DNA of 64,000 nt, from positions 62,001 through 126,000 of the forward strand of contig JAUQVX010000002.1 of the NCBI GenBank assembly GCA_039794565.1, read 5' to 3'. The stretch comes from Gloeomargarita sp. SRBZ-1_bins_9 (GTDB taxonomy: Bacteria; Cyanobacteriota; Cyanobacteriia; Gloeomargaritales; Gloeomargaritaceae). The notes below the pieces were generated by a model. That model had not been told where the DNA came from. It made no database searches and saw only the letters and a program-made list of their open reading frames with translations. The position numbers were made by a program, and so were the translations under genes. Positions 1 to 64,000 of the stretch are shown here, piece by piece (position 1 is the stretch's first letter; each line of letters starts with the position of its first letter).

Positions 1-139
1 CCTCTGCTTGGGCGCGAAATACCAATTCCTCCATTGAGGGCACCCGGGGTCCGCTGGCTTTGGCTACCGGTGGCGCAACGGTTCGTGGGGGTGGCACCGG
101 GGGAACGGGGGGCGGTGGTGGAATCGGCGTCGTGCTCAT
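1..139 (-). CDS. 5' end of a protein with a proline-rich N-terminus (cut by window edge)
   Basis: The reverse strand opens with an ATG at 137-139 and stays open to the window edge, giving 46 residues that begin MSTTPIPPPPPVPPVPPP and continue with a VPSMEELVFRAQAE segment. A proline-rich tail followed by a short amphipathic helix of this type is seen at the start of some cyanobacterial PilT-like twitching ATPases, but no ATPase motif lies inside the window, so that assignment is only a guess. Compositionally it looks coding: the prolines use varied codons and there is no stop. Confidence 0.5.
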   Translation of the reverse strand, partial: MSTTPIPPPPPVPPVPPPRTVAPPVAKASGPRVPSMEELVFRAQAE

Positions 140-274
140 AACGTGCACCTGGACAGGGGTCTTGTTTACTGTACCCAGATCGCTCCTCGATTTTAGCCTG
201 CCCTGGGGAAATCGCCTAATATTAAAGGCAGCGGCGCAGTATAAACCATGGTAACCACCTCCCGGAAGTAGTCC

Positions 275-829
275 TTGGCTGAATATTTGGAATACGATGA
301 CGGCACGGATACCCGCTATAAGTTGGTCAAGGGGGAGCTGGTACCGCTAGTGCTGCCGACAGGACGATATGTGGCGCTTTGCCAACCTCTGGAACGCCTG
401 CTAGAACAGGAAATTCAGGGGTTAGGGACGGATTGGTTGGTTGGGCGGGGCGATGGGGGAGTATGCCTTCCCCGAGGCGTCGGCTTGGCCACGGTGCGTA
501 TTCCCGACTTGGTGGTGATTCCCCAGGACACCTGGGCGCAATGGCAAGAGAAGGTAGCGGTGATCGACTGTGACCTTCCCCCGCCCCTGTTGGTCATCGA
601 GGTCGTCAGCCCTTCCACCCGCGACACGGACTACCGCACCAAACGCCCCGAGTATGCGGCCTGGGACATTCCGGAGTACTGGATTGTGGACCCCCAGGAG
701 GAGACCCTCACCGTCTTGATCAACCGGGATGGCTGGTTTGATGCCCAGACCGATAGCGGCGACCGACGGTTACAAACTCTCACCTTTGCTGACGCTGCTT
801 GGACACCTTGGCCGGTTTTGGCCGTTTAA
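275..829 (+). CDS. Uma2 family (DUF820) endonuclease-like protein, N-terminus interrupted by a TAG
   Basis: The 184 residues match the Uma2/DUF820 family, a PD-(D/E)XK nuclease fold very abundant in cyanobacteria. Visible features are the YLEYDDGTDTRYKLVKGELV start, the IPDLVVI strand, the LVIEVVSPSTRDTDYRTKRPEYA core carrying the acidic and lysine residues, and the IPEYWIVDP strand. The natural start appears to be the ATG at 248-250: it reads M-V-T-T-S-R-K, hits TAG at 269-271, and then continues in frame into S-L-A-E-Y. Translation could restart at the TTG at 275, losing about nine residues, or the gene may be inactive. The catalytic core is intact. Function in cyanobacteria is unknown. Confidence 0.85.
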   Translation: MAEYLEYDDGTDTRYKLVKGELVPLVLPTGRYVALCQPLERLLEQEIQGLGTDWLVGRGDGGVCLPRGVGLATVRIPDLVVIPQDTWAQWQEKVAVIDCDLPPPLLVIEVVSPSTRDTDYRTKRPEYAAWDIPEYWIVDPQEETLTVLINRDGWFDAQTDSGDRRLQTLTFADAAWTPWPVLAV

Positions 830-833
830 TCCC

Positions 834-2417
834 GTGCTGACCAGTCTGATAGCCCTCATTCTCCTGGGATTACTGGCAGGGCAAACCGCGCAACGCCTGC
901 ATGTACCGGCTTTGGTGGGGATGGTGCTGGTGGGGATGCTGCTGGGACCGCCGGGGTTGAATCTCCTCAGTCCTGACCTGCTGGCTGGTGCAGAGGAGGT
1001 GCGGGCGATCGCGGTGATGGTGATCCTGATGAAGGCGGGACTGGGACTCGACCGGGAGAAACTGCGGCAACAGGGTACGGTGGCCCTGCGACTGGGGTTT
1101 TTGCCGGCTTTGGGGGAAGCGCTGGTGGTGGCGGCAGCCGCAGTGGTCCTGCTGGGGTTTGATTGGCTGCAGGGGTTGCTCCTGGGGTGTGTGCTGGGGG
1201 CGGAATCGCCGGCGGTGATCGTCCCGGGCATGCTGCGGCTCAAGAGTTTGGGATGGGGGGTGGACAAGGGCATTCCCGACGCCATCCTGACGGGCAGCGC
1301 TCTGTCGGATGTGTTGTTGCTGCTGCTGTTTAACCTGCTGATGGCTTGGTTGACGGCCCGGTCGGCTGCCGGGGTCTGGTGGTTGCCGGTGCAGGTGGTG
1401 GTGCAGGTGGGGCTGGGAATTGCCCTGGGCTGGTTGATGGCCCAGCTGCTGGTGGCCCTGCTGGTCAAACAAAACTGGACCCAGAATGCTGTCCAGGACG
1501 GGTTGCTCACGGCGGCCTTGGCCCTGGCTTTGGTGGTGGGGGCAGAGCAGTTTCCCTGGTACTCCGGCTATCTGGCGGTGATGGCCACCGGCTTTTTTCT
1601 CATCGAATTGGATGCCCCCTTGGCGCGGCGGTTGCGGGGGAGTTTTGACGGGTTGTGGGTGGGGGCGGAACTGTTCTTGTTTGTCCTGCTGGGGGCGAGT
1701 ATTCAACTGGGAGTCCTGGCGGAGACCTGGCGCGTGGGGTTGGTGATTTTAGCGGTGGGTACATTGCTGGGACGGGGGGCCGGCTGGTGGCTCTCCACCT
1801 GGGGCAGCAACTGGAATGGGCGAGAGCGGCTGTTTTTGCTGGCGGGCAATTCGGCCAAGGCCACGGTCCAGGCGGCGATTGGGGCGTTACCCCTGGCGGC
1901 AGGCCTCCCCAGCGGCGAGCAAATCCTGGCCCTGGCGGCCCTGTCTATCCTGGTGACGGCGCCCTTAGGAGCCTGGGCGATTTCCACCTTTGCGCCCCGT
2001 CTGCTCGCCCGGGGGACCGTTGACCCCACCAAAGTCACCGTGGGCCAACCGGTGGTCCTGCTGGCGGCGGTGGACGTTTCCCCTCTGGCTATCGCCGTCC
2101 TCACCAAAGCGGCGGAACTGGCGCGCCGGAGTGATGGCCGGGTGGTGGTGCTGCATGTGGTGCAAAGGGCGGACCCCCAGGGCATGGCCTGGCTGCGCCA
2201 ACAGGTGGAACGGCTCCTAGCGGACATTCGCCACGAATTGCTCTATCTGGAAGGGGCGGTGGTGGAAACCATCCTGCGCACAGCCGAAACGGTGGGGGCC
2301 ACGGAAATTGTCCTGGGCAAACGGGGACAGCGCCAGGAACTGCTGGTGGGTTCGGTTTCCCGGGCCGTCTTAGAAAGCAGCCCCTGGCCAGTGGTGGTGG
2401 TGGAAGAAACCCGCTAG
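834..2417 (+). CDS. Cation/proton antiporter (CPA family) fused to a C-terminal universal stress protein domain
   Basis: Residues about 1-395 are a multi-pass hydrophobic domain of the Na+/H+ exchanger type, with small-residue-rich helices such as LVGMVLVGMLLGPPGLNLL and GCVLGAESPAVIVPGMLR. Residues about 400-527 form a cytoplasmic USP domain starting VVLLAAVDVSPLAIAVL and ending in a nucleotide-binding-like GSVSRAVLESSPWPVVVV stretch. It probably exchanges Na+ or K+ for H+ at a membrane, with the USP domain regulating it. I chose the GTG at 834, four bases after the Uma2 stop, because it directly precedes the first membrane helix; the frame is open further upstream inside the Uma2 gene. Ion specificity cannot be read. 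Confidence 0.87.
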   Translation: MLTSLIALILLGLLAGQTAQRLHVPALVGMVLVGMLLGPPGLNLLSPDLLAGAEEVRAIAVMVILMKAGLGLDREKLRQQGTVALRLGFLPALGEALVVAAAAVVLLGFDWLQGLLLGCVLGAESPAVIVPGMLRLKSLGWGVDKGIPDAILTGSALSDVLLLLLFNLLMAWLTARSAAGVWWLPVQVVVQVGLGIALGWLMAQLLVALLVKQNWTQNAVQDGLLTAALALALVVGAEQFPWYSGYLAVMATGFFLIELDAPLARRLRGSFDGLWVGAELFLFVLLGASIQLGVLAETWRVGLVILAVGTLLGRGAGWWLSTWGSNWNGRERLFLLAGNSAKATVQAAIGALPLAAGLPSGEQILALAALSILVTAPLGAWAISTFAPRLLARGTVDPTKVTVGQPVVLLAAVDVSPLAIAVLTKAAELARRSDGRVVVLHVVQRADPQGMAWLRQQVERLLADIRHELLYLEGAVVETILRTAETVGATEIVLGKRGQRQELLVGSVSRAVLESSPWPVVVVEETR

Positions 2418-3020
2418 CTAAGATTTGGCAGCCGTTTCCGCCTGATGCACCAGGTAAATCTGCCGCAGGGTGCCATTGATAAACCGGTAACTCTCTTCGC
2501 CGCAGTAGCGTTTGGCCAGCTCCACCGCTTCGTTCATAACCACCGCCACCGGCGTTCCCAAAAACACCATTTCCGCCGTCGCCAAGCGCAAAATATCCCG
2601 CTCCATGCGGTGCAGCCGTTCCAGTTGCCACCCCTTGATCCCCCGCCGCATCAGGTCGTCAATGGCCTGCCGATGGACCCACCAGGTTTGCAGCAACTGT
2701 AGGGCAAACTGTTGCACCTCCGCCTGTCCCGCCAGGTACACCCACTCCGGCAGGTGGGTCGCCGTCCCCAGGTGATTGATCGCCGTCCGGGTGGCCTCCA
2801 TCGCTTCCTGTAGGTGAGCCTGGGCGCTGGCTGGGTGGAATTCCAACCGTTCGTAGGCCCGTTTCAACGTACTGCTGGCCTGTTCCAGGACCTCCTCCAA
2901 CTCCTGGGTCAAGGTGCGAATGGCCGCCAAGAGCAAATCCGCCAGGGGTACCTCCTTGCCCGGGTCCACCTGACTCAGGCCCAGCAGGGCCAACTCCCGC
3001 GCCACCCGCCGTGGTTGCAT
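2418..3020 (-). CDS. nusB: Transcription antitermination factor NusB
   Basis: A 200-residue protein starting MQPRRVARELALLGLSQ, with the C-terminal NusB signature ERDILRLATAEMVFLGTPVAVVMNEAVELAKRYCGEESYRFINGTL. NusB binds boxA RNA together with NusE (S10) and promotes processive transcription of rRNA operons. It is longer than the E. coli protein because of an inserted middle segment, as is usual in cyanobacteria. Its start overlaps the stop of the DUF502 gene by one base (TGATG), implying coupled translation. Its stop abuts the stop of the convergent antiporter gene with no gap. Confidence 0.95.
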   Translation of the reverse strand: MQPRRVARELALLGLSQVDPGKEVPLADLLLAAIRTLTQELEEVLEQASSTLKRAYERLEFHPASAQAHLQEAMEATRTAINHLGTATHLPEWVYLAGQAEVQQFALQLLQTWWVHRQAIDDLMRRGIKGWQLERLHRMERDILRLATAEMVFLGTPVAVVMNEAVELAKRYCGEESYRFINGTLRQIYLVHQAETAAKS

Positions 3021-3694
3021 CAGACCCGCTCCGAAGGAAGCAACGACTCTGGACGACCGCCCAACGTGGGGTTGACGATGCCCCCGGAAATGAGCAGCTT
3101 AAAGGCGTCCTCTACCGAAATGGGCAACGGCACGATGTCCCGCTCCGGTACCATGGCATACCAGCCCGTAGCCGGGTTTGGCGTTGACGGAATAAATACA
3201 CTGACCAGGGTCTCTTGACGGGGCACCGGCAACGACCGTTCAATCACCTCCCCCGGCGTCCCCGTGACAAAGGCCACCGCCCACACATCCCGGCGCGGGT
3301 ATTCCACCAGCACCACCCGGCTGAATTTCTGCCCTGAATCCCGCAGCAGGGTTTCCAGCAACTGCTTGAGTGTCTTATACACCGACCCCGCTAGGGGGAT
3401 TTGCTGCAAAATCTGCTCCCCCACGTTCAGCAGCCAGCGTCCCACGATGTTGCGGGCCATCAGACCGATGAGCAAAATGCCCACCAACGGCACCGTCAGC
3501 CCCACACACAAATTCACCAAATCCTGCAACAGGGGCGGTAAATGCAAGGGGTTCAACTGCTTAGGAATGCGGGTCAACAACCGGATCACCCAATTGGCGG
3601 TGACAAAGGTAATCCAAATGGTAGTCGCCAGGGGAATCACCACCAGCAACCCCGCGATCAGATCATTCTTCAAATCCTGCTGCCACGTGGACAT
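3020..3694 (-). CDS. DUF502 family membrane protein
   Basis: A 224-residue protein matching DUF502: two N-terminal membrane segments (LIAGLLVVIPLATTIWITF and LVNLCVGLTVPLVGILLIG), a GSVYKTLKQLLETL motif, and a soluble C-terminal domain with a VVLVEYPRRDVWAVAFVTG strand and a VFIPSTPNPATGWYAMVPE segment typical of the family. In cyanobacteria and plants the family sits next to nusB, as here (one-base overlap). Plant members (LCV/COV1) affect vascular patterning, but the bacterial role is unknown. Confidence 0.9.
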   Translation of the reverse strand: MSTWQQDLKNDLIAGLLVVIPLATTIWITFVTANWVIRLLTRIPKQLNPLHLPPLLQDLVNLCVGLTVPLVGILLIGLMARNIVGRWLLNVGEQILQQIPLAGSVYKTLKQLLETLLRDSGQKFSRVVLVEYPRRDVWAVAFVTGTPGEVIERSLPVPRQETLVSVFIPSTPNPATGWYAMVPERDIVPLPISVEDAFKLLISGGIVNPTLGGRPESLLPSERV

Positions 3695-3738
3695 AGGCCG
3701 CCTTGTTCACCACCTTGTGTGTTTGAACCTAGCATAGT

Positions 3739-4704
3739 TTAGTGCAACCGCGACAGGACATAGTCCGTTAAATCCCACAGGGACTGGCGCGCCGGTGAAG
3801 GGGGCAAATCCGTTAAAAAAGTTGTCGCCAGACGGGCATAATCCTGGGCCATCTGTCGCGCCCGCTCAATGCCACTGCCCATGCGCACCAGGGCCACTGC
3901 CTGCTCCAAATCCCCCGGTTCGCTGAACTTGCGCTCCACAAGCTGACGCAGGGCCGGCGTTTCCTGGAGGGCAAACAGCACCGGCGCCGTGAGATTCCCC
4001 TCCTGCAAGTCCGCCCCCGCCGGTTTCCCCAACACCGCACTCGACCCGGTGAAATCAAAAATATCGTCCACCACCTGAAAGGCCAGCCCCAAATAACGCC
4101 CGTACTGGTACATTTGTTCGCACAGGGACTCCGGACAATTGCTCAACACCGCCGCCGCCTTGCAACTGGCCGCCATCAAAGACGCCGTTTTGAGAAACGA
4201 TTTCTCGATATATTCCTCAAAGGACAAATCCGGGTCAAAGTGGGTCAGGCTCTGGCGGATCTCCCCCTCGGCAAAATCCATGATCACCTGGGACAGGAGC
4301 TTGACCACCGCCAGATTGTCCAAATTGGCCAGGTACCAAGACGACTGGGCAAACAGGTAATCCCCCGCCAAAATGGCCACCCGGTTGCCGAAGTAGGTAT
4401 GCACCGTGGGCACATTGCGGCGCATGTCGGCCCCGTCCACCACGTCGTCATGCACCAGGCTGGCGGTGTGGATCATTTCAGTAATGGCCGCCAAACGCCG
4501 GTGCTGCAGGGTCACTTCCCCCGCCGTTGCCTTCGCCACCAGCAGCACCAGGGCTGGGCGCAGCCGTTTCCCCCCTGCCCCAAACAGGTACTCCGCGGCC
4601 GCCGACAGGATGGGGTGACGTCCTCCCACCAACTGGCGCAAGCTCTCGCTCAATTCCTGTAAGTCGGCTTCGATGGGGGCAAAGGGCGCAGTCACGAGGG
4701 TCAT
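3739..4704 (-). CDS. sds: Solanesyl (long-chain polyprenyl) diphosphate synthase
   Basis: A 321-residue trans-prenyltransferase. The first aspartate-rich motif DDVVD is at residues 86-90, the second DDIFD at 213-217, and GGKRLRP is at about 44-50. It condenses isopentenyl diphosphate onto allylic diphosphates to make the C45-type side chain of plastoquinone. Small alanines and a serine (TASLV) before the first motif are consistent with a long-chain product. The ATG at 4702-4704 gives the standard cyanobacterial N-terminus. Upstream, an inverted repeat ATCCCT-N6-AGGGAT at 4734-4751 may be an operator or hairpin for this gene. Confidence 0.93.
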   Translation of the reverse strand: MTLVTAPFAPIEADLQELSESLRQLVGGRHPILSAAAEYLFGAGGKRLRPALVLLVAKATAGEVTLQHRRLAAITEMIHTASLVHDDVVDGADMRRNVPTVHTYFGNRVAILAGDYLFAQSSWYLANLDNLAVVKLLSQVIMDFAEGEIRQSLTHFDPDLSFEEYIEKSFLKTASLMAASCKAAAVLSNCPESLCEQMYQYGRYLGLAFQVVDDIFDFTGSSAVLGKPAGADLQEGNLTAPVLFALQETPALRQLVERKFSEPGDLEQAVALVRMGSGIERARQMAQDYARLATTFLTDLPPSPARQSLWDLTDYVLSRLH

Positions 4705-5088
4705 GGTTTGAGTTACATTTTTTTACATTGTGTATCCCTATTCTAAGGGATGCAACCGCCGGCAAGCCACCGCTTACCTACAGCCCAAGGTCACTGGGGG
4801 GCCAGTTTACGAAGCCGTTATACTTTCTTCAGATTTGCTGGTTGGCATGTTAGAGTGGAAAAAGAAAGCGGCGTGGAGCTAGCTTTCCGGCCGTAAAGGG
4901 CGGTTCAGGTTTCCGTCCTGACCGGTAGGAGATAATACGCTCTTTTTAAGAAGTTGCGATATTGGGTGTTGGGGATAGGTGCTGTATGACCATCCTACCG
5001 GTTAGCTAGGGGCAAAGAGTGGTGGTGTGGTAGGAGAACGTCCTAATTGAATCATCAGGTTTTAGATTTCAGGAGTGGGTTGGGGGCC
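4705..5088. other. Intergenic region with overlapping inverted repeats, candidate structured leader RNA
   Basis: This 384-base gap holds no convincing ORF. CGGTTCAGG (4901-4909) can pair with CCTGACCG (4917-4924) as a local hairpin with one bulge. ACCGGTAGGA (4921-4930) can instead pair perfectly with TCCTACCGGT (4993-5002). The two stems share 4921-4924 and exclude each other. CGCTCTTT (4938-4945) can also pair with AAAGAGTG (5014-5021), which would make a pseudoknot with the long stem. TAGGA-N5-TCCTA forms a small hairpin near 5031-5045. A possible -10 (TATACT) is at 4819-4824. The layout suggests an RNA switch or attenuator in the leader of the small membrane peptide and thrB, but it matches no riboswitch class I recognise. 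Confidence 0.4.
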
Positions 5089-5199
5089 ATGACGATCTCG
5101 CTACCGATGACTATTGTGCTGGTGGCAACCGGCTATGTAGGGTTGATTTACCTACTGTTGACCCTGTGGGCGCGCTGGAAACGGCGGTTCCAAGGTTAG
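5089..5199 (+). CDS. 36-residue single-span membrane peptide upstream of thrB
   Basis: A short ORF begins at the ATG at 5089-5091, just after a GGGGG stretch, and ends at TAG 5197-5199, immediately followed by the thrB ATG. The peptide is 36 residues: a Thr/Ser-rich start, one hydrophobic helix (TIVLVATGYVGLIYLLLTLW) and a basic tail (ARWKRRFQG), so N-out/C-in topology is expected. Size and shape resemble the small single-helix subunits of photosynthetic or NDH complexes, but it matches none that I know (PetL/M/N, PsbX, Psb30, PsaM checked from memory). The TAG-ATG junction suggests coupling to thrB. Confidence 0.55.
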   Translation: MTISLPMTIVLVATGYVGLIYLLLTLWARWKRRFQG

Positions 5200-6075
5200 A
5201 TGGACATTGAGGTCTGGGTGCCGGCGACAACGGCCAATCTGGGACCGGGGTTTGACTGTTTGGGGGCAGCGCTGGATTTTGGCAATTGTTTCCGTTTCAG
5301 TCTGCGGTCCACAGGTGAACCTGTCGAGGTCATCGGTGCCGATGTCCCGGCGGATAACCTGGTCTATCGGGCGTTTGCCCTGGTGTATGAACGCTTGGGC
5401 CAGCTGGTACCACCGGTGACGATGGCCCTGAAATTGGAGGTGCCTTTGGCGCGGGGACTAGGTAGTTCGGCGACGGCCATTGTGGCGGGGATGCTGGCGG
5501 CTAACCACTTTTTGGGGGAACCGGTGCCCCGCCAGGAATTGCTGCAGTGGGCCATTGCGCTGGAGGGCCATCCCGACAATGTGGTGCCGGCCTGGTGGGG
5601 GGGATGCCAGTTGGTGTGCGGCGACCAGGTGTGCACCATTCCCTGGCATCCTGGGGTGATTCCGGTGCTGGCGATCCCTGAATTTACCCTCTCGACGGTG
5701 GCGGCGCGGGCTGTTTTACCGCCCCAGGTGCCCTACCGTGATGCGGTGGCCAATTTGGGGGCGCTGGGCTGTCTATTGCAGGGGTTGCAGCGGGGGGAAC
5801 CGGCCCTGTTGCGCCAAGGATTACAAGACCGTTTGCACCAACCTTACCGGCGGCAATTGATACCGGGCTATGACCAGGTGGAACAGGCGGCCCTGGCAGC
5901 AGGTGCCCATGGGCTGGTTATCAGCGGTGCTGGACCTACCCTGTTGGCCTTGACAACGCCTACCCAGGCGGAAGCGGTGGCGACGGCTATGGTCACGGCT
6001 TGGGGTCAGGTGGGGGTGCAGGCGACGGCGCGGATCAGTCGGGTATGTGCCCGGGGCGCTCAGGTGCAGGCGTAA
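5200..6075 (+). CDS. thrB: Homoserine kinase
   Basis: A 291-residue GHMP-family kinase. It has the N-terminal ATTANLGPGFDCLG motif, the ATP-binding VPLARGLGSSAT loop at residues 81-92, EGHPDNVVPAWWGG, and a C-terminal GLVISGAGPTLLAL glycine motif. It phosphorylates L-homoserine in threonine biosynthesis. It begins directly after the stop of the upstream small membrane peptide. The length is slightly below the usual 300 or so, but all motifs are present. Confidence 0.95.
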   Translation: MDIEVWVPATTANLGPGFDCLGAALDFGNCFRFSLRSTGEPVEVIGADVPADNLVYRAFALVYERLGQLVPPVTMALKLEVPLARGLGSSATAIVAGMLAANHFLGEPVPRQELLQWAIALEGHPDNVVPAWWGGCQLVCGDQVCTIPWHPGVIPVLAIPEFTLSTVAARAVLPPQVPYRDAVANLGALGCLLQGLQRGEPALLRQGLQDRLHQPYRRQLIPGYDQVEQAALAAGAHGLVISGAGPTLLALTTPTQAEAVATAMVTAWGQVGVQATARISRVCARGAQVQA

Positions 6076-6141
6076 CCCTTTGCAGGCCTGAAGGTTCATC
6101 GTAGAATGGGGGCGGACAGCCAGGCGGTGAGGGGTGTGGCT

Positions 6142-7872
6142 ATGGTGAAGGTACGGGGGCGGGCGCAGCGGTCCATATCCCTGGGGTCAGCATTGGTGGC
6201 GGGTTTAGGCGTCGGTACGATTGTGGGCTTGGCAACGGTGTTTCTCTCCAACCCCCTGCGCTGGTCGGGGTCAACCTCTACTGGCGATGATTGCGAGGTA
6301 GGGGCATTGACCCAAGTCTCAGTACTCACCTGCTGGCAGGTGCCCATCATCCAGACCATGACCCAGCAGCGGTGGGATGCGGTCACGTTCGCGGTGGCCC
6401 TGGGGGACCAGTTAATCCCCTTTTTGCGCCAGGCCCCTTGGCCCCAGGTGGCTGAAGCGGCTAAAGTTGCCCGGGTGCCAGTCTTGATGTACCACGACAT
6501 CACACCCGAGAAACGGGTTTTTTTTGACGTCACGCCCCAGGAGCTGGAGGAACACTTCCGGTTGATTCAGGAGCAGGGTTTGACGCCGGTGAGTCTGGAT
6601 GCGTTGGTGACCCATCTGCGCACCGGGTTGCCCTTGCCCCCAAAACCCATCGTGCTCACTTTTGACGACGGCTACCGGGGCCATTACGAATACGTCTATC
6701 CCCTGTTGCAAAAGTACAATTACCCGGCGGCCTTTGGCATCTATACCCAGGGCGTGGGCACGGGCGGCAACCGGCCTAAGGTCACCTGGGAGGAATTGCG
6801 GGAGATGGCCCAACATCCCCTGGTGACCATTGCTTCCCACAGCGTTACCCATCCCCTGGATTTGCGTCCTTTGGACGAGGCGGCCCTGGAACGGGAATTG
6901 GTGGAATCCAAACGGGTATTAGAGCGGGAACTGGGTCGGCCTATTCATTACTTTATTTATCCGGTGGGGCATTACGACGATCGGGTGCGGGCGGTGACCC
7001 AAAAGGCGGGTTACCTGGCGGCCTTCACCATGCGCAACGGCGAGGAATTTTATGCCGGGCAATCGGCGGACCTGTTGACCATTGAACGGTTTGGCCAGTC
7101 GCGCCTGCCCAGTCTCCTGGAGATGGTGTGGGGAGGGTCACCGGTGGCGGCGCCCTTGGCCGGGGTGGATTTCACGGCGCCGATTCAGTGGCAACGGGCG
7201 ACGGTAGAGGGGGTGGACTTGGTGCTGGTGAGCGGCGGGCGACCCATCACCCATCACGCCGATTCCCGCTATCAGGTGGACGAGTTTTTGCGGCGCGAAC
7301 CCCGGGCCGTGGCGGTGGTGGATGGGGGCTTTTTCTCCCTGGAGTCCCTCAATTCCAATGTGATGATCGGGCCGGTGTTGGCGCAGAACACCCGCCAATT
7401 TATCCCCGGTGGCAGGGGCGATGTTTCTAAATTGCGGGGACGGCCTCTGGTAGTCATTAGTCCAAAAACGGTGCGGTTTTTGCCCTTTGACCCGGACCGC
7501 CACAATACCCTGGCGGGGGTGCAGGTGGAGGTGCCGGAGGTCACGGATTTATTTGTGGCCTCGGCTTGGCTGGTGAAAGAGGGCCAACCCCGGGATTACG
7601 CCAGCTTCGGCAACCTGTTTGGCTTTGACGCCTACCGGCATCGGGCCTTTTGGGGGCTGAACCACAGCGGCCAGCCGATGATCGGGATTTCCAAAAACCG
7701 GGTGGATGCGGTGCATCTAGGACGGGCGCTGGCGCGGGCGGGCTTCCGGGAGGCGGTGATGTTGGACTCGGGGGCGACGGCGGCGCTGGCCTACCGGGGA
7801 CGGCTGTACACGGATTATGAACCCCGCCCTACACCCCATGCGGTACTGCTGCTGCCGCCTGACAGGCCGTGA
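6142..7872 (+). CDS. NodB-type polysaccharide deacetylase fused to a phosphodiester glycosidase (NAGPA-like) domain
   Basis: The N-terminus has a basic stretch and one membrane segment (LGSALVAGLGVGTIVGLATVF), so the protein is exported or anchored. Residues about 110-290 are a carbohydrate esterase 4 domain with VPVLMYHDI, the catalytic TFDDG motif and the metal-binding SHSVTH motif. Residues about 330-576 match the NAGPA/DUF2233 fold, with AVVDGGFFSLES, MIGPVLAQN and a terminal MLDSGATAAL motif. It probably deacetylates and trims a cell-wall or extracellular polysaccharide. I take the ATG at 6142; an in-frame ATG at 6106 is also possible. The stop overlaps the coaX GTG. Confidence 0.88.
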   Translation: MVKVRGRAQRSISLGSALVAGLGVGTIVGLATVFLSNPLRWSGSTSTGDDCEVGALTQVSVLTCWQVPIIQTMTQQRWDAVTFAVALGDQLIPFLRQAPWPQVAEAAKVARVPVLMYHDITPEKRVFFDVTPQELEEHFRLIQEQGLTPVSLDALVTHLRTGLPLPPKPIVLTFDDGYRGHYEYVYPLLQKYNYPAAFGIYTQGVGTGGNRPKVTWEELREMAQHPLVTIASHSVTHPLDLRPLDEAALERELVESKRVLERELGRPIHYFIYPVGHYDDRVRAVTQKAGYLAAFTMRNGEEFYAGQSADLLTIERFGQSRLPSLLEMVWGGSPVAAPLAGVDFTAPIQWQRATVEGVDLVLVSGGRPITHHADSRYQVDEFLRREPRAVAVVDGGFFSLESLNSNVMIGPVLAQNTRQFIPGGRGDVSKLRGRPLVVISPKTVRFLPFDPDRHNTLAGVQVEVPEVTDLFVASAWLVKEGQPRDYASFGNLFGFDAYRHRAFWGLNHSGQPMIGISKNRVDAVHLGRALARAGFREAVMLDSGATAALAYRGRLYTDYEPRPTPHAVLLLPPDRP

Positions 7873-8573
7873 ATGTGATCGGTCTGATTGCCGGCAATAG
7901 TCGTTATCACTGGGGTTGGTGGCGCGGGGGTCAGCTCCAACGCACCTGGCATACCCCCTGGGAAAGCGCTACGACTGTCTGGGTCGAACAACATTGCCCC
8001 TGGCCCCTGTACGTGGTCTCACCGGTGCCGAGTCAGGTGGCCCGCTGGCAAAAGCACCCCCGCGCCTATGTGCTCACCTTATCGGACATTCCCCTGCCGG
8101 GGGTCTATGCAACGCTGGGGGTGGACCGGGCCTTGGCCGCCTGGGGTGCTGCCCAAATTTATGGAACACCGGTGCTGGTCATGGACGCCGGGACGGCTCT
8201 GACCTTGAATGCGGTAGATGCCAAGGGTGTGTTTGTGGGGGGTGCCATTTTGCCGGGCTTAGGACTTCAGTGCCGCAGCCTGCACCAGGGGACGGGGGCT
8301 TTGCCGCTGGTGGCTTTGCCAGAGACTTTGCCGCCCCTGTGGGCAAAGGATACGGTATCAGCCATCCAAAGCGGGATTGGTTATACAGCAGTGGCGGGGC
8401 TGAACTTTTACCTGGAGCGGTGGTCAGGACGATTGGTAATCACGGGCGGCGATGGGGAATGGTTCTACCGGCACCTGCACCCCCGCTGGCCAAGTCTCAT
8501 TTGGGCACCCGATTTGTTGATACAGGCGTTGGGGTGCTGGCAACAGCTTCAGGGGCCAAAAAGGTTGCTGTAA
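7869..8573 (+). CDS. coaX: Type III pantothenate kinase
   Basis: A 234-residue ASKHA-fold kinase: GNSRYHWGWW replaces the usual N-terminal phosphate-binding loop, DAGTALTLNAV is the second phosphate motif, GGAILPGLGLQ follows, and LVITGGDG lies near the C-terminus. It phosphorylates pantothenate as the first step of coenzyme A synthesis. It starts with GTG (GTGA overlap with the preceding stop). The 3' end overlaps the convergent pilin gene by 25 bases. Confidence 0.9.
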   Translation: MNVIGLIAGNSRYHWGWWRGGQLQRTWHTPWESATTVWVEQHCPWPLYVVSPVPSQVARWQKHPRAYVLTLSDIPLPGVYATLGVDRALAAWGAAQIYGTPVLVMDAGTALTLNAVDAKGVFVGGAILPGLGLQCRSLHQGTGALPLVALPETLPPLWAKDTVSAIQSGIGYTAVAGLNFYLERWSGRLVITGGDGEWFYRHLHPRWPSLIWAPDLLIQALGCWQQLQGPKRLL

Positions 8574-9109
8574 CCGTCCGGGCAAGTGGGCCAGACCCCA
8601 TCCCCATTGCCGTTAACCAGCGGCCGGTCAGCTAATCCCTGCCCAGGGGCATGACTTTCGCACAGCACAGCCGCATCCTGTAGGTGCTGATCGGTGTAGT
8701 GGTTGGGCAAGCTGACCGTGACCACATCCCGCTCCACGCCGGCTGCGTATCGCTTGAGGTCGGCCTTCTTACTAAACGCCATCAGCCGCACGTAATCCTC
8801 AGCCAAGTCCTCTTGCCCACCGTTGCCTATGTAGTTGTAGTGCTTGGTGTCGGTAGGCAATCCCAAGGCCAGCTCCTGGAAACTGGCATAGCGCCCGTAG
8901 TGTTCGCGAAAGATGCGTTGTACCTTCGTCCAGCTATTCAGGGCTGACTTGGCCTCTGCTTGCTGAGCTTTGGCCGCTTGGCTGAGAAAGCTTGGTAAGG
9001 TGAGCACGGCGAGCGTTCCCAGCATCACCACTACCACAAGCAACTCCACGAGGGTAAATCCTCCCTGCCGGACCGTCCCGTAGCGCCACCAATAATAGGC
9101 CCGCACCAT
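8549..9109 (-). CDS. Type IV pilin-like protein
   Basis: A 186-residue prepilin. A 17-residue basic leader ends in GG, followed by [24 protein letters not shown], the classic class III signal cleaved and N-methylated by PilD. The mature protein has the usual alpha1 helix ([15 protein letters not shown]) and a globular domain; two cysteines (VLCES and WPTCPDG) near the C-terminus could form the D-region disulfide loop. It resembles cyanobacterial PilA-type pilins and could be a major or minor subunit. No other pilus gene lies next to it. Confidence 0.88.
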
Positions 9110-9338
9110 GGCTGCACTCCCATCAGCGTTAGCTATTGCTCTAGGCTTACCTTACCCAACCGACACCAACTCCAAAACAGACGAGCCGATATGGATTGCT
9201 CATACCGTGAATGGTCGGAAATCACCAAGCTCTGTCTGCCACTTATCCGTAAATTGCCGGATAGGGGCCTGGAGCCGAGGGCAGGGGGGGGAAATGGGGT
9301 ATATTTATCAAAGAACAAGTGACGTGCCCAGGGGGTCT

Positions 9339-10922
9339 ATGGCCGACCGGATTATCATTTTCGACACCACCTTGCGGGATGGGGAGCAGTGCCCCGGCGC
9401 CAGTTTGAACGTGGAGGAAAAGCTCATCATTGCTCGGCAACTGGCGCGGCTGGGGGTGGATGTGATTGAGGCGGGATTTGCCTATGCCAGTCCGGGGGAT
9501 TTTGAGGCGGTGCGAACCATTGCCAAGGAGGTGCGCGAGCCGATTATTTGTTCGTTGGCGCGGGCGGTCCCGGCGGATATTGAGGCAGCGGCTAAGGCCC
9601 TGGAACCGGCGGAACGACCCCGCATCCACACGTTCATCTCCACGTCGGATATCCACCTGCAGCACCAGTTGCGCAAGACTCGGGAGGAAGTGCTGGAGAT
9701 TGCGGTGGCCATGGTGCAGAAGGCCAAAAGCTATGTGGACGATGTGGAGTTTTCCCCGATGGATGCGGCCCGTACCGACCCAGCCTATCTCTATCAGGTG
9801 CTAACGGCGGTGATTGAGGCGGGGGCAACGACGGTGAATATCCCCGATACGGTGGGGTATTTGATGCCAGAGGAGTTTGGGCAGCTGATTAAAAACATCC
9901 GGGAAAATGTGCCTAACATTGACCGGGCGGTGATTTCGGTCCACGGGCACAACGATTTGGGGGTGGCGACGGCGAACTTCCTAGAAGCGATTAAAAACGG
10001 GGCGCGCCAGGTGGAGGTGACGGTCAACGGCATCGGCGAGCGGGCCGGCAACACGGCGCTGGAAGAAATTGTCATGGCGCTGCATGTGCGGCGGAGCTAT
10101 TTCAATCCTTATCTAGGCCGCCCGGTGGATTCCACGGAACCCTTGACCCGCATTGACACCACCCAAATTTACAAAACCTCGCGGCTGGTGTCTCAGTTGA
10201 CGGGACTGGTGGTGCAGCCGAACAAGGCGATTGTGGGGGCGAATGCCTTTGCCCATGAGTCGGGGATTCACCAGGATGGGGTGCTCAAACACCGCCAGAC
10301 CTACGAAATCATGGACGCCCGCACCATCGGTTGGCAGGCCAATCAAATCGTGCTGGGGAAACATTCGGGCCGCCATGCCTTCCGCACTCGCCTGCGGGAG
10401 TTGGGCTATGAGTTGAACGAACAGGAACTCAACCGGGCGTTTTTGCGCTTCAAGGAACTGGCGGACAAGAAAAAAGAAATTACCGACCGGGACCTGGAGG
10501 CGATTGCCAGCGATGAGATGCAAACGCCCATGGTGGTGAATTTCCGGCTGGAACGGGTGCAGGTGTCCTGCGGCGACCATGAGATTCCGACGGCAACGGT
10601 GACGGTGCGACTTCCCAACGGGGAGGAACGTACGGATGCGGCTACGGGAACGGGGCCGGTGGATGCGGTCTATAAGGCCATCAACCGGGTGGTGCAGGTG
10701 CCCAATCGACTGGTGGAGTTTTCGGTGCAGTCGGTGACGGAGGGGCTGGATGCTATTGGGGAGGTGACCATTCGTCTGGAGCACAACCAGCGCACCTACA
10801 GCGGTCATGCCGCCCACACGGACATCATCGTGGCGTCGGCCCAGGCCTATATCAACGCCTTAAACCGGCTGTACAACGCGTTGCAGCAACCTCCGGCGCC
10901 GGTGGTGACCAGTCAGACGTAA
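9339..10922 (+). CDS. leuA: 2-isopropylmalate synthase
   Basis: A 527-residue enzyme condensing acetyl-CoA with 2-oxoisovalerate, the first step of leucine synthesis. It has the [15 protein letters not shown] metal/substrate motif near the start, [26 protein letters not shown], and [13 protein letters not shown], followed by the C-terminal LeuA dimer domain that binds leucine for feedback inhibition. The open frame extends upstream to 9108, but that segment is not LeuA-like. The ATG at 9339, just after CCAGGGGG, gives the family's usual N-terminus ([10 protein letters not shown]). Confidence 0.95.
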
Positions 10923-10923
10923 G

Positions 10924-11310
10924 ATGGTGGCGGCAGGGGAGTGGCGCTGGCGGGCTATCCGGGGGGCAACGACGGCGGAGGCCAATACAGTGCCGGCGAT
11001 TCGGGAGGCGGTGCTGGAGTTGCTGGAGGTCCTGGAGCGGGACAATCAGTTGCACCCCCGACAGTTGGTGAGTGTGTTATTTAGCGTGACGCCGGATTTG
11101 GACGCCGTTTACCCAGCAACGATTGCCCGGGAGCGGCCTTACTGGGATGAGGTGGCCATGTTGGATCTGCAGCACATGGTGGTGGCCCAGGGGTTACCCC
11201 GGTGTATTCGCCTGCTGGCCCATGCCTATCTACCGGCCCACCAACGGTTAGTGCATCCCTATTTGCGCGGCGCCCAGCAGTTGCGACCGGATTGGAGCTA
11301 TAGCCATTGA
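10924..11310 (+). CDS. aroH: Chorismate mutase, AroH type
   Basis: A 128-residue monofunctional chorismate mutase of the Bacillus AroH fold. Recognised by the N-terminal RAIRGATTAEANT, the ELLEVLERDNQL helix and a DLDAVYPATIARE segment. It converts chorismate to prephenate on the way to phenylalanine and tyrosine. It starts one base after the leuA stop and ends six bases before rluD, so leuA-aroH-rluD looks like one transcript, a metabolic pairing of leucine and aromatic synthesis. Confidence 0.93.
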   Translation: MVAAGEWRWRAIRGATTAEANTVPAIREAVLELLEVLERDNQLHPRQLVSVLFSVTPDLDAVYPATIARERPYWDEVAMLDLQHMVVAQGLPRCIRLLAHAYLPAHQRLVHPYLRGAQQLRPDWSYSH

Positions 11311-11316
11311 GACGGC

Positions 11317-12291
11317 ATGGAGGTGCGGGAATTCCGGGTAACTACGCCCATTGCCCGGTTGGACCAGGGATTGGCCCAGCAGTGGTCGGATTTGTCCCGC
11401 AGTCGCATCCAAAAGCTGATCCAGCAGGGGCAGGTCTGGGTCAACCAACAAGTGCAAACGGACAAAAACCACCCCCTGCGTCCCGGGGATCAGGTGCAGA
11501 TTCACATTCCGCCGCCGGTTCCCCTGGCGATGCCCGCCCAACCTTTGCCCCTGGACATCCTCTACGAAGACGAACATCTGCTGATGCTCAACAAACCGGC
11601 GGGGTTGGTGGTGCATCCGGCGCCGGGCCATTGGGACCAAACCCTGGTCAATGCCCTGCTGGCCCACTGCCCCCAGTTTTTGGCCATGGCCGACACCCAG
11701 CGCCCGGGTCTGGTGCATCGTCTGGACAAGGACACAACGGGGGTCATGGTGGTGGCGAAAACGGCGACGGCCCTCCAGGAGCTGCAACGGCAAATCCAAA
11801 CCCGCCAGATGCACCGGGAGTACCTGGGGTTGATTCACGGGCGTTTACCTACTCCCACCGGGACGATTGACGCCCCCATCGGTCGCCATCCCCGGCACCG
11901 GCAAAAGATGGCCGTGGTAACCAATGGGCGACCGGCGGTGACCCACTGGCAGGTGTTGGCAACCCAGGGGGATTACAGTTGGGTGCATTTTCGGCTGGAG
12001 ACCGGCCGCACCCACCAGATTCGCGTCCACCTGAGTCATCTGGGGCGCCCTTTGGTGAATGACCCCCTGTACAGTTCCCGGCGCACCTTCAACCGTTATC
12101 TCCCCGGACAGGCCCTGCACGCCTGGCGTTTGACCCTGCACCATCCCGTCACGGGGGAACCCTTGACGTTCACCGCACCCCTGCCCTCGTCACTGGAGCA
12201 ATTGCTGCGCCACCTAGGATTTAGACATAACCTAACAGGGGCGACGGTTCCCCCCGCTCCACCGGCCAATCGGGATTCACCCCCCCAATGA
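11317..12291 (+). CDS. rluD: RluD-type 23S rRNA pseudouridine synthase
   Basis: A 324-residue protein with an N-terminal S4-like RNA-binding domain (RLDQGLAQQWSDLSRSRIQKLI) and a RluA-family catalytic domain carrying GLVHRLDKDTTG with the catalytic aspartate, LETGRTHQIRVHL and HAWRL. Family members convert uridines in helix 69 of 23S rRNA (RluD) or related sites; the exact target is inferred. The last 71 bases overlap the convergent DUF3531 gene, so the proline-rich C-terminal tail is encoded opposite conserved sequence. Confidence 0.9.
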   Translation: MEVREFRVTTPIARLDQGLAQQWSDLSRSRIQKLIQQGQVWVNQQVQTDKNHPLRPGDQVQIHIPPPVPLAMPAQPLPLDILYEDEHLLMLNKPAGLVVHPAPGHWDQTLVNALLAHCPQFLAMADTQRPGLVHRLDKDTTGVMVVAKTATALQELQRQIQTRQMHREYLGLIHGRLPTPTGTIDAPIGRHPRHRQKMAVVTNGRPAVTHWQVLATQGDYSWVHFRLETGRTHQIRVHLSHLGRPLVNDPLYSSRRTFNRYLPGQALHAWRLTLHHPVTGEPLTFTAPLPSSLEQLLRHLGFRHNLTGATVPPAPPANRDSPPQ

Positions 12292-12670
12292 TCACCGTCT
12301 TTAGGGGCACGTACTCCCGGGAAAACTGGCGCAGGGCGTTGATAAGTACATCCAGGGCCAGACCATCACTGGTGCCCAGGTCAAACCAGCAGCGCGCCCA
12401 CCGGTCCCGGTACTCCACCTCCCCCATATTGTGCATGACCGCCTGCAGAGTTCTGTCCGCCGCCTGGTTGTCGTAGGGGAAAAAGTTCAGGTCATAGCCC
12501 TGTTCCTGGACCTGCAGGTTTTCCGCGTTGAACCCCCCCAACTTCCCCAACAAAAACCAGGAACTGAGAATCTCCTCCAGATACTGGCGCGCCCGCACAT
12601 CCGGCGGTTTGGCAAATTCAAACCACAGCCAGAGATTAAACACATCCACTTCCCGGAATTGCACATTCAT
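12221..12670 (-). CDS. DUF3531 family protein
   Basis: A 149-residue soluble protein with the cyanobacterial/plastid DUF3531 pattern: start MNVQFREVDVFNLWLW, middle SSWFLLGKLGGFNAENLQVQ, then MHNMGEVEYRDRWARCWFDL, GTSDGLALDVLINALRQFS and a final GGVNPDWPVE. The function is unknown; conservation in oxygenic phototrophs suggests a chloroplast-like housekeeping role. The start overlaps the stop of the upstream TPR gene by four bases, and the 3' end overlaps rluD by 71 bases. Confidence 0.88.
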   Translation of the reverse strand: MNVQFREVDVFNLWLWFEFAKPPDVRARQYLEEILSSWFLLGKLGGFNAENLQVQEQGYDLNFFPYDNQAADRTLQAVMHNMGEVEYRDRWARCWFDLGTSDGLALDVLINALRQFSREYVPLKTVIIGGVNPDWPVERGEPSPLLGYV

Positions 12671-13557
12671 GGGGGGACAGCCACCACGCGGCGTTGCGCC
12701 CGTTCCCGTTCCCGCTGGATTTGGCGCACCAGGGCGGGGGGCAGTTGGGTTTCCTGGGCCAGGGCCTGGTCAAACCACTTCACCGCTTCCCCATAATTGT
12801 GCTGGCCGGCCAGGATTTGCGCCTTCAGGTAGTGCAATTCCGGGTGGTTGGGGGCCGCCGCCAGGGCCTTATCCACCTCCTGCAACGCCTCTGCCCACCT
12901 TTTCATATCCCGATAGGCCAGGGCCAACCCCCGATGCACCAGATAGGGTGGCGCTCCCGAATGGCGCAGCCGTTGAATAGCCTCCTCCACGCTGCTAAAG
13001 GGGATGTTAATCGCAATCAACAAATCGGCAAACCCCCGGATGAGATTCAACTCCGGGTCCTTGGGGTCCACCTGGGCCGCCCGGTCAAAAGCTGCCAGCG
13101 CCAGCCGCACCTTGTCCAGCAACTGGGGCACCACCAATAGCAGATTCCGCCGGTTTTGCGTGGCAATGACCCCCCCCTCCAGGAAATGGGCCACCCCCAC
13201 GTATAAATGCCCCCGCAGTGGATCGGTGCGCTGGAGCTGCTCTGCTACCTGCATCGTCTGCCGGGCCGCTTGGGCCATGGTGGTCAAATCCTCATCTAGG
13301 TAAGCCACAGCCGCCTGGAGAGCATAGACCATCGGTTCCGATGGGCTTTGAGCCAGGAGGTCCCGGAGCATGGCTCGCGCTTGGGCATAGTTACCGTGGC
13401 GAAACACCTGTTCGAAGGCCTGCTCGGTTGGGTCACTGATGGGCCGTGGGGGATTCCGGCGAAAGGGGTCCCCTGCCTGAACCGGTATGGCTGCGACCCA
13501 GAGGGTGACCGTTGTCAGTAGTGCCCACCCCCACCGTTGGACCCTAGAGGCGTTCAT
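12667..13557 (-). CDS. Secreted TPR-repeat protein (Sll0314/Alr1548-like)
   Basis: A 296-residue protein with an N-terminal signal sequence (WALLTTVTLWVAAIPVQA, likely cut after QAG). It carries several tetratricopeptide-like helices: FRHGNYAQARAMLRDLL, KVRLALAAFDRAAQVDP, WAEALQEVDKALAAAPN and NYGEAVKWFDQAL. It resembles a conserved cyanobacterial TPR family of unknown function. Periplasmic or lumenal scaffolding is a reasonable guess. It sits in a run of overlapping minus-strand genes between a secreted 125-residue protein and DUF3531. Confidence 0.8.
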   Translation of the reverse strand: MNASRVQRWGWALLTTVTLWVAAIPVQAGDPFRRNPPRPISDPTEQAFEQVFRHGNYAQARAMLRDLLAQSPSEPMVYALQAAVAYLDEDLTTMAQAARQTMQVAEQLQRTDPLRGHLYVGVAHFLEGGVIATQNRRNLLLVVPQLLDKVRLALAAFDRAAQVDPKDPELNLIRGFADLLIAINIPFSSVEEAIQRLRHSGAPPYLVHRGLALAYRDMKRWAEALQEVDKALAAAPNHPELHYLKAQILAGQHNYGEAVKWFDQALAQETQLPPALVRQIQRERERAQRRVVAVPP

Positions 13558-13921
13558 TGCTCAAGACCGTGGTACGAAAGGTTTGTTTATCCACCCGGAC
13601 CACCGTGCGGATGGAATAGCGACCAGCGGCCACCTCCTCCGGCGTGCCCCCCCGAAACGTGAAAATCCAGGCATCGCCCACATCCTCATAACGGGCTTCC
13701 CCGACCGTCCCCACCGTTTGGTGCATCGCCGGTTCCGTGCGATAGACCTCAATGCCGCCGTTGGCCCGTTCCCCCGCCATGCGCGCCAGGTTCTGCGCCC
13801 GCCGTAGCTGCATAATTTGTTGGAAACGATTAACGGAACCGGCTTGGGCCAGGGCTAGCCCAGTTGGTCCCATACTCCCAAGAGTCCAGAGCAACCCTCC
13901 CAATAGTACCAACCTACGCAT
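13544..13921 (-). CDS. Secreted protein of unknown function, 125 residues
   Basis: A signal peptide (LVLLGGLLWTLGSMGPTGLALAQA) precedes a small domain: an arginine-rich helix (IMQLRRAQNLARMAGERAN) then beta-strand-like segments (GIEVYRTEPAMH, DAWIFTFRGGTP, YSIRTVVRVDKQTF). I do not recognise the family. The 3' end overlaps the TPR gene start by 14 bases, so the two are probably co-expressed and exported to the same compartment. Confidence 0.7.
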   Translation of the reverse strand: MRRLVLLGGLLWTLGSMGPTGLALAQAGSVNRFQQIMQLRRAQNLARMAGERANGGIEVYRTEPAMHQTVGTVGEARYEDVGDAWIFTFRGGTPEEVAAGRYSIRTVVRVDKQTFRTTVLSNERL

Positions 13922-13949
13922 GGCGTTGATCTCCTACATGCTACTCCTC

Positions 13950-14615
13950 CTAGGAAGCATCTGCCACCGAGAAGTTCCGCATCAGGTGTAGGTAGTGGCG
14001 TATCGCCTGGGTCAAGGGTGTCTTTTGGGCGTCAATTTGCTCCCATTGTAACCCGTAGCGGTGGGGTACCAAAGCTGCCGTGTCCTGCTCCGTCCACTGC
14101 CCCTGATAGAGCACCAGCCGACCCCCCGGTTTGACCAGGGGCGCCCCATAAGCTAATGCCTGCCGCGCCGGAGCCACTGCCCGCAACAGCACCAGGTCAT
14201 AGCCCTGCCGGTGGGGAGCCAGCGTGCCCAGGACCTCCGCTCGCCCGGTGAGCACCGCGACATTTGGCAGACCCAACGCCGCCACCAATTCCTGCAAAAA
14301 GCGGGTTTTTTTCTGACGGGCCTCCAGTAGGGTGACGTGCCAATGGGGTTGCAGCAGGGCCACCACCACCCCCGGAAACCCTGCGCCGCTGCCCACATCT
14401 ATCACCCGCCAGGCCGCTTTTTCTGACAGGTAGGGACGAATCCCCTGGGCGCTGTCCCACAAGTGCTTTTCCCAAAAGTCCGCTGGTGCCGTGATGCGGG
14501 TGAGATTCAACCGCTGATTGCCCCGCAAAACAACGTCGTACAGTTTCTGCCAGCGGGGGTCTTGCTGGGCTGGGTCACCCGGCCACCGGTCCAGGGGACT
14601 GAGCATCATGGCCAA
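13950..14615 (-). CDS. rsmG: 16S rRNA (guanine-N7) methyltransferase RsmG
   Basis: A 221-residue SAM-dependent methyltransferase. LNLTRITAPADFWEKHLWDS is the RsmG/GidB substrate motif, VIDVGSGAGFPGVVVALL is SAM motif I, and LLEARQKKTRFLQELV follows. It methylates G527 (E. coli numbering) of 16S rRNA. Its start overlaps the stop of the upstream ABC ATPase by ten bases, placing it in the ndhN-ABC-rsmG run. Confidence 0.94.
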   Translation of the reverse strand: MAMMLSPLDRWPGDPAQQDPRWQKLYDVVLRGNQRLNLTRITAPADFWEKHLWDSAQGIRPYLSEKAAWRVIDVGSGAGFPGVVVALLQPHWHVTLLEARQKKTRFLQELVAALGLPNVAVLTGRAEVLGTLAPHRQGYDLVLLRAVAPARQALAYGAPLVKPGGRLVLYQGQWTEQDTAALVPHRYGLQWEQIDAQKTPLTQAIRHYLHLMRNFSVADAS

Positions 14616-15271
14616 CCGTACTGTTGTTGGATGTAGGCGTGCAGTTCGGGGCCAGTCCCCTGCCGGCTAATGCGCCCTTCGCTCAGTAAAACCGCCTGGT
14701 CACAGTAAGCCAGTTCTTCTAGGCGATGGGTCACCCACAGGGCCGTAATACCGGTAGTGCGTACCAACTGTTGCACCTGCTGCGCCAGGTCCAGTTGTTG
14801 TTCTGGGTCCAAAAAGGCCGTCGGTTCATCCAGTAGGAGAATGGGCACCTGCCGGGCCAAAGCACCTGCAATGGCCAGTCGTTGTTTTTGCCCCCCACTC
14901 AGGCTATACACCGGTCGGTTGTGCAACTCCCACAGGCCCACCAGCCGCAATGCCTGCTCCACCCGTTCTGCCCACTGCTGCGGAGGCAAACCCGCCAGTC
15001 CAAAGGCCACATCCGCCCCCACACTGGGCATGACCACCTGGTGGTCCGGGTTTTGCAACACCAGTCCCACGGGTCCTGCCAGTTCCACCCGTCCCGCATC
15101 CGGTGCCAACAGACCCGCCAGGATTTTCAACAGGGTGGACTTGCCGCTGCCGTTGGTCCCCAGTAACATCCAAAACTCCCCCTGGGGTACCCGCAACGTG
15201 CAGTCTTTTAGAGCCAGCCGCTCCCGAGACCAACCAAAGGAGACATTCTCCAAAACAATGGCCGCCGTCAC
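14606..15271 (-). CDS. ABC transporter ATP-binding protein (CbiO/ECF-like)
   Basis: A 221-residue ATPase from the GTG at 15269-15271: Walker A GTNGSGKST, Q-loop VLQNPDHQV, signature LSGGQKQRLAIAGAL, Walker B ILLLDEPT and the switch histidine in VTHRLEE. The QNPDHQ Q-loop is typical of ECF-type CbiO/EcfA subunits. No permease or binding protein is adjacent; cyanobacterial genomes often carry this ATPase alone. The GTG overlaps the ndhN stop (GTGA), and this start was preferred over the longer frame because the extra residues are low-complexity glycine. Confidence 0.88.
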   Translation of the reverse strand: MTAAIVLENVSFGWSRERLALKDCTLRVPQGEFWMLLGTNGSGKSTLLKILAGLLAPDAGRVELAGPVGLVLQNPDHQVVMPSVGADVAFGLAGLPPQQWAERVEQALRLVGLWELHNRPVYSLSGGQKQRLAIAGALARQVPILLLDEPTAFLDPEQQLDLAQQVQQLVRTTGITALWVTHRLEELAYCDQAVLLSEGRISRQGTGPELHAYIQQQYGWP

Positions 15272-15741
15272 CCTTGCTCCAGATAGCTGGTCAGGGGTTG
15301 CCAGCGAAACTCCCGGCCACTGGCCACCTCCACCACCACCTTGCAACGGGGGTACTGGGTGGGCACCACCGTCAGGTAACGCAATTCCTGCCGCGCAAGG
15401 ACCTTGCCCTCAATCAACCACAGCACCACGCCCTTCGCTTGGGGGGGCAGCGCCGCCAGGGCCTGATCCAGCAAAGGCGGAAAGTAGTAAACATCCCCGA
15501 CCGCTGCGGTTTGGGCCAGGGCCTTGCCCAGATGGGGGGGCCGCACGCCGTGAAAACGGGTCAAATAGGCTTCCAATTCCCCCATGCCCCGGGCCGTCAT
15601 GTGCAACGTGCGATACCCGGCCCCCTTTAAGCGCCGCTGGTAACGCCCCTCGTGACCCCCCTCCGGCGGCACCCAGACCGCCAACGCCCCATGTTTTTCC
15701 AAATCCTGCTCAAATTGGTTGCCAAGGACCAGTAGCGCCAT
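15268..15741 (-). CDS. ndhN: NAD(P)H dehydrogenase (NDH-1) subunit N
   Basis: A 157-residue protein recognised as NdhN by MALLVLGNQFEQDLEKHGALAV in which the family's LEKAGALAVY motif is clear, then PPEGGHEGRYQRRL, GYRTLHMTARGMGELEAYL, HGVRPPHLGK and VVLWLIEGKVL. NdhN is a peripheral subunit of the cyanobacterial and plastid NDH-1 complex that drives cyclic electron flow and respiration at the thylakoid. It heads an overlapping minus-strand run with an ABC ATPase and rsmG. Confidence 0.92.
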   Translation of the reverse strand: MALLVLGNQFEQDLEKHGALAVWVPPEGGHEGRYQRRLKGAGYRTLHMTARGMGELEAYLTRFHGVRPPHLGKALAQTAAVGDVYYFPPLLDQALAALPPQAKGVVLWLIEGKVLARQELRYLTVVPTQYPRCKVVVEVASGREFRWQPLTSYLEQG

Positions 15742-15788
15742 ATGGTTTTCCCCTCGCCGTTTACTTAAAAACTGTAACAGAGTTAACC

Positions 15789-16037
15789 CTAGGGCGCAGG
15801 CACCGGAAGGTCACGGGGAATGCCGCCCCGGTAAGCCCCACAGTAATAGAGGGTCATCACCGCCTCAAAGGCCCAGTGGTTGGGGTCCAAATCGGCAAAG
15901 GGAATCGGCAACTCCCGCACCCGTCGTTGGGCGCAGGCTAGGGCGACCGCACGTTCTGAAGGCATAGCCCTTACTGGCACTGAAGGCAGGCTCAACAGTA
16001 GGGTGATAAGCCCGAGGGGAAGTAATAAACGAGGCAT
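15789..16037 (-). CDS. Small secreted protein with an SLH-like half-repeat
   Basis: An 82-residue product from the ATG at 16035-16037. A strong signal peptide (LLLPLGLITLLLSLPSVPVRA) precedes RELPIPFADLDPNHWAFEAVMTLYYCGAY, which resembles the first half of an S-layer homology repeat (F-x-D-x-x-x-x-HWA-x-x-A-x-x-L), but the GYPDGTFRP half is absent. It could be a truncated SLH protein or a genuine short family. Two cysteines are present in the mature part. Confidence 0.65.
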   Translation of the reverse strand: MPRLLLPLGLITLLLSLPSVPVRAMPSERAVALACAQRRVRELPIPFADLDPNHWAFEAVMTLYYCGAYRGGIPRDLPVPAP

Positions 16038-16128
16038 GGCAGTACCCCCATCCCGACTATTCACACCGTAACAAAGTTGGCCCCCAAACCGGGTTAGAGT
16101 GTAGCCTTGAGGCAAGGGGAGACCACCG

Positions 16129-16512
16129 ATGAACATCACCGATTTTCGCGCCGCCTGCCAAACCTGGAGTGTGGGTACCCGACCGGTCTTGGAATTGGGG
16201 AGCTTGATTCGCACCGGTGAGGACGCCCGGGCTGTGATGCGGGTGATTGCCGCCCTGTGGTGCCAGAGTTTAGAGATGGATGATTCCACCGTTACCCGCA
16301 TGGCCTTTATCTATGACCTGCTCAGCCACTGGGAATCCTGGAGCAAACATCAAGCCCAAGAGTGCGAGCAAGTGGTCCAGGGACTGCATTTACAATTGCA
16401 ACGAAGGCAGATGGACAAAAGTACCGATTTGCCCTGTTCCCAAGAAACCCTTGACCTACTCATCCAAGTCCTGGCCAGTGGCATCAGCGCCCATCTTGAC
16501 GATATGGACTAA
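16129..16512 (+). CDS. Conserved hypothetical, 127 residues, helical
   Basis: A soluble, mostly helical protein with no recognised motif. It contains VMRVIAALWCQSLEMDD, RMAFIYDLLSHWESW, ECEQVVQGLHLQLQRR and LDLLIQVLASGISAHLDD. It begins at an ATG after GGGGAGA and reads divergently from the small SLH-like gene. I do not recognise the family. The ffh gene follows 105 bases downstream with a TACAAT hexamer at about 16574-16579 that could be its own -10. Confidence 0.6.
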   Translation: MNITDFRAACQTWSVGTRPVLELGSLIRTGEDARAVMRVIAALWCQSLEMDDSTVTRMAFIYDLLSHWESWSKHQAQECEQVVQGLHLQLQRRQMDKSTDLPCSQETLDLLIQVLASGISAHLDDMD

Positions 16513-16617
16513 AATGGCCTGTAGGTAAGCCAGGGGTGATGGTTGGAAGTAGATTCCCGGCAGTGTTCCCTCCCATTACAATAGGCTGCCTATCCATAGA
16601 GACGGCGAGTTTTTCCC

Positions 16618-18009
16618 ATGTTTGAGGCCCTAGCGGAACAACTCGAAGCGGCCTGGAGGAAGCTGCGTGGTCAAGACAAACTGACGGCCGGCAACATTCA
16701 AGAGGCCCTCAAGGTGGTGCGCCGCGCCCTGCTGGAGGCCGATGTCAATGTTCAGGTGGTGCGGGAGTTTATCCAGGCGGTAGAGGAGCGGGCCATCGGT
16801 CAAGCGGTGATCGCCGGCGTGCGCCCCGACCAGCAATTCATCAAGGTGGTGTACGACGAACTAGTGGCGGTCATGGGCGGTCAGCAAGCCCCCCTCCAGG
16901 AAGCGCCAGACCCCCCCACCATTGTCCTTCTGGCCGGACTCCAGGGCACGGGCAAAACCACTGCCGCAGCCAAGCTGGCCTTGTACTTGAAGAAACAGAG
17001 CCAAAAACCCCTACTGGTGGCCACCGACATTTATCGGCCTGCCGCGATTGATCAACTGCAAACCCTGGGGCGGCAGATTGACGTGCCGGTCTTTGCCCTG
17101 GGGACAGACGTCAACCCCGTGACTATCGCCGAGCAGGGGGTAGCCCACGCCCGGTCCGCAGGCTACGACTGGGTGATTGTGGACACGGCGGGACGCCTGC
17201 AGATTGACCAGGATATGATGGCGGAGCTGGCCCAAATGAAAGCGGCGATTCAACCCCACGAAGTATTGCTGGTCGTGGACGCCATGACCGGTCAGGAGGC
17301 GGCCAACCTCACCCGGGTCTTTCATGAACAGATCGGCATTACCGGTGCCATCTTGACCAAGGTGGACGGGGACAGCCGGGGGGGTGCGGCCCTATCGGTG
17401 CGTTACGTCTCCGGGCAACCGATCAAATTCATCGGCACCGGCGAAAAAGTGGAGGCGCTGCAACCCTTTTATCCCGAACGGATGGCCTCCCGCATTTTGG
17501 GCATGGGGGATGTGCTCACCCTGGTGGAAAAGGCCCAAGAAGCTGTGGACTTGGCCGACGCCCAAAGGATGCAGGAAAAAATCCTCCAGGCCAAGTTTGA
17601 CTTCACCGATTTCCTCAAGCAACTACGACTCCTAAAAAACCTGGGGTCGTTGGGAGCGTTTCTGAAGCTCATCCCCGGCATGAACCAGCTCAAAGCCGAG
17701 CAGATTCAGCAGGCGGAAAAGCAACTGCGGCGGGCGGAGGCAATGATCAATTCCATGACCCCCGAAGAGCGCCAAAACCCCGATTTACTGGCCAGCAGTT
17801 CCTCCCGGCGCCGGCGCATTGCCAAGGGTTCCGGACACACCGAAGCGGACGTGGCCAAGCTGGTACAGGACTTTCAACAGATGCGCACGATGATGCAGCG
17901 GCTGAGCATGGGTGCTCTTCCGGGCATGGGTATGGCCGGCGCTACCAGCGGACGGTCAGCGCGACGCAAACAGCAGCCCAAAAAGCGCAAGGGCTTTGGC
18001 CAGTTATAG
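16618..18009 (+). CDS. ffh: Signal recognition particle GTPase Ffh (SRP54)
   Basis: A 463-residue protein with the N domain (LEAAWRKLRGQDKLTAGNIQEAL), the G domain with GLQGTGKTTAAAKLA, VDTAGRLQID and TKVDGDSRGGAALS, and a methionine-rich M domain that binds SRP RNA and signal peptides. The C-terminal tail is basic (SARRKQQPKKRKGFG). It targets nascent membrane proteins to the translocon with FtsY. No SRP RNA gene was seen in this window. Confidence 0.97.
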   Translation: MFEALAEQLEAAWRKLRGQDKLTAGNIQEALKVVRRALLEADVNVQVVREFIQAVEERAIGQAVIAGVRPDQQFIKVVYDELVAVMGGQQAPLQEAPDPPTIVLLAGLQGTGKTTAAAKLALYLKKQSQKPLLVATDIYRPAAIDQLQTLGRQIDVPVFALGTDVNPVTIAEQGVAHARSAGYDWVIVDTAGRLQIDQDMMAELAQMKAAIQPHEVLLVVDAMTGQEAANLTRVFHEQIGITGAILTKVDGDSRGGAALSVRYVSGQPIKFIGTGEKVEALQPFYPERMASRILGMGDVLTLVEKAQEAVDLADAQRMQEKILQAKFDFTDFLKQLRLLKNLGSLGAFLKLIPGMNQLKAEQIQQAEKQLRRAEAMINSMTPEERQNPDLLASSSSRRRRIAKGSGHTEADVAKLVQDFQQMRTMMQRLSMGALPGMGMAGATSGRSARRKQQPKKRKGFGQL

Positions 18010-18011
18010 AG

Positions 18012-18734
18012 CTACAATTCCCCGCGCATGGCCCGCTTCATGTCCTGTACAGCTTGCGTCAATCCCACCAGCACCGCCCGGCTGATAATGCTGTGGCCGA
18101 TATTCAGTTCTTCCATCCCGGGAATACAGGCCACCGGATAGACGTTGTGATAGGTCAACCCATGGCCCGCGTTCACCCGCAACCCCAACTCCTGGGCTAA
18201 TTTCGCCCCCAAGGTTAATCGCCGCAGTTCCTGTTGACATTCCTCTTCATGGCGCGCCAGGGCGTAGGGACCCGTGTGTAGCTCGATCCAGCGGGCACCG
18301 GTTTGCTGAGCAGCCCGAATCTGGTCCGGTTCGGCAGCAATAAACAAACTCACCGGTATCCCCTGCCCCTGAAGTGTGCCCACCGTCTGTGTCAAGAGCT
18401 TGAGGTTACCCACCACGTCCAACCCCCCCTCGGTGGTGATTTCCTCCCGCCGTTCCGGCACCAGGGTCACATAATCCGGGCGAATGTCCAGCGCAATAGC
18501 CACCATCTCCTCGGTCGCTGCCATTTCCAGATTGAGGTGGGTTTGCACCGTTTGCCGCAGCAGGCGCACGTCCCGTTCTTGGATATGCCGCCGGTCCTCC
18601 CGCAAGTGTACCGTAATCCCATCTGCCCCCCCCAGCTCTGCCAAGATGGCCGCAGCCACCGGGTCCGGTTCCGTCGTGCGTCGGGCCTGGCGGACTGTGG
18701 CAACATGGTCTATGTTGACGCCGAGTGTAGGCAC
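18012..18734 (-). CDS. pdxJ: Pyridoxine 5'-phosphate synthase
   Basis: A 240-residue TIM-barrel enzyme that condenses 3-amino-2-oxopropyl phosphate with deoxyxylulose 5-phosphate to make vitamin B6. Markers are [61 protein letters not shown] and [13 protein letters not shown]. The start is a GTG at 18732-18734, only one base from the start of the divergent permease gene. It converges on ffh with two bases between stops. Confidence 0.95.
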
Positions 18735-18735
18735 C

Positions 18736-19590
18736 GTGTTGGACTCCTATCCCTTCTCTGCCATTGTACCCTTCTGGCAACGCCAATCCCCGGCACAACG
18801 GGTCTTTTTACTGGGCGGCTTGGCCTTGGTGTTGGTTTATCTCCTAGCGGCTCTGCTGGCCCCCTGGCTGGTGTCCCTGGGGTTGCCGGACCCCCAAGAA
18901 TTTCTCCGCCATAGCCCGCAGCAACCCCCCAGCCCCCAGCATTGGTTCGGCACCGACCGCCAGGGCTACGACGTGCTCAGCCGGGTGATTTTTGGGGCGC
19001 GGGCGGCCTGGCAGGTGGTGCTGTGGGCGACGGGCCTGAGTTTGGGGGTCGGTTTTCCCCTGGGTGCCCTGAGTGGCTATTGGGGCGGCAAAGTGGACAG
19101 GGTGATCCTGTTTCTCATGGACACCCTTTACACCTTACCCGGGCTGCTGTTGGCCTTGACGGCGGCCTTTGTGGTGGGGCGAGGGGTGCTCAATGCCGCC
19201 TTGGCTCTGAGCATTGCCTATATCCCTCAGTACTATCGTGTGATCCGCAACCACACCCTGAGCCTGAAAAATGAACTGTTTGTGGAAGCAGCCCGAGCAT
19301 TGGGGGCCGGCGATTGGCGGATTCTGGTCCATCATTTGGGGCGGCACCTGGGGCGGGATTTACCGGTGCTCATTAGCGTCAACAGCGCCGATGCCATCTT
19401 AACCCTGGCCGGGCTGGGTTTTTTGGGGTTAGGTTTACCGCCGGAGACGCCGGAGTGGGGACACGAGCTGGCCCAGGCCCTCGACAGTTTGCCGACAGGT
19501 GTATGGTGGACAACTCTCTTTCCTGGCCTGGCCATGACGGGGTTGGTGGTGGGGTTATCCCTGGTGAGCGAAGCCTTGGGGGAAGCCTAG
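18736..19590 (+). CDS. DppC-type peptide/nickel ABC transporter permease
   Basis: About 284 residues with five to six membrane helices. The N-terminal part ([23 protein letters not shown]) is followed by [21 protein letters not shown], the hallmark of DppC/OppC permeases, and by the EAA loop [18 protein letters not shown]. It probably imports a di- or oligopeptide, but no partner permease, binding protein or ATPase is adjacent. GTG at 18736 is the likely start; an in-frame ATG at 18712 would overlap the divergent pdxJ coding region. Confidence 0.85.
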
Positions 19591-19626
19591 GGGCGCATTA
19601 GTATAGGTAAAAAAACGGTAGCACCC

Positions 19627-20175
19627 ATGGAGCTGGACGACCTCTATGCGGAACTGAGCCTGCTGCGGCGGACCAATGAATTGCTGCGCCAGGAAAATGA
19701 GAACCTCAAACTGGGGCGGGATGTGCTGCTGGAGCGATTGCGACAACTAGAAGTCGTCACCAGCCCCTGCCAAAACTGCCTAGGGATGAGCGAGAGCTGG
19801 TTATTGCAGGCATCGGGGGTCAACTATGCCTACTTGAAAGAACTGCTGGCCCGAAAAGATTGGGAAGCTGCCGATCTAGAAACCCAGCGGCTACTGCTGC
19901 AAATTGCCGGCCCCAAAGCCCAGGAACGGGGTTTTTTAGACGCCACCGATATTGACCATCTACCCTGCATCGCCCTGAAGATTATCAATAAGCTCTGGAG
20001 CGTTTATTCCAACGGCAAATACGGCTATATCGTCCAGCAACGCATTTGGTCCCAAACCCGCAGCACTGCCAATTTATGGGGGCATCCCGATTTTGAGGGT
20101 TACTACCCCATGCGGGAAGGAATCGGCTATTCCCTCGCCCAGCGCCTGATCCGGTGCGCCCTGGAGAGTTTTTAG
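19627..20175 (+). CDS. GUN4-domain protein with N-terminal coiled coil
   Basis: A 182-residue protein. Residues 1-45 are a leucine/glutamate heptad coiled coil (ELSLLRRTNELLRQENENLKLGRDVLLERL). After a CQNC motif, residues about 70-180 are a GUN4 domain: YLKELLARKDWEAADLETQ, DIDHLPCIALKIINKLW and SNGKYGYIVQQRIW. GUN4 domains bind porphyrins; true Gun4 stimulates Mg-chelatase, whereas coiled-coil or kinase-fused paralogues have unknown roles. The C-terminal porphyrin-loop region is short. Likely a tetrapyrrole sensor or scaffold rather than the core Gun4. Confidence 0.85.
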   Translation: MELDDLYAELSLLRRTNELLRQENENLKLGRDVLLERLRQLEVVTSPCQNCLGMSESWLLQASGVNYAYLKELLARKDWEAADLETQRLLLQIAGPKAQERGFLDATDIDHLPCIALKIINKLWSVYSNGKYGYIVQQRIWSQTRSTANLWGHPDFEGYYPMREGIGYSLAQRLIRCALESF

Positions 20176-20403
20176 GCTGTCAGGAATTGCCGACCTAGCC
20201 GGTTATCTCCCTGAGTGAGGGATAGGGTTTTTGCTGAGACAGGCTATGTTCTCTGCCAACCCTCGACGAGAACTAGTCGTGACCACTCTCCTAAAAAAAC
20301 ATAACGACGTGAAGTGGTTAGCCAAAGTTTCCCAGATATGGGGGGAACTTGTTAGTAGCCGCTCCGTCTGGGGAAGTAGTCGCATGCAGGTTGTGCAAGA
20401 GCA

Positions 20404-21744
20404 ATGAAGACTATGAACACGTTACGTCTTGGGCGTCTTTTGGGTGCTAGTGGTTTGACTTTGCTGCTGGCCACACCCAGTTTAGCATTCAGCGATACTC
20501 GGAATTTCTGGGCCGAAAGTTGCATTCAGCAATTGGCCAATCGGGGCATTATCGGTGGCTATCCTGACGGCACTTTTCGCCCCAACAATCCGGTCACCCG
20601 GGCGGAATTTGCCACGATGATTAACCGGGCCTTTTTGTCCGGGTCTGGTCGAGGGGCCATGGGTTTCCGGGATGTGCCGCCGGGCTTTTGGGCCTATGAC
20701 GCCATCAATCAAGCGGCTGGGGCTGGTTTCCTGTCCGGCTACCCCGACGGTACTTTCCGGCCTAACCAAAACATCCCCCGGGTGCAGGTGCTGGTTGCCC
20801 TGAGCAGCGGCCTCAATCTCAGCCCCACCCAGGCCCCGGAGGTGACCCTCACCCGCCTGTATCGGGATGCGGACGCCATTCCCACCTATGCCCGGCCAGG
20901 GGTGGCGGCGGCCAGTGAGCAACAGTTGGTGGTGAATTACCCCGATGTTTCCCTCCTGCGCCCCAATCAATTGGCCACCCGGGCAGATGTAGCGGCCAGC
21001 CTTTGCCAGAGCTTGCAAATCGCCGGCATTCCCAGCCAGTACATCGCCAACTTCAGCCCGGCCACGCCTATCCAAGCAGGGGTCGCCACCTTGCCCCAGG
21101 GAACTCTCATCGTCACCCGCCTGGGGAATCAGCGGGTGATTCTCGCCCCCCAGGACACCTTACCCCTAACGGTCACGGTGGCCCAGGACGTGCGGGATAG
21201 TCAAGGTCGGGTGCTCCTACCTGCAGGAAGCACCATCACGGGGCGGTTGCAACCGGCAGGTCAGGGGTCCCAGTTTGTCGCCCAGCAGGTCACGGTCCGC
21301 GGCCAAACCCTTCCCCTAGACGCAACCTCGGCGCCGGTGCGGCGGACCCGCGAGGTGAGTGAGCGCAGTTTACGGCCCATCCTCCCCGGCGCCCTGGTGG
21401 GTACGGCGGCGGCCGCCCTGATTGCGGGGGTCACCGGCGACCGACGCATTGAAGCCGGCGAAGTCTTAGCTGGTACAGCAGCGGGTGCGGCAGCGGGCTT
21501 GAACTGGGGGCGGGAACCGGGTAAGGCCCTGCGGGATTTCGGGATTGGCGCAGCTGTGGGTGCAGCGGTCGGGGGTCTGTCTGGTGACCGGCGGGTAACG
21601 GCGACGGAAGTCCTCGGGGGGGCCGTCTTGGGTTCTGTCGTCGGTGGTGCAGCGGACCGGCGTCAAATCCGGGAAGTGATTGTCCTGGAACCCAACAGCG
21701 ACCTGGTGCTGACCGTCAATCAACCGGTTAACCTGCCCTTGTAG
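20404..21744 (+). CDS. SLH-domain envelope protein with C-terminal glycine zippers
   Basis: A 446-residue protein. The signal peptide ends near LAFS. Two clear S-layer homology repeats follow (residues about 30-80 and 92-150, each with GYPDGTFRPN) and a degenerate third (about 155-205). Residues about 225-310 are a beta-rich segment with LPQGTLIVTRL and LPAGSTITGRL, resembling the TrbI/VirB10-like beta fold. Residues about 320-415 hold long glycine/alanine zippers (GALVGTAAAALIAGV, AGTAAGAAAGLNWG, IGAAVGAAVGGLSG, GGAVLGSVVGG) separated by GDRRxxAxEVL linkers. SLH repeats bind peptidoglycan-linked polymer; the zippers could insert into or pack against a membrane. Function unknown. Confidence 0.85.
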   Translation: MKTMNTLRLGRLLGASGLTLLLATPSLAFSDTRNFWAESCIQQLANRGIIGGYPDGTFRPNNPVTRAEFATMINRAFLSGSGRGAMGFRDVPPGFWAYDAINQAAGAGFLSGYPDGTFRPNQNIPRVQVLVALSSGLNLSPTQAPEVTLTRLYRDADAIPTYARPGVAAASEQQLVVNYPDVSLLRPNQLATRADVAASLCQSLQIAGIPSQYIANFSPATPIQAGVATLPQGTLIVTRLGNQRVILAPQDTLPLTVTVAQDVRDSQGRVLLPAGSTITGRLQPAGQGSQFVAQQVTVRGQTLPLDATSAPVRRTREVSERSLRPILPGALVGTAAAALIAGVTGDRRIEAGEVLAGTAAGAAAGLNWGREPGKALRDFGIGAAVGAAVGGLSGDRRVTATEVLGGAVLGSVVGGAADRRQIREVIVLEPNSDLVLTVNQPVNLPL

Positions 21745-21756
21745 GCACCTCAAACG

Positions 21757-21793
21757 ACTCATTCCCTGGGGGCTATCACGCCGGGGAATGGGT
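21757..21793. terminator. Candidate bidirectional terminator hairpin between SLH and methyltransferase genes
   Basis: ACTCATTCCCTGG (21757-21769) can pair with CCGGGGAATGGGT (21781-21793), giving a stem of about 13 pairs with wobble pairs and an 11-base loop. It lies just past the SLH gene stop and extends into the last codons of the convergent methyltransferase gene, so one hairpin could serve both. There is no strong T tract on either side, so termination strength is uncertain. Confidence 0.45.
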
Positions 21794-22558
21794 CAACACC
21801 AGGGTCCGTGAGGGCATCACCGTCCATAGATTGGTTGAGTCACCGCCCCAGATCGGGCCAGGATGTTGAAATTCGTCGTTCAAGGTCTTTTCCAAGGCCA
21901 GCCATACCTGCATAAAACGGTCCTTCTGGGCCTGGGGTAAGGTCTTGGACAGATGTTTGAGACATTCCAGATTGCTGTAGAAAACCGCTTGAATCTGCCA
22001 CCCCACTTCCCGCAGTAGCTGGTCAATTTCGGCCTGAATGACTCTCTGTTGAAACGGCGCCACATACCCCAGACGCGCCAAAAAAGGAGCTAGCCAATTA
22101 TGTAGGGCCACTTTACAGGCTGGTAGCCAGGTGCGGGGTTGATGCACATCCAGCAGGGCGCGAAAATGGCCGTCGTCGTAGTTCAGGTAAAAAATTCCCT
22201 GGGGCGCCAGTTGACGTTTAGCAATTTGCAGATAACGCCGGCGGTCGTAAACGTGCTCCAGGACGCTAAAACTGACGATGAAATCGGCATTAATAGCCAC
22301 CTGTTCCAACTCCGATCTCTCCAGCAACCGGGCTGGCAGACCGGCTAGACGTTCTTGTGCCAATCGGCGCCGTTGGGGATGGGGTTCAAATCCCCACCAT
22401 TGGATACAGGGATAGTCCCGGAGAATTTGCGGCCAATACCCCCCATCCCCACAGCCGTAATCCAAAACCACGGATGGACGGTCCGGGCGGAGGCGGCCCA
22501 GTAGGTCTTGCAGCACCCAGGACTTGGCGCTATTGCCCCACCAATAGGCCGTTGGCAC
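21776..22558 (-). CDS. Class I SAM-dependent methyltransferase
   Basis: About 260 residues from the GTG at 22556-22558. SAM motif I is VVLDYGCGDGGYW, followed by WWGFEPHPQRR and ADFIVSFSVLEHVYDRRRYL, with a C-terminal helical region. The target is unknown; the layout suits small-molecule or lipid/sugar methylation. Coding-like sequence (LGNEIHHYFAV) continues upstream of the GTG to about 22600 without an ATG, GTG or TTG, so the true start could be a rare codon there. Extending further would run into the divergent rsfS gene. Confidence 0.75.
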   Translation of the reverse strand: MPTAYWWGNSAKSWVLQDLLGRLRPDRPSVVLDYGCGDGGYWPQILRDYPCIQWWGFEPHPQRRRLAQERLAGLPARLLERSELEQVAINADFIVSFSVLEHVYDRRRYLQIAKRQLAPQGIFYLNYDDGHFRALLDVHQPRTWLPACKVALHNWLAPFLARLGYVAPFQQRVIQAEIDQLLREVGWQIQAVFYSNLECLKHLSKTLPQAQKDRFMQVWLALEKTLNDEFQHPGPIWGGDSTNLWTVMPSRTLVLTHSPA

Positions 22559-22657
22559 GGTGCAAACAGCAAAATAATGGTGAATTTCGTTCCCCAGGGT
22601 ACCACAGGCCCGACCCCGCTTCGGTAGGATAGAGACAGGTTGTGTACCCCTTACGGG

Positions 22658-23032
22658 ATGACCGATAGCCAACGTCTTGACCCTGCCACCCAATTGGCGT
22701 TGACCATCGCTCGGGCCGCCGATGAGCGCAAAGGTCAAGACATCCTCCTCCTACGAGTTGCGGAGATTTCCTATCTAGCGGATTACTTTGTCCTGGTTAC
22801 CGGGTCCTCACCAGCCCAAGTCCGCGCCATCGCCCGCGCCATTGAAGAACAAGTAGCCCACCAGTGGCACCGGCGCCCGCGACACCAGGAAGGTTCGCCG
22901 GAAGGGGGTTGGGTGTTGCAGGATTACGGTGATGTCATCGTTCACCTTTTCCTACCCCGGGAGCGGGCTTTCTACGACCTGGAACGCTTCTGGGCCCATG
23001 CGGAGCGGTTGGCCTTTGCGCCGGTCGGTTAA
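22658..23032 (+). CDS. rsfS: Ribosome silencing factor RsfS (Iojap family)
   Basis: About 124 residues from the ATG at 22658. Key segments are ARAADERKGQDILLLRV, SYLADYFVLVTGSSPAQVRAIARAIEEQV, GWVLQDYGDVIVHLF and ERAFYDLERFW, all typical of RsfS. It binds uL14 on the 50S subunit and blocks subunit joining during starvation. The tRNA-Ser gene follows 12 bases after the stop. Confidence 0.94.
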   Translation: MTDSQRLDPATQLALTIARAADERKGQDILLLRVAEISYLADYFVLVTGSSPAQVRAIARAIEEQVAHQWHRRPRHQEGSPEGGWVLQDYGDVIVHLFLPRERAFYDLERFWAHAERLAFAPVG

Positions 23033-23044
23033 AATAAAGCCCTG

Positions 23045-23129
23045 GGAGAGGTGGCAGAGTGGTTGATTGCACTCGACTTGAAATCGAGCGAGACGCCAGT
23101 CTCCGCGGGTTCGAATCCCGCCCTCTCCG
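23045..23129 (+). tRNA. tRNA-Ser (TGA)
   Basis: The acceptor stem GGAGAGG (23045-23051) pairs with CCTCTCC (23122-23128) with a G discriminator base. The anticodon arm CTCGACTTGAAATCGAG carries TGA, an extended variable arm (CGAGACGCCAGTCTC) identifies a class II tRNA, and GGTTCGAATCC is the T loop. CCA is not encoded. The gene ends one base before the stop codon of the convergent pstA gene. Confidence 0.96.
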
Positions 23130-24110
23130 TTACCGCCGCTGTTGGAACCGCGCCCGCAGCACGATGGCCACGCTGTTCATCAGCACTAGCAACCCCAGCA
23201 GGGCAATGATCCCGGCGGCCGCCACCTGGTGAAACTCCTTCTGGGGTCGGCTGGCCCAGTTGAAGATCTGAATCGGCAAGGCCGTAAAAGGCGTCTGCAG
23301 GGCCTCAATAAACGAACCCAGCCCCAGGGTTACCTTCTCAATCACCACCAACCCATTCTCATCTACCGTCGTCGTCACCGGCCAGGGGGGCAGGAAGGCA
23401 ATAAACGTTAACGCCCCCAGGGTAATCAACGGCGCCGTTTCTCCAATCGCCCGCGCCAGCGCCAGAATCGTCCCCGTCAGGATAGCCGGAAACGCCACCG
23501 GCAGTACGTGGTACCAAATCGTCTGCCACATGGTCGCCCCCACGGCGTAGGACGCCTCCCGCATCTCCCGCGGCACCGCCCGAATCGCCTCCCGCGTGGA
23601 AATAATCACCACCGGCAGCACCAACGTCGCCAGGGTCAGCGCCCCCGACAATACCGACCGTCCCCCCGTAATCGGCTGAAACAACCGCACATACAGTTCC
23701 AACCCTAACAGCCCATAAATAATCGAAGGCACCCCCGCCAGGTTGGCCGTATTGATTTCCAGGATTCGGTTGTACCAGCGGTCCCGGTCCGCATATTCCT
23801 CCAGGTAAATCGCCGCCCCGATGCCCAAGGGAAACGCAAAGATGGGAATCAAAAACATCAGCCAGATCGAACCGACGAGGGCCGATAAAACACCCGCCTC
23901 CGAGGGGTCGCGCGAAGGAAACTTGGTCAGAAACTGCCAGTTGAAATAGGGTAGACCATTGCTAAAGACATCCCACAGCAAAAGGGCCAGGAAAAACAAA
24001 CCAAAGATAGTGGCCAGAAACGCAACGACTGCAAAGATATTTGTCTGAACCTTACGCCCCTCAAAATTAGGACGAAAGTTAGCCTCAAAAGGCGGCAAGA
24101 CAGTGGTCAT
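23130..24110 (-). CDS. pstA: Phosphate ABC transporter permease PstA
   Basis: A 326-residue inner-membrane protein with about six helices. It has a PstA-type N-terminal helix (IFAVVAFLATIFGLFFLALLLWDV), TKFPSRDPSEAGVLSALVGSIWLM, and the EAA loop MREASYAVGATMWQTIWYHVLP. With PstC it forms the channel of the high-affinity phosphate importer. It follows pstC by 15 bases. Downstream, where pstB is usual, lies only the convergent tRNA-Ser gene, so the ATPase must be encoded elsewhere. Confidence 0.94.
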   Translation of the reverse strand: MTTVLPPFEANFRPNFEGRKVQTNIFAVVAFLATIFGLFFLALLLWDVFSNGLPYFNWQFLTKFPSRDPSEAGVLSALVGSIWLMFLIPIFAFPLGIGAAIYLEEYADRDRWYNRILEINTANLAGVPSIIYGLLGLELYVRLFQPITGGRSVLSGALTLATLVLPVVIISTREAIRAVPREMREASYAVGATMWQTIWYHVLPVAFPAILTGTILALARAIGETAPLITLGALTFIAFLPPWPVTTTVDENGLVVIEKVTLGLGSFIEALQTPFTALPIQIFNWASRPQKEFHQVAAAGIIALLGLLVLMNSVAIVLRARFQQRR

Positions 24111-24125
24111 AGCGATACCTCCACC

Positions 24126-25076
24126 CTAGTAGACTATGCGGTATCTACGCACAAAGATGTCCGCCAGAACGTTGAGGATCAACGTCATGACAAACAGGAT
24201 GAAACCGGCAAAGAAGATACTGTAGAAAGACAGGGTACCGGTGGGGGTATCCCCCAAACTCACCTGCACGATAAAGGCTGTAATCGTCATCACCGACTGC
24301 AGAGGATTCAGCTCCAGAATCGGATTCTGTCCCGCCGCCAAAGCCACGATCATCGTCTCCCCCATCGCCCGAGAAACTGCCAGCAAAAACGCCGAAACAA
24401 TCCCCGACAGAGCCGAGGGAATCACCACATTCACAATCGTTTCAAACTTGGTTGCCCCCAAGCTGTAAGCCCCCTCCCGCAACAGATTGGGCACCGCATA
24501 CAAGGCATCCTCACTTAGGGACGCCACCAGGGGAATAATCATAATCCCCATCACAAACCCGGCGCTTGTGGCATTCAAACCCGCCACTACTTCCTGCCCG
24601 TTGGGAATAATAGCCTGCAACGCCGGCCCCACCACCACCAGGGCAAAAAAGCCGTACACCACCGTCGGCACCCCCGCCAGGATTTCCAGCATCGGTTTCA
24701 AAACTGCCCGCACCGATTCCGGCGCATATTCACTCAAGTAAATGGCACTCAGTAGCCCCACCGGCAGCGCCACAATCATCGCAATCAAAGACGTGATAAA
24801 TGTACCCCAAATAATGGCGATAATCCCGAACTCTGGCTCGGCAAACAGGGGCGTCCATTGAGTCTCTGTAAAAAATTTGGTCCAGGAGTGTCCTTCCTCA
24901 GCAAGCTTGCGGAAGAACATTAAACTTTCCAGCACCAAAGTGGCCGTGATCCCCACCGTCACAAAGATAGAAAAAGAAGCAAACGCCCCCGTTAACAGGC
25001 GCATGAACCGATTGACCCAGCGGCTGCGCACCTGATGGCGTTCATAGTCGGTAAACCCTTGCTCGGCGATGGTCAT
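24126..25076 (-). CDS. pstC: Phosphate ABC transporter permease PstC
   Basis: A 316-residue membrane protein. The first helix (FASFSIFVTVGITATLVLESL) is followed by WTPLFAEPEFGIIAIIWGT, GLLSAIYLSEYAP, ILAGVPTVVYGFFALVVVGP and the EAA loop REGAYSLGATKFETIVNVVIP. It pairs with PstA to move phosphate delivered by PstS. A strong hairpin with a T tract lies between pstS and this gene, so it is probably expressed at a lower level than pstS. Confidence 0.94.
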   Translation of the reverse strand: MTIAEQGFTDYERHQVRSRWVNRFMRLLTGAFASFSIFVTVGITATLVLESLMFFRKLAEEGHSWTKFFTETQWTPLFAEPEFGIIAIIWGTFITSLIAMIVALPVGLLSAIYLSEYAPESVRAVLKPMLEILAGVPTVVYGFFALVVVGPALQAIIPNGQEVVAGLNATSAGFVMGIMIIPLVASLSEDALYAVPNLLREGAYSLGATKFETIVNVVIPSALSGIVSAFLLAVSRAMGETMIVALAAGQNPILELNPLQSVMTITAFIVQVSLGDTPTGTLSFYSIFFAGFILFVMTLILNVLADIFVRRYRIVY

Positions 25077-25112
25077 CGTTGTTCTACTCCCGCGCCAGGT
25101 ACTCCATCATCA

Positions 25113-25149
25113 TAAAAGAAAAGGGGGAGAACCCATCAGCTCCCCCCCC
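25113..25149 (-). terminator. Rho-independent terminator/attenuator between pstS and pstC
   Basis: Read on the minus strand, a GGGGGAG arm (25146-25140) pairs with CTCCCCC (25129-25123) around a 10-base loop and is followed by CTTTTCTTTTATG. This is a textbook intrinsic terminator in the 88-base gap after pstS. Partial read-through would give abundant binding protein and little permease, as known for many ABC operons. Confidence 0.8.
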
Positions 25150-25164
25150 CCTACAGCCAGCAGA

Positions 25165-26178
25165 CTAGTTTACCCGCTCCAGCTTCATCAGTTGGTCAAT
25201 CGTCAGACCGACCCGGTTTTCCCCGCCATACACCGTGCCTGTCCGGCCCCGCCGCAGGTTGTCCAAATTGGCCGCATAAATCCGGCTAGGCAAGGGCACG
25301 TAACCAGTTTTGGGCACCAGACGGCTCGCATTGCGCATGGAGAACTCCACATACTCCCGCACCTCCGGACGCCGCAGGGCCTCCGTGCTCACGTAAATGA
25401 ACACGGGCCGCGACAGGGGGTTGTAGGAGCCGTCCTCCACCGTCTTGCGACTCGGCAGCACCGCCTGACCCCTGTTGTTCACAATGGGCACCGCCTTCAG
25501 CCGGTTCTTGTTCTCCTCATAGTAGGCAAACCCGAAGTAGCCCAGCGCATTAACGTCAGTGGACACTCCTTGCACCAGCACATTGTCATCTTCACTGGCG
25601 GTATAGTCCCCCCGGCTCTGCCTGGACTTGCCCATGATCGCTTCGGTGAAGTAGTCGAACGTCCCCGAGTCCGTGCCAGGGCCAAACAACCGCAGGGGAC
25701 GATTCGGCCAACTGGGGTCCACTTGGTTCCAGGTGCGAATTTTCCCTTGGGCCGCTGGCTCCCACATCTTGCGGAGTTGCTCCACCGTCAACTGCTTCAC
25801 CCAATTGTTCCGCGGATTCACCGCCACCGTAAGGGCGTCAAAGGCAATGGGCAATTCGATATAGTTAATATTCTTGCTCCGGCAGGCTTCCATTTCCCTT
25901 TTGGCAATGGGTCGCGAGGCGTTAGAAATATCCGTTTCGCCGTTGCAGAACTTCTTAAACCCACCACCGGTGCCAGAGACCCCCACTGTGACCTGCACCT
26001 GGCCCCGCTTAGACTTCTGAAACTCCTCCGCAATCGCTTCAGCAATGGGAAAGACCGTGCTGGAACCGTCAATCCGCACCACGGCACGCCTTTGCGCCAC
26101 TACCTGGGTCACACCAGCTAGACCCGCCGTCAAAGTAGCAGCCGTCGTCAGCGCCCAAAAGGTCGTCGTTGTCTTCAT
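25165..26178 (-). CDS. pstS: Phosphate-binding protein PstS
   Basis: A 337-residue periplasmic binding protein. The signal peptide ([23 protein letters not shown]) precedes [19 protein letters not shown], the phosphate-binding GSST motif, then [26 protein letters not shown] and [18 protein letters not shown]. It resembles the SphX/PstS group of cyanobacteria. It captures inorganic phosphate for PstCAB. The upstream region carries a Pho-box-like triple repeat and a TTGACA hexamer. Confidence 0.95.
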
Positions 26179-26234
26179 ATCCTTACCCCTCCCACAAATA
26201 GGAGCTATACATCACGGGCTTGTATCCCCTCTTC

Positions 26235-26263
26235 AATTGTTCCAAAAATGTCAGCCCTGTCAA
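26235..26263 (-). promoter_or_regulatory. Candidate pstS promoter
   Basis: On the minus strand, TTGACA (26263-26258) is followed by a 17-base spacer and ACAATT (26240-26235). The -35 is perfect and the -10 imperfect. It lies about 57 bases upstream of the pstS start and downstream of the Pho-box-like repeats. Confidence 0.4.
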
Positions 26264-26289
26264 GCAGAAATCCCTGTTTTTCACCATTT

Positions 26290-26319
26290 TTTAATCCGGT
26301 CTTAACCGTTTCTTAAATT
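26290..26319. promoter_or_regulatory. Pho-box-like triple direct repeat upstream of pstS
   Basis: On the plus strand three 8-base repeats with 3-base spacers: TTTAATCC (26290-26297), CTTAACCG (26301-26308) and CTTAAATT (26312-26319). This is the period and core (PyTTAAPyPy) described for SphR/PhoB boxes in cyanobacteria. It lies 112 bases upstream of pstS. The consensus reads on the strand opposite to pstS, so the orientation is not the expected one, but no other gene promoter is near. Confidence 0.6.
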
Positions 26320-26407
26320 GAAGGGTTGGAGGGATTTTGCTGCTGGGTAGGTATTGCAGGCAGCGGAAATCCCCTCATAGGTGATTGTCAGTAATGATGG
26401 TGTATTT

Positions 26408-26653
26408 TCAAGGCCGATGGGCGGGTGATTCGGTTTGATGGATGGACCAGCGATATTCGATGGTGAATCCAGCCCGGCGGCATTCCTCCTCCAGCCATTC
26501 CTGCTGCACGCTAGCTTTGCGTAGGGTAGCCAGGAGGTCGTGCAGGTGTTGACGTTGGCCAGGATACTGGTCGAGGGCCTTGAGGGTATGGCGTTCCAGA
26601 AGTTGCATCAACAGTTCGTAGTGAATGGGTGCAGGCAGGACAACCGATTTCAT
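26408..26653 (-). CDS. DUF5340 family small protein
   Basis: An 81-residue soluble protein from the ATG at 26651-26653. It reads MKSVVLPAPIHYELLMQLLE, then TLKALDQYPGQRQHLHDLLATLRKA, EEECRRAGFTIEYRWSIHQ, matching the cyanobacterial DUF5340 pattern. The function is unknown. It reads divergently from the DUF3143 gene and toward pstS. Confidence 0.78.
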   Translation of the reverse strand: MKSVVLPAPIHYELLMQLLERHTLKALDQYPGQRQHLHDLLATLRKASVQQEWLEEECRRAGFTIEYRWSIHQTESPAHRP

Positions 26654-26747
26654 AGGGTTTGAGAACAACCGTATCCCCAATTTTAGTCGCTTTTGTGCTC
26701 CCTGAGGCTGGGCTAGAATGGGGGTGTCCGTCCCGAGATACCCGTCC

Positions 26748-27020
26748 ATGCGTCCTTGGCCGAGTCCAGATACGCCGTTGTACAACCATTCCCTGGGGGC
26801 TATCGAAGATTGGTTGCGGACATTGGGTGCCCGGCAAAACCCCCAGGAATTGCACCGCTGGTTTCTCCAACGGGGCCAGTGGCAGGCGGAATTATCCCTG
26901 GAGATCGAGGAGTTGCAGGTGCGTTACCTGGGGGCAGGGGGTGGGCGGGATGTGGTCCGGCGCTTCCGCTACTCCCTGAGTCGGCAGGAGGTGCAGACGG
27001 GAATTTTGCAAGGGCCGTAA
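26748..27020 (+). CDS. DUF3143 family small protein
   Basis: A 90-residue soluble protein. [20 protein letters not shown] is followed by [28 protein letters not shown] and a final [20 protein letters not shown], the cyanobacteria/plastid DUF3143 pattern. The function is unknown. ndhB begins 50 bases downstream. Confidence 0.82.
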
Positions 27021-27070
27021 ATTCCGTTACCTTAAATTTTAAGGAGTTCCATACCCCCCGGAGGACGTGC

Positions 27071-28591
27071 ATGGAGGCAATGGCATTGACGGCGCTGAAT
27101 ACGGTCACGATCGCACCTGAGTTGCTGGTTGTGGTGACCTTGACGGTCGTGTTGCTGGCGGACTTGGTCACGGGCCGACAAGCTTATCGTTGGACACCCT
27201 ATCTGGCGGTGGCGGGTCTGGTCGGGGCGGTGGTGGCCCTGGTGGGGCAGTGGTCGCTACCGGTGACGGAGGGATTTGCCGGTAGTTTTCAGGCTGACCG
27301 CATCGGCATTCTGTTCCGGGGGATGATTGCCCTGTCAGGGGCGATGGGGGTGCTGATGGCCATTCGTTATGTGGAGGAAGTGGGCAGCGCCCTGGGGGAG
27401 TACATCACAATTTTGTTGGTGGCTACGGTGGGGGGCATGTTCCTGGCCGGGGCGGATGAGATGGTGATGGTGTTTGTGTCCCTGGAAACGTTGGGGCTGG
27501 CCTCTTACCTGCTGGCGGGTTACATGAAGCGGGATGTGCGCTCCAATGAGGCGGCGCTGAAGTATCTGCTGATTGGGGCCACCAGTTCCGCCATCTTCTT
27601 GTATGGGTTGTCCTTGCTGTATGGGTTGTCGGGGGGAGAGACCCGTTTGGGGGCTATTGCCCAGGCTCTGGTGCAACGGGATTTGGGGCAGTCCTTGGGG
27701 GTGTTGGTGGCCCTGGTGTTTGTGATCGCCGGGATTGCCTTTAAGTTGTCGGCGGTGCCTTTTCACCAATGGACGCCGGATGTCTATGAGGGGTCGCCGA
27801 CGCCGGTGGTGGCCTTTTTGTCGGTGGGGTCGAAGGCGGCGGGATTTGCTCTGGCGATCCGTTTGCTGGTGACGGCCTTTCCCGAGGCAACGCCCCAGTG
27901 GCGGTTTGTGTTTGAGGCGCTGGCGGTTTTGAGTATGGTGTTGGGGAATGTGGTGGCCCTGACCCAAACCAGCCTGAAGCGCCTGTTGGCCTATTCCTCC
28001 ATTGGGCAGGCGGGTTTTCTCATGATCGGCTTGGCCATCGGCACACCGGAGGGCTACGCCAGCATCCTGTTTTACACCTTTATTTACCTGTTTATGAACC
28101 TGGGGGCCTTTGCCTGTGTGATTTTGTTTAGCCTGCGGGCGGGCACGGATGAGATTAGCGAATATGCTGGCCTGTATCAGAAAGATCCGCTGTTGACCTT
28201 GGGGCTGAGTTTGTGCCTGTTGTCCCTGGGGGGGATTCCACCTCTGGCGGGCTTTTTCGGCAAACTGTATATCTTCTGGGCCGGTTGGCAGGCGGGGGCC
28301 TATGGGTTGGTGCTGGTGGGGCTGGTCACCAGCGTGATCTCCATCTACTACTACATCCGGGTGGTGCGGATGGCGGTGGTGAAGGAACCCCAGGAAATGT
28401 CCCTGGCGGTCCAAAATTATCCGGCGATTACCTGGGACCGGCCCGGTTTGCCGGAGTTGAGGGCGACGTTGGTGACCTGCGTGGTGGTGACGGCGGTGGC
28501 CGGGTTGCTGGCTAATCCCATCCTGACAGTGGCCAACCAGGCCGTACAGACCACGCCCTTTCTCCAACCTACCCTGGTGTCTCAGCGCTAG
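27071..28591 (+). CDS. ndhB: NDH-1 subunit NdhB (NuoN homologue)
   Basis: A 506-residue multi-pass membrane protein of the Mrp antiporter family, about 14 helices. It has [21 protein letters not shown] with the conserved helix-5 glutamate region, [41 protein letters not shown] with the helix-7 and -8 lysines, and [16 protein letters not shown]. It pumps protons in thylakoid NDH-1. I chose the ATG at 27071, which gives the family's N-terminus; the open frame upstream overlaps the DUF3143 gene and is a shadow. Confidence 0.96.
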
Positions 28592-29246
28592 GGGTGCGGG
28601 GTTGGTAGGAGGCCATAACCCGCCCAGCTCCCCGCCACTGCCGATAGTAGGTTTCGCCGATGGGTCCCCGGTCCGGTCCGAGGGAATCTACGCCAATGCC
28701 ATTGCGACCCTGTTCGGGACCGGAGCAGTGAATGTACTGTTGCCGGCCTAGGTAAATCCCCACGTGGGTTGCCCGTTCCCCTAGGCCAAAAAACACCAAG
28801 TCCCCGGGCTGCAGGTCGCTGGGGTCAATGGCTAGAACAAAGGCCTCCTGCTGATAGGCATCCCGGGGCAACCAGATACCCGCCTGGGCAAAGGCCGTCT
28901 GCACCAACCCCGAGCAATCAAAATCTGGACCGACCGTCCCCCCCCAGCGATAGACATGGGGTTGTCCCATGGCTTGGATGACGAAATGCAACACCAGCGG
29001 CAACCGTAGTTGGATGGCCGGGCGGGTGAGTTGGGGTGGTTCGTAGGCTTCGGTGGTCAAGATCAACCGTTCCCAGTCCGCTGCGTTGATCCAGCCGCTA
29101 TAGTCGTCCTCCGCCAAGGTGACCCGAACCCGTGACCCCTGTTTCTCCCCCCCATACAGCCAGCGGCCGGCCCGAGCCTGGGTCACCAAACGGTCACTGG
29201 TAGGGGATTCGTAGAGGTCTAAATCGGCTAGACACCGGTAGGGCAT
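28569..29246 (-). CDS. NlpC/P60 family cell-wall endopeptidase with SH3 domain
   Basis: A 225-residue protein. Residues 1-75 form a bacterial SH3-type domain. Residues about 90-220 are NlpC/P60 with the catalytic cysteine in [21 protein letters not shown], the histidine in ATHVGIYLG, and a third polar residue in QYIHCSG. It resembles the cyanobacterial gamma-D-glutamyl-diamino-acid endopeptidase AvPCP. There is no clear signal peptide, suggesting a role in peptide recycling or export by another route. Its 3' end overlaps ndhB by 23 bases. Confidence 0.9.
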
Positions 29247-29374
29247 GGAGTCTCAGGTACGGTTTCCCGTGGGAGACGTCCTCGACGATGGGAACTGACC
29301 TTACGGCTGAACTTGCGGGCATAGGCCCGGTTGCGCAGCGCTTTTTCCTTCTTCGGATTTCGGCGTTTCGCCAC
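29228..29374 (-). CDS. Small highly basic protein (48 residues)
   Basis: Starts at a GTG (29372-29374) behind a strong TTGGAGG ribosome-binding site. The N-terminal half reads VAKRRNPKKEKALRNRAYARKF in two parts: KRRNPKKEKALRN, then RAYARKFSRKVSSHRRGR. The pattern RNPKKEKALRN is conserved in short cyanobacterial proteins of unknown function; the charge suggests RNA or ribosome binding. It lies between the RRM protein gene and NlpC/P60 and overlaps the latter by 19 bases. Confidence 0.7.
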   Translation of the reverse strand: MAKRRNPKKEKALRNRAYARKFSRKVSSHRRGRLPRETVPETPCPTGV

Positions 29375-29424
29375 GAATACAACCTCCAAGGTGGCCCGCC
29401 GGTGTTGGCAAGCCAGGACTGCCC

Positions 29425-29700
29425 TTAACCCCGGGAGCGGTATGCATCTCGCCGGTTTTCTTTGGGACGGGCCTTGTTCACTCGCAATTGCCGCCCCATC
29501 CATTCGGCCCCGTCCAGTTCGCTGATGGCCTTTTCTTCCTGGTCGTCGGCCTGCATTTCCACAAAAGCAAAGCCCCGCATCCGCCCCGTTTCCCGGTCCA
29601 TGGGCAGGACCACACTTTTTACATCGCCGTACTCGGCAAAAACTTCTTGCAGGTCCTCCTTGGTGACCCGATAGTTTAGATTACCTACGTAAATCGTCAT
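29425..29700 (-). CDS. rbp: RRM-domain RNA-binding protein (cyanobacterial Rbp)
   Basis: A 91-residue single RNA-recognition-motif protein: RNP2 is IYVGNLNY and RNP1 is RGFAFVEM. The C-terminal tail is short and arginine-rich (KARPKENRRDAYRSRG), not glycine-rich. Members of this family in cyanobacteria are often cold-inducible and help localise photosynthetic mRNAs to thylakoids. A small basic protein gene follows 50 bases downstream. Confidence 0.93.
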   Translation of the reverse strand: MTIYVGNLNYRVTKEDLQEVFAEYGDVKSVVLPMDRETGRMRGFAFVEMQADDQEEKAISELDGAEWMGRQLRVNKARPKENRRDAYRSRG

Positions 29701-29871
29701 GGCTACGCCTCAACAAAAACAGTCACTGACCGTGCAGTCGGTTGCGGAAAATTTCTTCTAGCCGTCTACGGAAACCAAGAAGAACCCTCGACCCAGACCT
29801 ACAGCAGTTCTTTTTTAGTATAGCAGTTGGGGAAAGCCTTAGCTAGAGTAGGGGCAGTTCGGAGGCGAAGG

Positions 29872-30348
29872 ATGGGTTTAACCGCCTTGGGGGGGATTCT
29901 CCAGCAACTGGACAGCAGCCCCACCTGGGAACGGTGCCGGCAGTGGCAAACCCTGCTGGGTCTGTGGGCGGAACTGGTGGGGCCAACGGTGCAACGCCAG
30001 ACCGAACCCCTGTACATCCGGCGGGGGGTTTTGTACGTGGCCACCCGGTCGCCGGTTTGGGCGCAAAACCTGACCTTTGAACGGCAGCGGTTGCTCCAGC
30101 GTCTGAATGCCCATTTGCCGGAGCCCTTGCAGGACATTCGCTTTCGCCCCCTGTTGACTCCCGAGGGACAGCCCCCTGCCGGTCGCATCTTTCGAGGGGG
30201 GACCCGCACGCCGGCCTTGCCCTGCGCTGGGACACCCACCTACCGCCGTCCACCCCACTGTCCCCGTTGTCACCTGCCGGCACCCCTGGTGGAGTTGGAC
30301 CGGTGGGGTATCTGTGGCCTGTGCCGAGCGGCGGAACTGGCGACCTAG
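29872..30348 (+). CDS. DUF721/DciA-like protein with C-terminal zinc ribbon
   Basis: A 158-residue protein from the ATG at 29872. Residues about 1-95 are a DUF721 (DciA) domain: WQTLLGLWAELVGPTVQRQTEP, GVLYVATRSPVWAQNLTFERQRLLQRL. DciA is the ancestral loader of the replicative helicase DnaB. Residues about 125-152 carry a four-cysteine zinc ribbon (CPRCHLP then CGLC). The same gene type precedes clp genes in other cyanobacteria only by inference. The 36-base gap to clpR suggests co-transcription. Confidence 0.82.
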   Translation: MGLTALGGILQQLDSSPTWERCRQWQTLLGLWAELVGPTVQRQTEPLYIRRGVLYVATRSPVWAQNLTFERQRLLQRLNAHLPEPLQDIRFRPLLTPEGQPPAGRIFRGGTRTPALPCAGTPTYRRPPHCPRCHLPAPLVELDRWGICGLCRAAELAT

Positions 30349-30383
30349 GCGTTAAACTAGGTAAAGGCCTGCGAGGATCCACC

Positions 30384-31037
30384 ATGGTTCAGTCACCGTA
30401 CTACGGGGATTACTACTACCGCACTCCGCCCCCCGACTTGCCCTCCCTGTTGCTCAAGGAACGGATTATTTATCTAGGGATGCCAATTGTGCAGCAGGTC
30501 ACGGAGCTGATCATTGCCCAGTTGTTGTACCTGCAGTACGAGGACCCGGAAAAACCCATTTATTTCTACATCAATTCCACGGGCACCTCCCGTTTTGATG
30601 GGGAACCGGTTGCCTGGGAAACGGAGGGGTTTGCCATCTGTGACACAATGGCCTACATCAAACCGCCGGTGCATACCATTTGTATTGGGGTGGCGATGGG
30701 GATGGCGGCGGTGCTGTTGTCGGCGGGCACCAAAGGGCACCGGGCCAGCCTGCCCAATGCCTCCATTATCTTGCGCCAAAGTCGCAGCTATACCCGGGGG
30801 CAGGCCTCGGATATCCAAATCCAGGCGCGGGAGGTGCTACACAACCGGGAAGTGATGCTGGACATTCTGGCGGCCAATACGGGACAGCCCCGGGAGAAAA
30901 TTGCCAAGGACATGAGCCGCACCTTTTACCTGACGCCCTACCAGGCCAAGGAGTATGGGTTGATTGACCGCATCCTGGAACCCACCCGCAAATTGCCGCC
31001 TACGGTTATGCAAGCGTTGGCTTCCAGTTCGTCCTAA
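30384..31037 (+). CDS. clpR: ClpR, inactive ClpP-family subunit
   Basis: A 217-residue ClpP fold lacking the catalytic triad. The serine site reads GVAMGMAAVLLSAG, with glycine where ClpP has serine, and the histidine site reads IILRQSRS, with arginine for histidine. An insertion (STGTSRFDGEPVAWETEG) replaces the SPGG loop, as in ClpR. It forms the mixed ClpP3/ClpR core that works with ClpC and is essential in cyanobacteria. It is followed by the active partner after 12 bases. Confidence 0.95.
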   Translation: MVQSPYYGDYYYRTPPPDLPSLLLKERIIYLGMPIVQQVTELIIAQLLYLQYEDPEKPIYFYINSTGTSRFDGEPVAWETEGFAICDTMAYIKPPVHTICIGVAMGMAAVLLSAGTKGHRASLPNASIILRQSRSYTRGQASDIQIQAREVLHNREVMLDILAANTGQPREKIAKDMSRTFYLTPYQAKEYGLIDRILEPTRKLPPTVMQALASSSS

Positions 31038-31049
31038 GGAGTGTGACCT

Positions 31050-31646
31050 ATGCCGCTGGGTATCCCCAAGGTTCCTTACCGTCTGCCCGGTGAACCCTAT
31101 ACCCAATGGATTGATATTTACAACCGGCTGTACCGGGAACGGATTATTTTTTTGGGGCAAGAAATTGACGACGACATTGCCAATCAAATCGTGGCGGTGA
31201 TGTTGTATTTGGATTCGGAGGACCAGGGCAAGGATATTTACCTGTACATCAATTCGCCGGGGGGGTCGGTGCATGCGGGGCTGGCCATTTACGACACCAT
31301 GCAGCACATCAAATCGGACGTGGTGACAATCTGTGTGGGGCTGGCGGCGTCCATGGGGGCGTTTTTGTTGGCGGCGGGGACCAAAGGGAAACGCCTGGCG
31401 CTGCCCCATTCGCGGATTATGATCCACCAGGTGTCGAGTGGGGCGCGGGGGCAAGCCTCGGACATTGAAATCGAAGCCCGGGAGGTGTTGCGCATTGACC
31501 GGCAACTCAACCAGCTGCTGGCCTATCACACGGGGCAGCCGGTGGAGAAGGTGCAACAGGACCAAAAGCGGGACTTTTACATGTCGGCCCAAGAGGCGCT
31601 GGCCTATGGGATTGTGGACAAGGTGATTGAAGGCCGGGCGCCCTAG
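31050..31646 (+). CDS. clpP: ATP-dependent Clp protease proteolytic subunit ClpP3
   Basis: A 198-residue active serine protease: [35 protein letters not shown] with the catalytic serine, and [18 protein letters not shown] with the catalytic histidine. Together with ClpR upstream it makes the ClpP3/R heptamers of the ClpCP3/R protease. The J-domain protein gene begins one base after its stop. Confidence 0.95.
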
Positions 31647-31647
31647 G

Positions 31648-32235
31648 ATGACTGACCCTCGCTTGGTGGAGAGTTATCGCTGTTTGGGTTTGGCGGTAGG
31701 GGCCTCCCTCGAGGAAGTCAAAGTGGCCTACCGGCGTTTGGCCCGTCGCTGCCATCCGGACTTGCACCCCCATGACCCCCATAGCCACGAACGGTTTATT
31801 GCCCTCCAGCAGGTGTACCAATATCTGTTGGCCCACTTGACCCAGACACCGGTTGGGACAGCGCCTCAGGTGCGGGTGACCGTGCAGCATCGCCCCGCGC
31901 CAGAACCAGGGCCACCCCTGACGCCCCAAGAGCGCTACCTCAAGCACAAATTCCAGGTGCAGTGGCGGACCTTGCTGGAGCAAGAACGGTTTGCCCGGGC
32001 GGTGGCCCTCCTAGAGACCCTGCGGCAGCGGTTTCCCACAGACAGGGAGATTCCGGGTTGGTTGGCCCAGACTTACCAGCGCTGGGGGCGGGCCTTGATT
32101 GACCAGGGGCAATGGGACAAGGCCCGGGGATGCCTGAAAACGGCCCTGCGCCTGGACCCCCACAACCCCACGCTCTGGCAGGAGGTGAATCGGGAGTTTA
32201 TTCGGCTGGAGCAGGGGATGGGCAAGTACTCTTAG
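31648..32235 (+). CDS. J-domain protein with C-terminal TPR-like helices
   Basis: A 195-residue protein. Residues 1-70 are a DnaJ domain with YRCLGLAVGASLEEVKVAYRRLA in the helix I/II region and the essential HPD tripeptide in RRCHPDLHP. Residues about 105-190 form helical repeats (FARAVALLETLRQRFP, QGQWDKARGCLKTALRLDP). It should recruit and stimulate an Hsp70. Its placement one base after clpP suggests delivery of substrates to the Clp system, which is inference. Confidence 0.88.
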   Translation: MTDPRLVESYRCLGLAVGASLEEVKVAYRRLARRCHPDLHPHDPHSHERFIALQQVYQYLLAHLTQTPVGTAPQVRVTVQHRPAPEPGPPLTPQERYLKHKFQVQWRTLLEQERFARAVALLETLRQRFPTDREIPGWLAQTYQRWGRALIDQGQWDKARGCLKTALRLDPHNPTLWQEVNREFIRLEQGMGKYS

Positions 32236-32384
32236 AGCCATCACGCTCACTATTACAGTTATCCAACAGGATTTTGGCCAGGTTAACAAGAGATTACAAG
32301 AAGTTAAAGACCGGCGGGTAGGGGGGAAGCGGGTGTTAGCGTAGAAGTAGTAGAGCGCACCAAATTTCTGTGGGGTTTATGCCT

Positions 32385-32966
32385 ATGAAGATTGTGATTC
32401 ACGGCAAAAACATTGCCATTACCGACCCCATTCGTGAGTATGTGGAAAACAAGCTACACAAGGCCCTGGATCACTTCAACGGTTGGATTACGGAGGTAGA
32501 TGTCCATTTGTCCGTAGCCCGCAACCCCCGCATTCACGATACCCATGTGGCGGAGGTTACCGTCTATGCCAAGGGGCATGTTCTGCGGGGGGAAGAACGC
32601 AGTGAAAATCTCTACGCCAGTATTGATTTGGTGGCGGATAAATTGAACCGGAAAGTCCGCAAGTTTAAGGAGAAGAAACAGGCCAAGCTGCACCAAACAC
32701 CGGTGCCGGTGGCGTCGCCGGATCTGGTCACACCGACAACCGAGCGGTCCCCCGAATTGCCCAAGGAGGTGGTCCGCCGCAAGTACTTTGCCATGCCCCC
32801 AATGACGGTCGAGGAGGCCCTTGAGCAACTGGAGCTGGTTGATCATGATTTCTATGTGTTTCGCAACGCCGAGACGGGGGAAATTAATGTGGTTTATGAA
32901 CGGAATCACGGGGGTTATGGGTTGATCCAACCCCGGGGCAACGGTCACCCCAAACCCTCGGCCTAG
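32385..32966 (+). CDS. lrtA: Long-form ribosome hibernation factor (LrtA/HPF)
   Basis: About 193 residues. The N-terminal RaiA/YfiA domain ([23 protein letters not shown], then [11 protein letters not shown] and [18 protein letters not shown]) is joined by a proline-rich linker to the C-terminal dimerisation domain ([41 protein letters not shown]). It dimerises 70S ribosomes in darkness or starvation; the cyanobacterial gene is light-repressed. ATG 32379 and 32385 are both possible starts; the second gives the conserved N-terminus. The 149-base upstream gap is open for a leader. Confidence 0.94.
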
Positions 32967-33016
32967 GGGCACGTAGGGGGTTACACTAGAAAGGCGCGTG
33001 TCTAGGAGGACCCCCA

Positions 33017-34357
33017 ATGGCGGACCTGGCCCCCAACCAGCAGTTGTTGCCCCTGACGGCCAGCACCAATGCTCAGGGTCATTTGGTGATTGGTGGTTGT
33101 GATGTGGTGGCGTTGGTGGAGCGTTGGGGGTCGCCGCTGTATATTTTGGATGAGGTGACTCTGCGCACGGCCTGCCGCCAGTATCAGGAGGGGTTCCGGC
33201 GGTGCTATCCCGGACCGAGCCAGGTGATCTACGCGGCTAAAGCCTGGTGTTGTCTGGGGGTGCTGGCGATGGTCGTGGGGGAAGGTCTGGGGCTGGATGT
33301 GGTCTCCGGGGGGGAACTCCTGACGGCCATGCGGTTGGGGGTAAAACCCGAGTGGGTCTATTTTCACGGCAATAACAAGTCTCCGGCGGAATTGGAGTTG
33401 GCCCTGGCCTATGGCTGCCGCCTTGTGGTGGACAACTGGCATGAGCTGAAGACGTTGGCGGCTTTGGCCCAGGCGCAGGGGGTGCGGGTGCCGATGCTGG
33501 TGCGTTTGACGCCGGGGATCGAGTGCCACACCCACGAGTACATCCGCACGGGGCATCTCGACAGCAAATTTGGCTTTGACCCCGGTCAGTGGCCGGCCCT
33601 GGTGGACTGGTTGCTGGGGCAATCGCATCTGGAATGCATCGGTTTACATGCCCATATCGGTTCCCAGATTTTTGCCCTGGACCCCCACCGGGATTTGACC
33701 CAGGTGCTGGTGGATTATTACGCCCAGGGGCTACAGGCCGGCTTGCCGTTGCGGGTGTTGGATGTGGGCGGGGGATTGGGTATTCGTTATGTAGAGAGCG
33801 ACCAGCCGCCGGCGATTGCCGATTGGGTGCGGGTGGTGAGTGCAGGCATAGCCCATCACTGTCAAAGCCGGGGATTGCCCTTGCCTTGCCTGGTGGCGGA
33901 ACCGGGGCGTTCGATTGTGGGACCGGCCGGTGTGACGGCTTATACCATCGGCGGGCGCAAGGATATTCCCGGCGGGCGCACCTATCTAAGCGTGGACGGC
34001 GGCATGTCGGATAATCCCCGTCCCATCACTTACCAGGCCTCCTACCAAGCGCTGGTGGCTAATCGCTGCCTCGACCCCCTGGCGGAAACAGTAACCATTG
34101 CCGGCAAGCACTGCGAATCGGGGGATATTTTGATCCGCGACCTCGCCCTGCCCTTGACCCAACCAGGGGATGTGCTGGTGGTGCTGGCAACCGGTGCCTA
34201 CAACGCCAGCATGGCCTCCAACTACAACCGTATGCCCCGCCCGGCAGCTGTGGTGGTGCGGGATGGGGATGCGGAGTTGCTAGTGAAACGGGAAACCTGG
34301 GAAGACCTCCTGCGGCAGGACTGTTTACCGGCCCGCTTGGAACTGGTGGGGGCCTGA
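33017..34357 (+). CDS. lysA: Diaminopimelate decarboxylase
   Basis: A 446-residue fold-III PLP enzyme. The PLP lysine is in VIYAAKAWCCLG, the glycine-rich phosphate site is VLDVGGGLGIRY, and EPGRSIVGPAG and HCESGDILIRD form the rest of the active site. It makes L-lysine from meso-diaminopimelate. A clear AGGAGGA lies six or so bases before the ATG. The DUF2459 gene follows six bases downstream. Confidence 0.95.
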   Translation: MADLAPNQQLLPLTASTNAQGHLVIGGCDVVALVERWGSPLYILDEVTLRTACRQYQEGFRRCYPGPSQVIYAAKAWCCLGVLAMVVGEGLGLDVVSGGELLTAMRLGVKPEWVYFHGNNKSPAELELALAYGCRLVVDNWHELKTLAALAQAQGVRVPMLVRLTPGIECHTHEYIRTGHLDSKFGFDPGQWPALVDWLLGQSHLECIGLHAHIGSQIFALDPHRDLTQVLVDYYAQGLQAGLPLRVLDVGGGLGIRYVESDQPPAIADWVRVVSAGIAHHCQSRGLPLPCLVAEPGRSIVGPAGVTAYTIGGRKDIPGGRTYLSVDGGMSDNPRPITYQASYQALVANRCLDPLAETVTIAGKHCESGDILIRDLALPLTQPGDVLVVLATGAYNASMASNYNRMPRPAAVVVRDGDAELLVKRETWEDLLRQDCLPARLELVGA

Positions 34358-34363
34358 CCCCAG

Positions 34364-35029
34364 ATGCGCCGGTGGCTGGGGGTAGGGGGACTAGGGTTGC
34401 TGTTGGTATTGGGATTGGGGATGGTCCTGCCCCGGCGCCGGCCCGTTGCCCGGGAAACCCCCTGCCCGATTGGGATTTACATTGTGGGGGGGGTGATTCA
34501 CTCGGACCTCATTTTGCCCCGCCGCAATGCCATCTGGGACTGGGCACTGATGCTACCGATGGACCAAATTGCGCTCGGTGAACCGGATTACCTAGGTTTT
34601 GGGTTTGGCGAGCAACAGTTTTACATGGCGCCCCCGGCCCCTCTGTGGCAGCGCTGGCCGGATGGGTTGCGGGCTTTATTCTGGGCCAATCCGGGAATTG
34701 TCTATGTCTATCCATTGGCTCAACCACCCCAGGCAGCCCAGTGCATTGGTTTGCAACCGGACCAGTACCGCCAACTAGCGCAGTACATCCAGGACTCGTT
34801 CCGGCGGGATGACCAAGGGCGATTGCAACCGTTGGGGCGAGGGCATCAACCGGTGGGGCAGTTTTTTGCCGCCCGGGCCACCTACTCGCTGCTGTTTACT
34901 TGCAACCATTGGACGGCGGAGGGATTGGACCGCGCCGGTGTCCCTGTGCCCTGGCTGCCCCTGGTGACCGTCAGCCTCCTGTGGCACACTCGCTGGACCT
35001 GTCCCTGTCCTCAGGCCGCCAGTTCTTGA
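34364..35029 (+). CDS. DUF2459 family membrane-anchored protein
   Basis: A 221-residue protein with an N-terminal membrane helix (WLGVGGLGLLLVLGLGMVLP) and the DUF2459 pattern: GGVIHSDLILP, FGFGEQQFYMAPPAP and TCNHWTAEGLDRAGVPVPWL. Histidines, an aspartate and a cysteine in these motifs suggest a papain-like or hydrolase active site, but no activity is known. Its 3' end overlaps the convergent pntA gene by 19 bases. Confidence 0.82.
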   Translation: MRRWLGVGGLGLLLVLGLGMVLPRRRPVARETPCPIGIYIVGGVIHSDLILPRRNAIWDWALMLPMDQIALGEPDYLGFGFGEQQFYMAPPAPLWQRWPDGLRALFWANPGIVYVYPLAQPPQAAQCIGLQPDQYRQLAQYIQDSFRRDDQGRLQPLGRGHQPVGQFFAARATYSLLFTCNHWTAEGLDRAGVPVPWLPLVTVSLLWHTRWTCPCPQAASS

Positions 35030-36153
35030 GCCAAGGCCTCTTTCACCCGGGGGGAGCGAATCTCACCTGCGTGGGTAATGCAAGCGGCCGCCACAATGTC
35101 ATCGGCAAAATCCCAGCGCAACTCCTGACCGCTAATCAGCAGGTTCAGCAGGCTCAACAGATTTTTGCTGTACATCTGGCTGGCGTGGACGGGCATCGTT
35201 GCCGGCAGGTTCAACGGCCCTAGGATGGTCACCCCGTGGCGCACCACCTGGCGTCCCGGTTCCGTCAGGGCGCAATTGCCCCCCTGGGGTGCGGCCACGT
35301 CCACGATCACGCTACCGGCTGGCATCCGGGCAACCATGGCTTCCGTGACTAACAGGGGCGCCCGTTTCCCCGGCACCTGGGCCGTGGTAATCACCACCTC
35401 CGCACGAGCCACATGGTCGCTAATCAGTTGGCGGGACTTTTCCTGGCTGGCTTCCGACACCTCCCGGGCGTAGCCCCCCCCGCCTTCCACGGCCTCCTCT
35501 AGAGTCACTTCCACCAACTTGGCCCCCAGACTGTGCACCTCCTCTTTGACCTGGGGACGAATATCAAACGCCTCCACCACCGCCCCCAAGCGCCGCGCCG
35601 TAGCAATCGCCTGTAGGCCTGCCACCCCGGCCCCGATGACAAAGACCTTGGCGGGGGGAATAGTCCCGGCTGCCGTCGTTAGCATGGGGAAAAATTTGGG
35701 CAAGTGGGCCGCCGCCAGGAGCACCGCCCGATAACCCGCCACCGACGCCTGGGAGGACAGGGCATCCATGCTCTGGGCGCGGGAAATACGGGGGATCATC
35801 TCCATACTGAAAGCCGTCACCCCCTGTTGCGCCAAATCCCGCACCAACCAGGGCCGTCCCAGGGGGTCCATAAACCCGATCAACACCGTTCCGGGCCGTA
35901 ACCCGCGTACTTCGGTTTCCTGGGGGGGGGCCACCTTGAGAACCACATCCGCCTGGGCCAGCAACGTCGCCGGGTCAGAGACGATCTGGGCGCCCGCCGC
36001 GCTATAGGCCCCATCGGGGAAATAGGCCGCTTCCCCCGCCCCCTGTTCCACCAGCACCGTCAGACCCCGTTGCACCAAACGCCCCACCGCTTCCGGCACC
36101 AGGGCCACCCGTGTTTCCCCCGGCTCCCGTTCCTTCAGGACGGCTATGCGCAT
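35011..36153 (-). CDS. pntA: NAD(P) transhydrogenase subunit alpha part 1 (PntAA)
   Basis: A 380-residue soluble domain I: RIAVLKEREPGETRVALVPE at the start, EMIPRISRAQSMDALSSQASVAGYRAVLLAA, and the nucleotide-binding VFVIGAGVAGLQAIATARRLGA. It binds NAD(H) and works with PntAB and PntB to couple hydride transfer to proton flow. No pntAB or pntB follows; the downstream gene is convergent. The RxxRAQSMD motif separates it from alanine dehydrogenase, whose gene is at about 62 kb. Confidence 0.9.
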   Translation of the reverse strand: MRIAVLKEREPGETRVALVPEAVGRLVQRGLTVLVEQGAGEAAYFPDGAYSAAGAQIVSDPATLLAQADVVLKVAPPQETEVRGLRPGTVLIGFMDPLGRPWLVRDLAQQGVTAFSMEMIPRISRAQSMDALSSQASVAGYRAVLLAAAHLPKFFPMLTTAAGTIPPAKVFVIGAGVAGLQAIATARRLGAVVEAFDIRPQVKEEVHSLGAKLVEVTLEEAVEGGGGYAREVSEASQEKSRQLISDHVARAEVVITTAQVPGKRAPLLVTEAMVARMPAGSVIVDVAAPQGGNCALTEPGRQVVRHGVTILGPLNLPATMPVHASQMYSKNLLSLLNLLISGQELRWDFADDIVAAACITHAGEIRSPRVKEALAQELAA

Positions 36154-36302
36154 ATCCCCCGACCCCCATCAGCGGACAGCTACTTTAATGTGGCACGGCC
36201 AAGGGCGACCCCACCCCAAAAATCCAGAAAATCTTTAGCATCCCTGCCCCTGGCGCTGGTGCTCTACAATGCCATTCGGTATCCCTGCGAGCCCTATAGC
36301 CC

Positions 36303-38885
36303 ATGTCCTTTGTACCCCTGCACGTCCACACCGAATACAGCCTGCTGGACGGCGCCAGTCAAATTCCCCAGTTGGTGGAGCAGGCCGTGATGCTCAACAT
36401 GCCGGCGATTGCCATTACCGACCACGGGGTGATGTACGGCGCCATTGAACTGATCAAGCAATGCCGGGAGCGGGGGATCAAACCCATCGTCGGCAACGAA
36501 ATGTACATCATCAACGGGGACATTACCAAGCAGGAACGCAGCCCCCGCTATCACCAGGTTGTGCTGGCCAAAAACACCCAAGGGTACAAAAACCTGGTTA
36601 AACTCACCACCATTTCCCACCTCCAAGGGGTCCAGGGCAAAGGCATCTTCTCCCGCCCCTGCATCAACAAAGAACTTCTGGAGACCTACCGCGAAGGTCT
36701 TATTGTCACCAGCGCCTGTTTGGGGGGGGAAATTCCCCAGAAAATCCTCCAGGGAAAGCGCCAGGAAGCCCGCCAGATCGCCGCTTGGTACCAGAAGGTG
36801 TTTGGGGATGATTTCTATCTGGAAATCCAGGACCACGGTTACCCGGAAGACCGGATTGTGAATGTGGAAATCATCCGCATTGCCCAGGAGCTAGGCATCA
36901 AATACATTGCCACCAATGACTCCCACTACATTTCCTGCTTTGATGTGGAAGCCCACGACGCCCTGCTGTGCATCCAAACCGGCAAGTTAATTACCGACAC
37001 CAAACGCCTGCGCTATAGCGGCACGGAATACCTGAAATCGGCCCAGGAAATGGCCCAACTGTTTCGGGACCACCTCGACGATGATGTCATCCAAACCGCC
37101 ATCCAAACCACCCTCGAAGTTGCTCAGAAAATCGAGCCTTATCACATTTTAGGGGAACCCCGCCTACCCCATTACGACGTACCGGTGGGCCACACGGTGG
37201 ACACCTACCTGGAACAAATTGCTTGGCAGGGCCTATCGGAACGGTTGGGCATGAAGCGGGACCAGATTCCCCCGGCCTATAAAGAGCGGCTGTCCTATGA
37301 ATTAAAAGTTATTCAGCAGCGGGGGTTTTCCGGGTATTTTTTGGTGGTGTGGGACTACGTGAAATACGCCCGGGACCATGGGATTCCGGTGGGGCCAGGT
37401 CGGGGGTCAGCTGCCGGTTCCCTGGTGGCCTATGCCCTGAAAATCACCAACATTGACCCGGTGCATCACGGCCTGCTGTTTGAGCGCTTTTTGAACCCCG
37501 AGCGTAAATCCATGCCCGATATTGACACGGACTTTTGCATTGAGAACCGCGACCGCCTGATTGAATACGTCACCCAACACTACGGCAGTGACCGGGTCGC
37601 CCAAATTATTACTTTCAACCGCATGACCTCCAAGGCGGTGCTCAAGGACGTGGCGCGGGTGCTGGAGGGCATCAGCCACCGGGAGGCCGACCAAATGGCC
37701 AAACAGATTCCTGTGTTTCGCGGCAAGCCCGCCCCGTTGCAGGAAATGATTAGCGAAAATACCCCTTCACCGGAATTCAAAGCTCGCTACGAGCAAGAAG
37801 AAAAAGTCCGCCACTGGGTGGACCTGGCCATGCGCATTGAGGGGGTAAACAAAACCTTTGGCGTCCATGCCGCCGGCGTGGTCATTGCCCCGGAACCGTT
37901 GGATGAACTGGTGCCCCTGCAACGCAACAATGACGGCGCCCTTATCACCCAGTACGCCATGGAGGATATCGAGTCCCTGGGCCTATTGAAGATGGATTTT
38001 CTGGGGCTGCGCAATTTGACCCTGATCCGGCAAGCGGTCGAACTCATTGAAAAAAATCATCAAGTGCGCCTTGACCTGGACCATTTGCCCCTGGATGACC
38101 CGAAAACCTATGCCCTGTTGGAGCGGGGGGAAGTGGAGGGCATTTTCCAGTTGGAATCGGCGGGGATGCGCCAGATTGTCCGGGATTTGAAACCTTCGAG
38201 CATTGAGGACATTTCCTCCATCTTGGCCCTGTATCGCCCCGGTCCCCTGGATGCGGGTTTGATTCCCAAATTCATTGACCGGAAACACGGCCGAGAAAAG
38301 ATTGAGTATGCCCACCCCCTGCTGGAACCCATTCTGCGGGAGACCTATGGCCTCATCATCTACCAGGAACAGATCATGAAAATTGCCCAGGATATGGCCG
38401 GTTATTCACTAGGGCAAGCGGATTTGCTGCGGCGGGCCATGGGCAAGAAAAAACCGGAGGAAATGGAAAAACAACGGCAGGTGTTTTTAGAGGGGGCGGC
38501 CAAAAACGGCATCCCCAAAGATATCGCCGTGGCCCTGTTTGAACAAATGGTGCTGTTTGCCGAGTACTGCCTGACCTACGAAACGGAGGTGCTCACCGTG
38601 GAGTACGGCCCCGTGCCCATTGGTGAGATTGTCGAGCGCCGCCTACATTGCCACGTCTATAGCGTCAATGCCCAAGGGGAACTCTACACCCAACCCATTG
38701 CCCAGTGGCACGACCGGGGAGAGCAGGTGGTCTATGAGTACGAACTCGACGACGGGACGGTGATCCGCGCCACCCCCGACCATAAGTTCATGACCACCGA
38801 CGGGCACATGCACACCCTCGATGAAATCTTCACCCAGGGACTGGAATTGCAAGCCCTGCCGGTGGTGACCCTGGCCCAAGTTTAG
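36303..38885 (+). CDS. dnaE: DNA polymerase III alpha subunit, N-terminal part, ending in a split-intein N-half
   Basis: An 860-residue polypeptide. Residues 1-755 are the N-extein: PHP domain ([19 protein letters not shown]), then the polymerase palm with [15 protein letters not shown] and [10 protein letters not shown] carrying catalytic aspartates, ending LFAEY. From Cys756 the sequence is the DnaE intein N-fragment. The C-terminal fragment with the rest of the polymerase is encoded elsewhere; protein trans-splicing joins them. The gene stands alone, with 149 bases upstream. Confidence 0.96.
38568..38882 (+). other. Split intein DnaE-N (residues 756-860 of the dnaE product)
   Basis: The 105 residues start at the nucleophilic Cys ([20 protein letters not shown]), block A, and contain block B in [17 protein letters not shown] with the catalytic threonine and histidine. 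They end in a charged/hydrophobic tail ([12 protein letters not shown]) that docks the C-fragment. Strong resemblance to the Npu and Ssp DnaE N-inteins, including the QWHDRGEQ stretch. The insertion site after AEY is the conserved cyanobacterial one. Confidence 0.95.
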
Positions 38886-39115
38886 CTTTTTGCAACCTTT
38901 ATGCAATATCTGGCCGGTCGAGGCTGGCGGGTAGTCATAAAAATAGCCAGAGCAGACCGCCCCGGCTGACCTGTGTATCCATCTGAGAGAGGAGAACTCG
39001 ATAGTTACTTTAGCGTTTATTGAAAATTTTTGTCAAGAGTTGGGGATGGGGAACCGGGGTTGGGGTTTGGGCATCGGAGAAGGTGGACTACAATCGAGCC
39101 ACAGGAGAACAAGCC

Positions 39116-40183
39116 ATGAACAGGATGCAGCGGCTGGCGGTGACGGGTTTATTGAGTTTGGGGTTAATGGGCGGTCTGATGGTGCCGGTGGGGGTGCAGC
39201 CGGTGGCCCAGGCCCAGCAGGTGACGGACCCGAACCCGGAGCCGGATAGTCGGCAAGTGCCTCCGGATACGTCCATTTCTGGGGTATTTGCGGGGGGACC
39301 GGTGAACCCCAATTCGGTGCGGGTGTTTGTCAACGACCGGGATGTGACGGCCCAAAGTACCATTACCCGGACGTTTTTCAGTTATCGGCCCACCAGTCCC
39401 CTGCCGCCGGGGCGCAATACGGTGCGGGTGACCTATGCCGGGATGGATGGGGTGCCGCGCACGGTGCAGTGGTCGTTTCGGGTGCAGCGTCCCCAGGCGC
39501 AAGTGCAAATCCGGGATATTAACCATAACGCCGATAGCCAGCCCCTGGGACCGGGAAGTACGTTTTTGGTGACCATGAACGGTACACCCCGCGCCCAGGC
39601 CAGGTTTTGGCTGATTCGGGAAGGTCGAGCGCCGGAGGTGTTGAACGCCCAGGAGGTGTCGCCGGGGGTGTACGTGGCCACCAAAGCGGTGCAGGCCGGG
39701 GAGGTTTTCCGCCATGGCGTTGTAGTGGGTCGGCTTGAGCGGGACGGGCAGGTGGTCCATGCGGCAGCGGCCCAACCGGTGGAGTTTGTGGCGACGGCGA
39801 CGACCACACCGGTGCCTCCCATCGGTAATCTCCCTACTCCTGGCAATCCTGGCGTCATCCCCCTGCAACCCCAATTTCTCAGTCACCGGGATGGGGACCA
39901 AATCCAGAGCCGGGGCTTTACTTTGGTGGGGCAGACGCGTCCCCGGGCGGTGGTGCGAGTCCGGGTGACATCCCAGGTGCCCCTGTTGGGGGGGGTGATT
40001 ACCGTGGCGCCCCAGACCCTGGTCAATCAGGACGTGGTGGCGGATGCCAACGGGCGGTTTGAGGTGGCGGTGCCCTGGCGGGGGGTTGTGCCGGTGGGGG
40101 CGGAGTACCGGGTGCGGGCGGTGGCCCGTTGGGGCAATGAGACCAGTCCCCCCACCGAATTGGTGCTGGTGCAAGGGCGATGA
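39116..40183 (+). CDS. Secreted beta-rich protein with Ig-like modules
   Basis: About 355 residues from the ATG at 39116. The signal peptide (LAVTGLLSLGLMGGLMVPVG) ends near AQAQQ. The mature part has Ig/fibronectin-like segments: ISGVFAGGPVNPNSVRVFVNDRDVT, PLPPGRNTVRVTYAG and, near the C-terminus, GFTLVGQTRPRAVVRVRV with NGRFEVAVPWRG. A proline-rich linker divides the two halves. It resembles conserved cyanobacterial periplasmic proteins of unknown function. argF starts inside its stop (ATGA overlap). Confidence 0.75.
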   Translation: MNRMQRLAVTGLLSLGLMGGLMVPVGVQPVAQAQQVTDPNPEPDSRQVPPDTSISGVFAGGPVNPNSVRVFVNDRDVTAQSTITRTFFSYRPTSPLPPGRNTVRVTYAGMDGVPRTVQWSFRVQRPQAQVQIRDINHNADSQPLGPGSTFLVTMNGTPRAQARFWLIREGRAPEVLNAQEVSPGVYVATKAVQAGEVFRHGVVVGRLERDGQVVHAAAAQPVEFVATATTTPVPPIGNLPTPGNPGVIPLQPQFLSHRDGDQIQSRGFTLVGQTRPRAVVRVRVTSQVPLLGGVITVAPQTLVNQDVVADANGRFEVAVPWRGVVPVGAEYRVRAVARWGNETSPPTELVLVQGR

Positions 40184-41103
40184 ATACCCTGGCGGGCCGG
40201 GATATTTTGAGCATGGCGGATTTGTCGGCGGCGGAAATCCACAGCCTGTTGGAACTGGCCCGCCTGTACAAGCAGGGTCAGCGGTTGGGGAATGCCCAGG
40301 GGCGGGTGCTGGGGTTGCTGTTTACCAAGGCGTCTACCCGGACCCGGGTGAGTTTTACGGTGGCGATGTTGCGCCTGGGGGGTCAGGTGATTGACCTGCA
40401 GCCGGGAGCGATGCAGATGGGCCGGGGGGAACCCATCCGGGATACGGCGCGGGTGTTGGACCGGTATTTGGATGTGCTGGCGATTCGCACCTATGCCCAA
40501 GCGGAGGTGGCTGCTTTTGCCGAGTGGGCGACGATGCCGGTCATCAATGCCCTGACGGACCGGGAGCATCCCTGCCAAGTGCTGGCGGATTTGCTGACCA
40601 TGCAGGAATGTTTTGGGGGGCTGGCCGGGTTGAGGGTGGCCTATTTGGGGGATGGGAACAATGTCTGTCATTCGCTGCTGTTGGGTTGTGCGCTGATGGG
40701 GATGCATTTAACGGTGGCCACGCCCCCGGAACATCGGCCTGACCCGACCATCTGGCAGCAGGCGCAGGCTTTAGCGCAAGGGGGCGCCCGGTTGGTGCAA
40801 ACCCAGGACCCGGAAGCGGCGGTGCAGCAAGCCCAAGTGCTCTACACCGATGTGTGGGCCAGCATGGGGCAGGAGACGGAAACGGCGGCCCGTATCCCCC
40901 GCTTTTGGCCCTATCAGGTCAACGAGCGGTTATTGGCGCTGGCGGACCCCGAGGCCATTGTGCTGCACTGTTTGCCGGCTCACCGGGGGGAAGAAATCAC
41001 CGAGGGAGTTTTGGAGGGTGCCCAGTCGCGGGTGTGGGACCAGGCGGAAAACCGGCTCTATGCCCAGCAGGCACTCCTGGCCCAGGTTTTGGGACTCGTC
41101 TGA
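40180..41103 (+). CDS. argF: Ornithine carbamoyltransferase
   Basis: A 307-residue enzyme: carbamoyl-phosphate motif STRTRVSF, LQMGRGE-type loop (QMGRGEPIRDTARVL), HPCQVLADLLT, the ornithine loop TDVWASMGQE, and HCLPAHRGEEI near the C-terminus. It makes citrulline in arginine synthesis. Its four-base overlap with the upstream secreted-protein gene suggests one transcript. Confidence 0.95.
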   Translation: MNTLAGRDILSMADLSAAEIHSLLELARLYKQGQRLGNAQGRVLGLLFTKASTRTRVSFTVAMLRLGGQVIDLQPGAMQMGRGEPIRDTARVLDRYLDVLAIRTYAQAEVAAFAEWATMPVINALTDREHPCQVLADLLTMQECFGGLAGLRVAYLGDGNNVCHSLLLGCALMGMHLTVATPPEHRPDPTIWQQAQALAQGGARLVQTQDPEAAVQQAQVLYTDVWASMGQETETAARIPRFWPYQVNERLLALADPEAIVLHCLPAHRGEEITEGVLEGAQSRVWDQAENRLYAQQALLAQVLGLV

Positions 41104-41121
41104 CCGCTGACCCCTTGGCGT

Positions 41122-41150
41122 CTTAACCGTCTGTTAACCTGTTTACCAAT
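41122..41150 (+). promoter_or_regulatory. Pho-box-like direct repeats upstream of the porin gene
   Basis: CTTAACCG (41122-41129), GTTAACCT (41133-41140) and a weaker TACCAAT unit (41144-41150) with 3-base spacers: the same 11-base period as upstream of pstS, and here on the coding strand. TAATGT about 7 bases downstream could be a -10. A second -10-like TATAGT lies at 41198-41203, 55 bases before the ATG. Confidence 0.5.
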
Positions 41151-41257
41151 CAGGCTTAATGTTGGCGCGCTAAAGTCGCAAGTGTGAACAGAGCATGTAT
41201 AGTAGAAGCATGGGTTCACCAGCTTACTGATTGGTTGTTGAGGTGTGAGGTGGAGTG

Positions 41258-43165
41258 ATGCGTGACACGTTGCTGAAGTTGTTTCAGGTGGCGCCGGCGG
41301 CCTTTGGGGTGGTAGCGGTATTTGGTGGCGTAGCTCGGGCGCAGGCGGTGCCGGGTACGAATCCCACGCTCCAGCGGGCCGAGCAGTACTATGTGGGGCC
41401 TTCGACGATTAACCAGGCGCAGGTGACGTCGGTTTCGGAGTTTGTGGATGTGAGTCCGACGGACTGGGCGTTTCAGGCGTTGCAGTCGTTGGTGGAGCGG
41501 TATGGGTGTATTGTGGGTTTGCCGACGCAGCCGCCGACCTATCAAGGGCGCCGGGCGACGACGCGGTTTGAGTTTGCGGCTGGTTTGAATGCTTGCTTGG
41601 ACCGGATTAATGAGCTGATAGCGGCGTCGGTGGAGAATCTGGTGACCAAGGATGACCTGCTGGTGATCCAACGGTTGCAGGAGGAGTTTGCGGCGGAGTT
41701 GTCGGTGATTCGGGGCCGGGTGGATGCGATTGAGGCGCGGACGGCTCTGCTGGAGCAGCAGCAGTTTTCCACGGTGACCAAGCTGCGGGGGGAGGTCATC
41801 TTTGCGCCCTATGGGGTGGCGGATAGCCGGGTGGCCTACAACCGGATTGAAAACGAGTTGCTGCGGGGGGGGCGGAACTTTACTGGTTCGAATGCGGCAG
41901 GAGCGGCTCGGGGTGCAGTTGTGTCAGCTGGCGGGAACCCCATTATCCTTGGCCGGGGGGCGCGCACGGCTGACAGATTGGCCTTCGGTTACCGGGCGCG
42001 GTTGAACTTTGATACGAGCTTTAACGGTCGGGACCGGTTGCGGGTGCGGTTGCAAGTTGGTGATGTGGATAACTTACAAACCGCAACAGGTGCGAATGAG
42101 AGTCGCTTGAGTTTTGACATTGGTACTAATGGTAATTTCCAAGTTGACCACTTATCCTATGATTTCACCTTTGACCGGGACCGGGGTCGGGTGATGATTG
42201 CGGGGGCCAATGTGGAGTTCAATGATTATTTCGATACCTACAACCCGTTGGCTTCGGATGGAACTGGCTCGATTTCCCGTTTTGGTCGTTTCAATCCTCT
42301 GTTCTATCGGTCGGGTAGCAACACGGGTTCTGGTGCCTTTATCGGCTACCGGTTCAATCCCATCTTTCGCGTTGATGCTGGTTACTTGGCTGTCAATCCT
42401 GGTCGAGGTGCTTCTGCTGCTAACCCTGATTTGGGTCTGTTTGGCTCGAACTACACAGTGGGTGTTCTCTTGGGTGTGGAACCGGTCCGTGATTTTAAGT
42501 TCGGGATCGGTTACACCCATACCTACAATGAGGATCGGAACCGAGTAGGTGCTACAGCTTCGGGCATCAATCTGACTGGTGGTACGGGGACAGATTTTGC
42601 GGTTAACCCCTTTCTTCCGCCAGGGACACCGACTGGTTCGGGGGTATTGCTTGACCCCGGCCGCACGGCTGTCAATATGGATACCGTCAACCTGATGTTC
42701 CAGTGGCGGGCTTTGCCCCAGTTCACGCTGGCGGGTTGGTTTGGCTATGGCTGGGCGCGGGGTCAAGGTGACCGACGGGGAATTGTTCCTAGGCAGGGGA
42801 CCCGACGGGCGCAAATCCTGACGGCAGCTCTGGCGTTTGCTTTCCCGGATACTTTTGGCCGTCGGGGTGATCTGGCTGGGTTGATTGTGGGGATTCCCCC
42901 TTATGTGGTGTCCAGTGACTGGTTTGGTAACCAAGCTCCTACTGGTTTTAACGTACCTGCTGGTATAGTTGCGCCAAATGCACCAGCTCGTCGGATTCGG
43001 TTGCGGGACCGGGATGTGCCGGTGCATGTGGAGGCCCTGTATCGGTTCCAGGTCAATAAGTACTTGACGGTAACGCCCGGTGCCTTTGTGGTGTTTAACC
43101 CCAACGGGGATAGCCGCAACGACCCCATCGTGGTCTATACCGTCCGGACGACTTTCACTTTCTAG
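41258..43165 (+). CDS. SLH-domain outer-membrane porin (Som/OprB family)
   Basis: A 635-residue protein. A short signal region ends near ARAQA. One SLH domain (VSPTDWAFQALQSLVERYGCIVGLP, then TRFEFAAGLNACLDRI) is followed by a coiled coil (LQEEFAAELSVIRGRVDAIEARTALLEQQ), and a beta-barrel of about 450 residues ending in VVYTVRTTFTF, with a terminal aromatic. Such cyanobacterial porins pass ions and small solutes and tether the outer membrane to the wall. The ATG at 41258 follows GAGGTGGAG. The middle of the barrel (about 42.05-42.65 kb) is visibly less GC-rich than its neighbours. Confidence 0.9.
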   Translation: MRDTLLKLFQVAPAAFGVVAVFGGVARAQAVPGTNPTLQRAEQYYVGPSTINQAQVTSVSEFVDVSPTDWAFQALQSLVERYGCIVGLPTQPPTYQGRRATTRFEFAAGLNACLDRINELIAASVENLVTKDDLLVIQRLQEEFAAELSVIRGRVDAIEARTALLEQQQFSTVTKLRGEVIFAPYGVADSRVAYNRIENELLRGGRNFTGSNAAGAARGAVVSAGGNPIILGRGARTADRLAFGYRARLNFDTSFNGRDRLRVRLQVGDVDNLQTATGANESRLSFDIGTNGNFQVDHLSYDFTFDRDRGRVMIAGANVEFNDYFDTYNPLASDGTGSISRFGRFNPLFYRSGSNTGSGAFIGYRFNPIFRVDAGYLAVNPGRGASAANPDLGLFGSNYTVGVLLGVEPVRDFKFGIGYTHTYNEDRNRVGATASGINLTGGTGTDFAVNPFLPPGTPTGSGVLLDPGRTAVNMDTVNLMFQWRALPQFTLAGWFGYGWARGQGDRRGIVPRQGTRRAQILTAALAFAFPDTFGRRGDLAGLIVGIPPYVVSSDWFGNQAPTGFNVPAGIVAPNAPARRIRLRDRDVPVHVEALYRFQVNKYLTVTPGAFVVFNPNGDSRNDPIVVYTVRTTFTF

Positions 43166-43193
43166 TCTCCACCCTATAACCTGAGTCCAACAG

Positions 43194-43220
43194 GCGGCTG
43201 GCTACTAGATGGCTGGCCGC
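43194..43220 (+). terminator. Candidate terminator after the porin gene
   Basis: GCGGCTGGCT (43194-43203) pairs with GGCTGGCCGC (43211-43220) over ten pairs, three of them G-T, around a 7-base loop, followed by TTGGTTT. It sits 29 bases past the porin stop. The T tract is weak. Confidence 0.5.
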
Positions 43221-43391
43221 TTGGTTTAGGAATGCGGAAATTGCGGGACTCGGTGTTGTCGCTTCAATAGACAATGAGCGTTGGGCAGGTATAGACCAGC
43301 GGGTGGCCAATGAGGAGTTTGGGCGCTATCATCGCCGGTGTGATGGTGGCTTTCGTCAAAGACCTGTTTTCCCCAGACCAACCCTAAATCT

Positions 43392-44495
43392 ATGCCGGAC
43401 AGGACCATTACCGTTACCTTGGGCGAGCGGAGTTACCCAATTGCTATTGCCAGCGGTCTGTTGCATCGGACAGGCCAATGGCTGGCGCAAATGGGTCTAA
43501 AAGGTAAGGTGCTGGTTGTCTCTAACCCCACCGTTTTTCGTGCCTATGGGGGAGCTGTAATACAAGCTTTACAAACCGCCGGTTTTGACGCCCAATCCTG
43601 TCTTTTGCCGGCTGGTGAACGTTACAAGACCCTGCGAACGGTGGAACGGATTTACCAGCAGTGCGCCCAACACCGTCTGGAGCGGCAATCAACTCTTGTG
43701 GCCCTGGGGGGGGGGGTGATCGGGGATATGGCTGGTTTTGCGGCGGCAACTTGGTTGCGGGGGATCAACTTGGTGCAAATCCCCACCACCCTACTGGCGA
43801 TGGTGGATGCGGCTATCGGCGGAAAAACGGGCGTCAATCACCCCATGGGTAAGAATTTAATCGGCGCTTTTTATCAGCCCAAAATGGTCATGGTTGATCC
43901 CCAAGTCCTGCAAACCTTGCCCCCTCGGGAATATCGCTCCGGTATGGCGGAAGTTATCAAGTACGGGGTGATCGGGGACCCCCAACTGTTTACCCTGCTG
44001 GAAGCACAACCACGCCTGTCCCACTACCGGTATCTAGCCCCGGAAACCCTCACGCAAATCCTCTATTTCTCCTGTCAAGCAAAAGCAACAATCGTCAGTC
44101 AAGATGAGCGGGAAAGCGGACTGCGGGCGCTCCTCAATTACGGTCATACCATTGGCCATGGGATTGAAACAGTGACCCACTACCGGCGTTATACCCATGG
44201 GGAAGCGGTGGCCCTGGGCATGATCGCCGCCGGTGATATGGCCGTGCAGTTGGGCTGGTGGTCGGAAACCGAATACATGCGCCAAAAAGAACTAATTGCC
44301 AAGGTGAAACTCCCCACCAAACTGGCGCCCGATGTTGACCTGGAGGCCATCCAAAACGCGCTGCATTGGGATAAGAAAGTCCAGGGGGGAAGGCTGCGAT
44401 TTGTCTTGCCAAGAGCGATTGGCCGGGCAGAGATTACGCATCAAGTGCCCCCAGAGGTCCTTCGCCGGGCATTGCTGCGCCTACAAGGTCAATAA
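43392..44495 (+). CDS. aroB: 3-dehydroquinate synthase
   Basis: A 367-residue NAD- and zinc-dependent enzyme: LPAGERYKTLRTVERIY, VALGGGVIGDMAGFAAATWLRG, IPTTLLAMVDAAIGGKTGVNH, KNLIGAFYQP, and the metal-ligand histidines in LLNYGHTIGHGIE and YTHGEAVALGM. It is the second step of the shikimate pathway. Its 3' end overlaps the convergent glycosyltransferase gene by seven bases. Confidence 0.95.
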   Translation: MPDRTITVTLGERSYPIAIASGLLHRTGQWLAQMGLKGKVLVVSNPTVFRAYGGAVIQALQTAGFDAQSCLLPAGERYKTLRTVERIYQQCAQHRLERQSTLVALGGGVIGDMAGFAAATWLRGINLVQIPTTLLAMVDAAIGGKTGVNHPMGKNLIGAFYQPKMVMVDPQVLQTLPPREYRSGMAEVIKYGVIGDPQLFTLLEAQPRLSHYRYLAPETLTQILYFSCQAKATIVSQDERESGLRALLNYGHTIGHGIETVTHYRRYTHGEAVALGMIAAGDMAVQLGWWSETEYMRQKELIAKVKLPTKLAPDVDLEAIQNALHWDKKVQGGRLRFVLPRAIGRAEITHQVPPEVLRRALLRLQGQ

Positions 44496-45628
44496 CTCCG
44501 GCCACGCCAGCGTTGCGGGCGAGTGATGGTGGAAAGAAAAATGCGCCACACCGCCAAGGGATCGGCCAAAGGCGATAACCAGAAGGGCCAGCTTTGCCTG
44601 CTCCAACCGGCATAAACCGGACGAATCGCCCATAACATCGCCCAACGAATGAGGAGTAAACCAGCATTCAAGCCCACCAGTATCTGATGGATGGGATTAG
44701 GAGGGAAAAAAGGACTGGTCATCAGCACCACCAGAGGCAACCCTTGCACAGCCGTTAAAAACCAGAGATCGCCCCAGCGCTGTCCAGGCTCGGTTGCATC
44801 CTTCAAGTCCAGTGAACGTCCCCATTCACGCCAGGTTTCCTTGGCCCCTTCGTACATGCGCACCTGCAAAACCTTTGACCCATCAAAGAAGCCCACTTTG
44901 TAACCCCGCTGGGCTACCTGACGCACAAATGTCACATCATCACAGAAGGAACTTTTGGCAATTTCGTAGCCCCCCACTTGCTCTAATACATGCCGTTTAA
45001 CTAGGCAACATTGCCCGTTGGCCATGAGGCGTTCTGGGTCGCTGATAGGCGCACCGGTGGCCCCAAACCGATAAATTAAGGTTATGAGTAAGGCCGGTTG
45101 CAGCCACCATTCGCCCGGATATTTAAGCAGAAATTGGGGCGATAGGGTAATCAGGTCATAGTTTCCGCGAAGGGCTAGCTCCAAAAGCGCAGGAACTAAA
45201 CCGATTTGGGGACGGGTATCGGCATCCAAATTCAGTATCCAAGTGCTATGGGGAGAACTCTGTCGCCAGCCCCAATCCAAAGCCCAAGGACGTCCCACCC
45301 AACCCCTAGGTAAAGGCGGGTCGGTTAATAAACGCATACGGGGGTCATGGGCCTGTTGGGCAGCTACCAATTCCCGGGTGCCGTCTTGGGAATGACTGTC
45401 CACCACCAAAATCTCCCGCACACTGTAGCCCTGGCGTCTGACTCCCTCTAGGCATGGCCCTAAGCGTTGCGCTTCGTTGAGGGTCGGAATAATAACACTC
45501 ACTTGGCCGAGATAGGCGGGAATTTCCGGCGCCGGTTGTAAAGGAGAAGAGCGCTGTAATCCGGTCAATAATCGCGCTAATAATAATGCCGTCGCCGGTA
45601 ATTGCAACAGTAAAATGACTAAACCCAT
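44489..45628 (-). CDS. Family 2 glycosyltransferase, CruG-like
   Basis: A 379-residue membrane-associated GT2. An N-terminal helix precedes VSVIIPTLNEAQRLGPCLEGV, ILVVDSHSQDGT and ILNLDADTRPQ with the metal-binding DxD, then SSFCDDVTFVRQVAQRGYKV; further helices lie at the C-terminus. It resembles CruG, which adds the sugar to the 2'-hydroxyl of myxol-type carotenoids. The carotenoid isomerase crtH lies 1.7 kb away, on the other strand, which supports but does not prove a carotenoid role. Confidence 0.78.
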   Translation of the reverse strand: MGLVILLLQLPATALLLARLLTGLQRSSPLQPAPEIPAYLGQVSVIIPTLNEAQRLGPCLEGVRRQGYSVREILVVDSHSQDGTRELVAAQQAHDPRMRLLTDPPLPRGWVGRPWALDWGWRQSSPHSTWILNLDADTRPQIGLVPALLELALRGNYDLITLSPQFLLKYPGEWWLQPALLITLIYRFGATGAPISDPERLMANGQCCLVKRHVLEQVGGYEIAKSSFCDDVTFVRQVAQRGYKVGFFDGSKVLQVRMYEGAKETWREWGRSLDLKDATEPGQRWGDLWFLTAVQGLPLVVLMTSPFFPPNPIHQILVGLNAGLLLIRWAMLWAIRPVYAGWSRQSWPFWLSPLADPLAVWRIFLSTITRPQRWRGRSY

Positions 45629-45724
45629 GAACCCTCAGCACCCCCTACACCGCTTGCCTATTTTAATAACTTTTACAACATTGATTGCCCCTGGATGCTA
45701 GACCGACCGTTTGTGGTTTTACTG

Positions 45725-47272
45725 CTAATAACTGGTGTGCCATCGTTCGAGCGACCGGTATTGGATGGCCTCTTGGATGTCCTCCCAATCTAAATAGGGG
45801 CTGGTGCTCTGTTTCAAGTCGGCAATCGTGCGCGCCACTTTTAACAGGCGGTCCATCCCCCGCGCCGATAAACCCAACCGGCGAATCACCTGTTCTAAAC
45901 GACCTTGGTTGTCCGACGTTAGCTGACACCAGCGGCGGATATGGACCGGTTGCATCTGGGCGTTGCATTGCACGGATGAGCGTTCCCCAAATCGCTCCCG
46001 CGCCAACTGCCGCGCTTTTTCCACCCGCACCCGCACGGCGGCTGAGGCTTCTCCCGTCGGCTGCTGCACCATTTCCTCCGGCTTGAGGCGCCCCACCTGC
46101 ACCTGCAAATCAATCCGGTCCAGCAACGGCCCCGACAGTTTACCCCAGTACTGCCGCCGTTGGTGCGGGCTACAGCTACAGGGCTGCACCGGGTCGCCGT
46201 AATAGCCGCAGGGACAGGGATTGGTAGAGGCAACTAACGTAAACCGGGCCGGAAAGGTCACCGTCTGGCGCGCTCGGGATACGGTCACTTTCCCGTCCTC
46301 CAGGGGTTGGCGCAAAAACTCCAGCACATCTCGCTTAAACTCCGTCAGCTCATCGCAGTAGAGGATGCCGTGATGGGCCAAGGACACTTCCCCGGGTTTA
46401 GGGATGCTGCCACCCCCAACGAGCGCCGGTCCGGAGGCCGAATGGTGGGGACTGCGAAACGGTCGTTGGTTGATCAGCGCCCCCCGTTCCGGCAACAACC
46501 CGGCCACTGAATAGATTTGGGTGACCTCCAGCGCCTCCTGCAAGGTCATGGTGGGGAGAATCCCGGGCAATCGTCGGGCCAACATGGTCTTGCCACTCCC
46601 CGGCGGCCCCACCAGCAGCAAGTTGTGCCCCCCCGCCGCCGCAATCTCCAAGGCCCGCCGCGCCAAATACTGCCCCTTCACATCCCGCAAATCTAAACAG
46701 GTTTGGTCGCCAGAGCGCTGGAGTTCCTGCATCGGGTCCACTCGCACGACCGGAAACGCCCCCGGCGATTGCAACAACTGCACTACCTGCCCCAAATGGT
46801 CACAGCCATACACCTGCAATTCCTGAATGAGCGCCGCTTCCCGGGCGTTGGCCGTGGGCACCACCAGACGCGTGATTCCCAACCTGGGCGCTGTCGCGGC
46901 GATGGGCAATACCCCCGCTACCCCCCGCAGCGACCCATCCAGGGATAATTCCCCAAGGAATAAGGTCGTATGGGTATCATCCACCTGGACTTGTCCTGAG
47001 GCCAGCAGGATGGCGATGGCCATGGGCAGGTCAAAGGCCGGGCCTTCCTTGCGCAGGTCCGCAGGCGTAAGGTTGACCACCACCTTGCGTTGGGGAACGG
47101 TAAAACCGGCATTTTTCAGGGCCACCCGCACCCGTTCCCGCGCCTCCTGCACCGCACTGTCCGGCAGTCCCACCACCACTAGCCCCGGCAGCCCCGGCGC
47201 AATGTCCACCTCCACCCCCACCCGAATTGCCTCAATACCCAGCAGCGCTGCGCTCCAAACCCGGGTATGCAT
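45725..47272 (-). CDS. comM: YifB/ComM family AAA+ protein
   Basis: About 515 residues from the ATG at 47270-47272. An N-terminal Lon-protease-like domain (VEVDIAPGLPGLVVVGLPDSAVQEARERV) is followed by the Mg-chelatase-type AAA+ core: Walker A LLVGPPGSGKTMLARRLPG, the RPFRSPHHSAS motif, Walker B GILYCDELTEF, NPCPCGYYGDP with cysteines, and LLDRIDLQVQV. ComM is a hexameric helicase for branch migration in natural transformation. Confidence 0.92.
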   Translation of the reverse strand: MHTRVWSAALLGIEAIRVGVEVDIAPGLPGLVVVGLPDSAVQEARERVRVALKNAGFTVPQRKVVVNLTPADLRKEGPAFDLPMAIAILLASGQVQVDDTHTTLFLGELSLDGSLRGVAGVLPIAATAPRLGITRLVVPTANAREAALIQELQVYGCDHLGQVVQLLQSPGAFPVVRVDPMQELQRSGDQTCLDLRDVKGQYLARRALEIAAAGGHNLLLVGPPGSGKTMLARRLPGILPTMTLQEALEVTQIYSVAGLLPERGALINQRPFRSPHHSASGPALVGGGSIPKPGEVSLAHHGILYCDELTEFKRDVLEFLRQPLEDGKVTVSRARQTVTFPARFTLVASTNPCPCGYYGDPVQPCSCSPHQRRQYWGKLSGPLLDRIDLQVQVGRLKPEEMVQQPTGEASAAVRVRVEKARQLARERFGERSSVQCNAQMQPVHIRRWCQLTSDNQGRLEQVIRRLGLSARGMDRLLKVARTIADLKQSTSPYLDWEDIQEAIQYRSLERWHTSY

Positions 47273-47349
47273 CGGTCCTCTCCCGCCTATCACCTCCAGT
47301 GTAGTCCGGGCGCAGTACACTGAAAGAGCAAGGTGCAGGGGGGGCAACC

Positions 47350-48858
47350 GTGTCCCAATGGGATGCCATTGTCATCGGCGCCGGGATAGGGGGGTTGGTG
47401 GCAGCGACGCAACTGGCCCGCCGGGGTGCGCGTGTGCTGGTGCTGGAGAAATATCTCATTCCGGGAGGGAGCGCCGGTTATTTTGCCCGCAATGGCTACC
47501 ACTTCGACGTGGGCGCCTCCATGATTTTCGGTTTCGGGGACCAGGGAACCACCAACCTGCTGACCCGGGCCTTGGCCGCCGTGGACCAACATCTGGAGAC
47601 CATCCCCGACCCCGTCCAAGTCCACTACCATTTGCCGGGGGGACAACAGGTACGGGTGCACCGGGATTATGAGCAATTTCTGGCGGAACTGACGCGACTT
47701 TTTCCCCATGAAAAGCGGGGTATCCGTGGCTTCTATGACGAGTGCTGGCGCGTATTTGGCTATCTCAATACCATCGAACTGCTGTCTTTGGAAGAACCCC
47801 GCTATTTGCTGCGGGTTTTCTGGCAAAACCCTGGTGCCTGTTTGGGCTTGGCCCGCTATTTGCCCTGGAATGTAGGACCCATCGCCCGTAAATATATTCG
47901 CGACCCGGAGCTGCTGAAATTCATTGACCTGGAGTGCTACATCTGGTCGGTGGTGCCGGCGGACCAAACGCCCATGATTAATGCGGGGATGGTTTTTGCC
48001 GACCGGCATTACGGAGGCGTGCGCTATCCCAAGGGGGGCGTAGGCCAAATCGCCCAAAAACTAGCCGCCGGGCTAGAGCAATATGGGGGTGAAATTCGCT
48101 ATAAAAGCCGGGTTAGCCGCATTCTGCTGGAGCGGGGCCAAGCGGTTGGGGTAAAACTGGCCAACGGTCAAATTTACCGGGCCAAACGCATCATTTCCAA
48201 CGCCACCCGCTGGGATACTTTTGGTCATTTATTACCGGAAATTCCCCCCGCCGAGCAGCGTTGGCGCCGCCGTTATCAACCCTCCCCCAGTTTTTTGAGC
48301 CTGCATATGGGGGTGAAAGCCAGCGCCATTCCTGCTGACACCGACTGCCATCACGTGCTGCTCGACGACTGGAACGCTATGACCGACCCCTACCAAACCC
48401 TGTTTGTGTCCATTCCCACCCTCCTCGACCCGGATTTGGCTCCCCCCGGTTATCACATCCTCCATGCCTTTACCCCCTGCTGGCTGTCGGATTGGGAATA
48501 CCTGTCACCCCGGGACTACGAACGCCAAAAGGAAACCAAGGCCGGCCAAGTGATTGAACGGTTGATGCGGTTGTTTCCTCGGCTGGATCAGGATTTGGAC
48601 TATATGGAAGTGGGCACCCCCCGCACCCATCGCCGTTTTCTCGGACGGATGGATGGCACCTATGGCCCCATACCCCGGCGCGCCTTGCCCGGCCTGCTCC
48701 CCATGCCCCTCAACCGCACCACCATCCCCGGCCTTTATTGCGTCGGCGACAGCACCTTCCCCGGTCAGGGACTCAACGCCGTGGCCTTTTCCGGCTTTGC
48801 CTGCGCCCATCGGGTCGCCGCCGACCTGGGGCTTTTAAGAAATGTTGCAAAACTGTGA
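47350..48858 (+). CDS. crtH: Prolycopene isomerase CrtH (carotenoid cis-trans isomerase)
   Basis: A 502-residue flavoprotein of the phytoene-desaturase superfamily. The FAD motif is [29 protein letters not shown], with IPGGSAGYF, the CrtISO-type [11 protein letters not shown], and a C-terminal [30 protein letters not shown]. It isomerises poly-cis-lycopene before cyclisation. Start is GTG at 47350. A terminal LLRNVAKL extension is short. It reads divergently from comM with 77 bases between. Confidence 0.93.
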
Positions 48859-48903
48859 ACTTTTCGTTAAGTTGTCAATAGGGATGTTTTGGGAGGGATG
48901 GTG

Positions 48904-49056
48904 ATGAACAATCAAGAGCGGAATTTGTGGCGTTGGGGTTTTACCGCAGGAGCGGAGAACTGGAACGGGCGTTTGGCGATGCTGGGGTTTGTATCGGCCC
49001 TGATAGTGGAGGCCCTGAGTGGTCAAGGGGTGTTGCATTTCCTGGGCTTACTGTAA
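48904..49056 (+). CDS. hli: High-light-inducible protein (Hlip/Scp)
   Basis: A 50-residue single-helix protein. The chlorophyll-binding ELIP motif is [20 protein letters not shown], with the conserved glutamate, asparagine and arginine. It binds chlorophyll and carotenoid and protects photosystem II assembly intermediates. GGGAGGG lies six bases before the ATG at 48904; in-frame starts at 48898 and 48901 would add two residues. The stop codon overlaps the msrA ATG (TAATG). Confidence 0.92.
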
Positions 49057-49721
49057 TGGGGATTTTTGGACTGGGTAAAAAGCTGGTGCTGCCCCGGCCG
49101 GAGGAGGCGCTGCCCGGTCGTTCCACCCCGATGCCGGTGCCGGAAAAGCACTATGTGAACGGTCACCCCCTCCAGCCCCCCTATCCCCAGGGTATGGAGA
49201 TGGCCATGTTCGGCATGGGGTGTTTTTGGGGGGCCGAGCGCAAATTTTGGCAGTTGCCGGGGGTGTATGTGACGGCGGTGGGCTACGCCGGGGGATATAC
49301 GCCCAACCCCACCTACCAAGAGGTCTGCACGGGGCTGACGGGTCATAACGAGGTGGTGCGGGTGGTGTTTGACCCCCAACAAATCAGCTACGCCACCTTG
49401 CTCAAAACCTTTTGGGAGAACCACGACCCCACCCAGGGGATGCGCCAGGGCAATGATGTGGGCACCCAGTACCGCTCTGGGATCTATGTGTATGGGCCTG
49501 AGCAGCGGCGGTTGGCTGAGCAATCCCGTGACCTGTACCAGAAGGCCCTCAGCGCCGCTGGCTATGGCCCCATTACCACTGAAATCCTGGATGCGCCGGA
49601 GTTTTACTACGCCGAGGCCTACCACCAGCAGTATCTGGCCAAAAATCCCGGCGGCTACTGTGGGTTGGGCGGTACCGGTGTTCCTTTCCCCCTGGAAGAA
49701 CTTGTCGCCTCCGACGCATAA
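49056..49721 (+). CDS. msrA: Peptide methionine (S)-S-oxide reductase MsrA
   Basis: A 221-residue enzyme with the catalytic Cys56 in [12 protein letters not shown], then [26 protein letters not shown] and [21 protein letters not shown]. The C-terminal GGYCGLGG cysteine can act as a resolving residue. It repairs oxidised methionines with thioredoxin. Its ATG shares a base with the stop of the high-light-inducible gene, so both are probably induced together under light stress. Confidence 0.94.
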
Positions 49722-49740
49722 GCTACAATAAAAGACTGTC

Positions 49741-49812
49741 GGCTCAGTAGCTCAGCGGTAGAGCAGGGGACTCATAAGCCCTTGGTCGTGTGTTCAAATC
49801 ACACCTGAGCCA
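49741..49812 (+). tRNA. tRNA-Met (CAT), elongator-type
   Basis: The acceptor stem GGCTCAG (49741-49747) pairs with CTGAGCC (49805-49811), discriminator A. The D arm is GCTCAGCGGTAGAGC, the anticodon loop CTCATAA, and the T arm GTGTGTTCAAATCACAC. The anticodon stem GGGGA/GCCCT has an A31-G39 mismatch and a G-T pair at its base. The first pair G1-C72 rules against initiator. A tRNA-Ile with lysidine (CAT) cannot be fully excluded. Confidence 0.92.
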
Positions 49813-49899
49813 TGTTCTGGGGTTTGGGCTGCCTCCCCGATTCTGGGGGTCGGCGGGTGTGGTTCGGCGCGACCCCGGCATCGGTCCAACCCTATTGAG

Positions 49900-50344
49900 C
49901 TACAGTTGCCGGCTTTGACGGAGCACCACCGCCCCAGGGACCTGGATACGCCGCTCCCCCTCGACCAGGGGTAGAACTAGGGTCAAGGGTTGGTTCAGGG
50001 GTAGCACTCCCACCAAAGGCCGCAAGTTGTATTGCCCCACGTTGGTAACGGTCTCGGCTTTGGAAAAGTCATCCGCCGCCTCCCAGGTGGAACCCCAGGC
50101 GCAAAGGGTCAGGATGGCGCAGGTGATAGCGCTCAGGAAACCCCAGCAGGCGCAGTTGCAGTTGTTGTCGCCGGGCAAACAGCACCACCTGCCAGGCCCA
50201 ACCGGCGTCGTCTTCGAGGGTGTGTCGGGATGGCACCAGCACCTGGCCGGGTACCTCGTCAAAAGTGCGAATAAAGGCCTGCCCCGGCAACGCCCAACTC
50301 CACAGGACCATCAGCAACAGCCCCAACACCAGCCAACGTTTCAC
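49900..50344 (-). pseudogene. DUF3122 family secreted protein, broken by one frameshift
   Basis: The first part, from the ATG at 50342-50344, has a signal peptide (VLGLLLMVLWSWALPGQA) and DUF3122 sequence (EVPGQVLVPSRHTLEDDAGWAWQVVLF, LQLRLLGFPERYHL), then runs into TGA after LGFHLGGGG. The second part continues one frame over (WEAADDFSKAETVTNVGQYNLRPLV, then LTLVLPLVEGERRIQVPGAVVL) to a stop at 49900. Skipping one G within GGGAGGCGGCGG (about 50080) restores a single frame. It ends the minus-strand operon with the ArsR gene; its start overlaps the stop of the haem-protein gene by four bases. Confidence 0.8.
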
Positions 50345-50901
50345 GAACCCGCTGGCTTCTGGGGAATCACCACTTCGTACATCCCCCGCAGGTCCCCCAC
50401 CCGGAAGTCATAGGCTAGGTCCTGGGGGTAGTTGTTTTTCACAAAAGCCGGCCGCGCCTCCTTGGGGCCATGACAAGCCAAACAACTGGTCTGCACATCA
50501 ATCCGCCGGAAGTAGTACACCGCTTGGTCATCCTGCTGCCAAAAAGCCTGCACATCCGGGTGCTCCTGGAATTCCGCCAGGGCTTGTTCTTCGCGGGTGT
50601 TTTGGGGTCGGTGGTTGGGGTTGCGGTACTTCAGGGCCACCTGGCGCACCTGCCACCCGTGGGTCTGGCCAATCTCCTTGGACCGCCTCCCCACCGGCGC
50701 GCACACCTGCTGAAACGTCTCCAGCGTTGGCTCCTGGGCGCGTCCCTCCAGCGTACTGGCCAAGCCCACCCGCATCTGGTCCAATTGCTCAATGGCAGTC
50801 ACCGCCTCCCCCAGTTCCGTGGGGTTCACCATGGCCCACGCCGGCTGGAACCATCCCCCCAGCAGCCCCAGCAGCAGAGCCAACACCATCAGTCCTCGCA
50901 T
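50341..50901 (-). CDS. Tll0287-like (DUF3365) c-type haem protein
   Basis: A 186-residue exported protein. The signal peptide (MVLALLLGLLGGWFQPAWA) precedes a domain with ETFQQVCAPVGRRSKEIGQ, VALKYRNPNHRPQNTREEQAL and the haem motif CLACH in SCLACHGPKEARPAF. Thermosynechococcus Tll0287 is a c-type cytochrome with a PAS-like fold and this architecture; a redox-sensing or electron-transfer role is likely. Its start overlaps arsR by 13 bases, placing it under the same control. Confidence 0.85.
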   Translation of the reverse strand: MRGLMVLALLLGLLGGWFQPAWAMVNPTELGEAVTAIEQLDQMRVGLASTLEGRAQEPTLETFQQVCAPVGRRSKEIGQTHGWQVRQVALKYRNPNHRPQNTREEQALAEFQEHPDVQAFWQQDDQAVYYFRRIDVQTSCLACHGPKEARPAFVKNNYPQDLAYDFRVGDLRGMYEVVIPQKPAGS

Positions 50902-51230
50902 GAAGCACCCCCTTCCTGGGCCTTTTGGGATAAATGGGTTAATGACTCGATACACATCTGGAAACAACGGGGGTCGGCCAGGAAATAAAGGCGGTTGTTG
51001 CCCTCCTTGCGACAAGCCACTAGACCCCCTAGACGCAACACCTGCAGGTGCTTAGAGACATTAGCCTGGCTCAAACCGGTACGGGCGCTCAATTCCCCCA
51101 CACTGACCTCCCCCCGTTGCCCAATCCACCAGAGCAATTGCAAACGACTCGGGTCCGCCAGCAACTTGAAGAGGTCCGCCAGGCGTTCCACATCCGGCAT
51201 CGTCCCCGTTGGTGGGATACCTAGACCCAT
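50889..51230 (-). CDS. ArsR/SmtB family transcriptional repressor
   Basis: A 113-residue winged-helix regulator: ADLFKLLADPSRLQLLWWIGQRGEVSVGELSARTGLSQANVSKHLQVLRLGGLVACRKEGNNRLYFL. Cysteines in LVACRKEG, in the C-terminal helix (PRCFQMC) and near the end (ASCED) could bind a metal(loid) or sense thiol oxidation. It lacks the alpha2 CxC site of ArsR/SmtB and the alpha2 cysteine of BigR/SqrR, so the ligand is unknown. It lies ten bases after the SQR-like pseudogene. The palindrome at 52519-52532 is its likely operator. Confidence 0.9.
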   Translation of the reverse strand: MGLGIPPTGTMPDVERLADLFKLLADPSRLQLLWWIGQRGEVSVGELSARTGLSQANVSKHLQVLRLGGLVACRKEGNNRLYFLADPRCFQMCIESLTHLSQKAQEGGASCED

Positions 51231-51240
51231 CGTGCCCCCC

Positions 51241-52490
51241 CTAGGAAGCTGCCGGTTGCTGCTGCGGAGCCACCGCCTGGGACAACTCCAGACCAAACAG
51301 GAGACGCAGCCCCCACTTTTCCATCGCCGGCATACCCACCCCCAACCGCATCTTAGCAAGAAAGTACTGCTCAAAGACCGCCTTGGCCCAGTTGACCCAC
51401 ACCCCCTGCACCGCATAGGCATAACGGCGTTGACCTGTTTGGGGGTCAGGTAGCACCGGCGCGGCCACATAGCCAATCCCCGTTTCCCCGTACTCGGCAA
51501 AACAGAGAGCCTCTAGCGTCGGCACCTGCATTGGTCCGGGGATGGCCCCCAGGGCAACGGCAATGTTGTGGGCTGCCACCACCGCCATGGCCTCCGTCAT
51601 CTGACCACTTTTGGGCAGTCCAACGGGAACGGGTGTTTTGTCCGGCTGGTCCAGGTGCACCGCCACCCCCACGCCGTAGATATTCGGGTACCGGGGATGC
51701 TGGAGCGTGGGCAACACCGGTAAAAACCCCCGTTCATTGCCCAGGTCCGAAGTCCGCACAAAGTCCGCCCCCCGAAACGCCGGTAGGATCATGCTGTAGG
51801 CAAAGGGAAAACACCGTCCGTCGGCAAGCACCACCTGAATCGCCGCATGGGTCACCGTTTGGATGCCCCGCCGCCGCATCAGGCCTTCGGTCAACTCGCG
51901 GGCGTTTTTCACCCCTGACACCCCCAAGTGACCGATGTAGGGTTCCGGCGTGATGTAGGAATTTGCACCCGCTCCCGTAGGCCATGACGCCGCAACTCCC
52001 GCTCCGCCAACAAAACAAATTCGTAGACCGGTCCAAAAAACCTGCCCCCGGCGCTGCTGCCACCACCAGGTCCCCCGGTTGTTCTAAATACCGCTGCCAA
52101 GCTGCCCGCGCCGCCAGCCCATGATTGGCCATGCAGATGGAGTGGGCATGCACCCCTAACCCCGGCACCAGCTCCATGGCCAACCCCGGTCCACTGGCAA
52201 TCACCAAATAGTCATAAGGTAGCTCCTGCGCCGCCGTGTACGCCCGCTGAGCTTCAGGGTCCACCCGCACCACCGCGCCTTCTACCCAACCAAACCATAC
52301 GGGCTAAGTCCAACTGGATACGCTCCAACGGCGTCAACCCCAAAGCCACCTGCACCAACCCGGGAATAAACGCAAACTGGGGCGATGCTGACACCACCGT
52401 CACCCGATGCCGCCGCCCCAATAGATGTCGCAACTCATAGGCCGCCGGTAAGCCCCCTAGCCCGGCCCCAATCACCACAACCTCCGCCAT
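51241..52490 (-). pseudogene. Sulfide:quinone oxidoreductase-like flavoprotein, three frameshifts
   Basis: The restored protein (about 415 residues) starts VVVIGAGLGGLPAAYELRHLL (FAD motif), with FAFIPGLVQVALGL, YDYLVIASGP, FFGPVYEFVLLAEREL, TPEPYIGHLGVSGVKN, and a C-terminal VQGVWVNWAKAVFEQYFLAKMRLG typical of SQR-family enzymes. Three frame changes interrupt it: an extra G at about 52286, a missing T in a T6 run at about 52033, and a missing T at about 51960. An intact GGAGGAGG precedes the ATG. An active gene would feed electrons from sulfide to quinone. Either a recent pseudogene or sequence errors; the SQR subtype is not assigned. Confidence 0.82.
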
Positions 52491-52508
52491 CGCCCTCCTC
52501 CAACATAC

Positions 52509-52538
52509 TTGACCTTATTAACTAAATAGTTATATATT
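52509..52538 (+). promoter_or_regulatory. Divergent promoter with palindromic operator
   Basis: TTGACC (52509-52514) and TATATT (52533-52538) are spaced by 18 bases. The perfect palindrome TAACTA-AA-TAGTTA (52519-52532) fills the spacer, ending one base before the -10. This AT-rich block stands out in the GC-rich region. Bound ArsR dimer would block RNA polymerase for the ferredoxin-chrA genes and probably for the divergent SQR-arsR operon. A ribosome-binding AGGAGG for the ferredoxin gene follows at about 52557. Confidence 0.6.
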
Positions 52539-52572
52539 CATTTTGGGTGATACTGTAGGAGGTGGTCGAGGG

Positions 52573-53130
52573 ATGGTGGTCAGTCGCAGGAAAAGGCGCT
52601 ATGGCAAGCCCAGTCAGTGGGGGATGGTGTGGTTATTTTTCCTGATTGCCGTTGGCGGGTTATTTCAGCCCCTGCTGGGGTACCTAATGCTGGCGATGAT
52701 GTTGTTTATCCCGTTTGAGGCCTATTTCCACGGGCGGTACTGGTGTGGCAATTTGTGCCCGCGGGGGGCGTTTTTGGATATTTTCCTGGCGCGGGTCAGT
52801 CCCCGGCGTCCTTATCCTCGGCTTTTTCGCAGCAAGTTGTTGCGCTGGGGAATTTTTGTGCTGGTGATGAGTGGGTTTGTGGTGCGCCTGAGCTATGCCT
52901 GGGGTGATTGGCTGGCGGTCGGCGGGGTGTTTGTGAGTATGTGCGTGGTCACGTCCACCGTGGCTATTGCCCTGGGGTTGACCTATAACGAGCGGGCCTG
53001 GTGTGCCATTTGCCCGATGGGGACGCTGCAGGAGTCCATTGCCAAGTTGGGGCCAGCTACCCGCAAGCAGCGCCAACCCGCAAAATCCACTCAAGCTCTA
53101 CCGGCAGCAGGGGAGGTGGAGGAGACATGA
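52573..53130 (+). CDS. Polytopic 4Fe-4S membrane ferredoxin (NapH/CcoG-like)
   Basis: About 185 residues with four membrane helices. Two cysteine motifs are visible: WCGNLCPRGAFLDIF at residues about 57-72 and WCAICPMGTLQESIA at about 147-161. These are the CxxxCPxG and CxxCPxGxLQ loops of NapH, NosR and CcoG relatives, so it should hold iron-sulfur clusters near the membrane face and pass electrons to or from quinol. The final three bases overlap chrA (ATGA). It is not a complete NapH. Confidence 0.85.
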   Translation: MVVSRRKRRYGKPSQWGMVWLFFLIAVGGLFQPLLGYLMLAMMLFIPFEAYFHGRYWCGNLCPRGAFLDIFLARVSPRRPYPRLFRSKLLRWGIFVLVMSGFVVRLSYAWGDWLAVGGVFVSMCVVTSTVAIALGLTYNERAWCAICPMGTLQESIAKLGPATRKQRQPAKSTQALPAAGEVEET

Positions 53131-54329
53131 CGGCTGAGCAGCTCCAGCGCCCCTTGCGTCTGCCGGCTATGGTCTGGACGTTTTTGAAGTTAGGGTCCCT
53201 TGGGTTTGGCGGGGGCATGGCCATGATTGCCCTAATGGAGATGGAGTTTGTCAAAAGGCGGCGTTTGATCGACATTGAGGAGTTTATCCACGGGGTGGCC
53301 CTGAGCCAAATCCTGGGGTCGTTCCCGGTGAATGCGGCCTTTTTCATCGGCTATCGGCTGCACCGGTGGCTGGGGGGGGTGCTTGCTGGCCTGGCGTTTC
53401 TGTTGCCGTCGCTTGCCGCAGTCATCCTGCTGTCTTGGCTCTATTTCACTTACCACCACATGCCGTTGTTGCAGGCGATGCTCGACAGCATGGCGCCAGT
53501 GGTGATGGGGATCCTTGTCACCATGGCCTGGGGGATGAAAAGGCGGCTGGTGCATTCGCCGTTGGTCTGGGCGCTGGTCCTATCCGGTTGCCTAGGCAGC
53601 GTCGCTCGGGTCAATCCCCTGGCGTTGCTGGGAGGGGGTGGTCTGCTGGGCTGGTGGCAAAGGATGAATACGTCCCATCGCCCCCGAAAACACCCCCAGC
53701 CGGGACCAACAGCGGTGGTGGTGGGTGTGCCCTTGGCAGCTCAACTGGTGCCCCACGGAGCTGTTGGGACGATGGTGACATCGGTGCCGTTGGTGACCCT
53801 AGGCTGGACGTTCCTCAAGGTGGGGCTGGCCTTTTTCGGTGGGGGGGTTGTGCTCATCCCGCTGCTGAAGCAACTGGTGGTGGACCGGCTCCACTGGCTG
53901 ACCATGCAGGAGTTCATTGATGGGGTGGCCATCAGTCAACTCATGCCGGGGACGATTGCGGTGCTGGCCACCTTTGCCGGGTATCGCCTGGGGGGATTGC
54001 CGGGTGCCCTGGTGGCTACAGCCGGACTGTTTTTGCCGTCGCTGGTGCTGATGACGTTTCTTTCCCAGTTCTACAGCCAGTTCCGCCACCTGGAAAACGT
54101 CAAGCATTTCCTGGCGGGAGTCAACCCGGTGGTGGTGGGGATGGTGATGTCGGCGGCCATTTACCTGGCCCCCACGGTGTTTCCCCTGCAGGAACCGGGG
54201 CGATTGGTCCTGAACGTGGCCCTGTTTGCGCTGACGTTGGTGATGGTGGGGCGTGACAAGCGGCATCCGGCCCTGGTGCTGGGTATAGGGGCGCTCACGG
54301 GGGCAATTTACGGTGCCATCGCCGGCTGA
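53127..54329 (+). CDS. chrA: Chromate transporter (ChrA), two CHR domains
   Basis: A 400-residue membrane protein with duplicated CHR halves: FLKLGSLGFGGGMAMIALM with EFIHGVALSQILGSFPVNAAFFIGYR in the first, and FLKVGLAFFGGGVVLIPLL with FIDGVAISQLMPGTIAVLATFAGYR in the second. The family exports chromate or carries other oxyanions such as sulfate. It starts inside the stop of the membrane ferredoxin gene, an unusual pairing, and argJ follows six bases downstream. Confidence 0.93.
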   Translation: MTAEQLQRPLRLPAMVWTFLKLGSLGFGGGMAMIALMEMEFVKRRRLIDIEEFIHGVALSQILGSFPVNAAFFIGYRLHRWLGGVLAGLAFLLPSLAAVILLSWLYFTYHHMPLLQAMLDSMAPVVMGILVTMAWGMKRRLVHSPLVWALVLSGCLGSVARVNPLALLGGGGLLGWWQRMNTSHRPRKHPQPGPTAVVVGVPLAAQLVPHGAVGTMVTSVPLVTLGWTFLKVGLAFFGGGVVLIPLLKQLVVDRLHWLTMQEFIDGVAISQLMPGTIAVLATFAGYRLGGLPGALVATAGLFLPSLVLMTFLSQFYSQFRHLENVKHFLAGVNPVVVGMVMSAAIYLAPTVFPLQEPGRLVLNVALFALTLVMVGRDKRHPALVLGIGALTGAIYGAIAG

Positions 54330-54335
54330 TCTGCT

Positions 54336-55577
54336 ATGGTTTCCTTAATGGCGTTGGCAGGAAAACCGATGTGGCGGGTGATCCCAGGCGGGGTGACGGC
54401 TCCCCAGGGCTACCGGGCGGGGGCAGTGCGGGCGGGACTCAAACCATCGGGGGCGCTGGATTTGACGTTGATTTACTCGGAACGGCCGGCGGTGGTGGCG
54501 GGCGCTTTTACCATGTCCCAGGTGCGAGCAGCCTGCGTGCGCTACTGCCAAGCCCAACTCCAGACGGGACAGCCAGTGCGGGCGATTGTGTGTAACGCGG
54601 GTCAAGCCAATGCAGCGACGGGTCCCCAGGGCTGGGAGGACACCTGTCGGACGGCGGTGGCGGTAGCCCAAGCTCTCAGCATCACCCCCCAAGAAGTGCT
54701 GGTGGCATCCACCGGGGTCATCGGGCAGCGGATTCCTATGGAGAAACTGCTAGCGGCGATTCCAGGGCTGGTGGCGGCGACGACCCGGGAGGGGGGGGAC
54801 CTGGCGGCTGCCGGCATTCTCACTACCGACTTGGTGCCCAAGACCATTGCCCTAGAGAGCACAGCCCTTTCGCCGCCTTTGCGGATCGGTGGCATGGCCA
54901 AAGGCTCGGGTATGATCCACCCCCAGATGGCCACGCTGCTGGCGTTTCTCACCTGTGATGCGCCGGTGACGGGGGATTTCTGGCGGCAGGTGCTGCGTGA
55001 GGCGGTGGCGGTGAGTTTTAATCAGATCACGGTGGACGGCGACACTAGCACCAATGACATGGTGTTGGCCCTGGCCAATGGGGCGGCAGGGGGAACACCC
55101 ATCCACGCCGAACATCCGGCAGCGCCTACTCTGGCGGCCATGGTGACGGAAGCCTGTACGGCCCTGGCCAAGCAAGTGGCGCGGGATGGGGAAGGGGCCA
55201 CCTGTCTGATCGAGGTGCGCGTGCAGGGTACGGCCACGGATGAACAGGCCCGCCGCATTGCCCGCACCATTGCCGGTTCGCTGTTGGTGAAGGCGGCGGT
55301 GTTTGGCCGGGACCCGAACTGGGGACGGATTGCTGCGGCGGCTGGCCGGGCCGGGGTGCCCTTTGACCCGGATGAGTTGGCTATTGACCTGGGGGACATT
55401 CCCCTAATGCGGGCAGGACAACCCCTGACTTTTGACCGCGCGGCTGCCTGTGCCTATCTCCAGAGCGACCCGGTGGTGATCTGGGTGCGGGTGGGAGGGG
55501 GACCGGGGCAGGGCTGCGCTTGGGGCTGTGACCTGAGCTATGACTACGTGCGCATTAACGCCGAATACACCACCTAA
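54336..55577 (+). CDS. argJ: Bifunctional glutamate N-acetyltransferase / amino-acid acetyltransferase
   Basis: A 413-residue Ntn-hydrolase-like enzyme. The autocleavage site is in GMIHPQMATLLAFL (cut before the second threonine). Other markers are CNAGQANAATG, STGVIGQRIPM, FNQITVDGDTSTNDMVL and FGRDPNWGRIAAAAGRAG. It transfers the acetyl group between ornithine and glutamate in cyclic arginine synthesis, complementing argF at 40 kb. Its 3' end overlaps the convergent phosphatase gene by four bases. Confidence 0.95.
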   Translation: MVSLMALAGKPMWRVIPGGVTAPQGYRAGAVRAGLKPSGALDLTLIYSERPAVVAGAFTMSQVRAACVRYCQAQLQTGQPVRAIVCNAGQANAATGPQGWEDTCRTAVAVAQALSITPQEVLVASTGVIGQRIPMEKLLAAIPGLVAATTREGGDLAAAGILTTDLVPKTIALESTALSPPLRIGGMAKGSGMIHPQMATLLAFLTCDAPVTGDFWRQVLREAVAVSFNQITVDGDTSTNDMVLALANGAAGGTPIHAEHPAAPTLAAMVTEACTALAKQVARDGEGATCLIEVRVQGTATDEQARRIARTIAGSLLVKAAVFGRDPNWGRIAAAAGRAGVPFDPDELAIDLGDIPLMRAGQPLTFDRAAACAYLQSDPVVIWVRVGGGPGQGCAWGCDLSYDYVRINAEYTT

Positions 55578-56068
55578 CGCTCCACCAGGTTCCCCTGTTC
55601 CAGGGCCACCAGCAGCCCTTCGCAGGCATCCATCAGCAAATCCAACACCCGTTCAAAGCCTTCGGGACCGCCGTAGTAGGGGTCAGGGACTTCCCGGGCC
55701 TGGTAAACGCGGCAGAATTCGCACATCATGCGGACTTTGTCCCGGTAGCGCCGTTGCGGGTCCAGGGCCAGCACGTCCCAGTAGTTCTCCCGGTCCATGG
55801 TCAGGATCAGGTCAAAGCGCTCAAAATCCGCCGGTTCAAACTGCCGTGCCCGCCCCGTGAGTACAATGCCCCGCTTGCGCGCCGCCGCCTGCATCCGTTC
55901 GTCGGGGGGGCTGCCGGCATGATAGCCAATCGTGCCCGCCGAATCGCACACATAGCGGTCCTGGAGACCCCGCTGCCGTAGCAGGTGATTCATCACCCCT
56001 TCCGCCGCCGGGGAACGGCAGATATTGCCCATGCAGACAAACAGCAATTTCGTTGGGGTGGTGGTCAT
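55574..56068 (-). CDS. Low-molecular-weight protein tyrosine phosphatase
   Basis: A 164-residue enzyme from the ATG at 56066-56068. The P-loop LFVCMGNICRSPAAEGV carries the CxxxxxR(S/T) catalytic cysteine and arginine, and the acid loop VPDPYYGG carries the general-acid aspartate. Family members dephosphorylate tyrosine kinases and regulators of exopolysaccharide export or photosynthesis; in Synechocystis the homologue is Slr0328. The target here is unknown. Confidence 0.93.
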   Translation of the reverse strand: MTTTPTKLLFVCMGNICRSPAAEGVMNHLLRQRGLQDRYVCDSAGTIGYHAGSPPDERMQAAARKRGIVLTGRARQFEPADFERFDLILTMDRENYWDVLALDPQRRYRDKVRMMCEFCRVYQAREVPDPYYGGPEGFERVLDLLMDACEGLLVALEQGNLVER

Positions 56069-56171
56069 AGCCACTGCCAACGCCTGCACCCCCAATGTAC
56101 CAAAAATCGGTTCCCGCCCGGCCCCCAAACCCGCTACACTGAGCATTGATTCACTGAATCTAAACGGAGAT

Positions 56172-56381
56172 ATGGCGGCAGACATATACATTGGCCAGCG
56201 GGTGCGGGTCTGTTGTTTGAAGGACCGGGTCGGCCCGGCAGTGAGCCAGAAACTGGGACAAGTGGGGGTGGTCACGGACCTGCGGGTTGTGGACGGCAAA
56301 AGCATTGGCCTGGTGGTGAAGTTCAATGACCAGAGCCAGACCTGGTTTTTTCCGGAAGAGCTAGAACCCGTGTATTCATGA
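56172..56381 (+). CDS. petP: Cytochrome b6f complex subunit PetP (DUF2862)
   Basis: A 69-residue SH3-like protein: IYIGQRVRVCCLKDRVGPAV, KLGQVGVVTDLRVVDGKSIGLVVKFNDQ, then SQTWFFPEELEPV. This is the pattern of PetP, a peripheral cytoplasmic-side subunit of cyanobacterial and red-algal b6f that affects linear electron flow. It overlaps the start of the ArsA-like gene by four bases (ATGA), so these are translated together. Confidence 0.88.
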   Translation: MAADIYIGQRVRVCCLKDRVGPAVSQKLGQVGVVTDLRVVDGKSIGLVVKFNDQSQTWFFPEELEPVYS

Positions 56382-57430
56382 CCCGAATTCTCACCTGGCT
56401 GGGCCAAGCGGGGCGGCGGGCTAAGGTGGTGGCGACGGTGGCCCGGTGGTTTGCCCAACGCCAGCGCCGGGTTCTGCTGGTGACCCATGACCCCAATCCA
56501 GCCTTGGAGGGGGAATTGGGGCAACCCCTGCCGACAGAACCTCAGGAAATAAGCGCCGGTCTCTGGGGGGTGCGCCTACAGTCGGTTCGGTTGCTGGAGC
56601 AGTTCTGGGAGGAACTCAAGGCCCTGGAGGCCCGCTACATCCGGTCCCCCTTTTTCCGGGATGTCTATGGACAGGAGCTGGGGGTGTTGCCGGGGTTGGA
56701 CGGCTTGTTGACCCTGAACGCCCTGCGGGGGTATTGGCAAAGTCAACAGTACGATGTGATTCTGTACGATGGGGCCAGCGACCGGGAAACCCTGCGCATG
56801 GTGGGCCTGCCTCATCTGGCGGATTGGTACTACCGGCGGTTTCAGGAGGTGCTGCTGGCGTCGGAATTAAGCCGCAATGTGGGACCGTTGCTGGGGCCAC
56901 TGGTGAGCGCGGTGTTTACGGGGGGATGGGAGCAGTCATCCCTGGACCAGCCCCGGCAATGGTTAGAGGAGCTATTGCGCCAGGGGCAAGCGCTGGTGCA
57001 GGACCCCCATACCCTGACGGCCTATCTGGTGACCACGGATGACCCGGCCGATGTGGCTAATGCCCGCTGGTACTGGGGCAGTGCCCAACAGGTGGATGTA
57101 CGGGTGCAGGGGGTGCTGGTCAGTCAAGGAGACGAGACAGGTCTAAGGGAACCCTTTGCTCCTTTGCCGGTGGGCACGCTGGCGCGGTTGCCGGATTTGG
57201 ACCAAGTGGTGCCGGTGCCGCCGCCGCTGGAAATGGATGAAGCGGCTAAACAAATTCGGTTGTTTTTGCCGGGGTTTCCCAAGTCCCAGGTTAAACTAAC
57301 CCAGTATGGGCCGGGGTTGACGGTGGAGGCGGGGGACCAGCGACGCAATATCACCCTACCGCCGGCCTGGCAGGGACGCCGTATCACTTCTGCCCGCTTT
57401 CAGGAGCCGTACCTGACGATTACGTTCTAG
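56378..57430 (+). CDS. ArsA/GET3-like protein with degenerate P-loop and C-terminal HSP20-like domain
   Basis: A 350-residue protein. The start (RILTWLGQAGRRAKVVATVARWFA) aligns with the Walker A region of ArsA ATPases, but the GKGGVGKTT motif is replaced by GQAGRRAK, so ATP hydrolysis is unlikely. VLLVTHDPNPALEGELGQPL matches the following ArsA strand. Residues about 285-350 (QIRLFLPGFPKSQVKLTQYGPGLTVEAGDQRRNITLP) match the ArsA_HSP20 alpha-crystallin-like domain common in cyanobacterial ArsA homologues. A membrane-protein chaperone or assembly role is inferred from this and from the fusion to petP translation. Confidence 0.8.
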   Translation: MTRILTWLGQAGRRAKVVATVARWFAQRQRRVLLVTHDPNPALEGELGQPLPTEPQEISAGLWGVRLQSVRLLEQFWEELKALEARYIRSPFFRDVYGQELGVLPGLDGLLTLNALRGYWQSQQYDVILYDGASDRETLRMVGLPHLADWYYRRFQEVLLASELSRNVGPLLGPLVSAVFTGGWEQSSLDQPRQWLEELLRQGQALVQDPHTLTAYLVTTDDPADVANARWYWGSAQQVDVRVQGVLVSQGDETGLREPFAPLPVGTLARLPDLDQVVPVPPPLEMDEAAKQIRLFLPGFPKSQVKLTQYGPGLTVEAGDQRRNITLPPAWQGRRITSARFQEPYLTITF

Positions 57431-57440
57431 GGGGGGTGCG

Positions 57441-59279
57441 ATGGGGGACGCAGCGCAACGGCCAGCCGATCACCCAGGCGAAAGCGAAGTGGTTGGGCCT
57501 CGGCAGCGGGTTTGGCGTTGTGCCCCCCGGCCCCAGAAATGGCAACCTTTGTCTGCATCGCTGACCTGGCCCCTATGGTTGCTGGGGTTGGGGACGCTGG
57601 TGCTGGCTTACTGGCTGGTGCTGCACAGTTTTTATTGGGTGGGGCAATTGGTCAGTCAGGTGCTGTTCACTACTCTGCGTTATTTCACCTGGGTGCGCCC
57701 ACCGGTGGGCTTGACGCTGGGGCTGTTGGTGGGGTGTTTGACTGTTTCGCCCTGGGTATTGCGCTGGTTGTTGCCGCGGCTGGGACCGGGACGGGGGATG
57801 ACCTTGGCAGAGTTGGGCGACCGTTGCCCCGAAACGGCTCGGTTAATTGAGCGCTCCTGCCGGGAACGCCGCTGGCCCTTGGTCCGTCTGTGGTGGTTGG
57901 ACCAGCCGGTGCCGGTGCTGTGGAGTTTTGGCTGGTTGCCCCAGGCCTATTGGTTGGTGTTAAGTGAAGGGGCGGTGGCGGCGCTGACGGACCGGGAATT
58001 GCAGGCGCTGGTGGCCCAGGAACTCAGCCGGCGTAGTCTGATGCGGTTGCCCCTGGGACGGACAGCGGTGTTTCTGGGGCTGGGGTTGCTGTCGGGGCTG
58101 ACGTTGCTGCTGCAAATTCCCTACCGGCTGTATTTGGGCTTGGCGCGGTTAGGGGAGTGGTGGCCTCGGGGGGCGTGGCTGACGGGAACCTTGTCCTGGC
58201 TGTTTTATGGGCTGTGGTGGTTTTGGCGCTGGGCGGGGTTGGGTTTGGCCCGGGTGCTGACGTTGTATGCCGACCGACAGGCGGTGCAGATGACGGCTGA
58301 CCCCAATGCCCTGGCCCGGGGGATCTTGAAACTCCACGGGGCGACGGCGGGCGTGTTACAGGAAAAGGGGGGAATGCCCCATCTGTACCAGTTGTGGGAG
58401 TTGCTTTTGCCGGTGCATCCCCGCTGGGGGGTGTATCTGGGAACGATTCCGCCGGAGGTGCCCTGGGAGCAGGTGTTGCGTCCCCGCTGGCCCTGGCTGA
58501 ATATCGATCTGGCTCAGGCGGATGTGACAGCGCGGTTGCAGTTTTTGATGCAGGTGGCGCGGCAATGGCGCATTCCCCCGGAGGTGGAGATTCCCGAACG
58601 GCAACCGTTGCCCTGGCGACAACAGGCGTTGCATCTGGCTCCCTGGTTGGGGTTGGCAGGTGGTTGGCTCACGGGAGTAGTCATCGGTTGGTTAATGGGG
58701 GTGTTTGTGGGGCAACCAGACCGTTGGGTGGCCATTGCCCTGGCTTGGTTGGGTTGGGGGTGTGGGATGCTGTTGCGCATCAATTTCCTATACCCGGACA
58801 TTCCCCCCCGGACGCCGGAGACGGAACCGAATGTGGTGCAAGCAGTGACGGTCGGGGCCTATTCGCCCGCCTACGGGCAACCCCAAATCTGGCAGGGGCA
58901 ACTGCTGGGGCGGCTCAGTTGGGACAATGCTTTGGGGCAGGACCTGTGGCTGGCCACCCCTGGGGGAACCCTGCCGTTGCATTACCAGCCATCCCCTAGT
59001 TACCTGGGGCATTTGTGGTTGGGCAGCCGCCATCCAGTGCGCTTCATCGGTAAAACGGTGGTGGTGCAGGGCTGGTTGCGCTGGGGAGCGACACCCTGGA
59101 TTGAGGTCCACCAAATAACCACGCGCCAAGGGCAAAAGACCAAGGGGGGACATCCCGTGTGGGCTACGCTGGCGGCGTTTGTGGCCATCGCGATTGGGGT
59201 GTATATCCTGGGGTTTGTGGGGGTAAGCTGGCAAATGTGGACGCCGTCCCCGCAACCCATGCCGGACTTGGGTTCGTAA
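57441..59279 (+). CDS. M48-like membrane protein with degenerate metalloprotease motif
   Basis: A 612-residue membrane protein. Two N-terminal helices (WLLGLGTLVLAYWLVLH, GLTLGLLVGCLTVSPWVLRWLL) precede an HtpX/M48-like domain. The position of HExxH reads LVAQELSRRS: both histidines are replaced by Q and R, while the glutamate stays. A downstream ADRQAV retains the second-motif aspartate. Further helices lie at about 410-450 and near the C-terminus. Loss of the zinc ligands makes protease activity unlikely; it may be a pseudo-protease. It starts ten bases after the ArsA-like gene. Confidence 0.78.
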   Translation: MGDAAQRPADHPGESEVVGPRQRVWRCAPRPQKWQPLSASLTWPLWLLGLGTLVLAYWLVLHSFYWVGQLVSQVLFTTLRYFTWVRPPVGLTLGLLVGCLTVSPWVLRWLLPRLGPGRGMTLAELGDRCPETARLIERSCRERRWPLVRLWWLDQPVPVLWSFGWLPQAYWLVLSEGAVAALTDRELQALVAQELSRRSLMRLPLGRTAVFLGLGLLSGLTLLLQIPYRLYLGLARLGEWWPRGAWLTGTLSWLFYGLWWFWRWAGLGLARVLTLYADRQAVQMTADPNALARGILKLHGATAGVLQEKGGMPHLYQLWELLLPVHPRWGVYLGTIPPEVPWEQVLRPRWPWLNIDLAQADVTARLQFLMQVARQWRIPPEVEIPERQPLPWRQQALHLAPWLGLAGGWLTGVVIGWLMGVFVGQPDRWVAIALAWLGWGCGMLLRINFLYPDIPPRTPETEPNVVQAVTVGAYSPAYGQPQIWQGQLLGRLSWDNALGQDLWLATPGGTLPLHYQPSPSYLGHLWLGSRHPVRFIGKTVVVQGWLRWGATPWIEVHQITTRQGQKTKGGHPVWATLAAFVAIAIGVYILGFVGVSWQMWTPSPQPMPDLGS

Positions 59280-59304
59280 TATTCAAGGGCAACTGCTCCT
59301 GGCG

Positions 59305-59862
59305 ATGAATTCTCCCGCTCCCAGCGACCAGGCACTGCTCCAGGGCATTCAACGTGGTGAGTCCCGGGCGATGGCGCTCCTTTACGAACGCTACGGTAAG
59401 TTGGTGTATTCCCTGGCCTTGCGGCTGCTGCAACAGCCCCAGGAGGCAGAGGACCTGACCCAGGAGGTCTTCGCCAGCCTGTGGTGCAGGGGGAACTACG
59501 ACGCCCGGCGGGGTTCTGTTCCAACCTACCTTACCACCCTCACCCGCTCCCGGGGCATTGACCGCCTGCGCATGCGCCAGTCCCGGATGCGCTGGGTGCA
59601 ACGCTGGGGCATTTTAACCGCCGGGCTGACGGAACCCCCCTTGTGGGAGCACCTGAGCCTGCGGGAACGCCAGGAGCGGGTCCGCCGGGCCTTAGACCAA
59701 CTGGCGCCGGAGCAGCGGCAGCTCTTGGAAATGGCCTACTACCAGGGACTCACCCAAGCGGAAATCGCCCAGCAACTTAACCTGCCCTTGGGGACCGTCA
59801 AAACCCGCACCCGCAGTATCCTGAGTAAACTGCGGCAACTTTTGTACGACCAAGTATTATGA
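59305..59862 (+). CDS. ECF-type RNA polymerase sigma factor
   Basis: A 185-residue sigma-70 family member with region 2 (LYERYGKLVYSLALRLLQQPQEAEDLTQEVFASLW) and region 4 (LAPEQRQLLEMAYYQGLTQAEIAQQLNLPLGTVKTRTRSIL). There is no region 1 or 3. Its stop overlaps the start of the adjacent anti-sigma gene (ATGA). It follows the M48-like gene by 25 bases. The stress that frees it is unknown; by context it may be membrane or redox stress. Confidence 0.93.
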   Translation: MNSPAPSDQALLQGIQRGESRAMALLYERYGKLVYSLALRLLQQPQEAEDLTQEVFASLWCRGNYDARRGSVPTYLTTLTRSRGIDRLRMRQSRMRWVQRWGILTAGLTEPPLWEHLSLRERQERVRRALDQLAPEQRQLLEMAYYQGLTQAEIAQQLNLPLGTVKTRTRSILSKLRQLLYDQVL

Positions 59863-60569
59863 CGTCCATGGCCGACCCACACCCCGAGCACTTGACCGAC
59901 CTGGTTCTGGAGGAATGCGACCCGGTTGAACTGCTGGCCTGGGAAGGCCGGTTACAGCAGGACCCCGCCCTGGCCCAGGAAGTCGCCGAGTTACAGGCGG
60001 TCTGGCACAGTTTAGCCTACGGGTGCGAGCCGGTGACGCCACCTCCCAGCTTGCGAGGGCGGATTTTGGCGACGGCCCCTGGGCGACCCCGGCGTTGGTT
60101 ATGGGCGGCAGCCACTGCTGGTCTAGTGGGCATCATGGGGCTGGGGATGGCCAACTGGCAGCTTTGGCGGCAGTGGCGATTGGCCCAGCAGGAATTGCGC
60201 CTGCAACAGGTCGTGATGGCTGCGCTCCGGCATCAAGACACCCGCATGGCCATCCTAATCGGGGCGACCCCCATGCTCCGAGGGGCAACCGTTCGCGTCC
60301 TTACCCTCCAAAGACAAGTGTTGGTGGTATTCAACGATAAACTGCCCCCTCCCCCGCAAAACCATGTCTATGTCCTGTGGGCCATCACCAAAGACAATCG
60401 CCACTTCCCCTGCGGCCAATTTGTGCCCAATAAAAACGGCATCATTCACTGGACCAACCCCCGCTTTTTGCCCCACGACCCCCGGGTGAAAGCCCTGGTC
60501 ATCACCTCCGAACCGGACATGGGGAATGTTCCCAGGGGTTTTCCGATGATGAGCAGTGGTAGTTTATGA
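59859..60569 (+). CDS. RskA-type membrane anti-sigma factor
   Basis: A 236-residue single-pass protein. The cytoplasmic N-terminus (residues 1-70) is a helical anti-sigma domain (LTDLVLEECDPVELLAWEGRLQQDP) lacking the HxxxCxxC zinc site. One membrane helix (LWAAATAGLVGIMGLGMANW) is followed by an external RskA domain (VLVVFNDKLPPPPQNHVYVLWAITK). It should hold the preceding sigma factor at the membrane until regulated proteolysis. The cysteine in RHFPCGQF faces outside. Confidence 0.9.
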   Translation: MTSMADPHPEHLTDLVLEECDPVELLAWEGRLQQDPALAQEVAELQAVWHSLAYGCEPVTPPPSLRGRILATAPGRPRRWLWAAATAGLVGIMGLGMANWQLWRQWRLAQQELRLQQVVMAALRHQDTRMAILIGATPMLRGATVRVLTLQRQVLVVFNDKLPPPPQNHVYVLWAITKDNRHFPCGQFVPNKNGIIHWTNPRFLPHDPRVKALVITSEPDMGNVPRGFPMMSSGSL

Positions 60570-60663
60570 GGTGAAGGGGTTGGGCCGGAAATCCCCACGG
60601 GCAAAATCCTTGGCGGCAATCCGGGGTTACGGCCCGGTTTAGCCCTGGACATCGGGTTATCTT

Positions 60664-60987
60664 TCAGCGCCAGTCCTCGGTAAAATCCCAGTCGTCCTCG
60701 TCGTCGGCAGGGGGGGGGGTTTTACGGGGGTATTCCACATAATCCGGTTCCAAGACGATCGGTTCCGGTTCCGGGGGCCGAGGCGGTTGACCTAACCACT
60801 TATCCAAGCCCCAAGCCGTTAGCCAGCCGGCCAAACTGGCTAAGCCGAAGGCCACCCCCAACGGCAGCGTGACCAACGGTTGGCCCAAAAACACCAGGGG
60901 CACCCAGGGCTGCCAATTTTGCACCACCAGCATCCCCCAGACGACAGCCAGGGTGAGCTGCACCCCCTTTAGGACCACCGTTGCCAT
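60664..60987 (-). CDS. LapA-domain-like small membrane protein
   Basis: About 107 residues from the ATG at 60985-60987, with two membrane helices (LTLAVVWGMLVVQN and LPLGVAFGLASLAGWLTAWGL) and an acidic, proline-rich C-terminal tail (PADDEDDWDFTEDW). The two-helix LapA/DUF1049 arrangement is common in cyanobacteria; LapA in E. coli is linked to lipopolysaccharide assembly, but equivalence here is not shown. Its start overlaps the end of ubiX by 19 bases. Confidence 0.75.
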   Translation of the reverse strand: MATVVLKGVQLTLAVVWGMLVVQNWQPWVPLVFLGQPLVTLPLGVAFGLASLAGWLTAWGLDKWLGQPPRPPEPEPIVLEPDYVEYPRKTPPPADDEDDWDFTEDWR

Positions 60988-61577
60988 GGCACGCAATCCA
61001 TCCCCAACTGGTCCAGCGCCCGCGCCACCACAAAATCCACCAAATCCAGCACCGACTGCGGCTGATGATACCAGGCAGGGATGGCCGGAACAATGCGGGC
61101 GCCCGCTTCCGCTAAGGTGGTGAGATTGCGCAGGTGAATCAGACTAAAGGGGGTTTCCCGAGGCACCAGCACCAACGGCCGCCCCTCTTTCAAATGCACA
61201 TCCGCCGCCCGCTCAATCAAATCACCGCTGAAACCCGCCGCCAATTTCGCCACCGTCCCCATACTACAGGGCATCACCACCATCCCCAGGGTGCGGTAGG
61301 AGCCGCTGGCGATCCCCGCCCCGATGTCCCGCCAGTGATGGCAAATCAATTTTCCGGCTGTAGGTACCCCCACCTGTTCCCGCCAAAAAGCCTCCTGCTG
61401 GGGCACCGCTGGCACCTTCACCCCCATTTCCTCACTCCAGACCCGGTAGGCCCCTTGAGATAGCACCAATTCCACCCCATAGCCCGCATAGAGCAGGTGT
61501 TTCAACGCCCGCAGGGCATAGATTTGTCCCGACGCCCCCGTTGCCGCCAGCACCACCGGCCAGGACTGCCCCGTCAT
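60969..61577 (-). CDS. ubiX: Flavin prenyltransferase UbiX
   Basis: A 202-residue protein from the ATG at 61575-61577: VVLAATGASGQIYALRALKHLL, IASGSYRTLGMVVMPCSMGTVAKLAAG, and a C-terminal RETPFSLIHLRNLTTLAEAGARIVPAIPAWY. It prenylates FMN to the cofactor of UbiD decarboxylases, needed in quinone synthesis. The ATG overlaps the stop of the TerB-like gene by four bases. A longer start at 61592 would add only five residues. Confidence 0.94.
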   Translation of the reverse strand: MTGQSWPVVLAATGASGQIYALRALKHLLYAGYGVELVLSQGAYRVWSEEMGVKVPAVPQQEAFWREQVGVPTAGKLICHHWRDIGAGIASGSYRTLGMVVMPCSMGTVAKLAAGFSGDLIERAADVHLKEGRPLVLVPRETPFSLIHLRNLTTLAEAGARIVPAIPAWYHQPQSVLDLVDFVVARALDQLGMDCVPWQRWS

Positions 61578-61945
61578 GCTTGGGTAGCCCATTGTACCAG
61601 GGCGCGAATCTGGGCAGGGCCAAATCCCAAAACCTCCCCCAGGGCCAGCTGAGCCAACAACCGCACCGCCGTTTCCCGATCTGCCGGGTCCAGCCCCCGT
61701 ACCCCCGCCCAAAACAACTCCAGGGGGTCCACCTGCCGCAACCAGGTCTGCACCCGCTGGATCACCCGACTATCCACCCCGAGGCCCAGGCCAATGAGCG
61801 GCTTGTGTAGCGACCCCATCTCCGCCGGCGCCACCTCATCGTCAATGGCCATCATCGCCGTTGCCAAAGCCACTAGGGCCTCCTGCCGATTCAGCACCAA
61901 TGACGACGGCACCGGCTGGCGAAACCGCTCCCACACGTAACGCAT
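61574..61945 (-). CDS. TerB-like helical protein
   Basis: A 123-residue protein, mostly helical. VALATAMMAIDDEVAPAEMGSL resembles the acidic TerB motif of tellurite-resistance-like proteins, and LRQVDPLELFWAGVRGLDPADRETAVRLLAQLALGEVLGF the second half of the fold. Such short TerB proteins are widespread in cyanobacteria, with metal binding or envelope-stress roles proposed. It is translated with ubiX through a four-base overlap. Confidence 0.7.
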   Translation of the reverse strand: MRYVWERFRQPVPSSLVLNRQEALVALATAMMAIDDEVAPAEMGSLHKPLIGLGLGVDSRVIQRVQTWLRQVDPLELFWAGVRGLDPADRETAVRLLAQLALGEVLGFGPAQIRALVQWATQA

Positions 61946-61978
61946 GTAACTTCCCCTGGCCGCCCCGCCACCCCCATT

Positions 61979-63055
61979 CTAAACCAGCAGGTCCTGGAGC
62001 GCCGGATGCACCAACCGTCCCGCCCGGGTATTGACCCCCCGTCCCAAGGGCGTATCGGGCGCCAGGGCGTCATAGCCGTGTTCCGCCAGGGTCAGCAGAT
62101 AGGGCAACAGACTCTGGTTCAGGGCCTGGGTAGCCGTCCAGGGCACCGCCCCCGGCATATTCGGCACCCCGTAGTGCAGCACCCCGTAGCGCGTGTACAC
62201 TGGCTGGGTATGGGTCGTCGGTCGGGATGTTGCCACGCACCCCCCCTGGTCCACCGCCACATCCACAATCACACTCCCCGGGCGCATCTGCTGCACCAGC
62301 TCCTCCGAAACCAGCCTCGGCGTCCGTTTCCCCGGCACCAGCACCGCCCCAATCAGCAAATCCGCCGTGGGCACCATTTCCGCAATGTGGGTGCTGTTAC
62401 TGTGCAAAAGCAGGACGCGAAACCCAAACAAATCCCCCAGGGCGTGCAACCGGTCCAGATTCCGTTCGATGATGGTCACCTGCGCCCCCAAACCTACCGC
62501 CATGCGGGCCGCCTCCGTCCCCACCACGCCCCCCCCTAGAATCACCACGTGGGCCGGTTTAACGCCTGGCACCCCCCCCAACAGCACCCCCCGTCCCCCA
62601 GCCGGACGTTGGAGAAAGTGACTACCGACCTGCACCGCCAACCGCCCGGCGATCACACTCATCGGGTGCAACAGGGGCAGGCGACCGTCCTCCAACTCCA
62701 CCATCTCGTAGGCAATGGCCGTCGTTCCCGCCCGCAGCAAAGCCTTCACCAGCCCCGGTTGCGCCGCCAGATGCAGGTAAGTAAACAACAGCAAGTCCGG
62801 GCGCAGATAGTCGTACTCCACCGGCAATGGTTCCTTCACCTTGACCACCAACTCCTGGGCCCAGGCCGTCGCCGCATCCGGCACCAACAGCGCCCCCGCC
62901 TGCCGGTAGTCCTCATCGCTAAAGCCCGCCCCTTGGCCCGCCTGGGTTTCCACCACCACCGTATGGCCGTGGGCCACCAGCGTTGCCACACTTGCTGGAC
63001 TCAACCCCACCCGGAACTCCTGGTCCTTGATTTCTTTAGGCACCCCGATGCGCAT
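61979..63055 (-). CDS. ald: Alanine dehydrogenase
   Basis: A 358-residue NAD enzyme: [64 protein letters not shown], and the Rossmann motif [43 protein letters not shown] lies near the end. It interconverts pyruvate and L-alanine, giving or taking ammonium. It is separated by 12 bases from cysW and 33 from the TerB-like gene. Confidence 0.95.
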
Positions 63056-63067
63056 GGCGTAACCCCC

Positions 63068-63886
63068 TTACCGCCGTTCTGCCTGACCCAATAGCGCCTG
63101 TCCCGCCACCGTCACCAAAGCGATCACCGTCAGCAGCGACGCCCCCGCAAAGGCCGCCACCGTCTCGTACTCCATATACATCCGCTCGATGTGCAGCGTC
63201 AGGGTATTGGTCAAATTAATCACCTTGCCGGAGATCACCGCCGCCGCCCCATATTCTCCCAATCCCCGCGCCGTCGTCAGGATCACCCCGTACAGCAGCG
63301 CCCAGCGAATCTGGGGCAACGTCACCCGCCAGAAAATCTGCCACCCCCCGGCCCCCAAGGTCTGGGCTGCTTCCTCCTCCTCCCGACCCATACTCTCCAA
63401 AACCGGCAGCACCTCGCGCACCACAAACGGCAAGGTCACAAACAGGGTCGTCAGCACCAGCCCCGGCGGCGCAAAGACAATTGGCAGCCCCCAGGCCTCC
63501 ACCCAATGGCCAAACACCCCCACCGTCGGGCTGTAGAGCAAAACAAACATCAAGCCCACGATCACCGGCGAAATGGCCAAGGGCGCATCCAACAAAGCCA
63601 AAATCAACCCCTTACCCGGCAGGGGATACCGCGCCAGCACCCAAGCCGCCACCAGGCCAAACACCGTATTCACCGGCACCGCAATGGCCACCACCAGCAG
63701 CGTCAACCCCAGGGCATGCAGGGCCTCCGGCGTCATCAACCCCCGCAGGTAAGCCGACCACCCCTCCCGCAACGCCTGATAAAACACATTGACCAGGGGC
63801 AGGGCCACCATCAACCCCAGATACAGCGTTGCCACCCCAATCAACCCCCACGCCACCCCACCTTTAGGACGCACCGGCTGACGCAT
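63068..63886 (-). CDS. cysW: Sulfate/thiosulfate ABC transporter permease CysW
   Basis: A 272-residue membrane protein with six helices. LYLGLMVALPLVNVFYQALREG at the start, LLDAPLAISPVIVGLMFVLLYS, and the EAA loop EEEAAQTLGAGGWQIFWRVTLPQIRWALLYG with GEYGAAAVISG identify CysW. It pairs with CysT in sulfate uptake. The upstream ORF ends four bases before it. No cysA follows: the next gene downstream is ald. Confidence 0.93.
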   Translation of the reverse strand: MRQPVRPKGGVAWGLIGVATLYLGLMVALPLVNVFYQALREGWSAYLRGLMTPEALHALGLTLLVVAIAVPVNTVFGLVAAWVLARYPLPGKGLILALLDAPLAISPVIVGLMFVLLYSPTVGVFGHWVEAWGLPIVFAPPGLVLTTLFVTLPFVVREVLPVLESMGREEEEAAQTLGAGGWQIFWRVTLPQIRWALLYGVILTTARGLGEYGAAAVISGKVINLTNTLTLHIERMYMEYETVAAFAGASLLTVIALVTVAGQALLGQAERR

Positions 63887-63889
63887 AGT

Positions 63890-64000
63890 TTAAGCTCCCC
63901 CCGAAGCCGTCGTGGCCGGTATGCGCGTGCGGGGAATGCTGTAGGTCCAAAAATCCTGGGCCAGCACCGTGTTCGGGAAAATGGCCTGGGCCTCCGCCAG
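63890..64000 (-). CDS. 3' end of a gene upstream of cysW (cut by window edge)
   Basis: Thirty-six codons and a TAA at 63890-63892 are visible, reading LAEAQAIFPNTVLAQDFWTY and ending SIPRTRIPATTASGGA. It does not look like the C-terminus of CysT. In Synechococcus and Synechocystis a small ORF (ORF81, ssr2439) lies between cysT and cysW, so by position this may be its relative. The spacing to cysW (three bases) suggests co-translation. Confidence 0.55.
   Translation of the reverse strand: MAEAQAIFPNTVLAQDFWTYSIPRTRIPATTASGGA

Follow-up and report, generated by a model that had tools for sequence, protein, structure and literature searches.

A degraded, rearranged suo-type locus with a broken sqr gene and a NapH-like gene in the DUF302 position in a cyanobacterial genome

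The closest described system is the suo locus on plasmid pSYSM of Synechocystis PCC 6803, in which suoS-suoR and suoC-suoT are arranged divergently. In the account of Nagy et al. (2014) given in PMC4307280, SuoR binds the promoter shared by these operons and represses both; passages of the same source identify SuoS as a type I sulfide:quinone oxidoreductase (SQR), assign SuoT a role in arsenite transport and leave SuoC without a known function. SuoT is described as an arsenite importer in a passage of PMC5061849, which also places arsR next to many cyanobacterial sqr genes. A 2024 paper reports, in its description of type I sqr clusters, adjacent arsR and chrA genes in Gloeomargaritales (PMC11304991), which are probably the lineage of the genome described here.

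Gene content and relation to the suo locus

We analysed positions 49900-54329 of a 64,000-nt stretch of DNA (the window), reading both strands and assigning domains by Pfam and NCBIfam scans. Outward from a divergent promoter, the minus strand carries a broken sqr, arsR, a Tll0287-like gene and a broken DUF3122 gene. The plus strand carries a Fer4_5/NapH-like gene that overlaps the following chrA in an ATGA at 53127-53130. The features are as follows:

49900-50344, minus strand: DUF3122 gene, not intact, with a deletion near 50105-50096 that shifts its frame (PF11320 matched in two frames)
50341-50901, minus strand: Tll0287-like (DUF3365, sCache_heme) c-type haem protein gene, intact (PF11845 and alignment to 5B82)
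50889-51230, minus strand: ArsR/SmtB-type repressor gene (suoR homologue), intact, with some doubt as to the exact start codon (profiles and alignment)
51241-52490, minus strand: sqr (suoS homologue), type I SQR pseudogene (match to the intact SQR of same-genus genome G002), with pieces at 52490-52302, 52288-52040, 52037-51960 and about 51960-51241 in three frames
52519-52536, unstranded: putative SuoR/ArsR operator in the divergent promoter, TAACTAAATAGTTATATA (palindrome statistics and conservation)
52573-53130, plus strand: NapH-like/Fer4_5 small membrane protein gene, 185 aa, loops CGNLCP and CAICP, at the DUF302 (suoC) position
53127-54329, plus strand: ChrA-family transporter gene (suoT homologue), intact (PF02417, TIGR00937)

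The original prediction that one ArsR-type repressor lies between divergent operons and that the SQR, redox carriers and ChrA form one set was borne out, every gene it named being found at about the expected position. The neighbours of the island are ordinary genes, namely crtH, msrA, tRNA-Met (49741-49812) and argJ (from 54336). In the related genomes G003 and G004 the sequence differs after this tRNA, and argJ lies on another contig or in another place, so the island appears to occupy a variable junction. Flanking direct repeats that would indicate att-mediated integration at the tRNA were sought and none was found.

The best plasmid match of the window ChrA is the pSYSM chrA product (53.7% identity), whose gene neighbourhood reads DUF3122–DUF3365–ArsR–SQR (FAD oxidoreductase) // DUF302–ChrA; the window has the identical order with one substitution. 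The two loci share the divergent layout, homologous SQR, ArsR and ChrA proteins, DUF3365 and DUF3122 genes downstream of arsR, and an operator-like motif in the same intergenic region. They differ in that the window has a NapH-like gene for DUF302 (SuoC), that its sqr and DUF3122 are pseudogenes, and that its island, flanked by tRNA-Met and argJ, is part of a 354-kb contig that also carries core genes. An ArsR-family repressor corresponding to SuoR and a SuoT-type ChrA in the divergent operon are present in the window; a functional SQR (SuoS) next to arsR and a SuoC (DUF302) in the divergent operon are not. With SuoS broken and SuoC absent, the island retains only two of the four Suo proteins, which counts against a suo reading. 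The clusters of PMC11304991 resemble the island in that ArsR and ChrA adjoin sqr; the passages describing them differ in mentioning ArsA/ArsB as well, and in mentioning neither a NapH-like nor a Tll0287 protein. In the same genus, G002 has the order chrA-DUF302 // sqr-arsR-Tll0287-DUF3122 with an intact sqr, and G006 has sqr-arsR-Tll0287 // chrA.

Judged by gene content and order, the island is a degraded, rearranged form of a known kind of locus, in which linked redox genes stand under one repressor. The pSYSM order, the same-genus loci and the cluster descriptions in PMC11304991 rule out an undescribed system, for which the island had been put forward as the best candidate, and identify it as a form of the known cyanobacterial suo locus. 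What is new here is the decay of sqr, the NapH-like gene in the place of DUF302, and an operator-like palindrome that recurs upstream of sqr elsewhere.

The operator-like site and linkage across cyanobacteria

The repressor matches HTH_5/HTH_20, scores above the cut-off of the NCBIfam ArsR/SmtB model and is 53% identical to the pSYSM ArsR, with one Cys that does not vary among the six sequences aligned. The core of the putative operator TAACTAAATAGTTATATA is a perfect 6-2-6 palindrome in the divergent spacer, a palindrome for which the expectation in shuffled windows is zero, and the core is the sole match in the 2.22-Mb genome at up to one mismatch. The corresponding putative operator AACTANNTAGTTATA is exact in G002, G006 and pSYSM, and within two mismatches it is found upstream of sqr at 18 of 34 other loci (reversed pattern, 1 of 34). 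A match to this sqr motif at L053 (genome G291) lies near a Tll0287 gene that stands alone and is remote from sqr, which suggests co-regulation at a distance.

We surveyed linkage in 386 cyanobacterial genomes, among which the order of the window species is represented by eight. Matches to the SQR fragment were found in 35 genomes, to Tll0287 in 38 and to the NapH-like protein in 4. SuoT-type ChrA (E<=1e-60) is present in 4 of the 386, all of which also have a type I SQR; the hypergeometric chance of this overlap, which ignores kinship, is about 6e-5, or about 6e-4 without the window's own genome. Gene order was read in about 16 kb around each of the 34 other sqr loci, where Tll0287 is present at 14, DUF3122 at 14, ArsR at 19 (within two genes of sqr at 11) and a divergent DUF302 at seven. 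At, or one gene past, this DUF302 lies an SBF/ACR3-like transporter in six of the seven, which fits an arsenite role, and ChrA in G002. From these counts, the conserved linkage in other genomes that had been proposed as a check on the prediction is confirmed for the core genes SQR, ArsR, Tll0287, DUF3122 and ChrA.

At L103 and L104 (also at L093, L096 and L099) sqr-arsR continues into a gene for a small conserved protein, a rhodanese gene and HlyD-like and AcrB-like efflux genes. At L192:9444-13154 (G287) a SuoT-type chrA clusters with an ICMT-like gene and a permease gene whose product weakly resembles SaoE; sqr and Tll0287 are on the same contig.

Decay of sqr and DUF3122

Aligned to the window, the intact SQR of G002 (locus L072) falls into four pieces spread over three frames (residues 1-63, 73-155, 157-182 and 183-416), with 66-76% identity. 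About 14 bp are missing at the first junction, near 52301-52289; the second frame change, near 52039, falls on the conserved middle Cys codon, a further one occurs near 51960, and there is in addition a 6-residue in-frame deletion. Of the three active-site Cys of type I SQR, the fragments retain the outer two (HSIC, EALCF). The middle one, for which relatives have GAGCFGP and the phmmer alignment to the 3SZ0 group shows a homologous Cys, is lost at the frame change, and the window has no intact type I SQR frame with three active-site Cys. Within the same operon, two frames of the DUF3122 gene match PF11320 positions 1-67 and 70-128, with a loss of about 11 bp. In about 10 kb of flank aligned to G003 and G004 (78-80% nucleotide identity), crtH, msrA and argJ are full length, and gaps that would break a frame are either intergenic or offset one another. 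The window genome has no second type I SQR, its remaining matches being generic flavoproteins of 24-31% identity. The fragments are 73.6% identical to the G002 SQR and the intact G006 protein is 76.4% identical to it, so the loss looks recent.

By the state of its reading frames, the window sqr is a pseudogene. The prediction of a flavoprotein with quinone-type features was right as to its SQR-like nature and is corrected to a type I-like SQR in pieces across three frames; that it is being lost is upheld by those frames, the lack of a second type I copy and the intact flanking genes.

The adjacent Tll0287-like gene remains in good order. Its product matches PF11845 (3e-30) and PDB 5B82 (4e-73) with the CxxCH motif and the upstream Cys (VCAPVG) conserved, as in the Tll0287/sCache_heme family (5B82; PMC12889525), with which it shares the stand-alone domain, CxxCH and second Cys and from which it differs in being encoded in an sqr operon. 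For stand-alone sCache_heme members, redox-related roles have been assigned in general terms only (PMC12889525). Unlike that of the window ChrA, its divergence is not accelerated.

The transport operon and alternative readings

The window ChrA is a member of the ChrA/CHR transporter family (PF02417, 3e-80; TIGR00937, 221 bits against a cut-off of 171.7) with two Chromate_transp stretches. It is 48-58% identical to SuoT-type proteins, and those of G002, L143, pSYSM and G252 are mostly 66-73% identical to one another. This greater divergence means that its substrate may have shifted, although relaxed constraint may equally account for the rate. Export of an oxidised oxyanion product, as originally envisaged, found no support, the characterised relative SuoT being described as an arsenite transporter. 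The window genome also encodes a second, different ChrA paralogue (G000:C9:20301-21404).

The protein encoded upstream of ChrA matches PF12801 (2e-15) and has two Cys-containing membrane loops (CGNLCP and CAICP), as do the Fer4_5 membrane ferredoxins NapH/MauN and CcoG. It differs from them in lacking C-terminal 4Fe-4S ferredoxin domains (a ferredoxin domain or motifs were sought in its 185 residues and none was found), in scoring far below their cut-offs (21.5 bits with the NapH/MauN model, cut-off 213 bits) and in having no Nap or Mau partner genes beside it. A genuine NapH is ruled out by that score and the missing ferredoxin domain; of the 4Fe-4S membrane ferredoxin first proposed, there stands a Fer4_5 membrane protein with Cys loops. 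In a scan of named genomes its relatives were found in Thermosynechococcus (55-65% identity), in one Pseudanabaenaceae MAG (L143, 70%) and, at about 50%, mainly in Omnitrophota; a plasmid search returned no relatives, and a sequence search no solved structure.

The L143 locus reads Tll0287–ArsR–SQR // NapH-like–DUF302–ChrA–ICMT-like methyltransferase, with an internally shortened DUF302. In Thermosynechococcus-like genomes the NapH-like gene adjoins the same ICMT-like gene by ddl, and SQR–Tll0287–DUF3122 lie elsewhere. A general partnership of the NapH-like protein with SQR is excluded by its occurrence in 4 of 386 cyanobacteria and the lack of linkage in these genomes. Its pairing with ChrA, predicted to be non-standard, is indeed rare and yet has a precedent in the second linkage in L143. 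DUF302 was not found in the window locus or genome (G000), nor in G095, G185 or G252. Because G006 has no DUF302 beside chrA and no detectable NapH-like gene, replacement of the one by the other is at most weakly suggested. It is rather improbable that the NapH-like protein takes over the function of SuoC as a membrane electron carrier to which ChrA/SuoT transport is coupled, and that the lineage thereby kept a redox-coupled transporter under ArsR control when sulfide oxidation was lost.

Drawing on the observed gene content and order, decay, operator-like site, homology and linkage elsewhere, we consider that the island very probably descends from a suo-type, ArsR-repressed arsenite/sulfide stress locus that has lost its sulfide branch and been left with a NapH-like/ChrA transport module. 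In the mechanism that we infer, ArsR (SuoR) would silence both operons from the operator between them until a thiol-reactive signal (arsenite or sulfide/polysulfide) inactivated it and lifted it from the putative site. In the ancestor, plastoquinone would have received electrons from sulfide through SQR, aided by two accessories, the exported Tll0287 redox haem protein and DUF3122, and on the other side ChrA/SuoT would move arsenite or a related anion. SuoC (DUF302) would have gone, with the Fer4_5 membrane protein, a possible electron-transfer component, in its place. With the sulfide branch (sqr and DUF3122) apparently dead only recently and the repressor, operator, haem protein and transporter retained, no more than the repressor, haem protein, NapH-like protein and ChrA could still be at work.

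That the whole island instead died with the SQR, its remaining genes being merely unbroken so far and without current function, is somewhat unlikely. Both sqr and DUF3122 are broken, most same-genus genomes lack the locus and the ChrA branch is fast, all of which would be expected; but arsR, the Tll0287 gene, the NapH-like gene and chrA have open frames that preserve their motifs (CxxCH, Cys loops), the operator-like palindrome is exact and Tll0287 has evolved without acceleration. Quite unlikely, too, is a repurposing of the NapH-like protein and ChrA as a redox-coupled transporter of anions of the chromate, sulfite or thiosulfate class, with the arsenite link gone. The ATGA overlap, the adjacency of the NapH-like gene to a DUF302/chrA pair in a second lineage (L143), the acceleration of the window ChrA and the absence or internal shortening of DUF302 in the examined NapH-bearing genomes would suit it. 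Against it, the NapH-like gene of Thermosynechococcus-like genomes is a neighbour of ddl and not of ChrA or SQR, ChrA in L143 is an ordinary SuoT-type protein, and the Omnitrophota relatives of the Fer4_5 protein adjoin unrelated genes. Sequencing or assembly errors in an otherwise intact suo operon are a very improbable source of the sqr breaks, for although the fragments (55-77% identical to intact SQR) are not visibly degraded, the two deletions of about 14 and 11 bp and the 6-residue in-frame deletion, in two genes of one operon, go beyond one-base slips, and crtH, msrA and argJ on both sides align full length with relatives.

The finding that SuoC, the Tll0287 haem protein and DUF3122 accompany type I sqr and an operator-like site, and that a locus with a membrane Fe-S-type protein can lack SuoC, supplies concrete partners to test. 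A cyanobacterium that is losing sulfide oxidation and keeping the arsenic-type half of the locus also bears on the gain and loss of anoxygenic photosynthesis, a capacity that is patchily distributed.

Outside the window island, a gene for an ICMT/PEMT-like membrane methyltransferase adjoins a SuoT-type chrA or lies close to it in four genomes (L072:4962-5450, L130:830-1321, L143:10077-10571 and L192:12642-13154), and in Thermosynechococcus it directly follows the NapH-like gene. The enzyme is weakly similar to the methanethiol S-methyltransferase MddA, and may act as a partner that methylates thiols or sulfide.
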